From NCBI RefSeq assembly GCF_944385615.1, contig NZ_CALWXV010000020.1, positions 1 to 40,845 of the forward strand: 40,845 bases of DNA, in the 5' to 3' direction. How positions within the stretch are numbered: position 1 is the first letter of the stretch; each line of letters opens with the position of its first letter. Source of the stretch: an uncultured Flavonifractor sp. (GTDB lineage: Bacteria > Bacillota > Clostridia > Oscillospirales > Oscillospiraceae). Shown here piece after piece: positions 1 through 40,845 of the stretch. A model generated the notes under the pieces. The model made no database searches. It saw only the letters and a list, made by a program, of their open reading frames with translations, and was not told the origin of the DNA. The position numbers and the translations under genes were made by a program.

Positions 1-801
1 GAGCTGGCCGAGCGGGGCATCATCTATGTGGACGAGATCGACAAGATCGCCCGGAAGAGCGAGAACACCTCCATCACCCGGGATGTGTCCGGTGAAGGTG
101 TGCAGCAGGCCCTGCTGAAGATTCTGGAGGGTACGGTTGCCAACGTGCCCCCCCAGGGCGGCCGTAAGCACCCCCACCAGGAGTTCATTCAGATCAACAC
201 CAAGAACATCCTCTTCATCTGCGGCGGCGCCTTTGACGGGATGGATAAGATCATTGAGCAGCGCCTGGACAAAAAGACCATCGGCTTTGGGGCCGATATC
301 CAGACCAAGAAGGAGAAGGATACCGCCATCTTCAAGGAGGTCCAGCCCCATGACCTGCTGAAGTTCGGTATCATTCCCGAGCTGGTGGGCCGTCTGCCGG
401 TAATCACCACCCTGAACGCCCTGGATAAGGACCAGCTGGTGCGTATTCTCACCGAGCCCAAAAACGCTTTGGTGAAACAGTACCAGAAGCTGCTGGAGTA
501 TGATATGGTGGACCTGAGCTTTGACACCGCCGCTTTGGAGGCTGCCGCCGACAAGGCCATTGAACGGGGCATCGGCGCCCGCGGCCTGCGGGCGGTGCTG
601 GAAGAGGTCATGACCCAGACCATGTATGACGTGCCCTCTGATCCCACCATCACCAAGGTGACCATCACCGCCGACAGCGTGAAGAACCATGCGGCTCCCA
701 AGGTGGAGCATGATCCCGAGCGTACCCACCGGCCCCGGCTGGGAGGCGCCTCCCTCCGGGCCGAGCACGGAGGAAAAGCGCCCAAGGGAAATGTGTCCTA
801 A
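1..801 (+). CDS. clpX: ATP-dependent Clp protease ATP-binding subunit ClpX, 3' part (5' end outside window)
   Basis: C-terminal part of the AAA+ unfoldase that recognises tagged proteins and feeds them to ClpP in the cytoplasm. The frame is open from base 1 and begins just before the Walker B motif ([10 protein letters not shown]), so the N-terminal zinc domain and Walker A lie outside the window. Visible are the ClpX-typical RKH loop ([10 protein letters not shown]), the ELVGRLPV segment, and the sensor-2 motif GARGLR in the C-terminal small domain. The last 30 or so residues form a basic, glycine-rich tail. The TAA stop is at 799-801. lon follows directly, as in Bacillus, where clpX and lon genes are neighbours, but the lonB copy found there between them is absent here. 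The GTG at 28 is an internal valine, not a start. Confidence 0.97.
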
Positions 802-827
802 GAGGACCATCTGAACCAAAGCAATCG

Positions 828-887
828 CAGGAGACAGGAACCGGGAGACTGGGCAACACCGGCCGCCCTCGGTCCTGTCTCCTGTTT
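828..887 (+). terminator. Hairpin between clpX and lon, weak terminator
   Basis: Left arm 828-843 and right arm 870-884 pair over about 15 bp with one bulged A. The right arm is followed by only three T residues, so termination may be partial. It lies 27 bases after the clpX stop and 30 before lon, so it could tune read-through from clpX into lon. No CIRCE-type repeat is visible, and I did not find a convincing CtsR heptad repeat. Confidence 0.5.
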
Positions 888-913
888 CACATCCCGGAGA
901 GGAGGGAAAACCC

Positions 914-3313
914 ATGCGAACCAATCTGCCTGCCGTCATGCCTGCTCTGGCGCTGCGGGGGCTGACCATTTTTCCCAATATGCTGCTCCATTTTGACGTG
1001 GCCCGGGAGGCCTCCATCAAGGCGCTGGACGAGTCCATGACCACCGGCCAGCCCATCTTCCTGGTGGCCCAGCGGGACCTGTCGGTGGAGGACCCCACAG
1101 AAGAGGACCTTTATCGCATTGGTACCATCAGCACCGTGCGCCAGATCCTGCGCCTGCCCGGCAGCAGCGTGCGGGTCATGGTGGAGGGCGTCAGCCGGGG
1201 CCGGCTTCAGAGCCTGACCCAAACCACGCCCCACTTTATTGCTCAGGTGGAGGAGATCCCGGAGGAGGTACCGGCACGCCGCTCCGCCCGGACCGAGGCG
1301 CTGATGCGCCAGACCTATGAGCTGTTTGAAACCTACATCGACCTGGCCCCCAAAATGACCCCTGATATTCTGCTGTCAGTGCTGTCCAGTGAGGAACCGG
1401 GGTATATCGCCGACTACATCGCCCAGAATTTGCCCATGCGTACCGGGGACAAGCAGGCCATTCTGGAGGAGCTGCGCCCCATCCGCCGTCTGGAAAAGCT
1501 GTGTCACAACCTCCGCCGGGAGGTAGAGATCCTAGAGCTGGAGCACGAGATGCAGAACAAGGTGCGGGACCATCTCACTCGCAGTCAGCGGGACTATGTG
1601 CTGCGGGAGCAGCTGAAGGTCCTCCAGCAGGAGCTGGGGGAGGACAGCCAGGGAGACAGCGAGATCACCGAATACCGCCAGCGCATCGCTCAGGCCAAGC
1701 TGCCCCAGGAGGTGGCGGACAAGCTGAACAAGGAGCTGGGCCGTCTGGAAAAGCAGCCCTACGGTTCCGCCGAGGCCACCGTGCTGCGCAATTATCTGGA
1801 CAATGTGCTGGAACTGCCCTGGGGCAAACGCACCAAGGAGCGCGTCAATGTGGAGGCTGCCCGCAAGGTGCTGGATGGGGATCACTACGGTCTGAACAAG
1901 GTAAAGGAGCGTATTTTAGAGTTCCTGGCGGTCAAGCAGCTGGCCCCCCAGCTGAAGGGACAGATTCTCTGTCTGGTGGGTCCTCCCGGCGTGGGTAAGA
2001 CCTCCATTGCCGCCAGTATGGCCAGGGCCATCCACCGGAATATGGCCCGCATTTCCCTGGGCGGCGTCCATGATGAGGCCGAGATTCGGGGCCACCGCAA
2101 GACCTATGTGGGGGCTATGCCCGGCCGTATCATCGCCGCCATCAAGCAGGCGGACAGCTGTAACCCATTGCTGCTGCTGGATGAGATCGACAAGCTGGGC
2201 AACGATCAGCGGGGAGACCCGGCCTCCGCTCTGCTGGAGGTGCTGGACGCCGAGCAGAATGCCACCTTCCGGGACCACTTCCTGGAGGTACCCTTCGACC
2301 TGTCCGACGTGCTCTTTATCACCACCGCCAACACCCTGGACACCATCCCCCGGCCTTTGCTGGACCGGATGGAGGTCATTGAGCTGACCAGCTACACCGA
2401 CGAGGAAAAGGTGGAGATCGCCAAGCGCCACCTGATTCCCAAGCAGATCAAGCGCCACGGCCTGACCAAGGCAAAATGCAAGCTGTCAGACGGCGCCATC
2501 CGGGCCCTCATCCGGGGCTATACCCGGGAGTCCGGCGTCCGGGTTCTGGAGCGGCAGATCGGCGCTCTGTGCCGCAAGGTTGCCATGCGCATCGTGGAAC
2601 AAGGTGTAAAGTCTATCAGCATTACAGAAAATAACCTGGAAGAGTTGCTGGGCATCCCCCGGTACCATCCCGACCACATCCCACAGACCGAGCAGGTGGG
2701 GGTGGTCAACGGACTGGCCTGGACCAGCGTGGGGGGCGAGATCCTGGAGGTGGAGGTGGGCGTCGTCCCCGGTACCGGCAAGGTGGAGCTCACCGGCAAC
2801 CTGGGAGATGTGATGAAGGAATCCGCCCACGCCGCCCTGACGTACATCCGCAGCCGAGCCGCCCAGTTGGGCATTGAGGCCGACTTCTATAAGACAAAAG
2901 ATGTCCATATCCACTTCCCGGAGGGAGCGGTGCCCAAGGACGGCCCCTCCGCCGGTATTGCCATCACTACCGCCATGGTGTCCGCCCTCACCGGCGCACC
3001 GGTCAAGCGGGAGCTGGCAATGACAGGGGAAGTTACGTTACGGGGCAGGGTCCTTCCGATCGGCGGCCTGAAGGAAAAAACCATGGCCGCCTACCGCAAC
3101 GGTATCCGCACCGTTATCGTGCCGGCAAATAACCAGAAGGACCTGGAGGAGATCGACCCCACCGTCAAAGCAGGGCTGCGGTTTGTCACGGTGGAGCAGG
3201 TGGACCAGGTACTGGCGGAGGCTCTGGATTTGATTGTCAGCGACCCTGGCCCGGACCTGTCCCAGCCTCACGCCCCGGCCCAGACTGCCGAGCTGCCCGC
3301 CATGCGCCAGTAG
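914..3313 (+). CDS. lon: ATP-dependent protease Lon (LonA type)
   Basis: Cytoplasmic hexameric AAA+ serine protease that degrades misfolded and regulatory proteins. The 799-residue protein has the full LonA layout. The N-terminal substrate domain covers about 8-205, followed by a coiled helical linker to about 300. Walker A is GPPGVGKT at 356-363 and Walker B LLLLDEID ends at 426. The C-terminal protease domain has Ser679 in GPSAG and Lys722 in GLKEK, the catalytic dyad at the same numbers as in E. coli Lon. The ATG at 914 follows a GAGGAGGG ribosome binding site at the right distance. It sits between clpX and engB, the usual Firmicutes arrangement. The C-terminal 25 residues are proline- and alanine-rich and probably disordered. 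A HrcA or CtsR heat-shock operator was not seen upstream. Confidence 0.98.
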   Translation: MRTNLPAVMPALALRGLTIFPNMLLHFDVAREASIKALDESMTTGQPIFLVAQRDLSVEDPTEEDLYRIGTISTVRQILRLPGSSVRVMVEGVSRGRLQSLTQTTPHFIAQVEEIPEEVPARRSARTEALMRQTYELFETYIDLAPKMTPDILLSVLSSEEPGYIADYIAQNLPMRTGDKQAILEELRPIRRLEKLCHNLRREVEILELEHEMQNKVRDHLTRSQRDYVLREQLKVLQQELGEDSQGDSEITEYRQRIAQAKLPQEVADKLNKELGRLEKQPYGSAEATVLRNYLDNVLELPWGKRTKERVNVEAARKVLDGDHYGLNKVKERILEFLAVKQLAPQLKGQILCLVGPPGVGKTSIAASMARAIHRNMARISLGGVHDEAEIRGHRKTYVGAMPGRIIAAIKQADSCNPLLLLDEIDKLGNDQRGDPASALLEVLDAEQNATFRDHFLEVPFDLSDVLFITTANTLDTIPRPLLDRMEVIELTSYTDEEKVEIAKRHLIPKQIKRHGLTKAKCKLSDGAIRALIRGYTRESGVRVLERQIGALCRKVAMRIVEQGVKSISITENNLEELLGIPRYHPDHIPQTEQVGVVNGLAWTSVGGEILEVEVGVVPGTGKVELTGNLGDVMKESAHAALTYIRSRAAQLGIEADFYKTKDVHIHFPEGAVPKDGPSAGIAITTAMVSALTGAPVKRELAMTGEVTLRGRVLPIGGLKEKTMAAYRNGIRTVIVPANNQKDLEEIDPTVKAGLRFVTVEQVDQVLAEALDLIVSDPGPDLSQPHAPAQTAELPAMRQ

Positions 3314-3362
3314 GGCAGGGGCTTGTCCCCGGCTGTCGGAAACATCTATTTGGGAGGTAATT

Positions 3363-3962
3363 ATGCCCATCAATCTGCAAAAGGCGGAATTTGTCCGCTC
3401 CGCCGCCAAGGCGGCCGATTTTCCCCGGGACCGGCTGGCTCAGGTGGCCTTTGCCGGCCGCTCCAATGTGGGCAAGTCGTCGGTCATCAACCGGCTGCTT
3501 AACCGGAAAAATTTTGCCCGGGTGGGCGCCGCCCCTGGTAAGACCACCCACATCAACTACTTTCTCATTGACGGGGCCTTCTATCTGGTGGACCTGCCGG
3601 GCTATGGCTACGCCAAAGTATCCATGGCGGAAAAGCAACGGTGGGGACGGCTGATGGAGGCGTGGTTTGCCGATAACTCCCTTATGACACTGGGGCTGCT
3701 GATCGTGGATGCCCGCCATAAGCCCACCGCCGACGATTGCACCATGGCAGACTTTTTCAAACACAGCGACAGGCCCTTTGCTGTGGTAGCCAACAAGCTG
3801 GACAAGCTGCGTAAAAGCGACATCGAGCCCAATCTGGCCCGCATCCGTGAGACACTTGAGCTGGACGAATCTGTAAAGGTAATTCCCTTTTCTGCTGAGA
3901 AAGGGGATGGAAAGCAGGAGCTGCTCAATCTGATTATGGACCACGCGGAGGGATTGGCATGA
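3363..3962 (+). CDS. engB: Ribosome biogenesis GTP-binding protein YsxC/EngB
   Basis: Small TrmE-Era-EngA-like GTPase needed for assembly of the large ribosomal subunit (known for YsxC/YihA). Visible motifs: G1 GRSNVGKSS starting at Gly32, G3 DLPGYG, G4 NKLDKL, and a G5 SAEKG near the C-terminus. The 199-residue length is normal. I chose ATG 3363 because GGGAGGT lies just upstream at 3352-3358; the same frame is open further upstream but would run into lon. Its stop overlaps the start of the next gene by 4 bp (ATGA), indicating translational coupling. The position immediately after lon matches the lonA-ysxC order in Bacillus subtilis. Confidence 0.97.
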   Translation: MPINLQKAEFVRSAAKAADFPRDRLAQVAFAGRSNVGKSSVINRLLNRKNFARVGAAPGKTTHINYFLIDGAFYLVDLPGYGYAKVSMAEKQRWGRLMEAWFADNSLMTLGLLIVDARHKPTADDCTMADFFKHSDRPFAVVANKLDKLRKSDIEPNLARIRETLELDESVKVIPFSAEKGDGKQELLNLIMDHAEGLA

Positions 3963-4711
3963 AATATGTAAAGCTGCTGCGGGACGGCAAGGGCGTGTGG
4001 GGCGTGCTCCAGGGTGACCTGGTGCGCACCCTGACCAAGCCACCCTTTGAGGAGCTGTGCTATGATGGGGAAACCCTGCCCCTGGAGGCCTGCCGCCTGC
4101 TGGCCCCCTGTGAAGCCACCAAGATCGTATGTGTGGGCAAGAACTACTACGACCACGCGGTGGAGATGGGGGAGGGCGTGCCCGACAAGCCCGTCCTCTT
4201 TCTGAAGGCCCCCAATACCCTCAACTATCCGGAGGGTACAATCCACGCCCCCGCTTTTGTGGAGCGGCTGGACTACGAGGGGGAGCTGGCTTTTGTGATC
4301 CGCCGCCGGGCAAAAGATGTAAAGGAAGAAAGCTTTGCAGATTATATCTTAGGCTACACCTGCCTCAACGACGTGACGGCCCGGGACGTACAGAAGGGAG
4401 ACGGCCAGTGGACCCGGGGCAAGAGTATGGACGGCTTTGCCCCCATCGGCCCGGTGGTCACCGACGAGGTGGACCCGTCAAATCTTTCTATCGAGACCCG
4501 CCTCAACGGGGAGGTGGTTCAGCAGGGGAATACCAATCAGTTCATGACGGCGGTACCCCAGCTGCTGGCTTTTATCACCACCTCCATGACTCTGGAGCCT
4601 GGCGATGTGGTGACCACAGGTACCCCGGCAGGTATCGGGCCTATGGTCCCAGGCGACACCGTGGAGGTCACAATCCAAGGGATTGGTACTCTGCGGAATC
4701 ATATCGTGTAA
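3959..4711 (+). CDS. Fumarylacetoacetate hydrolase family protein
   Basis: Member of the FAH superfamily, metal-dependent enzymes that cleave or decarboxylate 2-oxo acids (for example 2-hydroxyhepta-dienoate isomerases, acylpyruvases, oxaloacetate decarboxylases). The 250 residues contain the family core: VGKNYYDHAVEMG, a KAPNTL segment, the acidic metal-binding stretch DYEGELAFVI, then GYTCLNDVTARDVQ and the GKSMDGFAPIGP signature. The substrate cannot be told from sequence, and no catabolic neighbours are present, so a housekeeping oxo-acid clean-up role (such as oxaloacetate decarboxylation or tautomerisation) is an inference only. The ATG at 3959 has GGAGGG six bases upstream and overlaps the engB stop. 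It is the last gene before a terminator. Confidence 0.9.
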   Translation: MKYVKLLRDGKGVWGVLQGDLVRTLTKPPFEELCYDGETLPLEACRLLAPCEATKIVCVGKNYYDHAVEMGEGVPDKPVLFLKAPNTLNYPEGTIHAPAFVERLDYEGELAFVIRRRAKDVKEESFADYILGYTCLNDVTARDVQKGDGQWTRGKSMDGFAPIGPVVTDEVDPSNLSIETRLNGEVVQQGNTNQFMTAVPQLLAFITTSMTLEPGDVVTTGTPAGIGPMVPGDTVEVTIQGIGTLRNHIV

Positions 4712-4717
4712 GCAAAT

Positions 4718-4758
4718 CGGACCGGCGCGGGCTCTGTGCCGGTCCGGCTTGTGTTTTT
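4718..4758 (+). terminator. Rho-independent terminator after the FAH-family gene
   Basis: A perfect 9-bp GC-rich stem (4718-4726 with 4738-4746, CGGACCGGC/GCCGGTCCG) with an 11-base loop is followed by a T-rich tail ending in five T at 4754-4758. It separates the clpX-lon-engB group from the scpAB operon. Confidence 0.65.
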
Positions 4759-4777
4759 CGGGGAAATTTGTTATAAT
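4749..4777 (+). promoter_or_regulatory. Sigma-A promoter with extended -10, for the scpAB operon
   Basis: Consensus -10 TATAAT at 4772-4777, preceded by TGT (extended -10, TGnTATAAT). A weak -35 TTGTGT at 4749-4754 sits at the optimal 17-bp spacing and overlaps the T tail of the preceding terminator. The first start codon, TTG 4850, lies about 70 bases downstream. Confidence 0.7.
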
Positions 4778-4849
4778 CAGAATCAAAATATGGAAGTGGC
4801 TGTCGGACTGACCCATCCACTGAAACGTAAGCTGTTGGAGGAATAACCA

Positions 4850-5560
4850 TTGGGTTCTATCAGTGAATTTGCCCGGCACATGGACTGGTGGGGTCTTATC
4901 ACCCTGCTCATCAGTGCCGTTGCCGCCCTATTGTGTATCACGCTCCATGAGCTGTCCCACGGTCTGATGGCCTACCGGCTGGGGGACCCCACCGCAAAAC
5001 AGGCGGGGCGGCTTACCCTCAACCCCATCAAACACCTGGACATCATCGGCCTTTTGATGATGGTGGTGGTCAAAGTGGGCTGGGCCAAGCCGGTACCGGT
5101 GGATATGCGCTATTTTAAAAACCCCAAGGGGGGTATGGCCCTTACCGCTCTGGCAGGTCCGGCAGCCAACTTTCTCACCGCCTTGGCGGCGGTGGGGCTG
5201 TCCTCCGCGCTGTGGCATTTTTCCCCAGTGGGCAAAGTGACGCTGCTCCTGCTGTGCTTCCTGGCCAATATGGCTCTGCTGGGAGTGGGCATGGGGCTGT
5301 TCAACCTGATCCCCATCTCGCCCCTGGACGGGTCCAAAATTCTCTTTGCGATCCTGCCTGACCGGGCTTATTACACCATTCTCCGCTATGAGAAATACGT
5401 TATGGGGCTGCTGGTGGTCCTGGTGCTGCTGGGAGCCTTTGATAAGCCCCTGTCTTTTCTGATGGTCCAGTGCCTGCGTGGGCTGTGCGCCATCACCGGG
5501 ATGCCGCTGGAATGGCTGCTTTACCTCCAGGACGTATCCGCTATTCTGAACCTTCTTTGA
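4850..5560 (+). CDS. Site-2 protease family (M50) membrane metalloprotease
   Basis: Multi-pass membrane zinc protease of the S2P/M50 type, the short YwhC-like form lacking PDZ or CBS domains. HELSH at residues 33-37 (HEXXH) lies within the first hydrophobic segment. The second signature, NLIPISPLDGSK, supplies the third zinc ligand (Asp). About five to six hydrophobic segments are visible in 236 residues. Substrate unknown; related proteins cleave membrane-bound regulators or remnant signal peptides. The start is a TTG at 4850, favoured because GGAGGA lies 7 bases upstream. The next ATG (4880) has no such site. It is the first gene behind the 4772 promoter and ends one base before scpA, an arrangement frequent in Clostridia. 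Confidence 0.93.
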   Translation: MGSISEFARHMDWWGLITLLISAVAALLCITLHELSHGLMAYRLGDPTAKQAGRLTLNPIKHLDIIGLLMMVVVKVGWAKPVPVDMRYFKNPKGGMALTALAGPAANFLTALAAVGLSSALWHFSPVGKVTLLLLCFLANMALLGVGMGLFNLIPISPLDGSKILFAILPDRAYYTILRYEKYVMGLLVVLVLLGAFDKPLSFLMVQCLRGLCAITGMPLEWLLYLQDVSAILNLL

Positions 5561-5561
5561 G

Positions 5562-6365
5562 GTGAGTGCCATCGAAACGCCCATTTACCACCTGGAAAAA
5601 GTGGTCAAGAACCGGGAGGACCTGGAGGATTTCAACGGCCCTCTGGATCTGATCCTCCACCTGCTGAGCAAAAATAAGATGGAAATTCAGGACATCCAGA
5701 TCTCTCTGATCTTGGAACAGTATCTGGCGTGGATGGACCGGCGCCGGAAGCTGGACCTGGAAGTAGCCAGCGAGTTTGTGACCATGGCGGCCCAGCTGAT
5801 GTACATCAAAACCCGGATGCTCCTGTCTATTCACGACGAGGAGGCCCTGTCCGAGCTGGAACAGCTGATGGCCTCTTTGGAGGAGCACCAGCGGCAGGAG
5901 GACTATTTGCGCATCAAAGCGGTTGTGCCCGCCCTGTCCGCCCGGTTTGCCGTTGGCATGGATTATCTGACCAAGCCGCCGGAGGCCTTTCAAAAGGATA
6001 AGACCTATCGCTATGTCCACAAGCCGGAGGACCTGCTGCGGGCCATGAAATCTGTGCTGGCCCGGGCCGACCACCGGCTGCCGCCTCCAATCTCCGCCTT
6101 TGATGGGATTGTGGGCCGGGAGCCCTACCCGGTGGCCGACAAAGCCGACGAAATTCTGGAGCGGTTGGCCCGCTTTGGCGTCACCCGGTTCAGCGCCCTG
6201 TTTAAGGGCAACCGGAGCCGTTCGGAAATCGTGGCCACCTTTATTGCGGTGCTGGAGTTGTGTAAGGCACGGCGGGTCCATCTGGCGGGGACGGAGCAGG
6301 ACTGTACCATTACCAGCACGGGGGAGAGCGGGGAAGAAGAGACCGACTTTACCACCGGTGTTTAG
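5562..6365 (+). CDS. scpA: Segregation and condensation protein A
   Basis: Kleisin subunit of the SMC-ScpAB condensin complex, bridging SMC heads during chromosome segregation. The family N-terminal signature DFNGPLDLILHLL is clear near residue 24-36, followed by a long helical middle region rich in Glu/Arg and a winged-helix C-terminal segment (DEILERLARFG, SRSEIVATFIAVLELCK). The 267-residue length is typical. The start is GTG 5562, two bases after the upstream stop; no good Shine-Dalgarno is visible, so translation is probably coupled to the protease gene. The extra 20 residues before the kleisin signature are somewhat longer than in Bacillus. scpB follows, so the complex is encoded together. 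Confidence 0.95.
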   Translation: MSAIETPIYHLEKVVKNREDLEDFNGPLDLILHLLSKNKMEIQDIQISLILEQYLAWMDRRRKLDLEVASEFVTMAAQLMYIKTRMLLSIHDEEALSELEQLMASLEEHQRQEDYLRIKAVVPALSARFAVGMDYLTKPPEAFQKDKTYRYVHKPEDLLRAMKSVLARADHRLPPPISAFDGIVGREPYPVADKADEILERLARFGVTRFSALFKGNRSRSEIVATFIAVLELCKARRVHLAGTEQDCTITSTGESGEEETDFTTGV

Positions 6366-6388
6366 TTGCCGTCAGACGGGGGATAATT

Positions 6389-7057
6389 ATGGAAGTCAAG
6401 GAAATTGAATCGGCCATCGAGGGCATCCTCTTTGCCGCCGGAGAGCCGGTGGGGGTGGAGCGGCTGTGCCTGGCCCTGGATCTGGACCGGGCCACCGTGG
6501 ACGCGGTGTGCAAGCGTCTGGCCGACTACTACAGCTATGAGCGCCGGGGTATCCGCCTGGTGCGGATGGACGCCAGCTATCAGCTGTGTTCTGCTCCCCA
6601 GTTCGCGCCCTATATCCGCAAGGCCTTTGAGAGCCGCCGCCCCGCCAAGCTGAGCCAGCCGGCTCTGGAGGTACTGGCCATCATCGCCTATCACCAGACT
6701 GCTACTCGGGCCTATGTGGACCAGGTGCGGGGGGTGGACAGCGCCTATACCATCAGCCTGCTGCTGGAGCGGGACCTGATTGAGGAGTGCGGCCGTTTGG
6801 CAGTGCCCGGCCGGCCCATCCAGTACCGCACCACCCAGACCTTCCTGCGGTCCTTTGGCCTGTCCAGCCTGGACGAACTGCCGGAGCTGCCCAATATGCC
6901 ACCGGAGGATGGGCAGCAGACCATTCGTCAGATGCAGACGGCTATGGAGCAGCTCCAGGCAGCGGAAGCAGGGGAGGGCCTGGCGCAGATCACCGAAGAA
7001 GAAATCGAGGCGGCGGCCCGGGAGCTGGCCCGGTCTGAGGAGGAGTCTGGGGCATGA
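6389..7057 (+). CDS. scpB: Segregation and condensation protein B
   Basis: Partner of ScpA, a dimer of tandem winged-helix domains that stabilises the SMC-kleisin complex. Recognisable features: the N-terminal IESAIEGILFAAGEPV segment and the central family core PAKLSQPALEVLAIIAYHQTATRAYVDQVRGVDS followed by LLERDLIEECGR. The C-terminal 60 residues are Glu/Gln-rich and probably disordered. At 222 residues it is slightly longer than Bacillus ScpB. ATG 6389 follows a GGGGGAT sequence. Its stop overlaps the next start (ATGATG), a 4-bp coupling. Confidence 0.95.
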   Translation: MEVKEIESAIEGILFAAGEPVGVERLCLALDLDRATVDAVCKRLADYYSYERRGIRLVRMDASYQLCSAPQFAPYIRKAFESRRPAKLSQPALEVLAIIAYHQTATRAYVDQVRGVDSAYTISLLLERDLIEECGRLAVPGRPIQYRTTQTFLRSFGLSSLDELPELPNMPPEDGQQTIRQMQTAMEQLQAAEAGEGLAQITEEEIEAAARELARSEEESGA

Positions 7058-7683
7058 TGGTGCTGCTGGTTGTGGGAATCGTGATCTTGGCCCTGGTTCT
7101 GGTGGGCCTGATCCGGGTGGGCGTACAGGTGGAGTACGCCCAAAACTGCCTGGAGGTCAGGCTGCTGGCTGGACCGGCAAAGATCACGCTCTTTCCCCGA
7201 AAAGCCAGAAAGCCTAAGCCCCGCAAAAAGCCCAAGCGGACCAAGGCCAAGCAAGCGAAGCCCAAGAAAGCACCGCCTACGGCGGAGGAGATTTTTGCTC
7301 TGGTAAAGCAACTGCTTCCGGTGGCCATCGAGGCCGCCGGACAGCTGCGTAGAAAGATCCGCATAGACGCCTTTTATTTGGATATTACTGTGGCATCCAC
7401 CGATCCGGCCAAGGCGGCGGTGAACTATGGACGGCTCAACGGGGCCATTGGTATGCTTTGGCCTCTGGTGGAGCAAAATTTTAAGGTGAAGGAGTGGCGC
7501 ATCCGCACATGGGTGGATTTTACCACCGAGCATCCCACCCTGTCTCTGCGGGCAGCGGCCACTTTGACCATTGGGCAGATTCTTTCTCTGGGCATCCGGG
7601 TGGCGTCCAGGGTGCTGCCCATTCTGCTCAAACAAAAGGACGGGAGCAAATCCCGGCAGGAAACACAGAAAGAGGCGGTTTAA
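7054..7683 (+). CDS. ytfI: DUF2953 domain protein (YtfI-like)
   Basis: Conserved sporulation-linked protein of unknown biochemical role. The first 22 residues form one hydrophobic membrane segment (VLLVVGIVILALVLVGLI). A very basic Lys/Pro-rich linker follows (about residues 49-72, including KARKPKPRKKPKR), then a soluble domain with the DUF2953 core (VNYGRLNGAIGMLWPLVEQ, WVDFTTEHP). In Bacillus the homologue ytfI is directly upstream of ytfJ, and the same pair occurs here (7054 and 7687). The basic linker could contact phospholipid or peptidoglycan; that is inference. The start overlaps the scpB stop by 4 bp. Confidence 0.85.
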   Translation: MMVLLVVGIVILALVLVGLIRVGVQVEYAQNCLEVRLLAGPAKITLFPRKARKPKPRKKPKRTKAKQAKPKKAPPTAEEIFALVKQLLPVAIEAAGQLRRKIRIDAFYLDITVASTDPAKAAVNYGRLNGAIGMLWPLVEQNFKVKEWRIRTWVDFTTEHPTLSLRAAATLTIGQILSLGIRVASRVLPILLKQKDGSKSRQETQKEAV

Positions 7684-7686
7684 ACC

Positions 7687-8151
7687 ATGGAAAAGCAGCA
7701 TCCCATTGGCGATCTGATGAGCAACATCGTGGAAAAAGTCCGGGAGATCGCAGACGTGAATACCATTGTGGGCCAGCCCATTGCGGCGGGAGAGGTGAGC
7801 ATCATTCCCATTTCCCGGCTGAGCGTGGGTGTGGGCTCGGGGGGCACCGAGTTCGGCAGCAAGCATCAGAAGCCGGACGGCGACAACTGCTTCGGCGGCG
7901 GTGCCGGGGCAGGGGTCAACCTGATCCCCGTGGGCTTTCTGGTGGTCAAAGGGGATTCGGTGAAGCTGCTCCCCGTGGCCCCGCCTGCCGGGACTACCGT
8001 AGACCGGGTGGTGGAGATGGTGCCCGAGGTGGTAGACAAAATCACCGACTTTATCGAAAAACAACAGGATAAGAAGGCTGCGGAAAAAGCCGCCTCGGAA
8101 AAGAACGATCAGCAGACGGGGGATAAATCGGGCTTTAAAGGCGTATACTAA
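7687..8151 (+). CDS. gerW: GerW family sporulation protein (YtfJ)
   Basis: Small soluble protein of the GerW/YtfJ family. In Bacillus, GerW is a forespore protein required for L-alanine-triggered germination and SleB activity. The 154 residues show the family hallmarks: IGDLMSNIVEKVREIADVNTIVGQPI, then IIPISRLSVGVGSGG, a Gly-rich FGGGAGAGVNLIPVGFLVV core, and a charged C-terminal tail (KKAAEKAASEKND). ATG 7687 lies 3 bases after the ytfI stop with AGAGGCGG upstream. It sits just before a sporulation-type D-Ala-D-Ala carboxypeptidase, so this part of the operon is spore-linked although its promoter looks vegetative. Confidence 0.93.
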   Translation: MEKQHPIGDLMSNIVEKVREIADVNTIVGQPIAAGEVSIIPISRLSVGVGSGGTEFGSKHQKPDGDNCFGGGAGAGVNLIPVGFLVVKGDSVKLLPVAPPAGTTVDRVVEMVPEVVDKITDFIEKQQDKKAAEKAASEKNDQQTGDKSGFKGVY

Positions 8152-8176
8152 CCGCATCAACGTGAGGTGATGCGGT

Positions 8177-9253
8177 TTGAAACGCTGGTGCGCCCTTTTG
8201 CTGGTCTTGTCTTTGCTGGTCCTGCCGGTATATGGAGCGGAGCCAACCCTCTCCGCCCACTCTGCCATTCTGATGGACCTGGAAAGCGGACGGGTCCTCT
8301 ATGAGAAAAACGCTCGGGAGCGCCGGTCCATCGCCAGCATTACCAAGCTTATGACCGCTCTGGTGGCGGTGGAGCTCCATCCTGATCTCTCATCGGTGGT
8401 AACGGTCAAGCGGGAGTGGACGGGGGCGGAGGGCTCCTCCATGTACCTGAAGCCGGAGGAGGAGTTAACTCTGGAGGCCCTGTTATATGGGCTGCTCCTG
8501 TCCTCAGGCAACGACGCTGCTCTGGCTATCGCCGGGTACTGTGCCGGGGATATAGGGACCTTTGTGGAGGAGATGAACAAAAAGGCGGCCCAGCTGGGGA
8601 TGAACGACACCCATTTCGCAAACCCCAACGGCCTGGACGATCCCCAGCATTACTCCACCGCCGCCGACATGGCCATTCTGGCCCGGGCGGTTCTGGAACG
8701 AGAGGAGCTGCGGGTCATCGCATCCACCCGCAGCGTGTCAATCGCCGGGCGCACCCTGGTCAACCATAACAAACTGCTGTGGCGGTACGAGGGATGTACC
8801 GGCCTGAAAACCGGCTACACCGACGAGGCGGGGCGCACTCTGGTATCCAGCGCCCTGCGGGACGGACAGGAGCTGATCGCTGTCACCCTCAACGCCCCCA
8901 ATGACTGGGCGGACCACGCCGCTCTCTTTGACTATGGCTTTGCTACCTATCCCCGCACGCTGGTAAAAGCGGCGGGGGCGTGGGTGGACATTCCGGTAGC
9001 CAATAGCCTGTGCCGGTTCGTGCGAGCGGGTACGGCGGCGGAGTTTTACTATCCCCTGGCCCAAGGGGAGGAACCAGAGCAAACCATACAGACGCCTCAG
9101 CAGGTGACCGCTCCGGTGCTGGCCGGATTCCCGGCGGGACGGGTGGTTATTACCCTGAATGGGGATGAGATCGCCCAGCTGCCCCTGCTCTATGAGACCG
9201 GAGCGGCCAACAATCTGGCTCCCAAGGGCTGGCTGGCCCGACTGTTCGGATAA
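8177..9253 (+). CDS. D-alanyl-D-alanine carboxypeptidase (DacB/DacF-like PBP5 family)
   Basis: Exported penicillin-binding protein of peptidase family S11 that trims the terminal D-Ala of peptidoglycan stem peptides. A cleavable signal peptide covers residues 1-21 (hydrophobic core LLLVLSLLVLPV, then YGA). The active site is complete: SITK at 54-57 (Ser54, Lys57), SGN at 110-112, and KTG at 211-213. A C-terminal beta domain follows the catalytic domain (about 255-358), as in PBP5, but no clear amphipathic anchor helix is visible. The start is TTG 8177, supported by a near-perfect GAGGTGAT Shine-Dalgarno at 8164-8171. Bacillus has dacB-spmA-spmB after scpAB; here spmA and spmB are missing and rluB follows directly. 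Confidence 0.93.
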   Translation: MKRWCALLLVLSLLVLPVYGAEPTLSAHSAILMDLESGRVLYEKNARERRSIASITKLMTALVAVELHPDLSSVVTVKREWTGAEGSSMYLKPEEELTLEALLYGLLLSSGNDAALAIAGYCAGDIGTFVEEMNKKAAQLGMNDTHFANPNGLDDPQHYSTAADMAILARAVLEREELRVIASTRSVSIAGRTLVNHNKLLWRYEGCTGLKTGYTDEAGRTLVSSALRDGQELIAVTLNAPNDWADHAALFDYGFATYPRTLVKAAGAWVDIPVANSLCRFVRAGTAAEFYYPLAQGEEPEQTIQTPQQVTAPVLAGFPAGRVVITLNGDEIAQLPLLYETGAANNLAPKGWLARLFG

Positions 9254-9271
9254 AACCAAGGATAAAAAAGA

Positions 9272-9300
9272 AGGGGTCTGCCGTTCTACGGCAGGCCTCT
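9272..9300 (+). other. Intercistronic stem-loop between dacB-like gene and rluB
   Basis: A 12-bp stem with two wobble pairs (9272-9283 with 9289-9300, core CTGCCG/CGGCAG) and a 5-base loop. No T tract follows, so it is not a standard terminator. It may mark an RNA-processing or mRNA-stability point just before the rluB ribosome binding site. Confidence 0.4.
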
Positions 9301-9321
9301 CCTGCGGAAAGGAGACTGCCG

Positions 9322-10029
9322 GTGGAGGAACGACTGCAAAAAATTTTGTCCGCCCACGGAATATGCTCCCGCCGGGGGGCGGAGGCCCTGCTGGCGGCGG
9401 GCCGGATTACGGTAAACGGCCGCCCCGCCGCTGTGGGAGACAAGGCCGACCCGGAGCGAGACGACATCCGGGTGGACGGCAAACCGCTGCGCTCCCCTCA
9501 GCGGCGTACTTATCTGCTTCTCAACAAGCCCAGAGGCTATGTGACCACCCTGTCCGACGAAAAAGGCCGGAAGACGGTGGCCGATCTGGTGAAGGACTGC
9601 GGGGCCCGGGTGTGGCCGGTGGGCCGTCTGGACCTGGACTCGGAGGGCCTGTTGGTGCTCACCGATGACGGAGCGCTGACCCAGCGGCTGCTCCACCCCA
9701 GCCATGAGGTGGAAAAGGAGTATCTGGTATGGGTGCGGGGGGATATCGCTGCGGCCCTGCCGGTACTCCGGGGACCCATGGAGCTGGATGGAGTCCCCCT
9801 CAGCCCCGCTCGGGTGGAGCCTGCGGGGGAGGGAAAGCTTTCCGTCACCATCCACGAGGGGCGCAACCGTCAGGTGCGGCGGATGTGCGCCCAGGCCGGC
9901 CTGCAGGTCACCCGTCTGCGCCGGGTACGGGAGGGAGCCCTCACTCTGGGCGGGCTGAAGCCGGGCTGCTGGCGGCCCCTCACTATGGAGGAGTTGGCCC
10001 TTCTGGAACAGGCTCCCGGCAAGATGTAA
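9322..10029 (+). CDS. rluB: Pseudouridine synthase RluB family
   Basis: RsuA/RluB-type pseudouridine synthase acting on rRNA, most likely the large subunit (Bacillus RluB acts on 23S rRNA). An N-terminal S4 RNA-binding domain (RLQKILSAHGICSRRGAEALLAAG, then ITVNG) is followed by the catalytic domain with the signature VGRLDLDSEGLLVLTDDG; catalytic Asp is residue 104. The C-terminal part contains EGRNRQVRRMCA, the conserved RNA-contact motif of the family. The 235-residue length is normal. GTG 9322 is preceded by AAAGGAG about 7 bases upstream. It is the last gene of the scpAB operon, matching the scpA-scpB-...-rluB order in Bacillus. Confidence 0.95.
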   Translation: MEERLQKILSAHGICSRRGAEALLAAGRITVNGRPAAVGDKADPERDDIRVDGKPLRSPQRRTYLLLNKPRGYVTTLSDEKGRKTVADLVKDCGARVWPVGRLDLDSEGLLVLTDDGALTQRLLHPSHEVEKEYLVWVRGDIAAALPVLRGPMELDGVPLSPARVEPAGEGKLSVTIHEGRNRQVRRMCAQAGLQVTRLRRVREGALTLGGLKPGCWRPLTMEELALLEQAPGKM

Positions 10030-10034
10030 CAGGA

Positions 10035-10069
10035 CTTTTTGCAGGAATTGATAGAATTCTTGCAAAAAG
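10035..10069 (+). promoter_or_regulatory. Long palindrome upstream of the rpiR promoter, candidate operator
   Basis: Arms of 15 bases (10035-10049 and 10055-10069) around a 5-base centre GATAG pair with a single G-T mismatch. The outer part reads CTTTTTGCA and TGCAAAAAG, the inner part GAATT and AATTC. No T tract follows on either strand, arguing against a terminator. It ends 5 bases before the -35 of the promoter at 10074-10102, a normal place for an operator. The RpiR-type regulator encoded next is the obvious candidate binder (inference). Confidence 0.55.
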
Positions 10070-10073
10070 GGGA

Positions 10074-10102
10074 TTGCTTTTCTCCCGGAAAACCGCTATG
10101 AT
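10074..10102 (+). promoter_or_regulatory. Sigma-A promoter of the rpiR-cmk-ispH/rpsA operon
   Basis: -35 TTGCTT at 10074-10079 and -10 TATGAT at 10097-10102 with exactly 17 bases between. It lies about 155 bases upstream of the first start codon, giving a long leader. Confidence 0.65.
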
Positions 10103-10138
10103 ATTGATTGCTGAATCTGCGGATGTGCCGCGGCTGCG

Positions 10139-10250
10139 CGGTATTCCACCCATATCCGGTCTGTCCGCCGGAATACCGGGGGATGGGCCGGGATTCTTTG
10201 CGATCAAGGTTAACGGCGTTATGTCTATCAGAAACGAAACGCCGGGAGGT
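10139..10250 (+). promoter_or_regulatory. Structured 5' leader of the rpiR operon
   Basis: Two perfect inverted repeats fall in the transcribed leader. Arms CGGTATTCC 10139-10147 and GGAATACCG 10170-10178 are separated by 22 bases. Arms CGGCGTT 10214-10220 and AACGCCG 10238-10244 are separated by 17. The second stem ends at the first base of the GGGAGGT ribosome binding site (10244-10250), so folding could affect initiation. No known riboswitch consensus is recognised. Confidence 0.4.
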
Positions 10251-10257
10251 ACAGATC

Positions 10258-11127
10258 ATGCCGAAAGATATTCTCTCTACCATTCAATCTGAAATGAATA
10301 CCTTCTCCAAGGGGCAGAAGCTGATTGCCAACTTTATCCTGGAGTCCTACGATAAGGCCGCCTTTATGACGGCCAGCAAGCTGGGCAAGACGGTAAAGGT
10401 GAGCGAATCCACCGTAGTGCGTTTTGCTGCCGAGCTTGGCTACGACGGCTATCCTGCCATGCAAAAGGCATTACAGGAGATGATCCGCAACAAGCTCACC
10501 TCCATCCAGCGTATCGAAGTGACCAATGACCGCATCGGGGACCACGATATCCTGTCCATGGTGATGCAGTCGGACATTGAGAAGATCCGCCTGACCATGG
10601 AGGAGACCGATCAGGCCCAGTTCCAGCGGGCGGTGGATGCCATTGTAGGCGCCCGTCACATCTATATCCTGGGGGTGCGCTCCGCCGCTGCCATTGCCAG
10701 CTTTTTAGGCTTTTATTTTACCCTGATCTTTCAGAATGTGACCATCATCCACACCACCTCGGCCAGTGAAGTCTTTGAGCAGCTGCTCCACATCGGACCG
10801 GAGGATGTGATCATCGGCATCAGCTTCCCCCGTTACTCCCGCCGGACGGTAAAGGCCATGCAGTTTGCCCACGACCGGGGAGCGGAGGCCATCGCCATCA
10901 CCGACAGCGGAGCGTCGCCCCTGACCCCCTATTCCTCTATCACCCTGCTGGCCAAGAGCGATATGGCTTCCTTTGTGGACTCTTTGGTGGCCCCCCTCAG
11001 CCTGGTCAACGCCCTCATTGTGGCCATCGGCCGGAAGAAGAACGACGACCTCTCCCACACCTTTGAGAGCCTGGAGCGGATTTGGGACGAGTATGAGGTC
11101 TACGAGAAGGTGGACGAGAACAGTTGA
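10258..11127 (+). CDS. MurR/RpiR family transcriptional regulator
   Basis: Sugar-phosphate-responsive DNA-binding regulator. The N-terminal helix-turn-helix domain spans about residues 1-77 (TASKLGKTVKVSESTVVRFAAELGYDGY is the recognition region). A SIS sugar-isomerase-like effector domain covers about 120-260 (YILGVRSAAAIASFLGFYF, ISFPRYSRRTVKAMQFAHDRGAEAIAITDS). 289 residues, typical size. ATG 10258 is preceded by GGGAGGT; the frame extends further upstream but through the leader hairpins without a ribosome site. No sugar catabolic gene is adjacent, which is unusual for the family, so its effector and targets are unknown; autoregulation through the upstream palindrome is possible. Its stop overlaps the next start. 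Confidence 0.92.
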   Translation: MPKDILSTIQSEMNTFSKGQKLIANFILESYDKAAFMTASKLGKTVKVSESTVVRFAAELGYDGYPAMQKALQEMIRNKLTSIQRIEVTNDRIGDHDILSMVMQSDIEKIRLTMEETDQAQFQRAVDAIVGARHIYILGVRSAAAIASFLGFYFTLIFQNVTIIHTTSASEVFEQLLHIGPEDVIIGISFPRYSRRTVKAMQFAHDRGAEAIAITDSGASPLTPYSSITLLAKSDMASFVDSLVAPLSLVNALIVAIGRKKNDDLSHTFESLERIWDEYEVYEKVDENS

Positions 11128-12380
11128 GTGAGATCATCGTCATCGGCGGCGGCGCCGCCGGATGTATGGCGGCCCTGGCCGCCGCGGAGCAGGGGGCGTC
11201 TGTCACCCTGCTGGAGCGCAATCCCAAGCTGGGCCGCAAGCTGTACATCACCGGCAAGGGCCGGTGCAATGTGACCAACCACTGTACGGTGCAGGAACTG
11301 CTGCAAAACATCCCTGGCAACAGCAAATTCCTCACCAGCGCCGCCACCCGTTTTCCCCCGGAGGAGGCGGAGGCTTTTTTTGAAGGGTTGGGGGTCCCGC
11401 TGAAGATCGAGCGGGGCAACCGGGTCTTCCCCCAGTCCGACAAAGCTGCCGATATCATCGACGCCCTGCTGCGGGCCTTGCGGAAGGCAAAGGTGGCTAT
11501 TGTTCAGGACCGGGCGGTCAGCCTGACGGTAGAAGAAGAGGACCGGCTTACCGGCGTAACAGGGGAGCAGGGGGAGTACCCCTGCAAGGCGGTGGTCATT
11601 GCCACCGGCGGGGTGAGCTACCCCCTCACCGGGTCCACCGGCGACGGGTACGAATTTGCCCGGGCTCTGGGCCACACCATTGTAGAGCCCCGGCCTTCTC
11701 TGGTGCCCTTGGTGGCAGAGCAGCCCTTCTGCGCCCAGATGCAGGGGCTCAGCCTGCGCAATGTGGCCATCCAGGTAAAGAACAGTAAGAAGAAAACGGT
11801 GTACGCCGAACAGGGGGAGCTGCTTTTCACCCACTTCGGCCTGTCCGGACCGCTGATTCTCAGCGCTTCGGCCCATATGCGCAGCATGGACAAAGAGCAC
11901 TATTTTATTCTGCTGGATCTGAAGCCCGCCCTGGACCAAGAAAAGCTGGACAATCGCCTGCTGCGGGACCTGGGCGAGCAGGCCAACAAGGATTTCCGCC
12001 ATGTGCTGGAGGGATTGGTACCCCGGCTGATGGTGCCGGTACTGTTGGAGCTCACCGGTATCCCGGGAGACTTGAAGGCCAATTCCATTACCAAAGTCCA
12101 GCGGCGGAAGCTGCTGGAGACCCTGAAGGGGCTGCGTATCGATATATCCGGTCCCCGGCCTATTGGGGAGGCCATCGTCACCGCCGGCGGGGTCAAAACG
12201 TCGGAGGTGGACCCCCACACCATGGCTTCTAAAAAGGTCCAGGGGGTCTTTTTTGCCGGTGAGGTGCTGGATGCGGACGCCTATACCGGAGGCTTTAATT
12301 TGCAGATCGCCTGGTCCACCGGCCGGGCGGCGGGACGCGGTGCGGCAGAGGCCGTCCGTCTCACCAAGGAGGCAGAGTGA
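11124..12380 (+). CDS. HI0933/YhiN-type NAD(P)/FAD-dependent oxidoreductase
   Basis: Flavoprotein of the HI0933 family, whose physiological substrate is not established. The N-terminal dinucleotide-binding motif is IIVIGGGAAGCMAALAAAEQGASVTLLERN, and the family signature GRKLYITGKGRCNVTN follows. A middle insertion domain and a C-terminal FAD-contacting segment (GVFFAGEVLDADAYTGGFNLQIAWSTGRAAG) are intact. 418 residues, normal. The proposed start is TTG 11124, overlapping the regulator stop by 4 bp (TTGA), with AAGGTGG about 11 bases upstream. Neighbouring cmk, plsC and ispH/rpsA form one operon; the same flavoprotein-cmk order recurs in Clostridia. Confidence 0.93.
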   Translation: MSEIIVIGGGAAGCMAALAAAEQGASVTLLERNPKLGRKLYITGKGRCNVTNHCTVQELLQNIPGNSKFLTSAATRFPPEEAEAFFEGLGVPLKIERGNRVFPQSDKAADIIDALLRALRKAKVAIVQDRAVSLTVEEEDRLTGVTGEQGEYPCKAVVIATGGVSYPLTGSTGDGYEFARALGHTIVEPRPSLVPLVAEQPFCAQMQGLSLRNVAIQVKNSKKKTVYAEQGELLFTHFGLSGPLILSASAHMRSMDKEHYFILLDLKPALDQEKLDNRLLRDLGEQANKDFRHVLEGLVPRLMVPVLLELTGIPGDLKANSITKVQRRKLLETLKGLRIDISGPRPIGEAIVTAGGVKTSEVDPHTMASKKVQGVFFAGEVLDADAYTGGFNLQIAWSTGRAAGRGAAEAVRLTKEAE

Positions 12381-12381
12381 T

Positions 12382-13062
12382 ATGACCAAGCACAGGAGTA
12401 TTGCCATTGATGGGCCCTCAGGGGCGGGCAAATCCACCTTGGCCCGGGCCCTGGCCAAAGGGCTGGGCTATTTATATGTAGATACAGGGGCAATCTACCG
12501 CACAGTGGGCCTACAGGCCTGCCGGGCGGGGGTGGACCCGGAGAACAGTGAAGCAGTGACCGCCTTGTTGCCCAACCTGGAGATCGGCATGGGCTATGGA
12601 GAGGACGGTGTGCAACGGATGTACCTTAACGGAGAGGATGTGTCTCAGGCCATCCGGCAGCATGAGATCTCCCGGTACGCCTCCTGCGTGTCCGCCCTGC
12701 CAGCGGTGCGGGCCTTCCTGTTGGACCGGCAGCGAAAGCTGGCGGAGGAACACGATGTGGTGATGGATGGCCGGGATATCGGTACTGTGGTGCTGCCCCA
12801 GGCCGATGTGAAGATCTTCCTCACCGCCGCCCCTGAGGCCCGGGCCCGCCGGCGCTGGCTGGAATTGCGGGAGCGGGGAGAAGAGGCCGATTACGACACC
12901 ATACTTCAGGATGTAAAGGACCGGGATGAGAAAGACACCCACCGAGCCACCGCGCCCCTCCGACAGGCGGAGGACGCAGTACTGGCCGACACCACCGAGC
13001 TGGACCTGGACCAGAGCCTTGCGCTGCTGATGAACATCGTAAAGGAGCGGCTGCAGGCATGA
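12382..13062 (+). CDS. cmk: Cytidylate kinase
   Basis: Phosphorylates CMP and dCMP with ATP in pyrimidine nucleotide metabolism. P-loop GPSGAGKST begins near residue 11. The CMP-binding and lid features DTGAIYRTVGLQA, MDGRDIGTVVLPQADVKIFLTA and the arginine-rich RARRRWLEL lid follow in order. 226 residues, typical of bacterial Cmk. ATG 12382 follows AAGGAGG by about 9 bases and starts one base after the flavoprotein stop. An in-frame opening further upstream lies entirely inside the flavoprotein gene and is not used. The stop overlaps the plsC start by 4 bp. Confidence 0.96.
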   Translation: MTKHRSIAIDGPSGAGKSTLARALAKGLGYLYVDTGAIYRTVGLQACRAGVDPENSEAVTALLPNLEIGMGYGEDGVQRMYLNGEDVSQAIRQHEISRYASCVSALPAVRAFLLDRQRKLAEEHDVVMDGRDIGTVVLPQADVKIFLTAAPEARARRRWLELRERGEEADYDTILQDVKDRDEKDTHRATAPLRQAEDAVLADTTELDLDQSLALLMNIVKERLQA

Positions 13063-13655
13063 ACATCATCTACTTTCTGTCCTATCTGGTGCTCTGGCCG
13101 GCCTTCCGCATCTTCAAACCAACCAAGTGTATCAACAAGAGCAACTTTCCCACCGGCGGGGCCCTGCTGTGTGCCAACCATACCCGAATGAGCGACCCCC
13201 TCTTCATTGCCTACGCCCTGGGACTGAAGCATCCCATTCATGTTATGGCCAAGGAAGAGGTCATGCACTGGCCCATCATCGGCTGGATCTTGAAAAAGGG
13301 CGGCATTTTCGGCGTCAAGCGGGGCCAGGCCGACATCGGGGCCATCAAGACCGCTATGAAATACCTGAAGGGCGGGGAGCTGCTGCTCATGTTCCCTGAG
13401 GGGACCCGCCACCAGGACGGCGACTTCGGCGACGCCAAGACGGGGGCCGCCATGCTGGCCACCCGTACCGGCGTGCCCATCGTGCCCATCTACGTCCCGG
13501 CGGAGAAACGTTGGTTCCGTTGGAATCCCGTGGTTATTGGGGAGCCCTACTACCCCCAGACCTCCGGAAAGCGTGCCACTCCGGAGGAGTACCACGCCAT
13601 TTCTGAGAACCTGATGGTCCGTATCGAGGCGCTCCAGCCTCAGGCCGGCCGATGA
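13059..13655 (+). CDS. plsC: 1-acyl-sn-glycerol-3-phosphate acyltransferase
   Basis: Membrane-associated acyltransferase that converts lysophosphatidic acid to phosphatidic acid. The catalytic HX4D motif is His41-Asp46 (NHTRMSD). The glycerol-phosphate binding motif FPEGTR and the later PIVPIYVP segment are present. A short hydrophobic N-terminus (YFLSYLVLWPAFRIF) can anchor it to the membrane. 198 residues, the usual short bacterial form. The start overlaps the cmk stop and the stop overlaps ispH (both 4 bp), so the cmk-plsC-ispH genes are translationally coupled. Confidence 0.95.
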   Translation: MNIIYFLSYLVLWPAFRIFKPTKCINKSNFPTGGALLCANHTRMSDPLFIAYALGLKHPIHVMAKEEVMHWPIIGWILKKGGIFGVKRGQADIGAIKTAMKYLKGGELLLMFPEGTRHQDGDFGDAKTGAAMLATRTGVPIVPIYVPAEKRWFRWNPVVIGEPYYPQTSGKRATPEEYHAISENLMVRIEALQPQAGR

Positions 13656-15595
13656 GGGTGGAGCTGGCCCGGTCCGCCGGATTCTGCTACGGTGTGCGCC
13701 GGGCGGTGGAGTTGGCCGAGCAGGCCGCCCGCAGCGGCCAGCCCTGCGCCATGCTGGGGCCCATCATTCATAACAGCAGTGTGATTGACTATTTGAAGGA
13801 GCAGGGGGTGGCTCTGGTCCAGACTCCCGAGGAGGTGCCTGCCGGTACTGCGGTTATCATCCGCTCCCACGGAGAGGGAAGGGCGGTCCATCAGGCCCTG
13901 GCAGAACGGGGATGCCCCGTCATTGACGCCACCTGCCCCAATGTCTCCCGCATCCACCGGATTGTGGAAGAGGCAGAAGGGGAGGGGCGGCAGGTGCTCA
14001 TCATCGGGATGCCCGACCACCCGGAGGTGGAGGCCATCGCCGGATGGTGTGCCCATCCCGTTGTGCTGGAAGGGAAAGCGGCTCTGACACAGTGGCTGGA
14101 AGAGGACCCGAAGCGGCAGGAGATGCCCATTACCATGGTGTCCCAAACCACCTCCACCCACTTTATCTGGACAGAGTGCGTAAAAAAAGCAAAAAAAGAG
14201 TGTACAAATTTAAAAATTTTTGATACAATATGTAATGCTACGTATAAACGACAGTCTGAGGCCCAGGCGCTGGCCGCCCGAAGCGATGCTATGGTCGTCA
14301 TCGGCGGGCGGGAAAGCTCCAATACCAGACGGCTGTCCGAGTTATGCAAGGCGCTCTGCCCCATGGTGGTTTGGATCGAACGGGCGGCGGAGCTGGAACC
14401 TTCCACCCTGTTTCGGAAGGCTTCTATTGGAATCACTGCGGGCGCGTCCACGCCTGAGTGGATTATAAAGGAGGTCTATGACAAAATGAGCGACGAAAAC
14501 ATTGAGATCGAGGAATCCTTTGCTGAAATGCTGGAGAAATCGATCAAGACTTTAAATACAGGGGAGAAGGTCACGGGCGTTGTCACTGGCATTACGCCTA
14601 CTGAGATCTATGTGGATCTTGGCACCAAGCACGCCGGTTACATACCGGTGTCCGAGCTGACCGACGACCCCACGGTCAAGGTCGAGGATCTGGTAAAAGT
14701 CGGCGATGAGATCGAGACTTATGTCATGCGCGTGAACGACCAGGAGGGTGTTGTCACCCTCTCCAAGAAGCGCCTTGACACCGTGAAGAGCTGGGAAGAC
14801 GTGGAGCAGGCCAAGGAGGATCACACCGTTATGGAGGGTGTGGTCACCGAGGAGAACAAGGGCGGCGTGGTCGTGTCCATCAAGGGCGTGCGCGTCTTTG
14901 TACCCGCTTCCCAGACCGGCCTGCCCCGGGATACTCCCATGAGCCAGCTGGTCAAGCAGAGAGTGCGCCTGCGCATCACCGAGGTTAACCGCGCCCGTAA
15001 GCGCGTGGTGGGTTCCATCCGCGCCGTTGAGGCGGAGGAGCGGGCTGCCAAGGCCGCCGAGGTGTGGGCCAACATCGAGGAGGGCAAGCGCTACACTGGT
15101 ACCGTGAAGAGCCTGACCTCTTACGGCGCCTTTGTGGACATCGGCGGCGTGGACGGCATGGTCCACATCTCCGAGCTGTCCTGGTCCCGCATCAAGCACC
15201 CCTCCGAGGTCGTCTCCGTGGGCGACACCGTGGAGGTGTATGTCATCTCCTTCGACCCCGAGAAGAAGAAGATCTCTCTGGGCATGAAGGACCGTACCCA
15301 GAACCCCTGGGAGATCTTCACCGGCAAGTATCAGGTGGGCGACGTGGCCAATGTCCGCGTGGTCAAGCTGATGACCTTCGGCGCCTTCGCTGAGATCGTG
15401 CCCGGTGTGGATGGTCTGATCCACATCTCCCAGATCGCCGACCACCGCATCGACAAGCCCGGCGACGTACTGAGCGAGGGCCAGATGGTGGACGTGAAGA
15501 TCATCGACATCGACTACGACCACAAGAAGGTCTCCCTGTCCATCCGCGCTCTGCTGGAGGGCGGTCAGGAGGAGTCCGCTCCTGTGGAGGAGTAA
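13652..15595 (+). CDS. ispH-rpsA: Fused 4-hydroxy-3-methylbut-2-enyl diphosphate reductase / 30S ribosomal protein S1
   Basis: Two-function protein of 647 residues. Residues 1-280 are IspH, the [4Fe-4S] enzyme making IPP and DMAPP at the end of the MEP pathway. Cluster cysteines are Cys12 (FCYGVRR), Cys95 (DATCP) and Cys194 (DTICNAT). Substrate-binding His40, His73 and His123 and catalytic Glu125 (HPEVE) are present. Residues from about 303 to 633 hold four S1 RNA-binding repeats starting near 303, 392, 477 and 562, each with the GAFVD/HIS-type core. Such fusions are known in Clostridia. Codon use changes at the junction: the S1 part favours CGC for Arg, as in highly expressed genes. An internal ribosome site and ATG at 14486 could yield S1 alone. 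The start overlaps plsC. Confidence 0.96.
   Translation: MRVELARSAGFCYGVRRAVELAEQAARSGQPCAMLGPIIHNSSVIDYLKEQGVALVQTPEEVPAGTAVIIRSHGEGRAVHQALAERGCPVIDATCPNVSRIHRIVEEAEGEGRQVLIIGMPDHPEVEAIAGWCAHPVVLEGKAALTQWLEEDPKRQEMPITMVSQTTSTHFIWTECVKKAKKECTNLKIFDTICNATYKRQSEAQALAARSDAMVVIGGRESSNTRRLSELCKALCPMVVWIERAAELEPSTLFRKASIGITAGASTPEWIIKEVYDKMSDENIEIEESFAEMLEKSIKTLNTGEKVTGVVTGITPTEIYVDLGTKHAGYIPVSELTDDPTVKVEDLVKVGDEIETYVMRVNDQEGVVTLSKKRLDTVKSWEDVEQAKEDHTVMEGVVTEENKGGVVVSIKGVRVFVPASQTGLPRDTPMSQLVKQRVRLRITEVNRARKRVVGSIRAVEAEERAAKAAEVWANIEEGKRYTGTVKSLTSYGAFVDIGGVDGMVHISELSWSRIKHPSEVVSVGDTVEVYVISFDPEKKKISLGMKDRTQNPWEIFTGKYQVGDVANVRVVKLMTFGAFAEIVPGVDGLIHISQIADHRIDKPGDVLSEGQMVDVKIIDIDYDHKKVSLSIRALLEGGQEESAPVEE
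14201..14229 (+). promoter_or_regulatory. Candidate internal promoter inside ispH
   Basis: TGTACA at 14201-14206 (4 of 6 to TTGACA) and TACAAT at 14224-14229 with 17 bases between, the -10 preceded by TGA (extended -10). It lies in a strikingly AT-rich island (about 14180-14250) where codons such as TTA, ATA, ATT and TTT replace the preferred GC-ending ones. It would make a transcript with the S1 part but no complete IspH. Confidence 0.5.
14467..14488 (+). promoter_or_regulatory. Internal Shine-Dalgarno and ATG for a stand-alone S1 product
   Basis: AAAGGAGGT at 14467-14475 is followed, 11 bases after GGAGG, by in-frame ATG 14486 (Met279). Initiation here gives a 369-residue protein (14486-15595) containing all four S1 repeats, close to the size of free clostridial S1. 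The site falls exactly at the end of the IspH domain. Confidence 0.5.
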
Positions 15596-15606
15596 TTCCG
15601 CATCCC

Positions 15607-15641
15607 AACCGGGGACGCTCTGTGGAGCGTCCCCGGTTTTT
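15607..15641 (+). terminator. Strong rho-independent terminator after ispH-rpsA
   Basis: Perfect 14-bp stem (15607-15620 with 15625-15638), loop TGTG, followed by a five-T run at 15637-15641. Ends the rpiR-ispH/rpsA operon. Confidence 0.92.
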
Positions 15642-15732
15642 CGTTGCTCTATGACCGAGCATAGACAGACAATGGGGCCTGGAGGCAGAAAAAACGGTTT
15701 TTTCGCCCTGTGTCCCGCTATTTTTACAAGGA

Positions 15733-15752
15733 TGCAAGTAATTTTACTTGCA
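15733..15752 (+). promoter_or_regulatory. Perfect palindrome over the carD -35, candidate operator
   Basis: TGCAAGTAATTTTACTTGCA is a perfect palindrome: 9-base arms around TT, fully symmetric. Its right end contains most of the -35 TTGCAA (15748-15753), so a protein bound here would compete with RNA polymerase. The regulator is unknown; the right half shares CTTGCAAA with the palindrome at 10055-10069. Confidence 0.55.
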
Positions 15753-15776
15753 AAGTATTCCAATCAAGTCTATAAT
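15748..15776 (+). promoter_or_regulatory. Sigma-A promoter of carD
   Basis: -35 TTGCAA at 15748-15753, perfect -10 TATAAT at 15771-15776, spacing 17. The carD start is about 70 bases downstream. The surrounding 15720-15800 is AT-rich compared with the genome. Confidence 0.8.
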
Positions 15777-15845
15777 AGATTTGTATTGGATAAAACAAGG
15801 TAAGGAGTGTAGGAAAACCGGACGGATCTACTGGGAGGTGGGATC

Positions 15846-16322
15846 GTGTTTCAGGTAGGGGACAAAATCGTTCACCCGATGCATGGTGCCGGCATTGTGG
15901 ACAGCATTGTGCAGAAGAAAATCAACGGTGTCGTGCGGGAGTATTATATGCTTAAGCTGCCTGTGGGCGGAATGCTGGTGATGATCCCCACAGAAAACAG
16001 CGATGAGATCGGTGTGCGCCCGGTCATCAACGGGGAGGAGGCGGACCGCGTCATTGCCGCCATTCCCGACATTGAGGTGGACATGACCCCCAACTGGAAC
16101 CGCCGTTATCGGGAAAATATGCTCCGGCTGAAAAGCGGGGATCTGTTGGAGGTGGCCCGTGTGGTGAAAGGGCTGACTCACCGGGATGAGGAGCGGGGAC
16201 TGTCCACCGGGGAGCGCAAGATGCTCCACTCCGCCAAACAGATTCTGATCTCAGAGATCGTACTGTCTCAAAACGCCAGCTATGAGGATGTGGAAGCCCG
16301 CATCAACACCGCCATGGCGTAA
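15846..16322 (+). CDS. carD: CarD family transcriptional regulator
   Basis: CarD/CdnL-type protein that binds the RNA polymerase beta subunit and stabilises open complexes. The N-terminal RNA-polymerase-interacting domain (FQVGDKIVHPMHGAGIV through about residue 65) is the Tudor-like CarD_TRCF domain. The remaining 90 residues are a helical DNA-binding domain (WNRRYRENMLRLKSGDLLEVARVVKGL, ERKMLHSAKQILISEI). 158 residues, normal. GTG 15846 follows GGGAGGTG at 15832-15839. It has its own promoter with a palindrome over the -35 and a hairpin terminator behind it. ispD and ispF follow, giving a carD-ispD-ispF arrangement also seen in other Firmicutes. Confidence 0.95.
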   Translation: MFQVGDKIVHPMHGAGIVDSIVQKKINGVVREYYMLKLPVGGMLVMIPTENSDEIGVRPVINGEEADRVIAAIPDIEVDMTPNWNRRYRENMLRLKSGDLLEVARVVKGLTHRDEERGLSTGERKMLHSAKQILISEIVLSQNASYEDVEARINTAMA

Positions 16323-16340
16323 TAGGTATATTAGGTATAT
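16323..16340 (+). repeat. Tandem 9-bp repeat TAGGTATAT x2
   Basis: Two perfect head-to-tail copies (16323-16331 and 16332-16340) immediately after the carD stop codon. AT-rich, no clear -35 partner. Function unknown; it could be part of a weak promoter for ispD or simply a slippage product. Confidence 0.5.
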
Positions 16341-16385
16341 AGATATCATGGTGGAACAGACTTACTGTCCTGCCCAGATCAGTGT

Positions 16386-16413
16386 AAAAAGGGGGCCAGC
16401 AGGCTCCTTTTTT
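16386..16413 (+). terminator. Terminator/attenuator between carD and ispD
   Basis: Twelve-pair stem with two G-T wobbles (16386-16397 with 16402-16413), loop AGCA, ending in six T. The T run ends only 4 bases before the AAGGAGG ribosome site of ispD. Since no good separate ispD promoter is visible, the hairpin probably sets how much carD transcription continues into ispD-ispF. Confidence 0.75.
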
Positions 16414-16429
16414 GCAGAAGGAGGAAACA

Positions 16430-17161
16430 ATGGCAGGGTTTCTTTCCCGGCTTTTTCATCACTCCGCTCCGCCGTCCATCCGCTGCGGCGCGGTGGTGCC
16501 GGCGGCGGGCAGCTCTACCCGGATGGGGCAGGATAAGCTGCTGTTGCCTCTGGATGGGGTTCCGGTCATTCTGCATACCCTGCGGGCGCTGGACGACTGC
16601 CCTCACATTGCCGAAATAGTAGTGGTCACCCGGGAAGACCTGATTGTCCCCATCAGCAGTCTGTGCAAAGATGCCGCCCTGTCCAAAGTGCGAAAGGTGG
16701 TGCGGGGGGGTGCTACCCGTACCCACTCGGTGTTGGCCGGGGTGGAGGAGTTGAGCCGAGACATGGATCTGGCCGCTATTCACGATGGAGCCAGGCCGCT
16801 GGTCAGTCCGGAGGTACTGGACGCCGTTATCAGGCGGGCGGAGCAGTGCGGCGCTGCTGCCCCCGCCGTTCCTCTGAAGGATACTATAAAGGTAGCTCGG
16901 GACGGCTTGGTGGAACACACCCCCGACCGTTCCATACTCTATGCCGTCCAGACTCCCCAGGTCTTTCAGCGGGATCTGATCCGCACCGCCCTGGTTAAGG
17001 CCCTTGAGGAAGGAGCAGAGCTGACCGACGATTGCTCCGCTGTGGAGCGGCTGGGTATCGGCGTGGCTCTGACCCAGGGGGATTACCGAAATCTGAAGCT
17101 GACCACCCCGGAGGATCTGGCGGTGGCCGAGGCTCTGTTGACCTGGAGGGAACATCCATGA
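16430..17161 (+). CDS. ispD: 2-C-methyl-D-erythritol 4-phosphate cytidylyltransferase
   Basis: Third step of the MEP isoprenoid pathway: CTP plus MEP gives CDP-ME. The nucleotide-binding N-terminal motif [17 protein letters not shown] (near residue 25) is intact, as are the IHDGARPLV and PLKDTIK motifs and the TPQVFQ and TDDCSAVE segments. 243 residues, slightly long because of about 18 extra N-terminal residues. ATG 16430 has AAGGAGG about 5 bases upstream; an in-frame TTG at 16412 falls inside the terminator and is rejected. Its stop overlaps the ispF start, and IspF catalyses a later step of the same pathway. IspE, the intervening kinase, is not in the window. Confidence 0.96.
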
Positions 17162-17631
17162 GAATTGGACACGGATACGATGTACACCAGCTGACAGAGG
17201 GCCGGAAACTCATTTTAGGTGGAGTGGATATCCCCTATGAAAAGGGTCTGCTGGGCCACTCTGACGCTGACGTACTCACCCATGCCATTATGGACGCTCT
17301 GTTGGGGGCGGCAGCGTTGGGGGATATCGGCAAGCTCTTCCCCGACACCAATCCGGCCTATGCCGGGGCTGACAGTCTGGTGCTGCTGGAGAGGGTGGGG
17401 AAGCGGCTGAGCGATGCCGGGTACCGGGTGGGCAACATCGACGCCACCATTCTGGCCCAACGTCCCAAGCTGGCCCCCCACATTCCCCAGATGCGGACCA
17501 ATCTGGCTAACCGGCTTGGAATTGAGGTGGATCAGGTCAGCGTCAAGGCCACCACCGAGGAAGGACTGGGCTTTACCGGAACAGGGGAGGGTATGGCCGC
17601 CCATGCCGTCTGCCTGTTGGAATCCGTCTAA
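17158..17631 (+). CDS. ispF: 2-C-methyl-D-erythritol 2,4-cyclodiphosphate synthase
   Basis: Trimeric zinc enzyme that cyclises CDP-ME-2-phosphate to MEcPP and CMP in the MEP pathway. Metal ligands are visible: Asp8 and His10 in GYDVHQL and His42 in [10 protein letters not shown]. The C-terminal signature [22 protein letters not shown] is complete. 157 residues, the family norm. ATG 17158 overlaps the ispD stop by 4 bp. The reading frame extends upstream into ispD but the family N-terminus [10 protein letters not shown] fixes this start. A terminator-like hairpin follows at 17679. Confidence 0.97.
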
Positions 17632-17678
17632 ATCACGGTTGTCACAAGGCCGTCCCTGCATCGATGATGTTCTGCGTC

Positions 17679-17725
17679 ACGCTCTTCTCCGCTCCGGCAT
17701 ACGCTGGTGCGAGAGGAGCGTTTTT
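17679..17725 (+). terminator. Terminator after ispF that also holds the ribosome site of the next gene
   Basis: Arms 17679-17692 and 17709-17721 pair with one mismatch and one bulge (ACGCTC...GAGCGT core), followed by five T. The right arm contains AGAGGAG (17712-17718), the likely ribosome binding site of the DUF3343 gene starting at 17729, so the same fold could stop transcription or hide the site. Confidence 0.7.
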
Positions 17726-17728
17726 ATT

Positions 17729-17983
17729 ATGGTCTATTATCTCATCGTCTGCCGCTCCCTGACCTACGCCCAGCGGACGGCCGCCGCGCTGGAGCGGGCG
17801 GGGATCACGGCCCGGATTCTACGATCCCCCAAACTCATTGACCGGGACGGGTGCAGCCATTGTGTCAAGGTGTCCGAGCGCAATCTCACCGCCGCGCTGG
17901 TGATTCTCAACCGGGCAGGCCTCACCCCAAAACGAATTTTTCTTCAGGCGGAGGATGGCGGCTACCGGGAGGTAGGGCTGTGA
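17729..17983 (+). CDS. DUF3343 protein (putative Se/S carrier-like)
   Basis: Small 84-residue protein of the DUF3343 family, annotated as a putative selenium/sulfur carrier by relation to YedF/TusA-linked domains; function unproven. N-terminal VYYLIVCRSLTYAQRTAAALERAGI matches the family start, and the conserved cysteine lies in DGCSHCVKV (Cys42, Cys45). ATG 17729 has AGAGGAG about 10 bases upstream, inside the preceding hairpin. Its stop overlaps the GTG start of a cysteine-desulfurase-like gene, which makes a sulfur or selenium transfer partnership plausible (inference). Confidence 0.85.
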   Translation: MVYYLIVCRSLTYAQRTAAALERAGITARILRSPKLIDRDGCSHCVKVSERNLTAALVILNRAGLTPKRIFLQAEDGGYREVGL

Positions 17984-19140
17984 TCTATTTGGACAGCGCT
18001 GCCACCACGCTGCAAAAGCCACCCTCTGTGGCCCGGGCCGCCGCCTGGGCCATCGGAAATCTGGCCAGCCCCGGCCGGGGAGGCCATCTGCCTGCCCGCC
18101 GGGCGGCGGAGACCGCCTTTGCCTGCCGTCAGGCGGCAGCGGAGCTCTTTGGCATGGAGAATCCCGAGCAGGTGGTGTTTACCTCCAACGCCACCCACGG
18201 CCTCAATATTGCCATTCATTCTCTGGTAAAGCCGGGTGACCGGGTGCTCATTTCTCCCTGGGAGCATAACGCAGTTACCCGGCCTCTGCACGCCTTAGGG
18301 GCGGAGATTCAGGTGGCCAAAGCCCCTCTTTTTGACCAACAGGCCCAGCTGGACGCCTTTGAAGCCGGACTGGAGGCCCATCCCGCCGCCGTGATCTGCA
18401 CCCATATATCCAATGTATTCGGCTATGTTCTGCCAGTGGAGGATTTGGCTGTTCTCTGCCGCCGCCGTGGAGTGCCGCTCATTGTGGATGCCTCCCAGTC
18501 TGCCGGCTGCCGTCTGGTGCGGCAGGATGCGTTGGGTGCGTCCTTCATCGCCATGCCCGGCCATAAAGGATTATACGGCCCTCAGGGGACTGGCCTGCTC
18601 CTCTGCGCCGGGGACACCCTGCCCCTGCTCTACGGCGGGACTGGTTCGGCCTCAGCCCTTCAGACCATGCCAGACTATCTGCCCGACCGGCTGGAGGCGG
18701 GGACCCACAACCTGCCCGGAATCGCCGGGTTGCTGGCGGGGTTGCGCTATGTGGCAAAACGCACACCGGAGGCGATCGGGCAGCGGGAAGGGGGCCTGAT
18801 CCGCCGGGCCGCGGCAGGGTTGTCCCGTTTGCCAGGCCTGAAGTTGTTTCTGGCGGCGGACTCCGCCTGTCAGGGAGGCGTTCTCTCGTTCCAGATAGAT
18901 GGAATGGACTGCGAGGAAGTGGGGGAGGCCCTGAGCCACCGGGGAATTGCGGTACGGGCTGGGCTGCACTGCGCCCCCTCGGCCCATGAGAATGCCGGCA
19001 CCCTGGAGGCAGGCACTGTTCGGGCCAGCGTGTCCGACTTCAATACTCCGGCGGAGATGGACCGGTTTGTATGGGAGATCTCCCGTTTATGCCCGCACAC
19101 CGGTTCAACAGGCCGCTTTTCCATCCCCAAACAGACTTGA
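17980..19140 (+). CDS. Class V aminotransferase, cysteine desulfurase-like
   Basis: PLP enzyme of the Csd/SufS-like branch that would mobilise sulfur (or selenium) from cysteine. The N-terminus YLDSAATTLQKP is the family start. The Schiff-base lysine is Lys196 in MPGHKGLYGPQG. A catalytic cysteine, Cys331, sits in RAGLHCAPSAH, the group II type short loop. 386 residues. GTG 17980 is preceded by GGGAGGT and overlaps the DUF3343 stop by 4 bp. There is no iscU/sufU scaffold next to it, so iron-sulfur assembly is less likely than a dedicated transfer to the DUF3343 partner. Confidence 0.93.
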   Translation: MIYLDSAATTLQKPPSVARAAAWAIGNLASPGRGGHLPARRAAETAFACRQAAAELFGMENPEQVVFTSNATHGLNIAIHSLVKPGDRVLISPWEHNAVTRPLHALGAEIQVAKAPLFDQQAQLDAFEAGLEAHPAAVICTHISNVFGYVLPVEDLAVLCRRRGVPLIVDASQSAGCRLVRQDALGASFIAMPGHKGLYGPQGTGLLLCAGDTLPLLYGGTGSASALQTMPDYLPDRLEAGTHNLPGIAGLLAGLRYVAKRTPEAIGQREGGLIRRAAAGLSRLPGLKLFLAADSACQGGVLSFQIDGMDCEEVGEALSHRGIAVRAGLHCAPSAHENAGTLEAGTVRASVSDFNTPAEMDRFVWEISRLCPHTGSTGRFSIPKQT

Positions 19141-19141
19141 A

Positions 19142-19181
19142 CGAGAAACCCTCCAGCGCCGCGGGCCGGGAGGGTTTCTCG
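19142..19181 (+). terminator. Hairpin after the desulfurase-like gene
   Basis: Perfect 13-bp stem (19142-19154 with 19169-19181, CGAGAAACCCTCC/GGAGGGTTTCTCG), 14-base loop, one base after the stop codon. No T run follows, so it is a weak or rho-assisted terminator, or a 3'-end stabiliser. Confidence 0.5.
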
Positions 19182-19260
19182 CCGTTTACCACAGAGCCGG
19201 ACCCTGTCGGGAAACCGGGAACGGTGGGCGGAATTCACAGAAAATTGATCTTACTTGCCC

Positions 19261-19289
19261 TTGTCAATCGTAGGGGAATACAGTATAAT
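19261..19289 (+). promoter_or_regulatory. Sigma-A promoter of the cdaA-cdaR operon
   Basis: TTGTCA at 19261-19266 and perfect TATAAT at 19284-19289 with 17-base spacing: the best-matching vegetative promoter in the window. The cdaA start is about 80 bases downstream. Confidence 0.85.
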
Positions 19290-19369
19290 AAATTGGTTAA
19301 AGAAGGTCGGATAAAGGTCTGACCAGGATGGAATGACCGGCGCCGCCGGGGAGCGGGGGACGTGGAGAT

Positions 19370-20254
19370 ATGGAAGGCATTTTGTATATGCTGCAACAGC
19401 TGAAAGCGATGGTGACCCCCATTGGGATTATCGATGTCATCGACATCCTCATCATGGCCTTCATCATCTATAAGCTCATTATGCTCGTCCGCCGCACCAG
19501 CTCCGGAGCGGTGGCCAAGGGTGTACTGGTTTTTCTGGTAGCTCTATGGGTGTCCAGTTTCGGCCTCAATACGGTCAACTTTCTGTTGGGCAAGCTGGTA
19601 GAATGGGGCGGCGTTGCCCTGGTGGTCATCTTCCAGCCGGAGATCCGCCGCTTTCTGGAGCAGATGGGCCGCACCAACATCGGCCAGGTGTTTACCCACG
19701 CCGAGGAGCGCAACGAGCTGGACAGCGCCATCACACAAACGGTGGAGGCCTATACCTCGCTGTCCAAGTCCAAAACCGGCGCGCTGATGGTCTTTGAGCG
19801 GAAAAACATGCTGGACGACGCCATTAAGACCGGCACCGCCCTGGACTGTACCGTCAGTGCCGAGCTTCTGAAAAACATCTTTTGGAACAAAGCGCCCCTC
19901 CATGACGGCGCCGTCATCGTCCGGGGCGGCAGAATCGTAGGCGCGGGCTGTATGCTCCCCATGTCGGGCAACGTAAACCTGTCCCGGGAGCTGGGCATGC
20001 GCCACCGGGCGGGCATCGGCGCCAGTGAGCACACCGATGCGGTGGTAGCCATCGTCTCTGAGGAGACCGGCTCCATCTCTGTGGCGGTAGGGGGGATGCT
20101 CAAGCGGCATCTGGCCCCCGAGACCCTGGAACGGCTGCTGCGCAACGAGCTGCTGCCGGAAAAGGATGTAAACGAGACCCCGGCCAAATTCAAGCTGATC
20201 GGCCTGCTCCGGGGCGGAAAGGGGGAGAAGCAGAATGGTGAAAAAGATCACTGA
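19370..20254 (+). CDS. cdaA: Diadenylate cyclase CdaA (DacA)
   Basis: Membrane-bound enzyme that condenses two ATP to c-di-AMP, the second messenger for potassium and cell-wall homeostasis. N-terminal hydrophobic segments (about residues 16-37, 45-65 and 70-87) precede the cytoplasmic DAC domain. Catalytic motifs are intact: DGA at 179-181 in PLHDGAVIV and RHR at 211-213 in GMRHRAGIG. 294 residues, slightly longer than Bacillus CdaA, with a Lys/Gly/Glu-rich C-terminal tail. ATG 19370 has a GTGGAG site close upstream; ATG 19388 is a possible alternative. cdaR overlaps its 3' end by 20 bases. The usual third gene glmM is not here. Confidence 0.97.
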   Translation: MEGILYMLQQLKAMVTPIGIIDVIDILIMAFIIYKLIMLVRRTSSGAVAKGVLVFLVALWVSSFGLNTVNFLLGKLVEWGGVALVVIFQPEIRRFLEQMGRTNIGQVFTHAEERNELDSAITQTVEAYTSLSKSKTGALMVFERKNMLDDAIKTGTALDCTVSAELLKNIFWNKAPLHDGAVIVRGGRIVGAGCMLPMSGNVNLSRELGMRHRAGIGASEHTDAVVAIVSEETGSISVAVGGMLKRHLAPETLERLLRNELLPEKDVNETPAKFKLIGLLRGGKGEKQNGEKDH

Positions 20255-21479
20255 CAGCAAGTGGTTTTATATTCTGGTCTCCATCCTGATGGCCTTTGTG
20301 CTTTGGATCTATGTAGGTAAGGAGGCCAATCCTCTGACCACCGGTACTCTGCGAAACGTCCAGGTGGTATATACCGGTCTGGACGTGCTGGAGGAGCGAG
20401 GCCTGATGATATCTGAGGGGGCCAATCAGACAGTCAGCCTCAACATTCAGGCCCGGCGGGACGTGTTTGCCCGCCTGTCTCAGGGCGACGTGACGGTCAC
20501 CATCGACGTGTCCGGCATCACGGAGCCGGGAGAGCAGTCCATCGCCATTACCACCCGCATCATCAGCTATCCCCGGTCTATTGCCACCACCGACGCCATT
20601 GATCTGCGGTATACCAGCCCGGCTACGGTGGACTTTACCGTCTCCCGCTGGACGGAGAAGGATATTCCTGTCCAGGCGGTCTTTGAGGGCAGTGTGGCCG
20701 AGGGCTATCAGCGGGGCGAGTTCTCCATCACCCCGGAGACCATCACCATCAGCGGCCAGGAGGAGCTGGTGGATCAGATCCAGTATGCCCAGGTAACGGT
20801 ATCTCAGCAGGAGTTGACCGAGACCTACAGCGAGCAGTGCTCGGTCAGCCTCATTGACCAGGATGGCAATCCCGTGGTGAACTCGAACGTCCAGGCCCAG
20901 CCTCAGACGGTTTTGGTGACTCTGCCGGTGGAGGTACTCAAGGAGGTGCCCCTTACCGTGAACCTGATTGACGGCGGCGGCGCCACCGCGGTTGACGCCA
21001 AGGTGACCATTGAGCCCGCTGACTCCATCATGGTGTCGGGCAGCCAGTCCGATCTGGAGGGGCTGAAAGAAATTTCTCTGGGGGATATTGACCTGTCCGA
21101 TGTGTATAGCACCAATACCTTTACCAAGGAGATCGCCCTGTCGCCTGAGCTGACCAATGTCAGCGGCATCACAGAGGTGACCGTGACGGTGAGCATCCAG
21201 GGTCTGACCACCCGCACCATGAAGGTAAGCAACATTGAGCTCATCAACGCTCCGGAGGGCTACACGCCGGAGGCCATCACCAAATCGTGCAGCGTCCTCA
21301 TCCGGGGCCCGGAGGAAGAGGTCAACAAGATCACAGAGTCCCAGCTGCGTATTGTGGCCGACCTTTCCACCACCGACCCGTCCACCGGCAGCCGCACGGT
21401 GCCGGTGAAGGTCTATCTGGACGGCAGCAGCAATGTGGGTGTGGTGGGAGACTACTCCATTTCCGTCTCCCTTTCGTAA
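20235..21479 (+). CDS. cdaR: CdaA regulatory protein CdaR (YbbR domain protein)
   Basis: Membrane-anchored extracytoplasmic regulator of CdaA. One transmembrane helix (about residues 9-27, WFYILVSILMAFVLWIYVG) is followed by a chain of beta-rich YbbR repeats filling the remaining 385 residues (for example VDFTVSRWTEKDIPVQAVFEG and PAD.IMVSGSQSDLEGL regions), probably four. 414 residues. ATG 20235 lies inside the cdaA 3' end, with GGGGGAGAAG upstream, so the two proteins are made together. A short AT-rich gap and a good ribosome site lead into the next gene. The cdaA-cdaR pairing is conserved in Firmicutes. Confidence 0.94.
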   Translation: MVKKITDSKWFYILVSILMAFVLWIYVGKEANPLTTGTLRNVQVVYTGLDVLEERGLMISEGANQTVSLNIQARRDVFARLSQGDVTVTIDVSGITEPGEQSIAITTRIISYPRSIATTDAIDLRYTSPATVDFTVSRWTEKDIPVQAVFEGSVAEGYQRGEFSITPETITISGQEELVDQIQYAQVTVSQQELTETYSEQCSVSLIDQDGNPVVNSNVQAQPQTVLVTLPVEVLKEVPLTVNLIDGGGATAVDAKVTIEPADSIMVSGSQSDLEGLKEISLGDIDLSDVYSTNTFTKEIALSPELTNVSGITEVTVTVSIQGLTTRTMKVSNIELINAPEGYTPEAITKSCSVLIRGPEEEVNKITESQLRIVADLSTTDPSTGSRTVPVKVYLDGSSNVGVVGDYSISVSLS

Positions 21480-21512
21480 AAATAGTTGAATGCGAACAAT
21501 TCAGGTGATTTC

Positions 21513-21941
21513 ATGATTCAGACAGCGAAAGTAACCAAGGTATTCCCAGACGGCCGGGCGGAGGTGGCGGTCAAGCGTCAATCCGCCTGCGGCCATGACT
21601 GCTCCAAGTGCGGCGGCGGGTGCAGTGAGCTGATGGTCAGCTCTACGGTAGCTGTTACGGCGGCTAATCCGGTGCGGGCTATGCCCGGAGACATGGTGCG
21701 GGTGGAATCCTCTACCAGCGGCGTTCTCAAGGCGGCGGTAGTGGTCTATCTGGTCCCCTTCCTCTTATTTTTCCTGGGGTATTTCCTCTGTGCCGCCGCT
21801 CAGCTGAGCAGCGGTATCAGCGCCGCCGCAGGCGGGATCGGCTTCGCGGTAGGCGTACTTCTGGCGGTACTGCTGGACCGGCAGGTGCGGCGCCGTCAGT
21901 CCATTACCTTCTGCATCACCGCCATCAATCCGGCTGACTGA
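21513..21941 (+). CDS. SoxR-reducing system RseC/MucC family membrane protein
   Basis: Small membrane protein of the RseC/MucC family. Members in proteobacteria affect SoxR reduction or sigma-E signalling; the role in Clostridia is unknown. The cysteine motif is Cys26-x3-Cys30-x2-Cys33-x3-Cys37 (ACGHDCSKCGGGC), suited to metal or iron-sulfur binding. Two transmembrane helices follow (about 70-93 and 100-122), then a short basic tail. 142 residues. I start at ATG 21513 because AGGTGAT lies just upstream; an in-frame TTG at 21486 lacks a site. No rnf genes are nearby, although this family is often linked with Rnf complexes. Its stop overlaps the next start by one base. Confidence 0.88.
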   Translation: MIQTAKVTKVFPDGRAEVAVKRQSACGHDCSKCGGGCSELMVSSTVAVTAANPVRAMPGDMVRVESSTSGVLKAAVVVYLVPFLLFFLGYFLCAAAQLSSGISAAAGGIGFAVGVLLAVLLDRQVRRRQSITFCITAINPAD

Positions 21942-22810
21942 TGTTCGGTTATGTGCGTCCTTACCGAGACGAGCTGAAGGTTGGGCAGAACCGGGACTAT
22001 GAGGCGCTGTATTGCGGTGTGTGCTATGCTCTCGGAAAGCGCCACGGCTTTATGGCCCGGATGTTTCTCAATTACGATTTCACCTTTTTGGCCATGCTGT
22101 TGGACGGCACCAGGCCAGAGCTGGTCCGCAAGGGTTGTCCCGCCCGCCTGTGGTGCAGAAAAAAGTCCTGTGTCCGTTCTATGGGGGTGGATGCGGCAGC
22201 TGATGCCGGTACCATTCTCAGCTACTGGAAACTGCGGGATACGGTGGCAGACAGCGGATTCTGGAAAGGTCTGCCCGCCCGGCTGTTGTCCCGGCTGCTG
22301 GGCCGGGGTTACCGCAGAGCGGCGGCGGCCCGGCCGGATTTTGACGCCAAAGTCCGCCAGTGTCTGGAGGAGCTTCAGAACTTGGAGCGGGAACAGTGTC
22401 CCTCCATGGATCGGACAGCGGATACCTTTGCCCGACTCCTGGCGGCGGCCGCGCCCCCATCGGGAGACGCAGGACGGGACCGGGCTATGGAGCAGCTGCT
22501 CTATCATGTGGGCCGGTGGATTTATCTGGTGGACGCCTGGGACGACCTGGAGGATGACCGGCGCACCGGTTCCTATAACCCCATTCTGGCCCGCTTTTCC
22601 GGCAGGGCGGAGGAGGGAAGGGAGACCATGCGTACCACTCTGCGCCACTCCCTCAATCTGGCCCGGTCGGCCATGGCGCTGCTGGAGCTGGGTCACTGGC
22701 AGGGAACAGTGGAGAATATCCTCTACTTGGGCCTGCCCGCCGTGGAGGAGCTGGTGTTTACCGGCCAGTGGAAGGCCGCCAATCATACAGACAGGAGAAA
22801 ACATACATGA
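21941..22810 (+). CDS. DUF5685 family protein
   Basis: Uncharacterised 289-residue protein. N-terminal [31 protein letters not shown] is the family hallmark. Five cysteines are clustered early (Cys25, 28, 66, 72, 77), a possible metal or Fe-S site. The C-terminal half is helical and carries DAWDDLEDD (198-206) followed by RRTGSYNPI, an aspartate-rich motif that resembles, but is not proven to be, the metal-diphosphate motif of isoprenoid synthases. It is soluble, without a signal peptide. The start overlaps the RseC-like stop and the end overlaps the J-domain gene by 4 bp, so the three are coupled. Function unknown. Confidence 0.85.
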
Positions 22811-23412
22811 GCGATCCTTACAGCGTGCTGGGCGTCAAACCGGACGCCAGCGACGACGAGATCAAACGAGCCTACCGGGAGCTGGCCCGGAAATATCATC
22901 CCGACAACTACCAGAACAATCCTCTGGCCGACCTGGCAGAGGAGAAGATGAAGGAAATCAACGAGGCCTACGATACCATCACCAAGATGCGCGCCGGCGG
23001 TGGAGGCTACCAGAGCGGCGGCCATCAGGGAGGCGGTTATCAGGGCGGCTATCAGCAGCAGTATAGCGGTCAGGGGGCCGGCCTGTATAATCAAATTCGC
23101 CAGGCCATCAATGTGGGGGATCTGAGCCGGGCCGAGCAGCTGCTGCGCACCGCTCCTAATCAGGACGCCGAGTGGCATTTTCTCAGCGGCTCTCTGGCCT
23201 ATCGGAAGGGCTGGCTGGACGAGGCCACCCAGCACATTCAGATCGCCTGCAATATGGACCCCTCCAACGCCGAATACCGGCAGGCTCTGCTGATGATGCG
23301 GCAGGGCGGGCGGGCCTACCGGCCCTATGGCTACGGCGGCGGACCGGACGCCTGCGACCTGTGTACCGCCTGTATGTGCCTCAACTGCCTGTGCGGCGGC
23401 TGCGGAAACTGA
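22807..23412 (+). CDS. J-domain protein with cysteine-rich tail
   Basis: Co-chaperone-like protein of 201 residues. An N-terminal J domain (about 1-62) has the HPD motif at 31-33 and should stimulate a DnaK-type ATPase. A Gly/Gln/Tyr-rich linker with repeating GGY and QGG units covers about 66-95. A helical TPR-like segment (about 96-165) follows: [48 protein letters not shown]. The last 20 residues hold seven cysteines (183, 186, 189, 191, 194, 196, 199). This is not canonical DnaJ: no zinc-finger domain of the 4x CXXCXGXG type. ATG 22807 follows CAGGAGA and overlaps the DUF5685 stop. Confidence 0.9.
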
Positions 23413-23413
23413 T

Positions 23414-23953
23414 ATGAGCGGGCGCGGACGATATAGCGGCGGAGCGGGCCGGACCGCTCTGGTGGGGCTGCTCACCGGCCTTTCCCTGATTTGCCTCTAT
23501 CTGGCCTTTCTCGCTCCAACCGGCAAGCTGGGTGTGGTGGCTTTAGCGGGCATATTCCCGGCAGGGGCGGTGGTGTCCGCTGGACTGGGCGCGGGCTTTT
23601 TTTCCTATGCCGCCACCGGTATTCTGGGTCTGCTGCTGATTCCAAGCAAAAGCGTGGCCCTGCTCTATCTGATCTTCTTTGGGCTGTGGCCTATGATGAA
23701 AAGCCTATTGGAGCGTATGCCCAGCCGGGTCCTGGAGTGGGTGTGTAAACTGGCCGTGTGCAACCTGGCTTTGGCAATATTATGGTTCGGACTGAAAGCT
23801 CTTTTTCTGCCCTTTCTCCCCGCTGCGCTCAGCCAGACCTGGATGGTCTTTGGCGCGGGCAACCTGGGATTTGTCCTCTATGATGTGGGATTTTCCAAGC
23901 TCATTGCCTTCTATACCGCCCGGGTGGACAGGGTCTTGCGGAAGAATCGGTAG
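23414..23953 (+). CDS. Multi-pass membrane protein of unknown function
   Basis: 179 residues with about five to six hydrophobic segments (starting near 17, 39, 66, 84, 120 and 148) and a short Gly/Arg-rich N-terminus (SGRGRYSGGAGR). I do not recognise a family with certainty; the compact hydrophobic layout is compatible with a small transporter subunit of the ECF S-component type, but no motif proves it. ATG 23414 begins one base after the J-protein stop, so it belongs to the same transcript. Its last codons overlap the -35 of the next promoter (23936). The frame is open further upstream inside the J-protein gene, but ATG 23414 fits the gene boundary. Confidence 0.8.
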   Translation: MSGRGRYSGGAGRTALVGLLTGLSLICLYLAFLAPTGKLGVVALAGIFPAGAVVSAGLGAGFFSYAATGILGLLLIPSKSVALLYLIFFGLWPMMKSLLERMPSRVLEWVCKLAVCNLALAILWFGLKALFLPFLPAALSQTWMVFGAGNLGFVLYDVGFSKLIAFYTARVDRVLRKNR

Positions 23954-23964
23954 TTTGGTATAAT
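23936..23964 (+). promoter_or_regulatory. Sigma-A promoter with extended -10, for the yicC-priA-prkC operon
   Basis: TTGCGG at 23936-23941 and TATAAT at 23959-23964, spacing 17, with TGG before the -10 (extended -10). It overlaps the end of the upstream membrane-protein gene and lies about 75 bases before yicC. Confidence 0.75.
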
Positions 23965-24040
23965 ATACAAGATTGGAGCCTCCGTCAGCTGAGCCCTTCC
24001 AGCGGCGGAGCATACTATACAGGAACAGGGGGAACCCCAT

Positions 24041-24919
24041 TTGGTCAAGAGTATGACCGGCTATGGCCGGGGAGAGGCCGCTGTCAATGGCCGCGCCATT
24101 ACGGTGGAGCTGCGCTCGGTGAACAACCGTTATCTGGACTGTACCGTCAAGCTGCCCCGTATCTATGTGTTTGCCGAGGACGCGGTAAAAGCCCGGGTTC
24201 AAAGCCGTATTTCCCGGGGCAAGGTGGATGTGTTTGTCACCATCGGCCCTTCCGCCAACGGCGATGTGACCATCTCGGTGAATAAGCCGGTGGCCGACGG
24301 CTATTTTGCCGCTCTGCAGGACCTGCGGGATACCTACGGTCTGCGGGATGACATTTCGGTGTCCCTGCTCTCCCGGTTCCAGGATGTATTTCTGGTGGAA
24401 AAGACACAAGAGGATCTGGAGGCCCTGTCTGCCGACATCTGCTCGGTGCTGGATTTGGCGCTGGACGATTTTGACGCTATGCGGAGCCGGGAAGGGGAAA
24501 AGCTGTGTCAGGATATACGCACCCGGGCCAATACCATCGCGGGCTTGGTGTCCAAGGTGGAGGAGCGTTCCCCCGGCATTGTGGCCGACTACCGCGCCAA
24601 GCTGCTCACCCGGATGAATGAGGTACTTCAGAATACCCAGATCGACGAGAGCCGTATCCTCACTGAAGCGGCCATCTACGCCGACAAGGTGGCGGTGGAT
24701 GAGGAGACGGTTCGTCTGCGCAGCCATCTGTCCCAGCTGGAGCACATGCTGGAGCAGGGGGGCGCCATCGGCCGCAAGCTGGACTTTTTGATCCAGGAGT
24801 TCAACCGGGAGGCCAACACCATCGGCTCCAAATGCAGCGACATTGAGACCGCCGGCTATGTGGTGGAGATCAAGGCCGAGATCGAGAAGATCCGGGAGCA
24901 GATCCAGAACATCGAGTAA
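24041..24919 (+). CDS. yicC: YicC family endoribonuclease
   Basis: YicC/YloC-type protein; family members have recently been shown to be endoribonucleases. The start [14 protein letters not shown] and the central [12 protein letters not shown] motif are diagnostic. The C-terminal signature [24 protein letters not shown], followed by an amphipathic helix ([19 protein letters not shown]), completes the family architecture. 292 residues, normal. The start is TTG 24041, chosen because it gives [11 protein letters not shown] as in relatives; ATG 24053 would drop the first four residues. First gene of the long operon; remA and gmk follow as in Bacillus (yloC-remA-gmk). Confidence 0.95.
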
Positions 24920-24930
24920 GGAGCGGGCGG

Positions 24931-25203
24931 ATGAAACTGATCAATATCGGCTTTGGCAATATGGTATCCGCAGGGCGGCTCATCGCCATCGTCAGCCCCG
25001 AGTCCGCCCCCATTAAGCGAATGGTACAGGAGGCCCGGGACAAGGGAAACCTGATCGACGCTACCTATGGCCGGCGCACCCGGGCTGTACTCATTATGGA
25101 CAGCGACCATATCGTGCTCTCCGCTCTCCAGACCGAGACGGTGGCCGGACGCTTGGGCGGAAAAGAGCCAGTGGAAGCCGTGGAGGAGGAAGAGGCGCCT
25201 TGA
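24931..25203 (+). CDS. remA: Extracellular matrix/biofilm regulator RemA
   Basis: DUF370/RemA DNA-binding protein; in Bacillus it forms ring oligomers that activate matrix operons and osmoprotection genes. The 90 residues carry the family signature [28 protein letters not shown] and [32 protein letters not shown]. Compared with Bacillus RemA, a Glu-rich tail of about 12 residues is added (EAVEEEEAP). ATG 24931 is preceded by AGGAGCGG. Its stop (TGATG) overlaps the gmk ATG by one base. Conserved position between yicC and gmk. Confidence 0.95.
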
Positions 25204-25811
25204 TGGGAAAAAAGAAAGAACGGGGTACATTGATTGTGCTCTCCGGTCCATCCGGGGTGGGGAAGAGTACTGTGATCGCCGAGCTGCTCAGTGAGCGCAA
25301 GGACATCCATTTTTCCGTGTCCTTCACGACCCGGCAGCCCCGGGTGGGAGAGGAGAACGGAGTCAACTACAACTTTGTCTCCCGGGATGAATTTGAACGG
25401 ATGATCGCCAACGATGAGTTGTTGGAATACGCGGAATATGTCCATAATTATTATGGTACCTCTCTGCGGGTGATTCAGGAGAAGCTGGACGCCGGTATTG
25501 ATGTGCTGCTGGACATTGAGGTACAGGGAGCCGCCAAGGTGCGGACCAAGTGTCCTGACGCGGTTTGTATTTTCATCATTCCCCCTTCCTTTGAGGAGCT
25601 TTCCCGCCGCCTGCACCGTCGGGCCACCGATAGCGAAGAGGTGATTCAGGGCCGGCTCCAGAAGGCCCGGGAGGAGTACCAAGAGATCCCCAATTACGAC
25701 TATCTGGTGGTCAACGACAAGGTGTCTGACGCTGCGGCGGAGATCATCGCCGTGTTAACGGCGGAGGGCTGCCGCACCAAGAACCGCATGAATCTGGTAG
25801 AAGGAGTCTGA
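25203..25811 (+). CDS. gmk: Guanylate kinase
   Basis: Phosphorylates GMP to GDP, essential for GTP pools. P-loop GPSGVGKST at residues 15-23; GMP-binding FSVSFTTRQPRVGEENGVNYNF and the DIEVQGAAKVR segment follow. The lid contains RLHRRATDSEEVIQGRL. 202 residues. I use ATG 25203, adjacent to a TTG at 25200 that would add one residue; ATG overlaps the remA stop by one base. GGAGGA lies about 12 bases upstream. In relatives Gmk is inhibited by (p)ppGpp; whether this one is cannot be judged here. Confidence 0.97.
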   Translation: MGKKKERGTLIVLSGPSGVGKSTVIAELLSERKDIHFSVSFTTRQPRVGEENGVNYNFVSRDEFERMIANDELLEYAEYVHNYYGTSLRVIQEKLDAGIDVLLDIEVQGAAKVRTKCPDAVCIFIIPPSFEELSRRLHRRATDSEEVIQGRLQKAREEYQEIPNYDYLVVNDKVSDAAAEIIAVLTAEGCRTKNRMNLVEGV

Positions 25812-25817
25812 TACAAT

Positions 25818-26021
25818 ATGATGCTCGAACCCCCTATGAATCAACTGCTTGAGCAGGTACCCAGCCGGTATATGCTGGTAAACGTAGTGGCCCAGCGGGC
25901 CCGTCAGGTGGCGACCGAGGCGGAGGATGCCGGGATCTCCCTGGATGATAAGCCTGTCACCATTGCCATCCGGGAGGTGGCCGAGGGTAAGGTCTCTCTG
26001 GGTGAGGAAGAAGAAGCCTGA
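25818..26021 (+). CDS. rpoZ: RNA polymerase omega subunit
   Basis: Small subunit that supports folding of beta-prime and core assembly. The 67 residues have the omega layout: PPMNQLLEQVPSRYMLVNVVAQRARQVATEAED followed by KPVTIAIREVAEGKVSL and an acidic end (GEEEEA). ATG 25818 (a second ATG follows at 25821) has AAGGAGT 10 bases upstream. It lies between gmk and priA, the Bacillus order except that coaBC is missing here. Confidence 0.94.
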   Translation: MMLEPPMNQLLEQVPSRYMLVNVVAQRARQVATEAEDAGISLDDKPVTIAIREVAEGKVSLGEEEEA

Positions 26022-26035
26022 TATGAGAGGAATGA

Positions 26036-26073
26036 GAGGCAAGCGACAGGCGGGAGCGTCTGCCGCTTGCCTC
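26036..26073 (+). other. Stem-loop between rpoZ and priA
   Basis: A perfect 10-bp outer stem (26036-26045 with 26064-26073, GAGGCAAGCG/CGCTTGCCTC) encloses a smaller CAG/CTG pairing. No T run follows, so transcription is unlikely to stop. It occupies the place where coaBC sits in Bacillus and precedes the priA ribosome binding site by 20 bases. Confidence 0.5.
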
Positions 26074-26105
26074 AGACTGTCCTCAGGGGGATGGAGGGAG
26101 CGGAT

Positions 26106-28571
26106 ATGGTAGCCAAGGTTGCCCTGAAAGCCGCCACCTATGCCATCGACAAGCCCTATGATTATGCGGTGCCCGCCGAACTGCTTCCAACCCTCCGGCC
26201 CGGTATGCGGGTGATTATCCCCTTTGGCGCGGGCAACCGTCATACGGAGGGCATTGTATTGGCCCTGGAAGAACATGGGGCAGCAGAATTGGATCTCAAG
26301 CCGGTGCTGACCGCACTGGACGAGTATCCAGTGCTGGACGGAGAAGCCCTCAAGCTGGCCCTTTGGATGCGGGAGCGTTGGTTCTGTACTGTGTACGACG
26401 CTGCCCGGGCCATGCTTCCGGCGGGGCTGTACTATGCGCTCCAGGATCAGTGGAAAATCGCCCAGGGCGTGGACAGAGAAGCGGCCTATGAGGCCGCCGG
26501 AAAATCAGAGCACGCCAGACGGGTGGTAGAACTGCTCTTTGCAGGAGGCGGTTGCACCGACGTGACCACCCTCCGGGAGGCCTTTGGAACCAAAGACCCC
26601 AACCCCGCCTTAAAGCTGCTGCGGGATAAGGGTATCGTTACGCTGGAGACCAGCGCTTCCCGTGGGGTAGGGGACAAGACCGAACAGGTAGCCACCCTGG
26701 CGATTCCAGCCCAAGAAGCTTTGGATCAGGCGGCAGCCCGGCGGAAGACCGCGCCCCTGCGCTACGCGGTGGTAGAATTGCTGTGCGCCGTGGGCGAGGC
26801 CTCCACCAAGGAGCTGTGCTATTTTACCGGCGCGTCCAGCGCCACCCTGCGCGCGCTGGTGAAAAGCGGGGTCATCTCGCTGGAGCGCCGGGAGGTTTAC
26901 CGCCGGGTAATGGTGGATGGGGTGGAGCCAGCAGAAGAGCCGATTCTGAACCAGGCGCAGCAAGGAGCCTTTGAGGAGCTCAACGCACTTGCCGCCGCCG
27001 GAGCCCCTGCCGCCGCTTTGCTGTACGGCGTCACCGGCAGCGGAAAGACCCAGGTATATTTAAAGCTGATTTATGAAACCCTGCGGCGGGGCCGCACCGC
27101 CCTGGTGCTGGTACCTGAGATCTCACTCACCCCCCAGCTCATGCGGATTTTTGCCGCCCATTTTGGGGAACGGATTGCCGTACTCCATTCCTCCCTTCGG
27201 GCGGGGGAGCGGTATGACGAGTGGAAGCGCGTCAAGGCGGGGGAGGCCCGGGTGGTCATTGGCACCCGCTCCGCCGTATTCGCACCGCTGAAAGACTTGG
27301 GTCTTATCGTGCTGGACGAGGAGCAGGAGTCCACCTATCAGTCAGAAAATGTACCCAAATACCATGCCAGAGAGGTGGCCAAATTTCGATGCGTCCAGCA
27401 CAACGCGCTGTTGCTTTTGGCCTCGGCCACACCATCGGTGGAGACCATGTACCAGGCGGAACGGGGCGCCTACCATCTGTTTGTACTGAAGCAGCGGTAT
27501 AACCAGCGTGCCCTGCCGCCGGTGGATATCATCGACATGAAGGAGGAACTGCGCTCCGGCAACGGTACCGATTTAAGTGCATCTTTGATCCAGTCCGTAA
27601 AAGAGGCGGCAGCCCGGGGAGAGCAGAGCATTTTGCTTCTCAATCGCCGGGGCGCCAGCCGGATGGTGAGCTGCGGGGAGTGCGGCGAAGTACCAACCTG
27701 CCCCCGGTGCTCCGTCCACCTCACTTACCACTCGGCCAATGGGCGGCTGATGTGTCACTATTGCGGCCACTCCCAGACCTTACCTCCGGCTTGCCCCTCC
27801 TGCGGCGGGACCCTGAACTTCATCGGGGCGGGTACCCAGCGGGTAGAGGAGGAGCTGAACGAGGCCCTGCCGGGTCTGGAGATCCTACGGATGGACGCCG
27901 ATTCCATCTCAGCCACCCACAGCCACGAAAAACTGCTGGCCCGCTTTGAAAAGGAGCGTATCCCGGTGCTGTTGGGCACTCAGATGGTGGCCAAGGGCCT
28001 GGATTTTCCCAACGTCACTCTGGTTGGGGTCATTTCCGCCGACCAGTCCCTCTATGTAGACGACTACCGGGCAGGAGAGCGTACGTTTTCCCTGCTCACC
28101 CAGGTGGTGGGCCGGGCTGGCCGGGGAGAAAAAGGGGGAAGGGCCATTATCCAGACCTATACCCCCGACAACGATGTGATCCGGTGTGCCGCCCAACAGG
28201 ACTATGATTCCTTTTACCGGCAGGAGATCGCCCTGCGGGAGCTGCGGGGCTGTCCGCCCTTCCGGGATTTGTTTGTGCTCACCGCCTCCGGGCGGTTGGA
28301 GAGCGCGGTACTGCGCGCCTGTATGCGTCTGCGGCGCACGCTGGAAACCTGGCTGAAGCTGCCGGCTTATCAGAATCTGGCGGTCCAGCTGCTTGGGCCT
28401 GCCCCGGCGGCCATTGCCAAAATCAACGAGCGTTACCGCTACCGGCTGACACTGGCCTGTACCAATACCCGCCCGGTGCGGGATATGATCGCCGCCCTGC
28501 TGCGGGCGGCTCAGACTGACAAAGAAAACAAAGGGGTGTCGGTAACTGCCGACGTGAACCCATTGGATTAG
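26106..28571 (+). CDS. priA: Primosomal replication restart helicase PriA
   Basis: Superfamily 2 DNA helicase that reloads replication at stalled forks. The N-terminal 3'-DNA-binding domain (about 1-105, KPYDYAVP start) is followed by a winged-helix region, then the helicase core. Walker A is GVTGSGKT at 308-315. The Walker B box is DEEQ (404-407) where many PriA proteins have DEEH. Eight zinc cysteines form two clusters (523, 526, 532, 535, and 550, 553, 563, 566), and GTQMVAKGLDFPNVTLVGV and VGRAGRG motifs complete lobe 2. 821 residues. I use ATG 26106, preceded by GGAGGGAG; in-frame ATG 26091 and TTG 26067 are possible but less consistent with family N-termini (MxAKVA). Confidence 0.95.
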   Translation: MVAKVALKAATYAIDKPYDYAVPAELLPTLRPGMRVIIPFGAGNRHTEGIVLALEEHGAAELDLKPVLTALDEYPVLDGEALKLALWMRERWFCTVYDAARAMLPAGLYYALQDQWKIAQGVDREAAYEAAGKSEHARRVVELLFAGGGCTDVTTLREAFGTKDPNPALKLLRDKGIVTLETSASRGVGDKTEQVATLAIPAQEALDQAAARRKTAPLRYAVVELLCAVGEASTKELCYFTGASSATLRALVKSGVISLERREVYRRVMVDGVEPAEEPILNQAQQGAFEELNALAAAGAPAAALLYGVTGSGKTQVYLKLIYETLRRGRTALVLVPEISLTPQLMRIFAAHFGERIAVLHSSLRAGERYDEWKRVKAGEARVVIGTRSAVFAPLKDLGLIVLDEEQESTYQSENVPKYHAREVAKFRCVQHNALLLLASATPSVETMYQAERGAYHLFVLKQRYNQRALPPVDIIDMKEELRSGNGTDLSASLIQSVKEAAARGEQSILLLNRRGASRMVSCGECGEVPTCPRCSVHLTYHSANGRLMCHYCGHSQTLPPACPSCGGTLNFIGAGTQRVEEELNEALPGLEILRMDADSISATHSHEKLLARFEKERIPVLLGTQMVAKGLDFPNVTLVGVISADQSLYVDDYRAGERTFSLLTQVVGRAGRGEKGGRAIIQTYTPDNDVIRCAAQQDYDSFYRQEIALRELRGCPPFRDLFVLTASGRLESAVLRACMRLRRTLETWLKLPAYQNLAVQLLGPAPAAIAKINERYRYRLTLACTNTRPVRDMIAALLRAAQTDKENKGVSVTADVNPLD

Positions 28572-28584
28572 GAGGAACACAATT

Positions 28585-29085
28585 ATGGCTCTGCGTACCA
28601 TTCTCAACGACAGCGACCCGGCTCTGCATAAGGTCTGCCGTCCTGTAACCCAATTTGACGGAAAGCTCCACGATCTGCTGGACGATTTGAAAGAGACGTT
28701 GGCCAACGCCAATGGCGCCGGACTGGCCGCCCCCCAGGTGGGCATCCTTCGCCGGGCGGTCATTGTGGTGGACGCCAACGACCAGATGCTGGAGCTGATT
28801 AACCCTGAGATCATCGCTCAGGAGGGAGAGCAGGAGGGCTTTGAGGGCTGCCTGTCGGTCCCTGGCCGTTGGGGCGTGGTAAAGCGTCCCAAGAAGGCCA
28901 AGGTGCGGGCTCAGGACCGGAACGGCAACTTCTTTGAGGTGGAAGGGGAGGACATTGTGGCCCGTTGCTTCTGCCATGAGATCGACCACCTGGATGGCCA
29001 CCTGTTCTCCGAACTGACCGACCGGCTGTATACCAACGAGGAGCTGGATGAGCTGATGGAGGCGGAAGGGGAGGAGCAGGCATGA
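28585..29085 (+). CDS. def: Peptide deformylase
   Basis: Removes the formyl group from nascent proteins. The three deformylase motifs are intact: GAGLAAPQVG, EGCLSVPG with metal ligand Cys89, and HEIDH at 131-135 (His131, Glu132, His135). 166 residues with an acidic C-terminus (MEAEGEEQA). ATG 28585 follows AGGAGG by 8 bases. The stop overlaps the fmt start by 4 bp, so the formylation and deformylation enzymes are coupled, as is common. Confidence 0.97.
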   Translation: MALRTILNDSDPALHKVCRPVTQFDGKLHDLLDDLKETLANANGAGLAAPQVGILRRAVIVVDANDQMLELINPEIIAQEGEQEGFEGCLSVPGRWGVVKRPKKAKVRAQDRNGNFFEVEGEDIVARCFCHEIDHLDGHLFSELTDRLYTNEELDELMEAEGEEQA

Positions 29086-30032
29086 GGATCCTCTTTATGG
29101 GCACGCCGGATTTCGCGGTACCCTCTCTGGAGGCCCTGATCGAGGCGGGTCACGACCTGTGCGGTGTGTTCACCCAGCCAGACAAGCCCAAAAACCGGGG
29201 CATGAAGCTCCAGGCCCCGCCGGTAAAGGAGTGCGCCCTGGCCCACAATATCCCGGTGTATCAGCCCACAAAGCTGCGGGACGGCACCGCTCTGGCCTTG
29301 ATTCAGGAGCTGGCTCCGGAACTCATTGTGGTGGCAGCCTATGGGCGTATCCTTCCCGACGACATTTTGTCCGCTCCTCCCAAGGGATGTATCAACGTCC
29401 ATTCCTCCCTGCTGCCCAACTATCGGGGGGCGGCTCCCATCAACTGGGCGGTACTCAACGGCGACGCCGAAACCGGCGTAACCATCATGCATATGGCCCA
29501 CGACCTGGATGCAGGAGACATCATCTCCCAGGCCGCCACTCCTATTGACCCCAATGAGACGGTGGTGACTCTCCATGATCGGCTGGCCCAGCTGGGGGCC
29601 AGGCTGTTGGTGGACACGGTGGCAGAGATCGCCGCCGGTACGGCGACCCGCACCCCCCAGGACCATGACAAAGCGACCTTAGCCCCTATGCTGGGCCGGG
29701 AGCTGTCCCCTATGGACTTTACCCATACCGCCTGGCAGCTCCACAATCAGGTCCGGGGTCTGATCCCATGGCCTGCGGCGGTAGCAACTCTGGGGGATAA
29801 ACGGTGCAAAGTGTTTTCTACTGTTGTGTTAGAGGGCTGTACCGACACCGCTCCCGGTACCGTACTGGCCGCCGGGAAAGAGGGGCTGGTCTTGTCCTGC
29901 GGCGGTGGTACCCAGCTGCGGATTGAAGAGCTTCAGCCCGACGGTGGCAAGCGGATGAAGGCTACCGACTATCTCCGGGGCCATCCTATTCCGGTGGGAA
30001 CGGTATTGTCCGTGCCTGACCAGGAAACGTGA
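29082..30032 (+). CDS. fmt: Methionyl-tRNA formyltransferase
   Basis: Formylates initiator Met-tRNA using 10-formyl-THF. The N-terminal formyltransferase domain has RILFMGTPDFAVPSLEAL and the catalytic signature INVHSSLLPNYRGAAPINWAVLNG with HDLDAGDII downstream. The C-terminal OB-like tRNA-binding domain begins near residue 205 (HNQVRGLIPWPAAVA). 316 residues. The start overlaps def and the stop overlaps the next GTG, both by 4 bp. Confidence 0.97.
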   Translation: MRILFMGTPDFAVPSLEALIEAGHDLCGVFTQPDKPKNRGMKLQAPPVKECALAHNIPVYQPTKLRDGTALALIQELAPELIVVAAYGRILPDDILSAPPKGCINVHSSLLPNYRGAAPINWAVLNGDAETGVTIMHMAHDLDAGDIISQAATPIDPNETVVTLHDRLAQLGARLLVDTVAEIAAGTATRTPQDHDKATLAPMLGRELSPMDFTHTAWQLHNQVRGLIPWPAAVATLGDKRCKVFSTVVLEGCTDTAPGTVLAAGKEGLVLSCGGGTQLRIEELQPDGGKRMKATDYLRGHPIPVGTVLSVPDQET

Positions 30033-31276
30033 AGCTGATTTGGACGTTGGCAGTCACCGGCATAGCGGCCGCGCTGGGCGGAGCGCTGGTGCTGCGGTGG
30101 CTGGGCGCCGCCGGGCTGCCGGTGCCTCTAGCAGGGCAGAACCCAATCTCCAAAGGCGATATTCCTGACCGAAGAGACTGTGTAATGGTATTTACGATTA
30201 CACTTTTGTTCCGTATTCTGGTTTTTCTTCTGGTGGCTTTGGCAGCCTGTCTGGTGCTCTATCCTGGCTCCGGCCCCGACGCCGCTCTGTGGGTCTGGAA
30301 GCGGTGGGATGGCCTGCACTATGTCAATCTGGCAGAGTTGGGTTATTCCGGCTATATGGAAGATGGGAAAAATCTCTTTTTGGTGTTTTTCCCTCTGTAC
30401 CCCTGGCTCATGCGGGTGATTTCCCTGTTGACGGGCAATACTATGGCGGCAGGGCTGTTGCTCTCGTTCCTGTGCTATTCGTCTGGCTGCGTCTTTGTCT
30501 ACCGTCTGGCCGCCTTCGAGCTGGGCAGGGGAGGGGCCAAGCGGGCGGTATTGTTTCTATCGGTATATCCATACGCCTTCTTTTTTGGCGGCATCATGAC
30601 GGAGAGCCTGTTTCTCCTCACCACCGCCGGAGGGCTGTGGGCCATCCGCCGCCACCAGTGGTGGCAGGCGGGGGTGTGGGGCCTTTTGGCTGCCATGACC
30701 CGGATGCATGGTATCCTGCTCATTGGAGCCGCCGGGGCGGAGCTGGTAGAGCAGTTGGGCCGGTTTGACTGGAAAGCCATCGCTCGTAAACTGCCCGTCC
30801 TGCTGCTGCCCGCCGTTGGAACCTTGGTATATCTGCTCCTTAACTGGCACGTAACCGGCAACCCATTTGCCTTTACAATGATGCAGCAGCACTGGAGTCA
30901 GGGGTTTTGTCCCCTGGCCGATACCCTGTGGTACGTGCTTCAAAACGCCCTGTCCTATCCCACAGAGCTGGTGCGATACCAGATCTGGATCCCCACCAGT
31001 TTGCTGTTCCCGATCTTTTTCGGACTGCTGGTGTGGGCCTGGAAAAAGTTCCGCAGTATGTACACCCTGTACGGCTTTGTCTATCTGGTACTCAACTACT
31101 CCCTGTCCTGGCTGCTGAGTGCGGGCCGCTACCTGTCCTGCGCTCTGCCCTTTTTCCTGTTTGCCGCCGCCCTGACAGAGGGCAGGCCCAAACTGACGGT
31201 GGGGATCGCTGTGGTGATGGTGGCGGGATTTGTGCTCAACTTGACCTGGTTCCTCACCGGAGGACAAATCATGTGA
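30029..31276 (+). CDS. PIG-V-like mannosyltransferase family membrane protein
   Basis: Polytopic membrane protein of 415 residues with about nine to ten hydrophobic segments. The motif VWKRWDGLHYVNLAELGY in an external loop, followed by FPLYPWLMR, is the PIG-V/COG5542-type signature of dolichol- or polyprenyl-phosphate-sugar dependent glycosyltransferases. The acceptor is unknown: a lipid, polysaccharide or exported protein. GTG 30029 overlaps the fmt stop by 4 bp. It interrupts the fmt-rsmB order typical of Firmicutes and carries no cell-envelope neighbours except yugP. The first 55 residues are an extra, partly polar N-terminal region before the second hydrophobic segment. Confidence 0.85.
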   Translation: MKLIWTLAVTGIAAALGGALVLRWLGAAGLPVPLAGQNPISKGDIPDRRDCVMVFTITLLFRILVFLLVALAACLVLYPGSGPDAALWVWKRWDGLHYVNLAELGYSGYMEDGKNLFLVFFPLYPWLMRVISLLTGNTMAAGLLLSFLCYSSGCVFVYRLAAFELGRGGAKRAVLFLSVYPYAFFFGGIMTESLFLLTTAGGLWAIRRHQWWQAGVWGLLAAMTRMHGILLIGAAGAELVEQLGRFDWKAIARKLPVLLLPAVGTLVYLLLNWHVTGNPFAFTMMQQHWSQGFCPLADTLWYVLQNALSYPTELVRYQIWIPTSLLFPIFFGLLVWAWKKFRSMYTLYGFVYLVLNYSLSWLLSAGRYLSCALPFFLFAAALTEGRPKLTVGIAVVMVAGFVLNLTWFLTGGQIM

Positions 31277-31295
31277 CCCAATCTGGAGGAAAACC

Positions 31296-31994
31296 ATGTA
31301 TTTCTTCAACTATTTTGACCCTTACTACTGGATCATTCTGATGCCGGCCTTTCTCATTGCCCTGCTGGCTCAGCTCAATGTGTCCTCCACCTTCAACCGC
31401 TATTCCCGGGTTGCCAGCCGCAGGGGGCTCACCGGAGCCCAGGCGGCGGAGGAGGTACTGCGGGCCCATGGGGTCTATGGCGTTCGGGTGACCCGGGTTT
31501 CCGGCAAACTCACCGACCACTACGACCCCAGGACCAACACCATCCGGCTGTCCGATGCTGTTTATGGCTCCACCAGCATCGCTTCGGTGGGGGTGGCCGC
31601 CCATGAGGCAGGCCATGCCGTTCAGTACGCCCAGGAGTACGGCCCCATCAAGGTACGGGGCGCCATCATCCCGGTTTGCAATTTCAGCTCTCAAATCTCC
31701 ATTCTGCTCATTATTCTGGGCTTTGCGATGTACTCCCGGCCCCTGTTCGCGGTAGGCGTGGTGCTCTTTGCCGTTGCTACTGTGTTCCAGGTAGTCACCC
31801 TGCCGGTGGAGTTTGACGCCTCCCGCCGGGCCATTCGCTCTCTGCGGGAGACCCATCTGTTGGACGCTCAGGAGCTGCAGGGAGCCAAGAAAGTGTTGGG
31901 GGCCGCCGCCATGACCTATGTAGCCGCGCTGCTGGTGTCTATTGCCCAGCTGCTGCGCTATGTACTGGCCTTCAACAGCCGTCGGAGGGATTGA
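31296..31994 (+). CDS. yugP: Zinc metallopeptidase, YugP family
   Basis: Membrane zinc peptidase-like protein, function unknown. The N-terminal helix (WIILMPAFLIALLAQL) is followed by a soluble domain with HEAGH at 103-107 (His103, Glu104, His107). Two or three further hydrophobic segments (ISILLIILGFAMYSRPLFAVGVVLFAVATVFQVV) and the conserved LPVEFDASRRA motif supply a likely third ligand region. 232 residues. ATG 31296 is preceded by TGGAGGAAAA. The gene starts 20 bases after the PIG-V-like gene and stops one base before rsmB, so it is in the same operon. Confidence 0.93.
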   Translation: MYFFNYFDPYYWIILMPAFLIALLAQLNVSSTFNRYSRVASRRGLTGAQAAEEVLRAHGVYGVRVTRVSGKLTDHYDPRTNTIRLSDAVYGSTSIASVGVAAHEAGHAVQYAQEYGPIKVRGAIIPVCNFSSQISILLIILGFAMYSRPLFAVGVVLFAVATVFQVVTLPVEFDASRRAIRSLRETHLLDAQELQGAKKVLGAAAMTYVAALLVSIAQLLRYVLAFNSRRRD

Positions 31995-31995
31995 C

Positions 31996-33309
31996 ATGAC
32001 CGCCAGAGAAGTAGCCCTTCGGGCTCTAGTGGCCTGTGAACAACAGGGCGCCTGGTCGGATGGCTTTTTGAAAAAGACCTTGCGGTCCGCCGGACTGGAC
32101 AGCCGGGACGCTGCCCTGGCTACCCGGCTGTGCTTCGGGGTACTCCAGAATCAACTATTGTTGGATGACGATCTGGGCAAGCTGTCCACGGTAAAGCTGG
32201 AAAAGATGGAGCCCGCGATTCGCAATATTCTGCGGCTGGGAGCCTATCAGGTTCTTTCCCTTGACAGAGTACCCGACCATGCCGCCGTCAGTGAGGCGGT
32301 GGATCTGGCTCGGAAAAGCTCCAGAAACCCCCGATCCGCCGGGCTGGTCAACGGGGTGCTTCGATCCCTGATTCGACAAAAGGACAGCCTGGAGCCCCCC
32401 AAAGATCCCGCAATCCGATACAGTCACCCCCAGTGGCTGTATCAGGCCTTCTGCCAACGGCTGGGCAGGGAAGAGGCTGCCGCCCTCATGGCGGCAAACA
32501 ACGGGGAACCACCCACCTGCGCCCAGGTGAACACCACCAAGGCAACGGTGGAAGAAGTAACCGATTCCCTTCAGGCAGAGGGGGTGGAGGTCCAGCCTCA
32601 CCCCTGGCTGCCCGACTGCCTGCTGCTGTTCCATACCGGCAGTCTGGAGGAGCTGACTGCCTTCCGGAAGGGCCTCTTTTACATTCAGGATGCCGCCGCA
32701 AAGCTGGCGGTGCTGGCCGCCGGCCCCAGGAGGAACATGGCGGTGCTGGATGCCTGCGCCGCCCCCGGCGGCAAGTCCTTTGCCGCTGCCATTGCCATGG
32801 ATGGACAGGGGAGCGTGACCTCCTGCGATATCCATCCCCACAAGATCGATCTGATCCAGGCAGGGGCCAGACGACTGGGACTGGAGAAGTGCATTTCTGC
32901 TCAGGTTTTAAACGGAAAAGAATGTAAAGAGGAATTCCTTGACAGATTTAATCTGGTGATTGCAGACGTGCCCTGCTCTGGGCTGGGCATCATCCGCAAG
33001 AAACCGGATATCCGCTATAAGGACCCCAAGCCTTTGGAGGGGCTGCCCCAGGTCCAGAAGGCCATTCTGGACAACGTGTGCCGCTACGTCCGGCCGGGTG
33101 GGGTGCTGCTCTACGCCACCTGCACCCTGCTGGAGCGAGAGAATGAGGACGTAGTCCGGACGTTTTTAGACAAGCATAAAGACTTTACATTAGAGGGCTT
33201 CCAGGTGCCCGGCGATTTTGAGGGGGCCAGGGAAGGCATGGTGACCTGCTGGCCCCACCGCCACGGCACCGACGGCTTTTTCTTCGCCAAATTGAGGAGG
33301 AAGGCATGA
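31996..33309 (+). CDS. rsmB: 16S rRNA (cytosine-967-C5)-methyltransferase RsmB
   Basis: SAM-dependent m5C methyltransferase for 16S rRNA. An N-terminal NusB-like RNA-binding domain (about 1-135) precedes the Rossmann methyltransferase domain. SAM motif DACAAPGGKSFAAA is visible. The two active cysteines are Cys327 in PCSG and Cys376 in YATCTLLERENEDV, the nucleophile and its partner. 437 residues. ATG 31996 has CGGAGGG upstream; the longer frame would start inside yugP. The stop overlaps rlmN by 4 bp. Confidence 0.96.
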   Translation: MTAREVALRALVACEQQGAWSDGFLKKTLRSAGLDSRDAALATRLCFGVLQNQLLLDDDLGKLSTVKLEKMEPAIRNILRLGAYQVLSLDRVPDHAAVSEAVDLARKSSRNPRSAGLVNGVLRSLIRQKDSLEPPKDPAIRYSHPQWLYQAFCQRLGREEAAALMAANNGEPPTCAQVNTTKATVEEVTDSLQAEGVEVQPHPWLPDCLLLFHTGSLEELTAFRKGLFYIQDAAAKLAVLAAGPRRNMAVLDACAAPGGKSFAAAIAMDGQGSVTSCDIHPHKIDLIQAGARRLGLEKCISAQVLNGKECKEEFLDRFNLVIADVPCSGLGIIRKKPDIRYKDPKPLEGLPQVQKAILDNVCRYVRPGGVLLYATCTLLERENEDVVRTFLDKHKDFTLEGFQVPGDFEGAREGMVTCWPHRHGTDGFFFAKLRRKA

Positions 33310-34331
33310 CCGACATCAAATCTATGGATCTGGCGGAAATGACCGCCTATTTCAAAGAGCTGGGAGAGCCCGCCTTCCGGGCCAAGCAGGTCTTTCAGTG
33401 GCTCCACCGGGGAGTGCGCTCTTTTGATGAGATGACCAATCTGTCCAAAGCTCTGCGGGAGAAGCTGAAGGCCGACTGCATCCTCTGCCCGCCGGAGGTG
33501 GAACGCAAGCAGGTATCCGCCCAGGATGGCACCATCAAATATTTATGGCGTTTATCCGACGGAAATTGTATCGAAACTGTTTTGATGCGCTATCATCATG
33601 GGAATACTGTGTGTATCTCCTCTCAAGTGGGGTGTCGTATGGGGTGCGCCTTCTGCGCCTCTACTCTGGGCGGCAAGGTAAGGGACTTAACACCGGCTGA
33701 AATGTTGGACCAGGTCCTGTTTACTCAAGTGGATTCCGGCCTGCCCATCAGCAACATTGTGCTTATGGGAATCGGAGAGCCCCTGGATAACTTTGACACG
33801 GTGCTGCGCTTTTTGTCCCTGGTGAACAGCCCTGACGGGCTCAACATCGGGATGCGGCACATCTCCCTGTCCACCTGCGGCCTGGTTGAACAAATTGACA
33901 AACTGGCCGGGTATCAGTTACAATTGACGTTATCGGTATCCCTCCATGCCCCCGATGATGAGACCCGCAGCAGGCTCATGCCGGTAAACAGGAGCGTGGG
34001 GGTGGAGCGGCTTTTTGACACCTGCCGCCGATACTTTGAAAAGACCGGACGGCGTATCTCCTATGAGTACGCCATGGTGGACGGGGTGAACGACGCCGAC
34101 TGGCAGGCCGATCTGCTGGCCAAGCATCTCAAGGGCACCCCCGGCCATGTAAACCTGATCCCCCTGAACCATGTGGCGGAAAGCCCACTGAAGCCCAGCC
34201 GCCGGGTGGCTCAGTTCCAGAAGCGGCTGGAGTCTCACGGCGTCACTGCTACAGTGCGGCGCAAGCTGGGTGGGGATATCGACGCCTCCTGCGGGCAGCT
34301 GCGCAGGAAGGCCATGCTGCAAACCGATTGA
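33306..34331 (+). CDS. rlmN: Dual-specificity 23S rRNA/tRNA adenine-C2 methyltransferase RlmN
   Basis: Radical SAM enzyme that methylates C2 of adenosine in 23S rRNA and some tRNAs. The [4Fe-4S] ligands are Cys110-x3-Cys114-x2-Cys117. The methyl-carrying and resolving cysteines are Cys103 (TVCISSQVG) and Cys329 (ASCGQLR). The N-terminal helical accessory domain (RAKQVFQWLHRG) and the GEPLDNFD and STCGLVEQI motifs are intact. 341 residues. A patch of AT-rich codons occurs at about 33535-33610 (cluster N-terminal part) within an otherwise GC-rich gene. Confidence 0.96.
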   Translation: MTDIKSMDLAEMTAYFKELGEPAFRAKQVFQWLHRGVRSFDEMTNLSKALREKLKADCILCPPEVERKQVSAQDGTIKYLWRLSDGNCIETVLMRYHHGNTVCISSQVGCRMGCAFCASTLGGKVRDLTPAEMLDQVLFTQVDSGLPISNIVLMGIGEPLDNFDTVLRFLSLVNSPDGLNIGMRHISLSTCGLVEQIDKLAGYQLQLTLSVSLHAPDDETRSRLMPVNRSVGVERLFDTCRRYFEKTGRRISYEYAMVDGVNDADWQADLLAKHLKGTPGHVNLIPLNHVAESPLKPSRRVAQFQKRLESHGVTATVRRKLGGDIDASCGQLRRKAMLQTD

Positions 34332-34340
34332 CGCTGCGGC

Positions 34341-34357
34341 GGCGCGTTCTTCGCGCC
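34341..34357 (+). other. Short GC hairpin between rlmN and stp
   Basis: GGCGCG 34341-34346 and CGCGCC 34352-34357 form a perfect 6-bp stem with a TTCTT loop in the 92-base gap between rlmN and stp. Only a diffuse T-rich stretch follows, so termination is unlikely. No promoter was recognised in this gap. Confidence 0.35.
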
Positions 34358-34423
34358 CCTTCCATTGTTTTGCCGGAGGCCTGGGCAGCGGGGCCGGCCG
34401 GCTGGAAAAGAGGCTGATTCACT

Positions 34424-35155
34424 ATGATCAACGTGTGGGGCATCACCGATAAAGGTGTGGTCCGAACCCAGAATCAGGACGGGTATTACTTAGATGTGCC
34501 TTCTGAGCACCTGGCTGTGGGTGTGGTGTGCGACGGCATGGGAGGCGCCAAGGCAGGCAATATCGCCAGTCTGATCGCGGTGGAAACTTTTGTGGACACC
34601 CTGCAGCGGGCCCAGGGAGACCCGGACACACCGCCGCCGGCGGTGCTGTCCAAAGCGGCGGAGGAAGCCAACAGCGCGGTCTATCGCAGAGCCTGTTCCG
34701 ACCCGGACTGCTTTGGTATGGGTACCACCATGGTAGCAACGCTGGTGGTGGATGGGACGGCATATCTGCTGAACATCGGCGACAGCCGGGCTTACCACAT
34801 TAACCAGGAGGGTATTACCCGCCTGACCCGGGATCATTCCGTCGTGGAAGATATGGTAGCCCGGGGAGATATCACCCCGGAGGAAGCCAGGACCCATCCC
34901 AGAAAGAACCTGATTACCAGGGCTTTGGGAGCGGAGGAACGCATCCGGGCTGATCTGTATGAAAAGGAGCTGCGGAGCGGGGATTTCTTGCTGCTGTGCT
35001 CGGACGGACTGAGCAATATCCTGTCTGACCAGGAATTGCTCTATGAGGTGATCCACGGAGGGGAACCTGCCGATTGCTGCCAGCGGCTGGTCAATATCAC
35101 CATCTCAAGAGGCGCACCGGACAACGTGACGGCGGTCCTCTTTCAGATCCTTTGA
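34424..35155 (+). CDS. stp: PP2C-type protein phosphatase Stp/PrpC
   Basis: Metal-dependent Ser/Thr phosphatase that opposes the kinase PrkC encoded next. PP2C motifs in order: KGVVRTQNQDGYY (metal-binding Asp), CDGMGGAKAGNIAS, GTTMVATLV, NIGDSRAYHI, LTRDHSVVEDM, LLLCSDGLSN and APDNVTAVL. 243 residues. ATG 34424 has AGAGG upstream at about 11 bases. The pair stp-prkC is conserved in Firmicutes. Confidence 0.96.
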   Translation: MINVWGITDKGVVRTQNQDGYYLDVPSEHLAVGVVCDGMGGAKAGNIASLIAVETFVDTLQRAQGDPDTPPPAVLSKAAEEANSAVYRRACSDPDCFGMGTTMVATLVVDGTAYLLNIGDSRAYHINQEGITRLTRDHSVVEDMVARGDITPEEARTHPRKNLITRALGAEERIRADLYEKELRSGDFLLLCSDGLSNILSDQELLYEVIHGGEPADCCQRLVNITISRGAPDNVTAVLFQIL

Positions 35156-35172
35156 AAAGGGGGTAATGAACT

Positions 35173-37290
35173 ATGGATCAATACATAGGGAAATTACTCG
35201 ACAACCGATATGAGATCCTGGAGCGCATCGGGATCGGCGGCATGGCCGTGGTGTACAAGGGCCGGGACCACCGGCTCAACCGGCTGGTAGCCATTAAAAT
35301 CTTAAAGGAGGAGCTGGCCTCCGACGCAGAGTTCCGACGCCGCTTCCACGATGAGTCTCAAGCTGTCGCCATGTTGTCCCACCCCAATATCATGGCGGTT
35401 TACGATGTATCCCACACGCCGGAACTGGATTATATCGTGATGGAGCTGTTGGATGGCATTACACTAAAACAGTATATGCAGAAAAAGGGAGGCAAGCTGG
35501 CCTGGCGGGAGGCCCTCCACTTCATCACCCAGATCATGAAGGCCCTGTCCCACGCCCACAGTCGGGGTATCATCCATCGGGATATCAAGCCCCACAATAT
35601 CATGGTGCTGCGGGACGGCAGTCTGAAGGTGGCCGACTTCGGTATTGCCCGGCTCACCTCAGCGGCCCAGGCTACTCTGACCCAGGAGGCTTTGGGTTCG
35701 GTCCACTATATCTCCCCCGAACAGGCCAGAGGCAGTCACATTGACGCCCGCAGCGATATCTATTCCGCCGGCGTGGTGCTCTATGAGATGATTACCGGCC
35801 GGCTGCCCTATGAAGGCGATTCCCCGGTAGCGGTGGCGATTCAGCACATCAACTCTATTCCGCTCTCTCCCCGGGAGATCGACCCGGAGATCCCCGAAGC
35901 TCTGGAGGCCATTACCATGAAGGCCATGGCTTCTGACGTAAACCAGCGGTATATCTCCGCTGACGCCATGTTGGCCGATTTGGAGGAGTTCCGAAAAAAT
36001 CCCTCTATCAATTTTGACTACAGCCCGGCGGACCTGTTGGTCTCCGATGTGGATGAGCCCACCCAGGTACTGGGTGCCAATACGCCCAGCAATGTAAAGG
36101 CCCAGCCCGCCCATGTCTCCCGGTATGAGGAGGATACCTGGACCCGCTCCCGTCCTCCCCGTCGGGAGGAGGACACCCGCGCCCGGTCCCGAGCGCCCCG
36201 ATATGAGGACGACTATGACGATGTGCGGGGCGCCAACAGCCGCTTGCCCATTGTTCTGGCGATCGCCGCGGTGGTTTTGTTTCTAGTCGGTATGGGCGTG
36301 TTCCTGTGGTTCTCCTTCTTCAGTGGACTCGGCAGCAGCAGTACCGACTACAATGTGCCCCGGCTCTACGGCATGACTGTGGAGGAGGCTCAGCAGGACC
36401 CTGATGTAGTGAAGGCCGGATTCCAGATCGTGGTAGGCGATACGGTGGAAAGCGATTTGGAAGCGGGAAGAATCGTGACACAAGATCCGGAGAACGGCCG
36501 GAACGCACAGTCCGGCGCCACCATTACAGTGACCATCAGCGACGGCAGCGGTGCGGAGGACGAGGGGGGCACCATGCCCTACGTGGTCAATAAGGATAAG
36601 CGTGCCGCAATCGCCACCCTGGAGGCGTTGGGTTACAGTGAGGAGCAGGGCAATCTGGTGATTGAGGAGCAGTCCTCCGAGGATGTGACTGTAGATTTTG
36701 TCATCTCCACCGATCCCGCAGCCCATGCCAGTCTGGAGGGTGTGGACAAGATCACTCTGGTGGTGAGCACCGGCCCGGAGGAGGAACCTGTTGTGGTAAT
36801 CAGCTTCATCAATATGGAAGCACAGGAAGCACAGGATACCGCCACTGAAATGGGACTGGTGGTGAAACTGGAAGAGGTGTATGACGACTCCGTGAAGGAG
36901 GGTTATGTGTGCTGGCAAAGCATTGACTCCAAGACAAAAGTGCAGAAAGGCCAAACCATTACCCTGCGGGTCAGTAAGGGGCCGGACCCCTCCACAGGAG
37001 AACCCCCTATAGATGCCACCCCCACACCTGACGCATCAACTGCCCCCACCGACCAGCCCACCCAGACCCCCAACGGACAGCTCAACTCCATCAACTATAC
37101 CATTAACCTGCCCCGGGAGGGGGATACGGTGTCGGTGGTGGTGACGGTGGACGGCCAGGAGCAGTACAATGAAACCCTGCCCATCGTCCAGCAGATCGTA
37201 GTAGTCAATCTGAAGGGCAGTGGGGAACAGATGGTCAATGTCTACTTCAACGGCCAACTCTCCATCTCTGAGACTAAGAATTTTGGTTGA
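35173..37290 (+). CDS. prkC: PASTA-domain Ser/Thr protein kinase PrkC
   Basis: Membrane kinase sensing muropeptides or lipid II and controlling cell wall synthesis, and germination in Bacillus. The kinase domain (about 11-275) has GIGGMAVVYKG, Lys42 in VAIK, HRDIKPHN with Asp137, DFGIA and SPEQARG. A charged Arg/Glu-rich juxtamembrane stretch leads to one transmembrane helix (about 360-382). Outside are three PASTA repeats (about 394-462, 467-536, 540-602). A Pro/Thr-rich linker (GEPPIDATPTPD...) and a further beta-strand-rich module of about 65 residues end the protein. 705 residues. ATG 35173 follows AAAGGGGG. The C-terminal module is not part of the standard PASTA repeat. Confidence 0.96.
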   Translation: MDQYIGKLLDNRYEILERIGIGGMAVVYKGRDHRLNRLVAIKILKEELASDAEFRRRFHDESQAVAMLSHPNIMAVYDVSHTPELDYIVMELLDGITLKQYMQKKGGKLAWREALHFITQIMKALSHAHSRGIIHRDIKPHNIMVLRDGSLKVADFGIARLTSAAQATLTQEALGSVHYISPEQARGSHIDARSDIYSAGVVLYEMITGRLPYEGDSPVAVAIQHINSIPLSPREIDPEIPEALEAITMKAMASDVNQRYISADAMLADLEEFRKNPSINFDYSPADLLVSDVDEPTQVLGANTPSNVKAQPAHVSRYEEDTWTRSRPPRREEDTRARSRAPRYEDDYDDVRGANSRLPIVLAIAAVVLFLVGMGVFLWFSFFSGLGSSSTDYNVPRLYGMTVEEAQQDPDVVKAGFQIVVGDTVESDLEAGRIVTQDPENGRNAQSGATITVTISDGSGAEDEGGTMPYVVNKDKRAAIATLEALGYSEEQGNLVIEEQSSEDVTVDFVISTDPAAHASLEGVDKITLVVSTGPEEEPVVVISFINMEAQEAQDTATEMGLVVKLEEVYDDSVKEGYVCWQSIDSKTKVQKGQTITLRVSKGPDPSTGEPPIDATPTPDASTAPTDQPTQTPNGQLNSINYTINLPREGDTVSVVVTVDGQEQYNETLPIVQQIVVVNLKGSGEQMVNVYFNGQLSISETKNFG

Positions 37291-37291
37291 T

Positions 37292-38173
37292 ATGGAAGGA
37301 ATTATTCTCAAAGCCCTCAGCGGCTTCTACTATGTGGACGACGGCCACGGCAAGCTGGTAGCTTGCCGTGGCCGGGGTAAATTCCGCCATCAAAAGGTGA
37401 GCCCTCTGGTGGGGGACCGGGTGAAATTTACCCCATTGGAAGGGGAGAGCGGTATTCTGGATGCCATTCTTCCCCGGAAAAATGAATTTCAGCGGCCCGC
37501 AGTGGCCAACATTGACCAGCTGGTTGTGGTGGCCTCCGGGGCCATTCCGGTCACCGATCCCTTTCTCATTGACCGGGTGGTGTCCATTGCAGAGGGACGG
37601 GACTGCGAGAGCGTCATCGTCCTCAACAAGTGCGACCTGGATGGGGCGGACATCTTATACGACACCTACACCAAGGCGGGTTTCCTTACCCTGCGGGTGA
37701 GCGCCGAGACAGGGGAGGGGATCCAAGAACTCTCTGCCGCAATTGCCGGAAAGGTTTCTGCCTTTACAGGAAATTCCGGGGTGGGGAAGTCCAGTATCCT
37801 CAACGCTCTCCAACCTGACTTCTGTATCCAGGTGGGAGCGGTGTCCGACAAGCTGGGGCGGGGACGGCATACCACCCGGCATGTGGAGCTGTTCCGGCTG
37901 GATAACGGGGCCATTGTGGCTGACACCCCCGGCTTTTCCTCCTTTGACACAGAAGAGATGGAGCTGCGGCGGCCGGAGGAGCTGCAATATACCTTCCGGG
38001 AGTTTGCCCCCTACTTAGATCAGTGCCGGTTCACCGGATGTGCTCATGTAAAGGAAAAAGGCTGTTCAGTTCTTGCTGCGGTAAAGGCAGGGGAGATCCC
38101 AGCCAGCCGCCATGCCAGCTATGTGAGGCTGTATCAGCAGGCAAAGGAAGTGCCGGAATGGCAGAGAAAGTAA
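37292..38173 (+). CDS. rsgA: Ribosome small subunit-dependent GTPase RsgA (CpgA)
   Basis: Circularly permuted GTPase that checks late 30S maturation. An N-terminal OB-fold (about 1-60) precedes the GTPase in permuted order: G4 NKCDLDG, then G1 GNSGVGKSS, then G3 DTPGFSSFD. The C-terminal zinc site is Cys-x4-Cys-x-His-x5-Cys in QCRFTGCAHVKEKGCS. 293 residues. ATG 37292 begins one base after the prkC stop and has no clear ribosome site, so coupling to prkC translation is likely. In Bacillus rpe follows; it is absent here and thiN overlaps by 16 bases instead. Confidence 0.96.
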   Translation: MEGIILKALSGFYYVDDGHGKLVACRGRGKFRHQKVSPLVGDRVKFTPLEGESGILDAILPRKNEFQRPAVANIDQLVVVASGAIPVTDPFLIDRVVSIAEGRDCESVIVLNKCDLDGADILYDTYTKAGFLTLRVSAETGEGIQELSAAIAGKVSAFTGNSGVGKSSILNALQPDFCIQVGAVSDKLGRGRHTTRHVELFRLDNGAIVADTPGFSSFDTEEMELRRPEELQYTFREFAPYLDQCRFTGCAHVKEKGCSVLAAVKAGEIPASRHASYVRLYQQAKEVPEWQRK

Positions 38174-38808
38174 CAAAATACGGCCTGATCGTCGGCGCGG
38201 CTCCCTGCGCCGACCTGGCTTTTTTAGGGGACTATCTGGGGGAGCGGGACTGGACGGTGATCTGTGCCGATGGCGGCATGAGAGCTGCATTGGCGGCAGG
38301 TGTAAAGCCGGATTACTTGATTGGTGACTGGGACTCCGGCGGCAGTCCGGCGGAGGATGTGCCCTGTACCACCTTGCCGGTGGAGAAAGATTTTACCGAT
38401 TTGCAGGCGGCGGCCCATCTGGCCATCGAGCTGGGATGCACCCAACTGCTGCTGTGCGGCTGCACCGGCGGGCGGCTTGACCACACCGCCTCCAACCTGG
38501 TGCTGCTGGAGTGGATCGCACGGCAGGGAGCCTCCGCCCTGCTGGTGGATGAGGACAATGAAGTGCGGCTGTTGGAAAACGGCACCATCTATCTGAACGA
38601 CACCCCCCGCTATCACTATCTGTCCCTCATTCCCCTGGACAGGACCCTGAAGGGGGTTACCCTGCGGGGTGTCAAGTACCCTCTGGAGGGGGCCACCGTC
38701 ACCCGGGGAGACACCCTGACGGTGAGCAACGAGCCCGCCTCTCCGGTAATGGAACTCACCGTGGGGGAGGGAGCCGCCCTGGTGATTCGCAGCCAAAGAG
38801 AATTATAA
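38158..38808 (+). CDS. thiN: Thiamine pyrophosphokinase
   Basis: Transfers pyrophosphate from ATP to thiamine, making thiamine diphosphate. Family motifs: VICADGGMRAALAAGVKPDYLIGDWDS, then EKDFTDLQAA and GCTGGRLDHTASN, and a C-terminal thiamine-binding beta domain (LSLIPLDRTLKGVTLRGVKYPLEG, SNEP). 216 residues. I use ATG 38158, which overlaps rsgA by 16 bases, with AAAGGAAG upstream. The order rsgA-thiN-spoVM matches Bacillus (yloQ-rpe-yloS-spoVM) minus rpe. It appears to be the last vegetative gene of the operon. Confidence 0.95.
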   Translation: MAEKVTKYGLIVGAAPCADLAFLGDYLGERDWTVICADGGMRAALAAGVKPDYLIGDWDSGGSPAEDVPCTTLPVEKDFTDLQAAAHLAIELGCTQLLLCGCTGGRLDHTASNLVLLEWIARQGASALLVDEDNEVRLLENGTIYLNDTPRYHYLSLIPLDRTLKGVTLRGVKYPLEGATVTRGDTLTVSNEPASPVMELTVGEGAALVIRSQREL

Positions 38809-38830
38809 GCACATCCCACAACCATACACA
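38803..38830 (+). promoter_or_regulatory. Candidate sigma-E promoter for the small gene-spoVM pair
   Basis: TTATAAG at 38803-38809 (ATA core) and CATACACA at 38823-38830 (CATACA core) are separated by 13 bases, consistent with mother-cell sigma-E elements (KMATATT and CATACAMT types). The -35 overlaps the thiN stop codon (TAA 38806-38808). The last bases of both elements deviate from consensus. Confidence 0.35.
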
Positions 38831-38831
38831 C

Positions 38832-38885
38832 AACAGCCGCACTCCGCGTATACTGGGACAGAACCAGTGAAGGGAGGCGGCTGTT
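38832..38885 (+). other. Long-range inverted repeat enclosing the ribosome site of the small gene
   Basis: AACAGCCGC 38832-38840 pairs perfectly with GCGGCTGTT 38877-38885, with 36 bases between. The GGGAGG site (38872-38877) of the small gene touches the right arm and its TTG start follows at 38886, so the fold could restrain translation. Followed by only TT, not a terminator. Confidence 0.4.
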
Positions 38886-39050
38886 TTGACGTTAGAGGGC
38901 AAGAAAGCCCTGGCTGCGGTGGCGCTGTGCGGCGCGGGCGCGGTCCTGTTGTTCCGTCCGGGCACTCTGGCAGTCTTTGTGGCCGGGGTCTGGCTGGGCC
39001 GTCGGGGCTTTGGCTGGCTCAAACGATATTGGCTTGACAGGGAGGCATAA
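38886..39050 (+). CDS. Small membrane protein of unknown function (54 aa)
   Basis: Starts at TTG 38886 with GGGAGG 8 bases upstream (38872-38877) and ends with TAA at 39048-39050. The N-terminus TLEGKKALAAVALCGAGAVLLFRPG leads to a hydrophobic stretch (about 8-22 and 26-37) and a basic, tryptophan-rich end (GRRGFGWLKRYWLDREA), suggesting one hairpin-like or single-span membrane protein. I do not recognise the family. It ends 3 bases before spoVM and sits between thiN and spoVM, so a role in spore envelope formation is a guess based on position. Confidence 0.6.
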   Translation: MTLEGKKALAAVALCGAGAVLLFRPGTLAVFVAGVWLGRRGFGWLKRYWLDREA

Positions 39051-39053
39051 GGT

Positions 39054-39155
39054 ATGAAAATCGTTGTGGTGAAGTCCCCCAAAGCCCTCAGCAGCCTGCT
39101 GAGGCTGGTCTTCGGCTTCAAAAAGACCGACTTGGAACCGGAAAGCCGGTCATAA
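39054..39155 (+). CDS. spoVM: Stage V sporulation protein M (SpoVM)
   Basis: 33-residue peptide. In Bacillus, SpoVM is an amphipathic helix that binds the convex outer forespore membrane and recruits SpoIVA, starting coat assembly. The sequence starts MKIVVVKSPKALSSLL, with Pro9 and the surrounding Lys7/Lys10, then Arg17 and a Gly21-Phe-Lys-Lys end, matching the Bacillus pattern MK-x4-K-x-P-K-x-L...R...G in spacing. A 9-residue tail beyond the Bacillus length is added. ATG 39054 has GGGAGG 8 bases upstream (39040-39045). Position after thiN is the same as in Bacillus subtilis, and sipL follows. The gene is too short for most automatic callers. Confidence 0.88.
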   Translation: MKIVVVKSPKALSSLLRLVFGFKKTDLEPESRS

Positions 39156-39178
39156 ACGGATTCCCTTGTACATATATT
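39150..39178 (+). promoter_or_regulatory. Candidate sigma-E promoter for sipL
   Basis: TCATAAA at 39150-39156 (matches KMATA of the sigma-E -35) and CATATATT at 39171-39178 (CATAnAnT) are 14 bases apart. The -35 overlaps the spoVM stop codon (39153-39155). It lies about 52 bases upstream of the sipL start, and sipL is known to be under mother-cell control in Clostridioides difficile. Confidence 0.5.
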
Positions 39179-39229
39179 GCCCTAGCAGCAATCAGTCTGG
39201 GCAATGGCCCGTACAAGGAGTGGAACGCT

Positions 39230-40756
39230 ATGGAACTGGAATTGGAACGGACCCCGCTGGACGGGTTTACCGCGGTACTGGACACCGCTGTGGCGCAGGA
39301 GGAGACGCTGGAGAGCATCGTACCTGATGCCTGCCCCGATTTGCTGTCCATCTGCGATACGGAGGGGGTGGTCTGTCTCCACCGCAAGGAGGCTATGGAG
39401 GGCCGGGTGGAGTTGTCCGGCACTATCCATGCCATGCTGCTCTGCCAGCCTGACGGGGAAGTGGGGCTGCGGCGGCTGGAGGTGGATCTGCCCTTTACCT
39501 GCACCGCTGATGCCGTGGATATCACCCCCGGCTGCCAGGTCGTAGCCGAGCCCCGGCTTCGAGGGGCGGACGCCCGACTGGTCAATCCCAGAAAGGTATT
39601 GGTGCGGGCTGATTTGGTGGTGGATACCCAGGTGTTTGCCACTATGACCGACTGGGCCTGCGCGGCAGTGCTGGACCCGGAGCAGGCTGGGGTAGAACAG
39701 CTCAGTGAATCCTGTGAAACCTGTGTGACTGTATGTGTACAGGAAAAATCCTTTCCATTCAGTGATGAATTGACCCTGCCTGGAAGCCGCCCGGAGGCAG
39801 AGGCCCTGTTAAAATGGCGGGCGGCGCTGGAGTGCAGCGAGGCCAAGGTCATCGGCAGCAAGCTGATCTTCAAGGGGTCCGCCCGGCTCCAGGTGCTCTA
39901 CCGCTGTACCGACGGCGGGCTGAGCACCGGAGAGTTTGAGCTTCCCATTTCCCAGCTGATGGAGATAAGCGGCGCGGGGGAGGAGGCCATGTGCCAGGTG
40001 CGGCTGGTGCTCACCGATTTGACTTGCGAGCTGGACGACGGAGACGGGCGTACCCTCAGCGTGTCCATGGGTCTGCTGGCCCAGGCGGTGGTCCGGGAAG
40101 AGCGAAGCCTGACCTTGCTCACTGACGTGTATTCCACCCTCTATGACCTGAACACCGAGATTCGGTCCCTGACGCTCAGCCGGGTAGCGGATCGGGGAGA
40201 GCGGGAGATCGCCGTGCGGGAGCTGCTGGAGACTGGCATCCTGCCCCAGGATGTGATGGACGCCTATGTAACGATGGGGGATGTGGCTCAGACCCGGGAG
40301 GGAGAACGGTTATCCCTTACGGCCCAAGTCAATGTCAATCTGCTGTGCCGTACCGAGGAGGGGGAAGTCAGCGCCGTTACCCGCACCATCCCAGTCACCT
40401 GCCCGGTGGAGCTGCCTGAGGGAGCCCGGTGTACCTGCCGCTGTACCTGCACCGCTCCGGTGTATGCCGCCCCCGCCTCCGGCGGGGTGGAGGTCCGGTT
40501 CCCGGTACGCTTTGCCTATCTGGCTCTCACCGGCAGCAAGGCAGCCGCCGTCAGCACCGTCACCTTTGACGAAAACGCGCCCCAGGACCACACCGGCCAG
40601 CCTTCCATCGTGCTTCGGATGGTGACCGGGGGAGAACGGCTGTGGGATATCGCCAAGGCCTACGGTACCACCGCCCGGGATGTGATGCAGGCCAATGCCC
40701 TGGAGGAGGAAGAACTGCCTGACGGACAGTTACTGCTCATCCCCAGAAAGCGATAG
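39230..40756 (+). CDS. sipL: SipL-type SpoIVA-interacting protein, DUF3794 plus LysM
   Basis: Spore coat morphogenesis protein of 508 residues. Repeated DUF3794 modules fill most of the protein; recognisable cores include DTAVAQEETLESIVPDACPDLLSICD at the N-terminus and ALECSEAKVIGSKLIFKGSARLQVLYRC in the middle. A C-terminal LysM domain occupies about 458-505 (MVTGGERLWDIAKAYGTTARDVMQANAL...LLLIP). This is the architecture of C. difficile SipL, which binds SpoIVA through its LysM domain and is needed for coat encasement. No signal peptide, as expected for a mother-cell cytoplasmic protein. ATG 39230 has AAGGAGT 8 bases upstream. It follows spoVM directly, linking the two membrane-platform coat factors. 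Confidence 0.92.
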   Translation: MELELERTPLDGFTAVLDTAVAQEETLESIVPDACPDLLSICDTEGVVCLHRKEAMEGRVELSGTIHAMLLCQPDGEVGLRRLEVDLPFTCTADAVDITPGCQVVAEPRLRGADARLVNPRKVLVRADLVVDTQVFATMTDWACAAVLDPEQAGVEQLSESCETCVTVCVQEKSFPFSDELTLPGSRPEAEALLKWRAALECSEAKVIGSKLIFKGSARLQVLYRCTDGGLSTGEFELPISQLMEISGAGEEAMCQVRLVLTDLTCELDDGDGRTLSVSMGLLAQAVVREERSLTLLTDVYSTLYDLNTEIRSLTLSRVADRGEREIAVRELLETGILPQDVMDAYVTMGDVAQTREGERLSLTAQVNVNLLCRTEEGEVSAVTRTIPVTCPVELPEGARCTCRCTCTAPVYAAPASGGVEVRFPVRFAYLALTGSKAAAVSTVTFDENAPQDHTGQPSIVLRMVTGGERLWDIAKAYGTTARDVMQANALEEEELPDGQLLLIPRKR

Positions 40757-40767
40757 TATGCTTCAAG

Positions 40768-40808
40768 AAGGGCGCGTTGCAGAAATGAAATCTGCAGCGC
40801 GCCCTTTT
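40768..40808 (+). terminator. Strong rho-independent terminator after sipL
   Basis: A 16-bp stem with one G-T wobble (40768-40783 with 40791-40806), 7-base loop AATGAAA, ending in four T at 40805-40808. Bases 40809-40845 to the window end hold no recognisable gene start. Confidence 0.93.
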
Positions 40809-40845
40809 ATGCGCCGTCCAAAGGAGTATGTAGCCGATAGGTTGT

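Follow-up and report, generated by a model that had tools for sequence, protein, structure and literature searches.

We propose that the ispH-S1 "fusion" of an uncultured Flavonifractor sp. is very probably a pair of genes overlapping in frame: within ispH lies what appears to be an S1 gene with a promoter, ribosome site, and ATG of its own. Since the nested S1 gene appears to have its own start site and often its own candidate promoter, S1 is probably also produced separately in the Clostridia. Comparison of relatives shows nucleotide-level conservation of the ribosome site and start across the Clostridia and other classes, and both track the presence of S1 directly downstream. The promoter-like element, seen in sequence only, does not vary at synonymous positions within the family (Oscillospiraceae) and is common in the order (Oscillospirales) and the class. 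The original prediction for this DNA had described the internal ribosome site and ATG at the IspH-S1 junction and had read them as a route to dual production; the comparisons below confirm the observation and support the reading. Throughout, "the window" is the whole stretch analyzed, 40,845 nucleotides of contig NZ_CALWXV010000020.1.

The ispH-S1 locus

The gene has the architecture of an IspH-S1 fusion, a LytB domain followed by four PF00575 stretches in a single frame, and it scores 716 bits over residues 1-638 against NF000907 (IspH / 30S S1 bifunctional fusion; curated cut-off, 624). The LytB/IspH domain runs to residue 279-280, and the match to the 30S S1 model, NF005208, begins at 288 and exceeds its curated cut-off over residues 288-642 (393.7 bits versus 368). 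By the family model, the IspH part is a putative HMBPP reductase. The features discussed here are as follows, in window coordinates.

13652..15595 (+), ispH-S1 frame, 647 aa, annotated as bifunctional IspH / 30S ribosomal protein S1
13652..14488 (+), IspH (LytB) domain, residues 1-279, with a PF02401 match at residues 3-279
14180..14199 (+), A-rich stretch, putatively UP-element-like, directly upstream of the -35 box; its GCA AAA AAA codons are largely fixed in the family
14201..14206 (+), candidate -35 box TGTACA, codons 184-185; TGT ACA in 91/91 distinct family rows
14221..14229 (+), candidate extended -10 box TGATACAAT after a 17-nt spacer; GAT ACA ATA (codons 191-193) in 91/91 distinct family rows
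14236 (+), predicted transcription start, placed by position rule ~7 nt past the -10 box
14467..14475 (+), Shine-Dalgarno site AAAGGAGGT; GGAGG in 158/159 aligned rows
14486..15595 (+), predicted nested S1 gene, 369 aa with four PF00575 repeats, ATG at 14486-14488 (Met279)
14552-14770, 14816-15022, 15077-15289, and 15326-15547 (+), S1 repeats of the nested gene
15607..15638 (+), terminator-like hairpin of 14 pairs with a T run, the predicted common end of both transcripts

Upstream, the gene order (window 11124-15595) is an HI0933-like flavoprotein gene, cmk, a plsC-like acyltransferase gene, and ispH-S1, and the ispH ATG overlaps the stop of the acyltransferase open reading frame (ORF; 13059-13655) through a shared ATGA at 13652-13655. 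Downstream, the hairpin is one of 4 terminator-like sites found in 12000-16200, where 2.6 were expected. The AT-rich gap ahead of the next ORF, at 15846, holds a promoter-like site (15748-15776, TTGCAA-17-TATAAT, 10/12 matches).

Elsewhere in the genome, which is 89.6% complete, S1-domain matches fall in five other open frames (157, 735, 734, 456, and 807 aa) with one match each, and no second four-repeat S1 protein is found among them. A single four-repeat S1 fits the argument from stoichiometry made in the original prediction, in which S1 would be needed in abundance and IspH would be scarce.

An internal ribosome site and start codon

The predicted site and start lie where they had been placed: AAAGGAGGT occupies 14467-14475, and the ATG at 14486-14488, at the end of the LytB domain, is codon 279 of the frame that opens at 13652. 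Initiation there would give the 369-aa product with four S1 repeats that had been foreseen. As had been noted, the ATA at the site is rare (3 of the gene's 47 Ile codons). Two of the gene's three ATA codons belong to elements described here: codon 272 lies at the ribosome site, and codon 193 is part of the -10 box. The Shine-Dalgarno core, however, is spelled AAG GAG GTC, all common codons in this genome. The window ORF also contains three further combinations of GGAGG with an in-frame ATG, GTG, or TTG at 5-13 nt. Because the core codons are ordinary for a GC-rich genome and such combinations recur in the ORF, the window taken by itself offers no more than chance would.

Predicted pairing with the 16S rRNA tail in the window is -3.6 kcal/mol at the ispH start and -13.2 kcal/mol at the internal site; a search for the tail in the window's own genome gave no match. 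The internal site pairs more strongly than the ispH start in 76 of 82 family rows, a weak comparison because 23 of the 82 are not aligned on ATG or GTG and 62 have GGAG or GAGG before ispH; our argument relies on the window value. When the window leader is folded as a single sequence, 8 of the 9 bases of the Shine-Dalgarno site are paired, and RNAalifold on 21 family rows gave no sign that this pairing is conserved. If real, the predicted fold over the site could be a control point.

Conservation of the site in fused genes

Conservation at the nucleotide level in relatives had been named beforehand as the test on which the prediction could fail, and the site passed it. Of the 183 fused genes counted, 182 have GGAGG followed 8 or 11 nt later by an in-frame ATG or GTG, in genomes down to 25% GC; by source, these are 156/157 from the class and 26/26 from other classes of the phylum. 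The class sample covered 192 of 216 genomes (130 + 20 + 39 + 3), and the other-class sample consisted of 24 fused loci out of 299 phylum genomes plus 2 more. For alignment, 162 fused loci and the window made 163 rows, from which 4 duplicates were dropped to leave 159 distinct rows. The site and start are found in 158 of these (ATG in 156, GTG in 2), the sole exception being L228, which has GAGAGG and lacks GGAGG; the next most frequent place for GGAGG in the gene has it in 39/159 rows. All 24 further fused genes from 39 additional class genomes carry the site, as do L280-L282, which were left out of the counts.

The codons beneath the site are constrained in ways that their amino acids do not require. 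Codon 274 (Glu) is GAG in 159/159 aligned rows, including 32/32 rows under 33% GC, in which GAG makes up 21% (81/392) of other Glu codons; across the successively higher GC bands that share is 30% (56 rows), 39% (52 rows), and 42% (19 rows). Multiplied over rows, the probability of GAG at codon 274 is 10^-79 if rows are assumed independent, a figure that overstates the case because the rows are related. Residue 273 may be Lys, Glu, Arg, Gln, Leu, or Met, and yet its codon ends in G in 158/159 rows; GGAGG therefore survives amino-acid change. Residue 275 is Val or Ala, the codons of both of which begin with G. The junction holds a candidate internal in-frame start with a Shine-Dalgarno site at proper spacing that is conserved beyond amino-acid need.

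Within the family (91 distinct of 122 rows, with loci from Flavonifractor, Pseudoflavonifractor, Intestinimonas, Evtepia, and others), the ATG and AAG GAG are present in 91/91 rows and the rare ATA272 in 85/91. In so GC-rich a family AAG GAG carries little weight, because the Lys and Glu columns show little codon variation in any case. Observed versus expected codon variation in 12-codon windows is 0.38 versus 0.31 for codons 265-276, 0.13 versus 0.22 for 277-288, and 0.12 versus 0.27 for 181-192. Since the window 265-276 as a whole is not less variable than expected, we take the constraint to be confined to codons 272-274.

At genus level (18 rows, ten-codon blocks), synonymous difference from the window sequence is 0.2-0.54 over codons 1-170, 0.05-0.10 over 171-200 (the AT-rich patch described below), 0.17-0.30 over 201-240, and 0.00-0.09 over 241-310, with 0.00 at 271-280. 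The low values at 241-310 were set aside as evidence, being broader than the site and absent over 241-276 in the family. Codons 280-300 (14489-14551), just past the ATG, vary little in the family (TCG297 in 84/91 rows, ACT300 in 88/91), which may be the codon bias of a highly expressed gene. At the junctions of L281 and L319, a long acid-rich linker runs from the internal start to the first S1 repeat. One genome of the genus contains a second ispH-S1 junction (L029, G013:C64:62902-63756) with 80% identity over residues 1-285, the figure for G013:C29 being 89%; this second junction could be contamination of a draft genome.

Relatives with broken or unfused genes

In nine genomes from three families (f49, f82, and f87), ispH and S1 are separate, overlapping frames. 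All nine overlaps have GGAGG in the ispH tail, followed 9-13 nt later by an S1 ATG that is out of frame with ispH, and the N-termini of these S1 proteins (e.g., MSEQTFEQMLNESFKTIHTGE) are similar to the window residues from Met279 (MSDENIEIEESFAEMLEKSIKTLNTGE). At L353, S1 begins 45 nt past the ispH stop; there, the ispH tail is without the site (ATT AAC GAA GTA) and S1 is preceded by an AGGAGGT of its own. Of the ten unfused ispH genes for which up to about 1.5 kb of downstream DNA showed no S1, a single one (L360) has GGAGG and none has a start at the proper spacing; other codons or residues occupy the position of the site. On a tree of 203 rows, built by a quick method with many weak forks and no known root, the overlaps sit at three separate points among the fused rows, and the genes without S1 also at three points. 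From the frame breaks, L353, and the S1-less genes, we conclude that the ribosome site goes with S1 and not with IspH.

These relatives bear on two other accounts of the site. It might be a by-product of the residues I-K-E-V and of codon preference (AAG GAG GTN), with the full fusion as sole product, an account that the GC-rich family would suit, given its preference for AAG and GAG and its nearly invariant Lys and Glu codons. In addition, the Clostridium thermocellum IspH-RPS1 protein, 81 kDa in size with an N-terminal tag, is reported to have been made in E. coli and purified intact (PMC4746011). Against this stand the use of GAG at codon 274 in every row under 33% GC, the different codons or residues of unfused ispH genes that lack a downstream S1, and the frame-broken relatives, which begin S1 from the same site. 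We consider a full-length sole product highly improbable; the AT-rich relatives, residue changes, and unfused genes lead us to reject the idea that protein need or codon preference produced the site. Alternatively, GGAGG might signal a translation pause or assist folding between the IspH and S1 domains without serving any start. Its location at the domain boundary is what such a signal would call for, but the fixed start codon 8 or 11 nt away in 158/159 rows would be left unexplained, as would the nine out-of-frame S1 starts and the loss of the site at L353, where S1 has its own downstream site. This we regard as the least probable account of all, slightly below the previous one. A ribosome site serving a nested S1 gene remains our preferred reading.

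In a set of 20 class genomes, an IspH query returned no match in 12 that are at least 90% complete (G593, G640, G688, G586, G614, G642, G758, G765, G770, G786, G662, and G639); these 12 may lack this isoprenoid route.

A promoter-like element inside ispH

The original prediction found the ribosome site but overlooked a promoter-like element ~260-285 nt upstream of the internal ATG. Around 14162-14251, local GC content falls to 22-25% in a gene of about 60% GC, and a promoter scan identifies TGTACA-17-TACAAT with a TG extension (14201-14229; 9/12 matches), behind the A-rich stretch and within the codons for the IspH motif FDTIC. The scan finds two promoter-like sites in 12000-16200, versus 1.5 expected in shuffles. 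In form, the element resembles a housekeeping-sigma promoter, in which two conserved hexamers are separated by 16-18 nt; its spacer is 17 nt, and both hexamers are conserved in 91/91 family rows. The codons TGT, ACA, and ATA are non-preferred in the family, and the nearby conserved residues Thr197 and Arg200 vary in codon.

Across the order, the exact pattern TGTACA-N15-GATACAATATG is present in 107/295 genomes, 61/148 genera, and 14/26 families among those listed, with one match per genome as listed, and is missing from the other 188 of the 295 genomes; a reversed-pattern control matched 0/295. Coordinates of 20 of the 107 matches were compared with those of ispH matches, and 20/20 lay inside ispH. 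In the class, ACA ATA at codons 192-193 occurs in 82/130 rows versus about one in ten expected from codon usage (0.35 and 0.30), and in 0/29 rows of a comparison group (26 from other classes and 3 from the class). The best promoter falls in this slot in 97 class rows, 74 of them with TGATACAAT, and the -35 words differ by lineage (TTGCAA in 25 rows, TTTACA in 8, TTGCCA in 8, TTGTAA in 7, TTTGCA in 5, TGTACA in 4, and others). ACA ATA accompanies Asp191 in 74/90 class rows versus Asn191 in 6/35, though the Asn rows are more AT-rich. The Asp191 codon, GAT, provides the TG of the extended -10, and we infer that the promoter may have shaped residue 191. Synonymous shuffles of single rows gave p ≤ 0.05 in 34/130 class rows and p ≤ 0.01 in 5, in a test of low power; this significance is weak because the amino acids themselves impose much of the motif. 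Judged from these patterns, the promoter is patchier across lineages than the ribosome site.

Under a rival reading, only the ribosome site works: internal entry or re-initiation on the long transcript would supply S1 alone, and the AT-rich patch would have some other task, such as binding a regulator or acting as an RNA element. The sequence TGTACAAA...TTTGATACA (14201-14227) is an imperfect inverted repeat with a bulged A, and the -35 word TGTACA is palindromic and differs from the consensus TTGACA. The site is also the more widespread of the two, with 26/26 other-class fused rows carrying it and none of the 29 comparison rows having ACA ATA. However, the patch combines a -35 box, a 17-nt spacer, and a TG-extended -10, and lineages vary the -35-like word over the same -10, which suits a promoter better than it does one operator or hairpin. 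We therefore think it unlikely that the ribosome site works without the promoter, though this is the likeliest of the three alternatives weighed here. The inverted repeat could also be an operator or hairpin in addition to a promoter, and the nested S1 gene with its own promoter is the reading that we carry forward.

Predicted expression of IspH-S1 and S1

That RNA polymerase and ribosomes act at these sites is inferred from the signals described above, as are the start of transcription near 14236 and the proportions and functions of the two products. Ribosomes starting at 13652 on the operon transcript, where pairing with the 16S tail is poor, would make the full IspH-S1 protein in modest amounts. 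The internal promoter at 14201-14229 would give rise to an S1-only transcript ending at the terminator-like hairpin (15607-15638), and the strong site at 14467-14475 would direct synthesis of S1 alone from the ATG at 14486, being open on the long transcript as well. Free S1 would then be the form most likely to serve the ribosome and its main supply.

Known systems and significance

Internal in-frame starts that give a shorter C-terminal protein are known for Bacillus subtilis aspartokinase II and for E. coli infB, cheA, and clpB. Like these, the window gene has one frame, an internal Shine-Dalgarno site with a start, and two proteins sharing a C-terminus, the second of which is predicted here. 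Three things set it apart: its shorter product would be an essential ribosomal protein in its own right, frame breaks leave the site in place, and a candidate internal promoter is present in many species. The promoters of E. coli rpsA reside within the upstream cmk gene, and S1 is predicted to have a promoter inside an upstream gene here too; in E. coli the genes are separate, whereas here the promoter-bearing gene is joined in frame to S1. The nested product resembles the standalone Bacillota-type 30S S1 (NF005208, model length 391 aa) in exceeding the model cut-off over residues 288-642 and in its similar length (369 aa), but differs in being encoded within a larger frame without a separate gene. 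Internal in-frame starts and promoters in upstream genes are thus known kinds; what appears to be new is that, throughout a class, the gene for a ribosomal protein lies nested within an enzyme fusion.

The IspH-RPS1 fusion itself is already known and has been presented as a single-polypeptide "Rosetta stone" with speculated joint roles (PMC4746011). The window gene shares the arrangement of such fusions (PMC4746011; NF000907), which in anaerobic Bacillota carry four S1 repeats after IspH, and departs from the one-polypeptide account in having a candidate internal start and promoter. The words "internal," "start codon," and "promoter" occur nowhere in the main text of PMC4746011. To its author's knowledge, the retained internal start of the original prediction had not been described; in agreement with this, searches of open papers, supplements aside (including PMC4746011 and PMC6203783), turned up nothing that reports such a start, or a promoter, inside ispH-S1.

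Altogether, we somewhat favor a broader reading, held less firmly than the in-frame overlap itself, in which the Clostridia and neighboring classes draw their S1 mainly from the nested gene, the "Rosetta stone" IspH-S1 is an in-frame overlap that a frameshift can break with S1 intact, and the nested promoter of Oscillospirales-like lineages has gone as far as fixing amino acids next to the Thr-Ile-Cys motif of IspH. If true, a whole class of bacteria, abundant in the gut and in industry, would have a core ribosomal protein annotated from the wrong start. The joining of IspH to S1 as a sign of joint function would need re-reading, because the cell would retain a route to S1 alone, and the natural frame breaks would show that ispH and S1 are still separable. 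The locus would also be a clear case in which DNA signals, a promoter and a ribosome site, constrain the sequence of an iron-sulfur enzyme.
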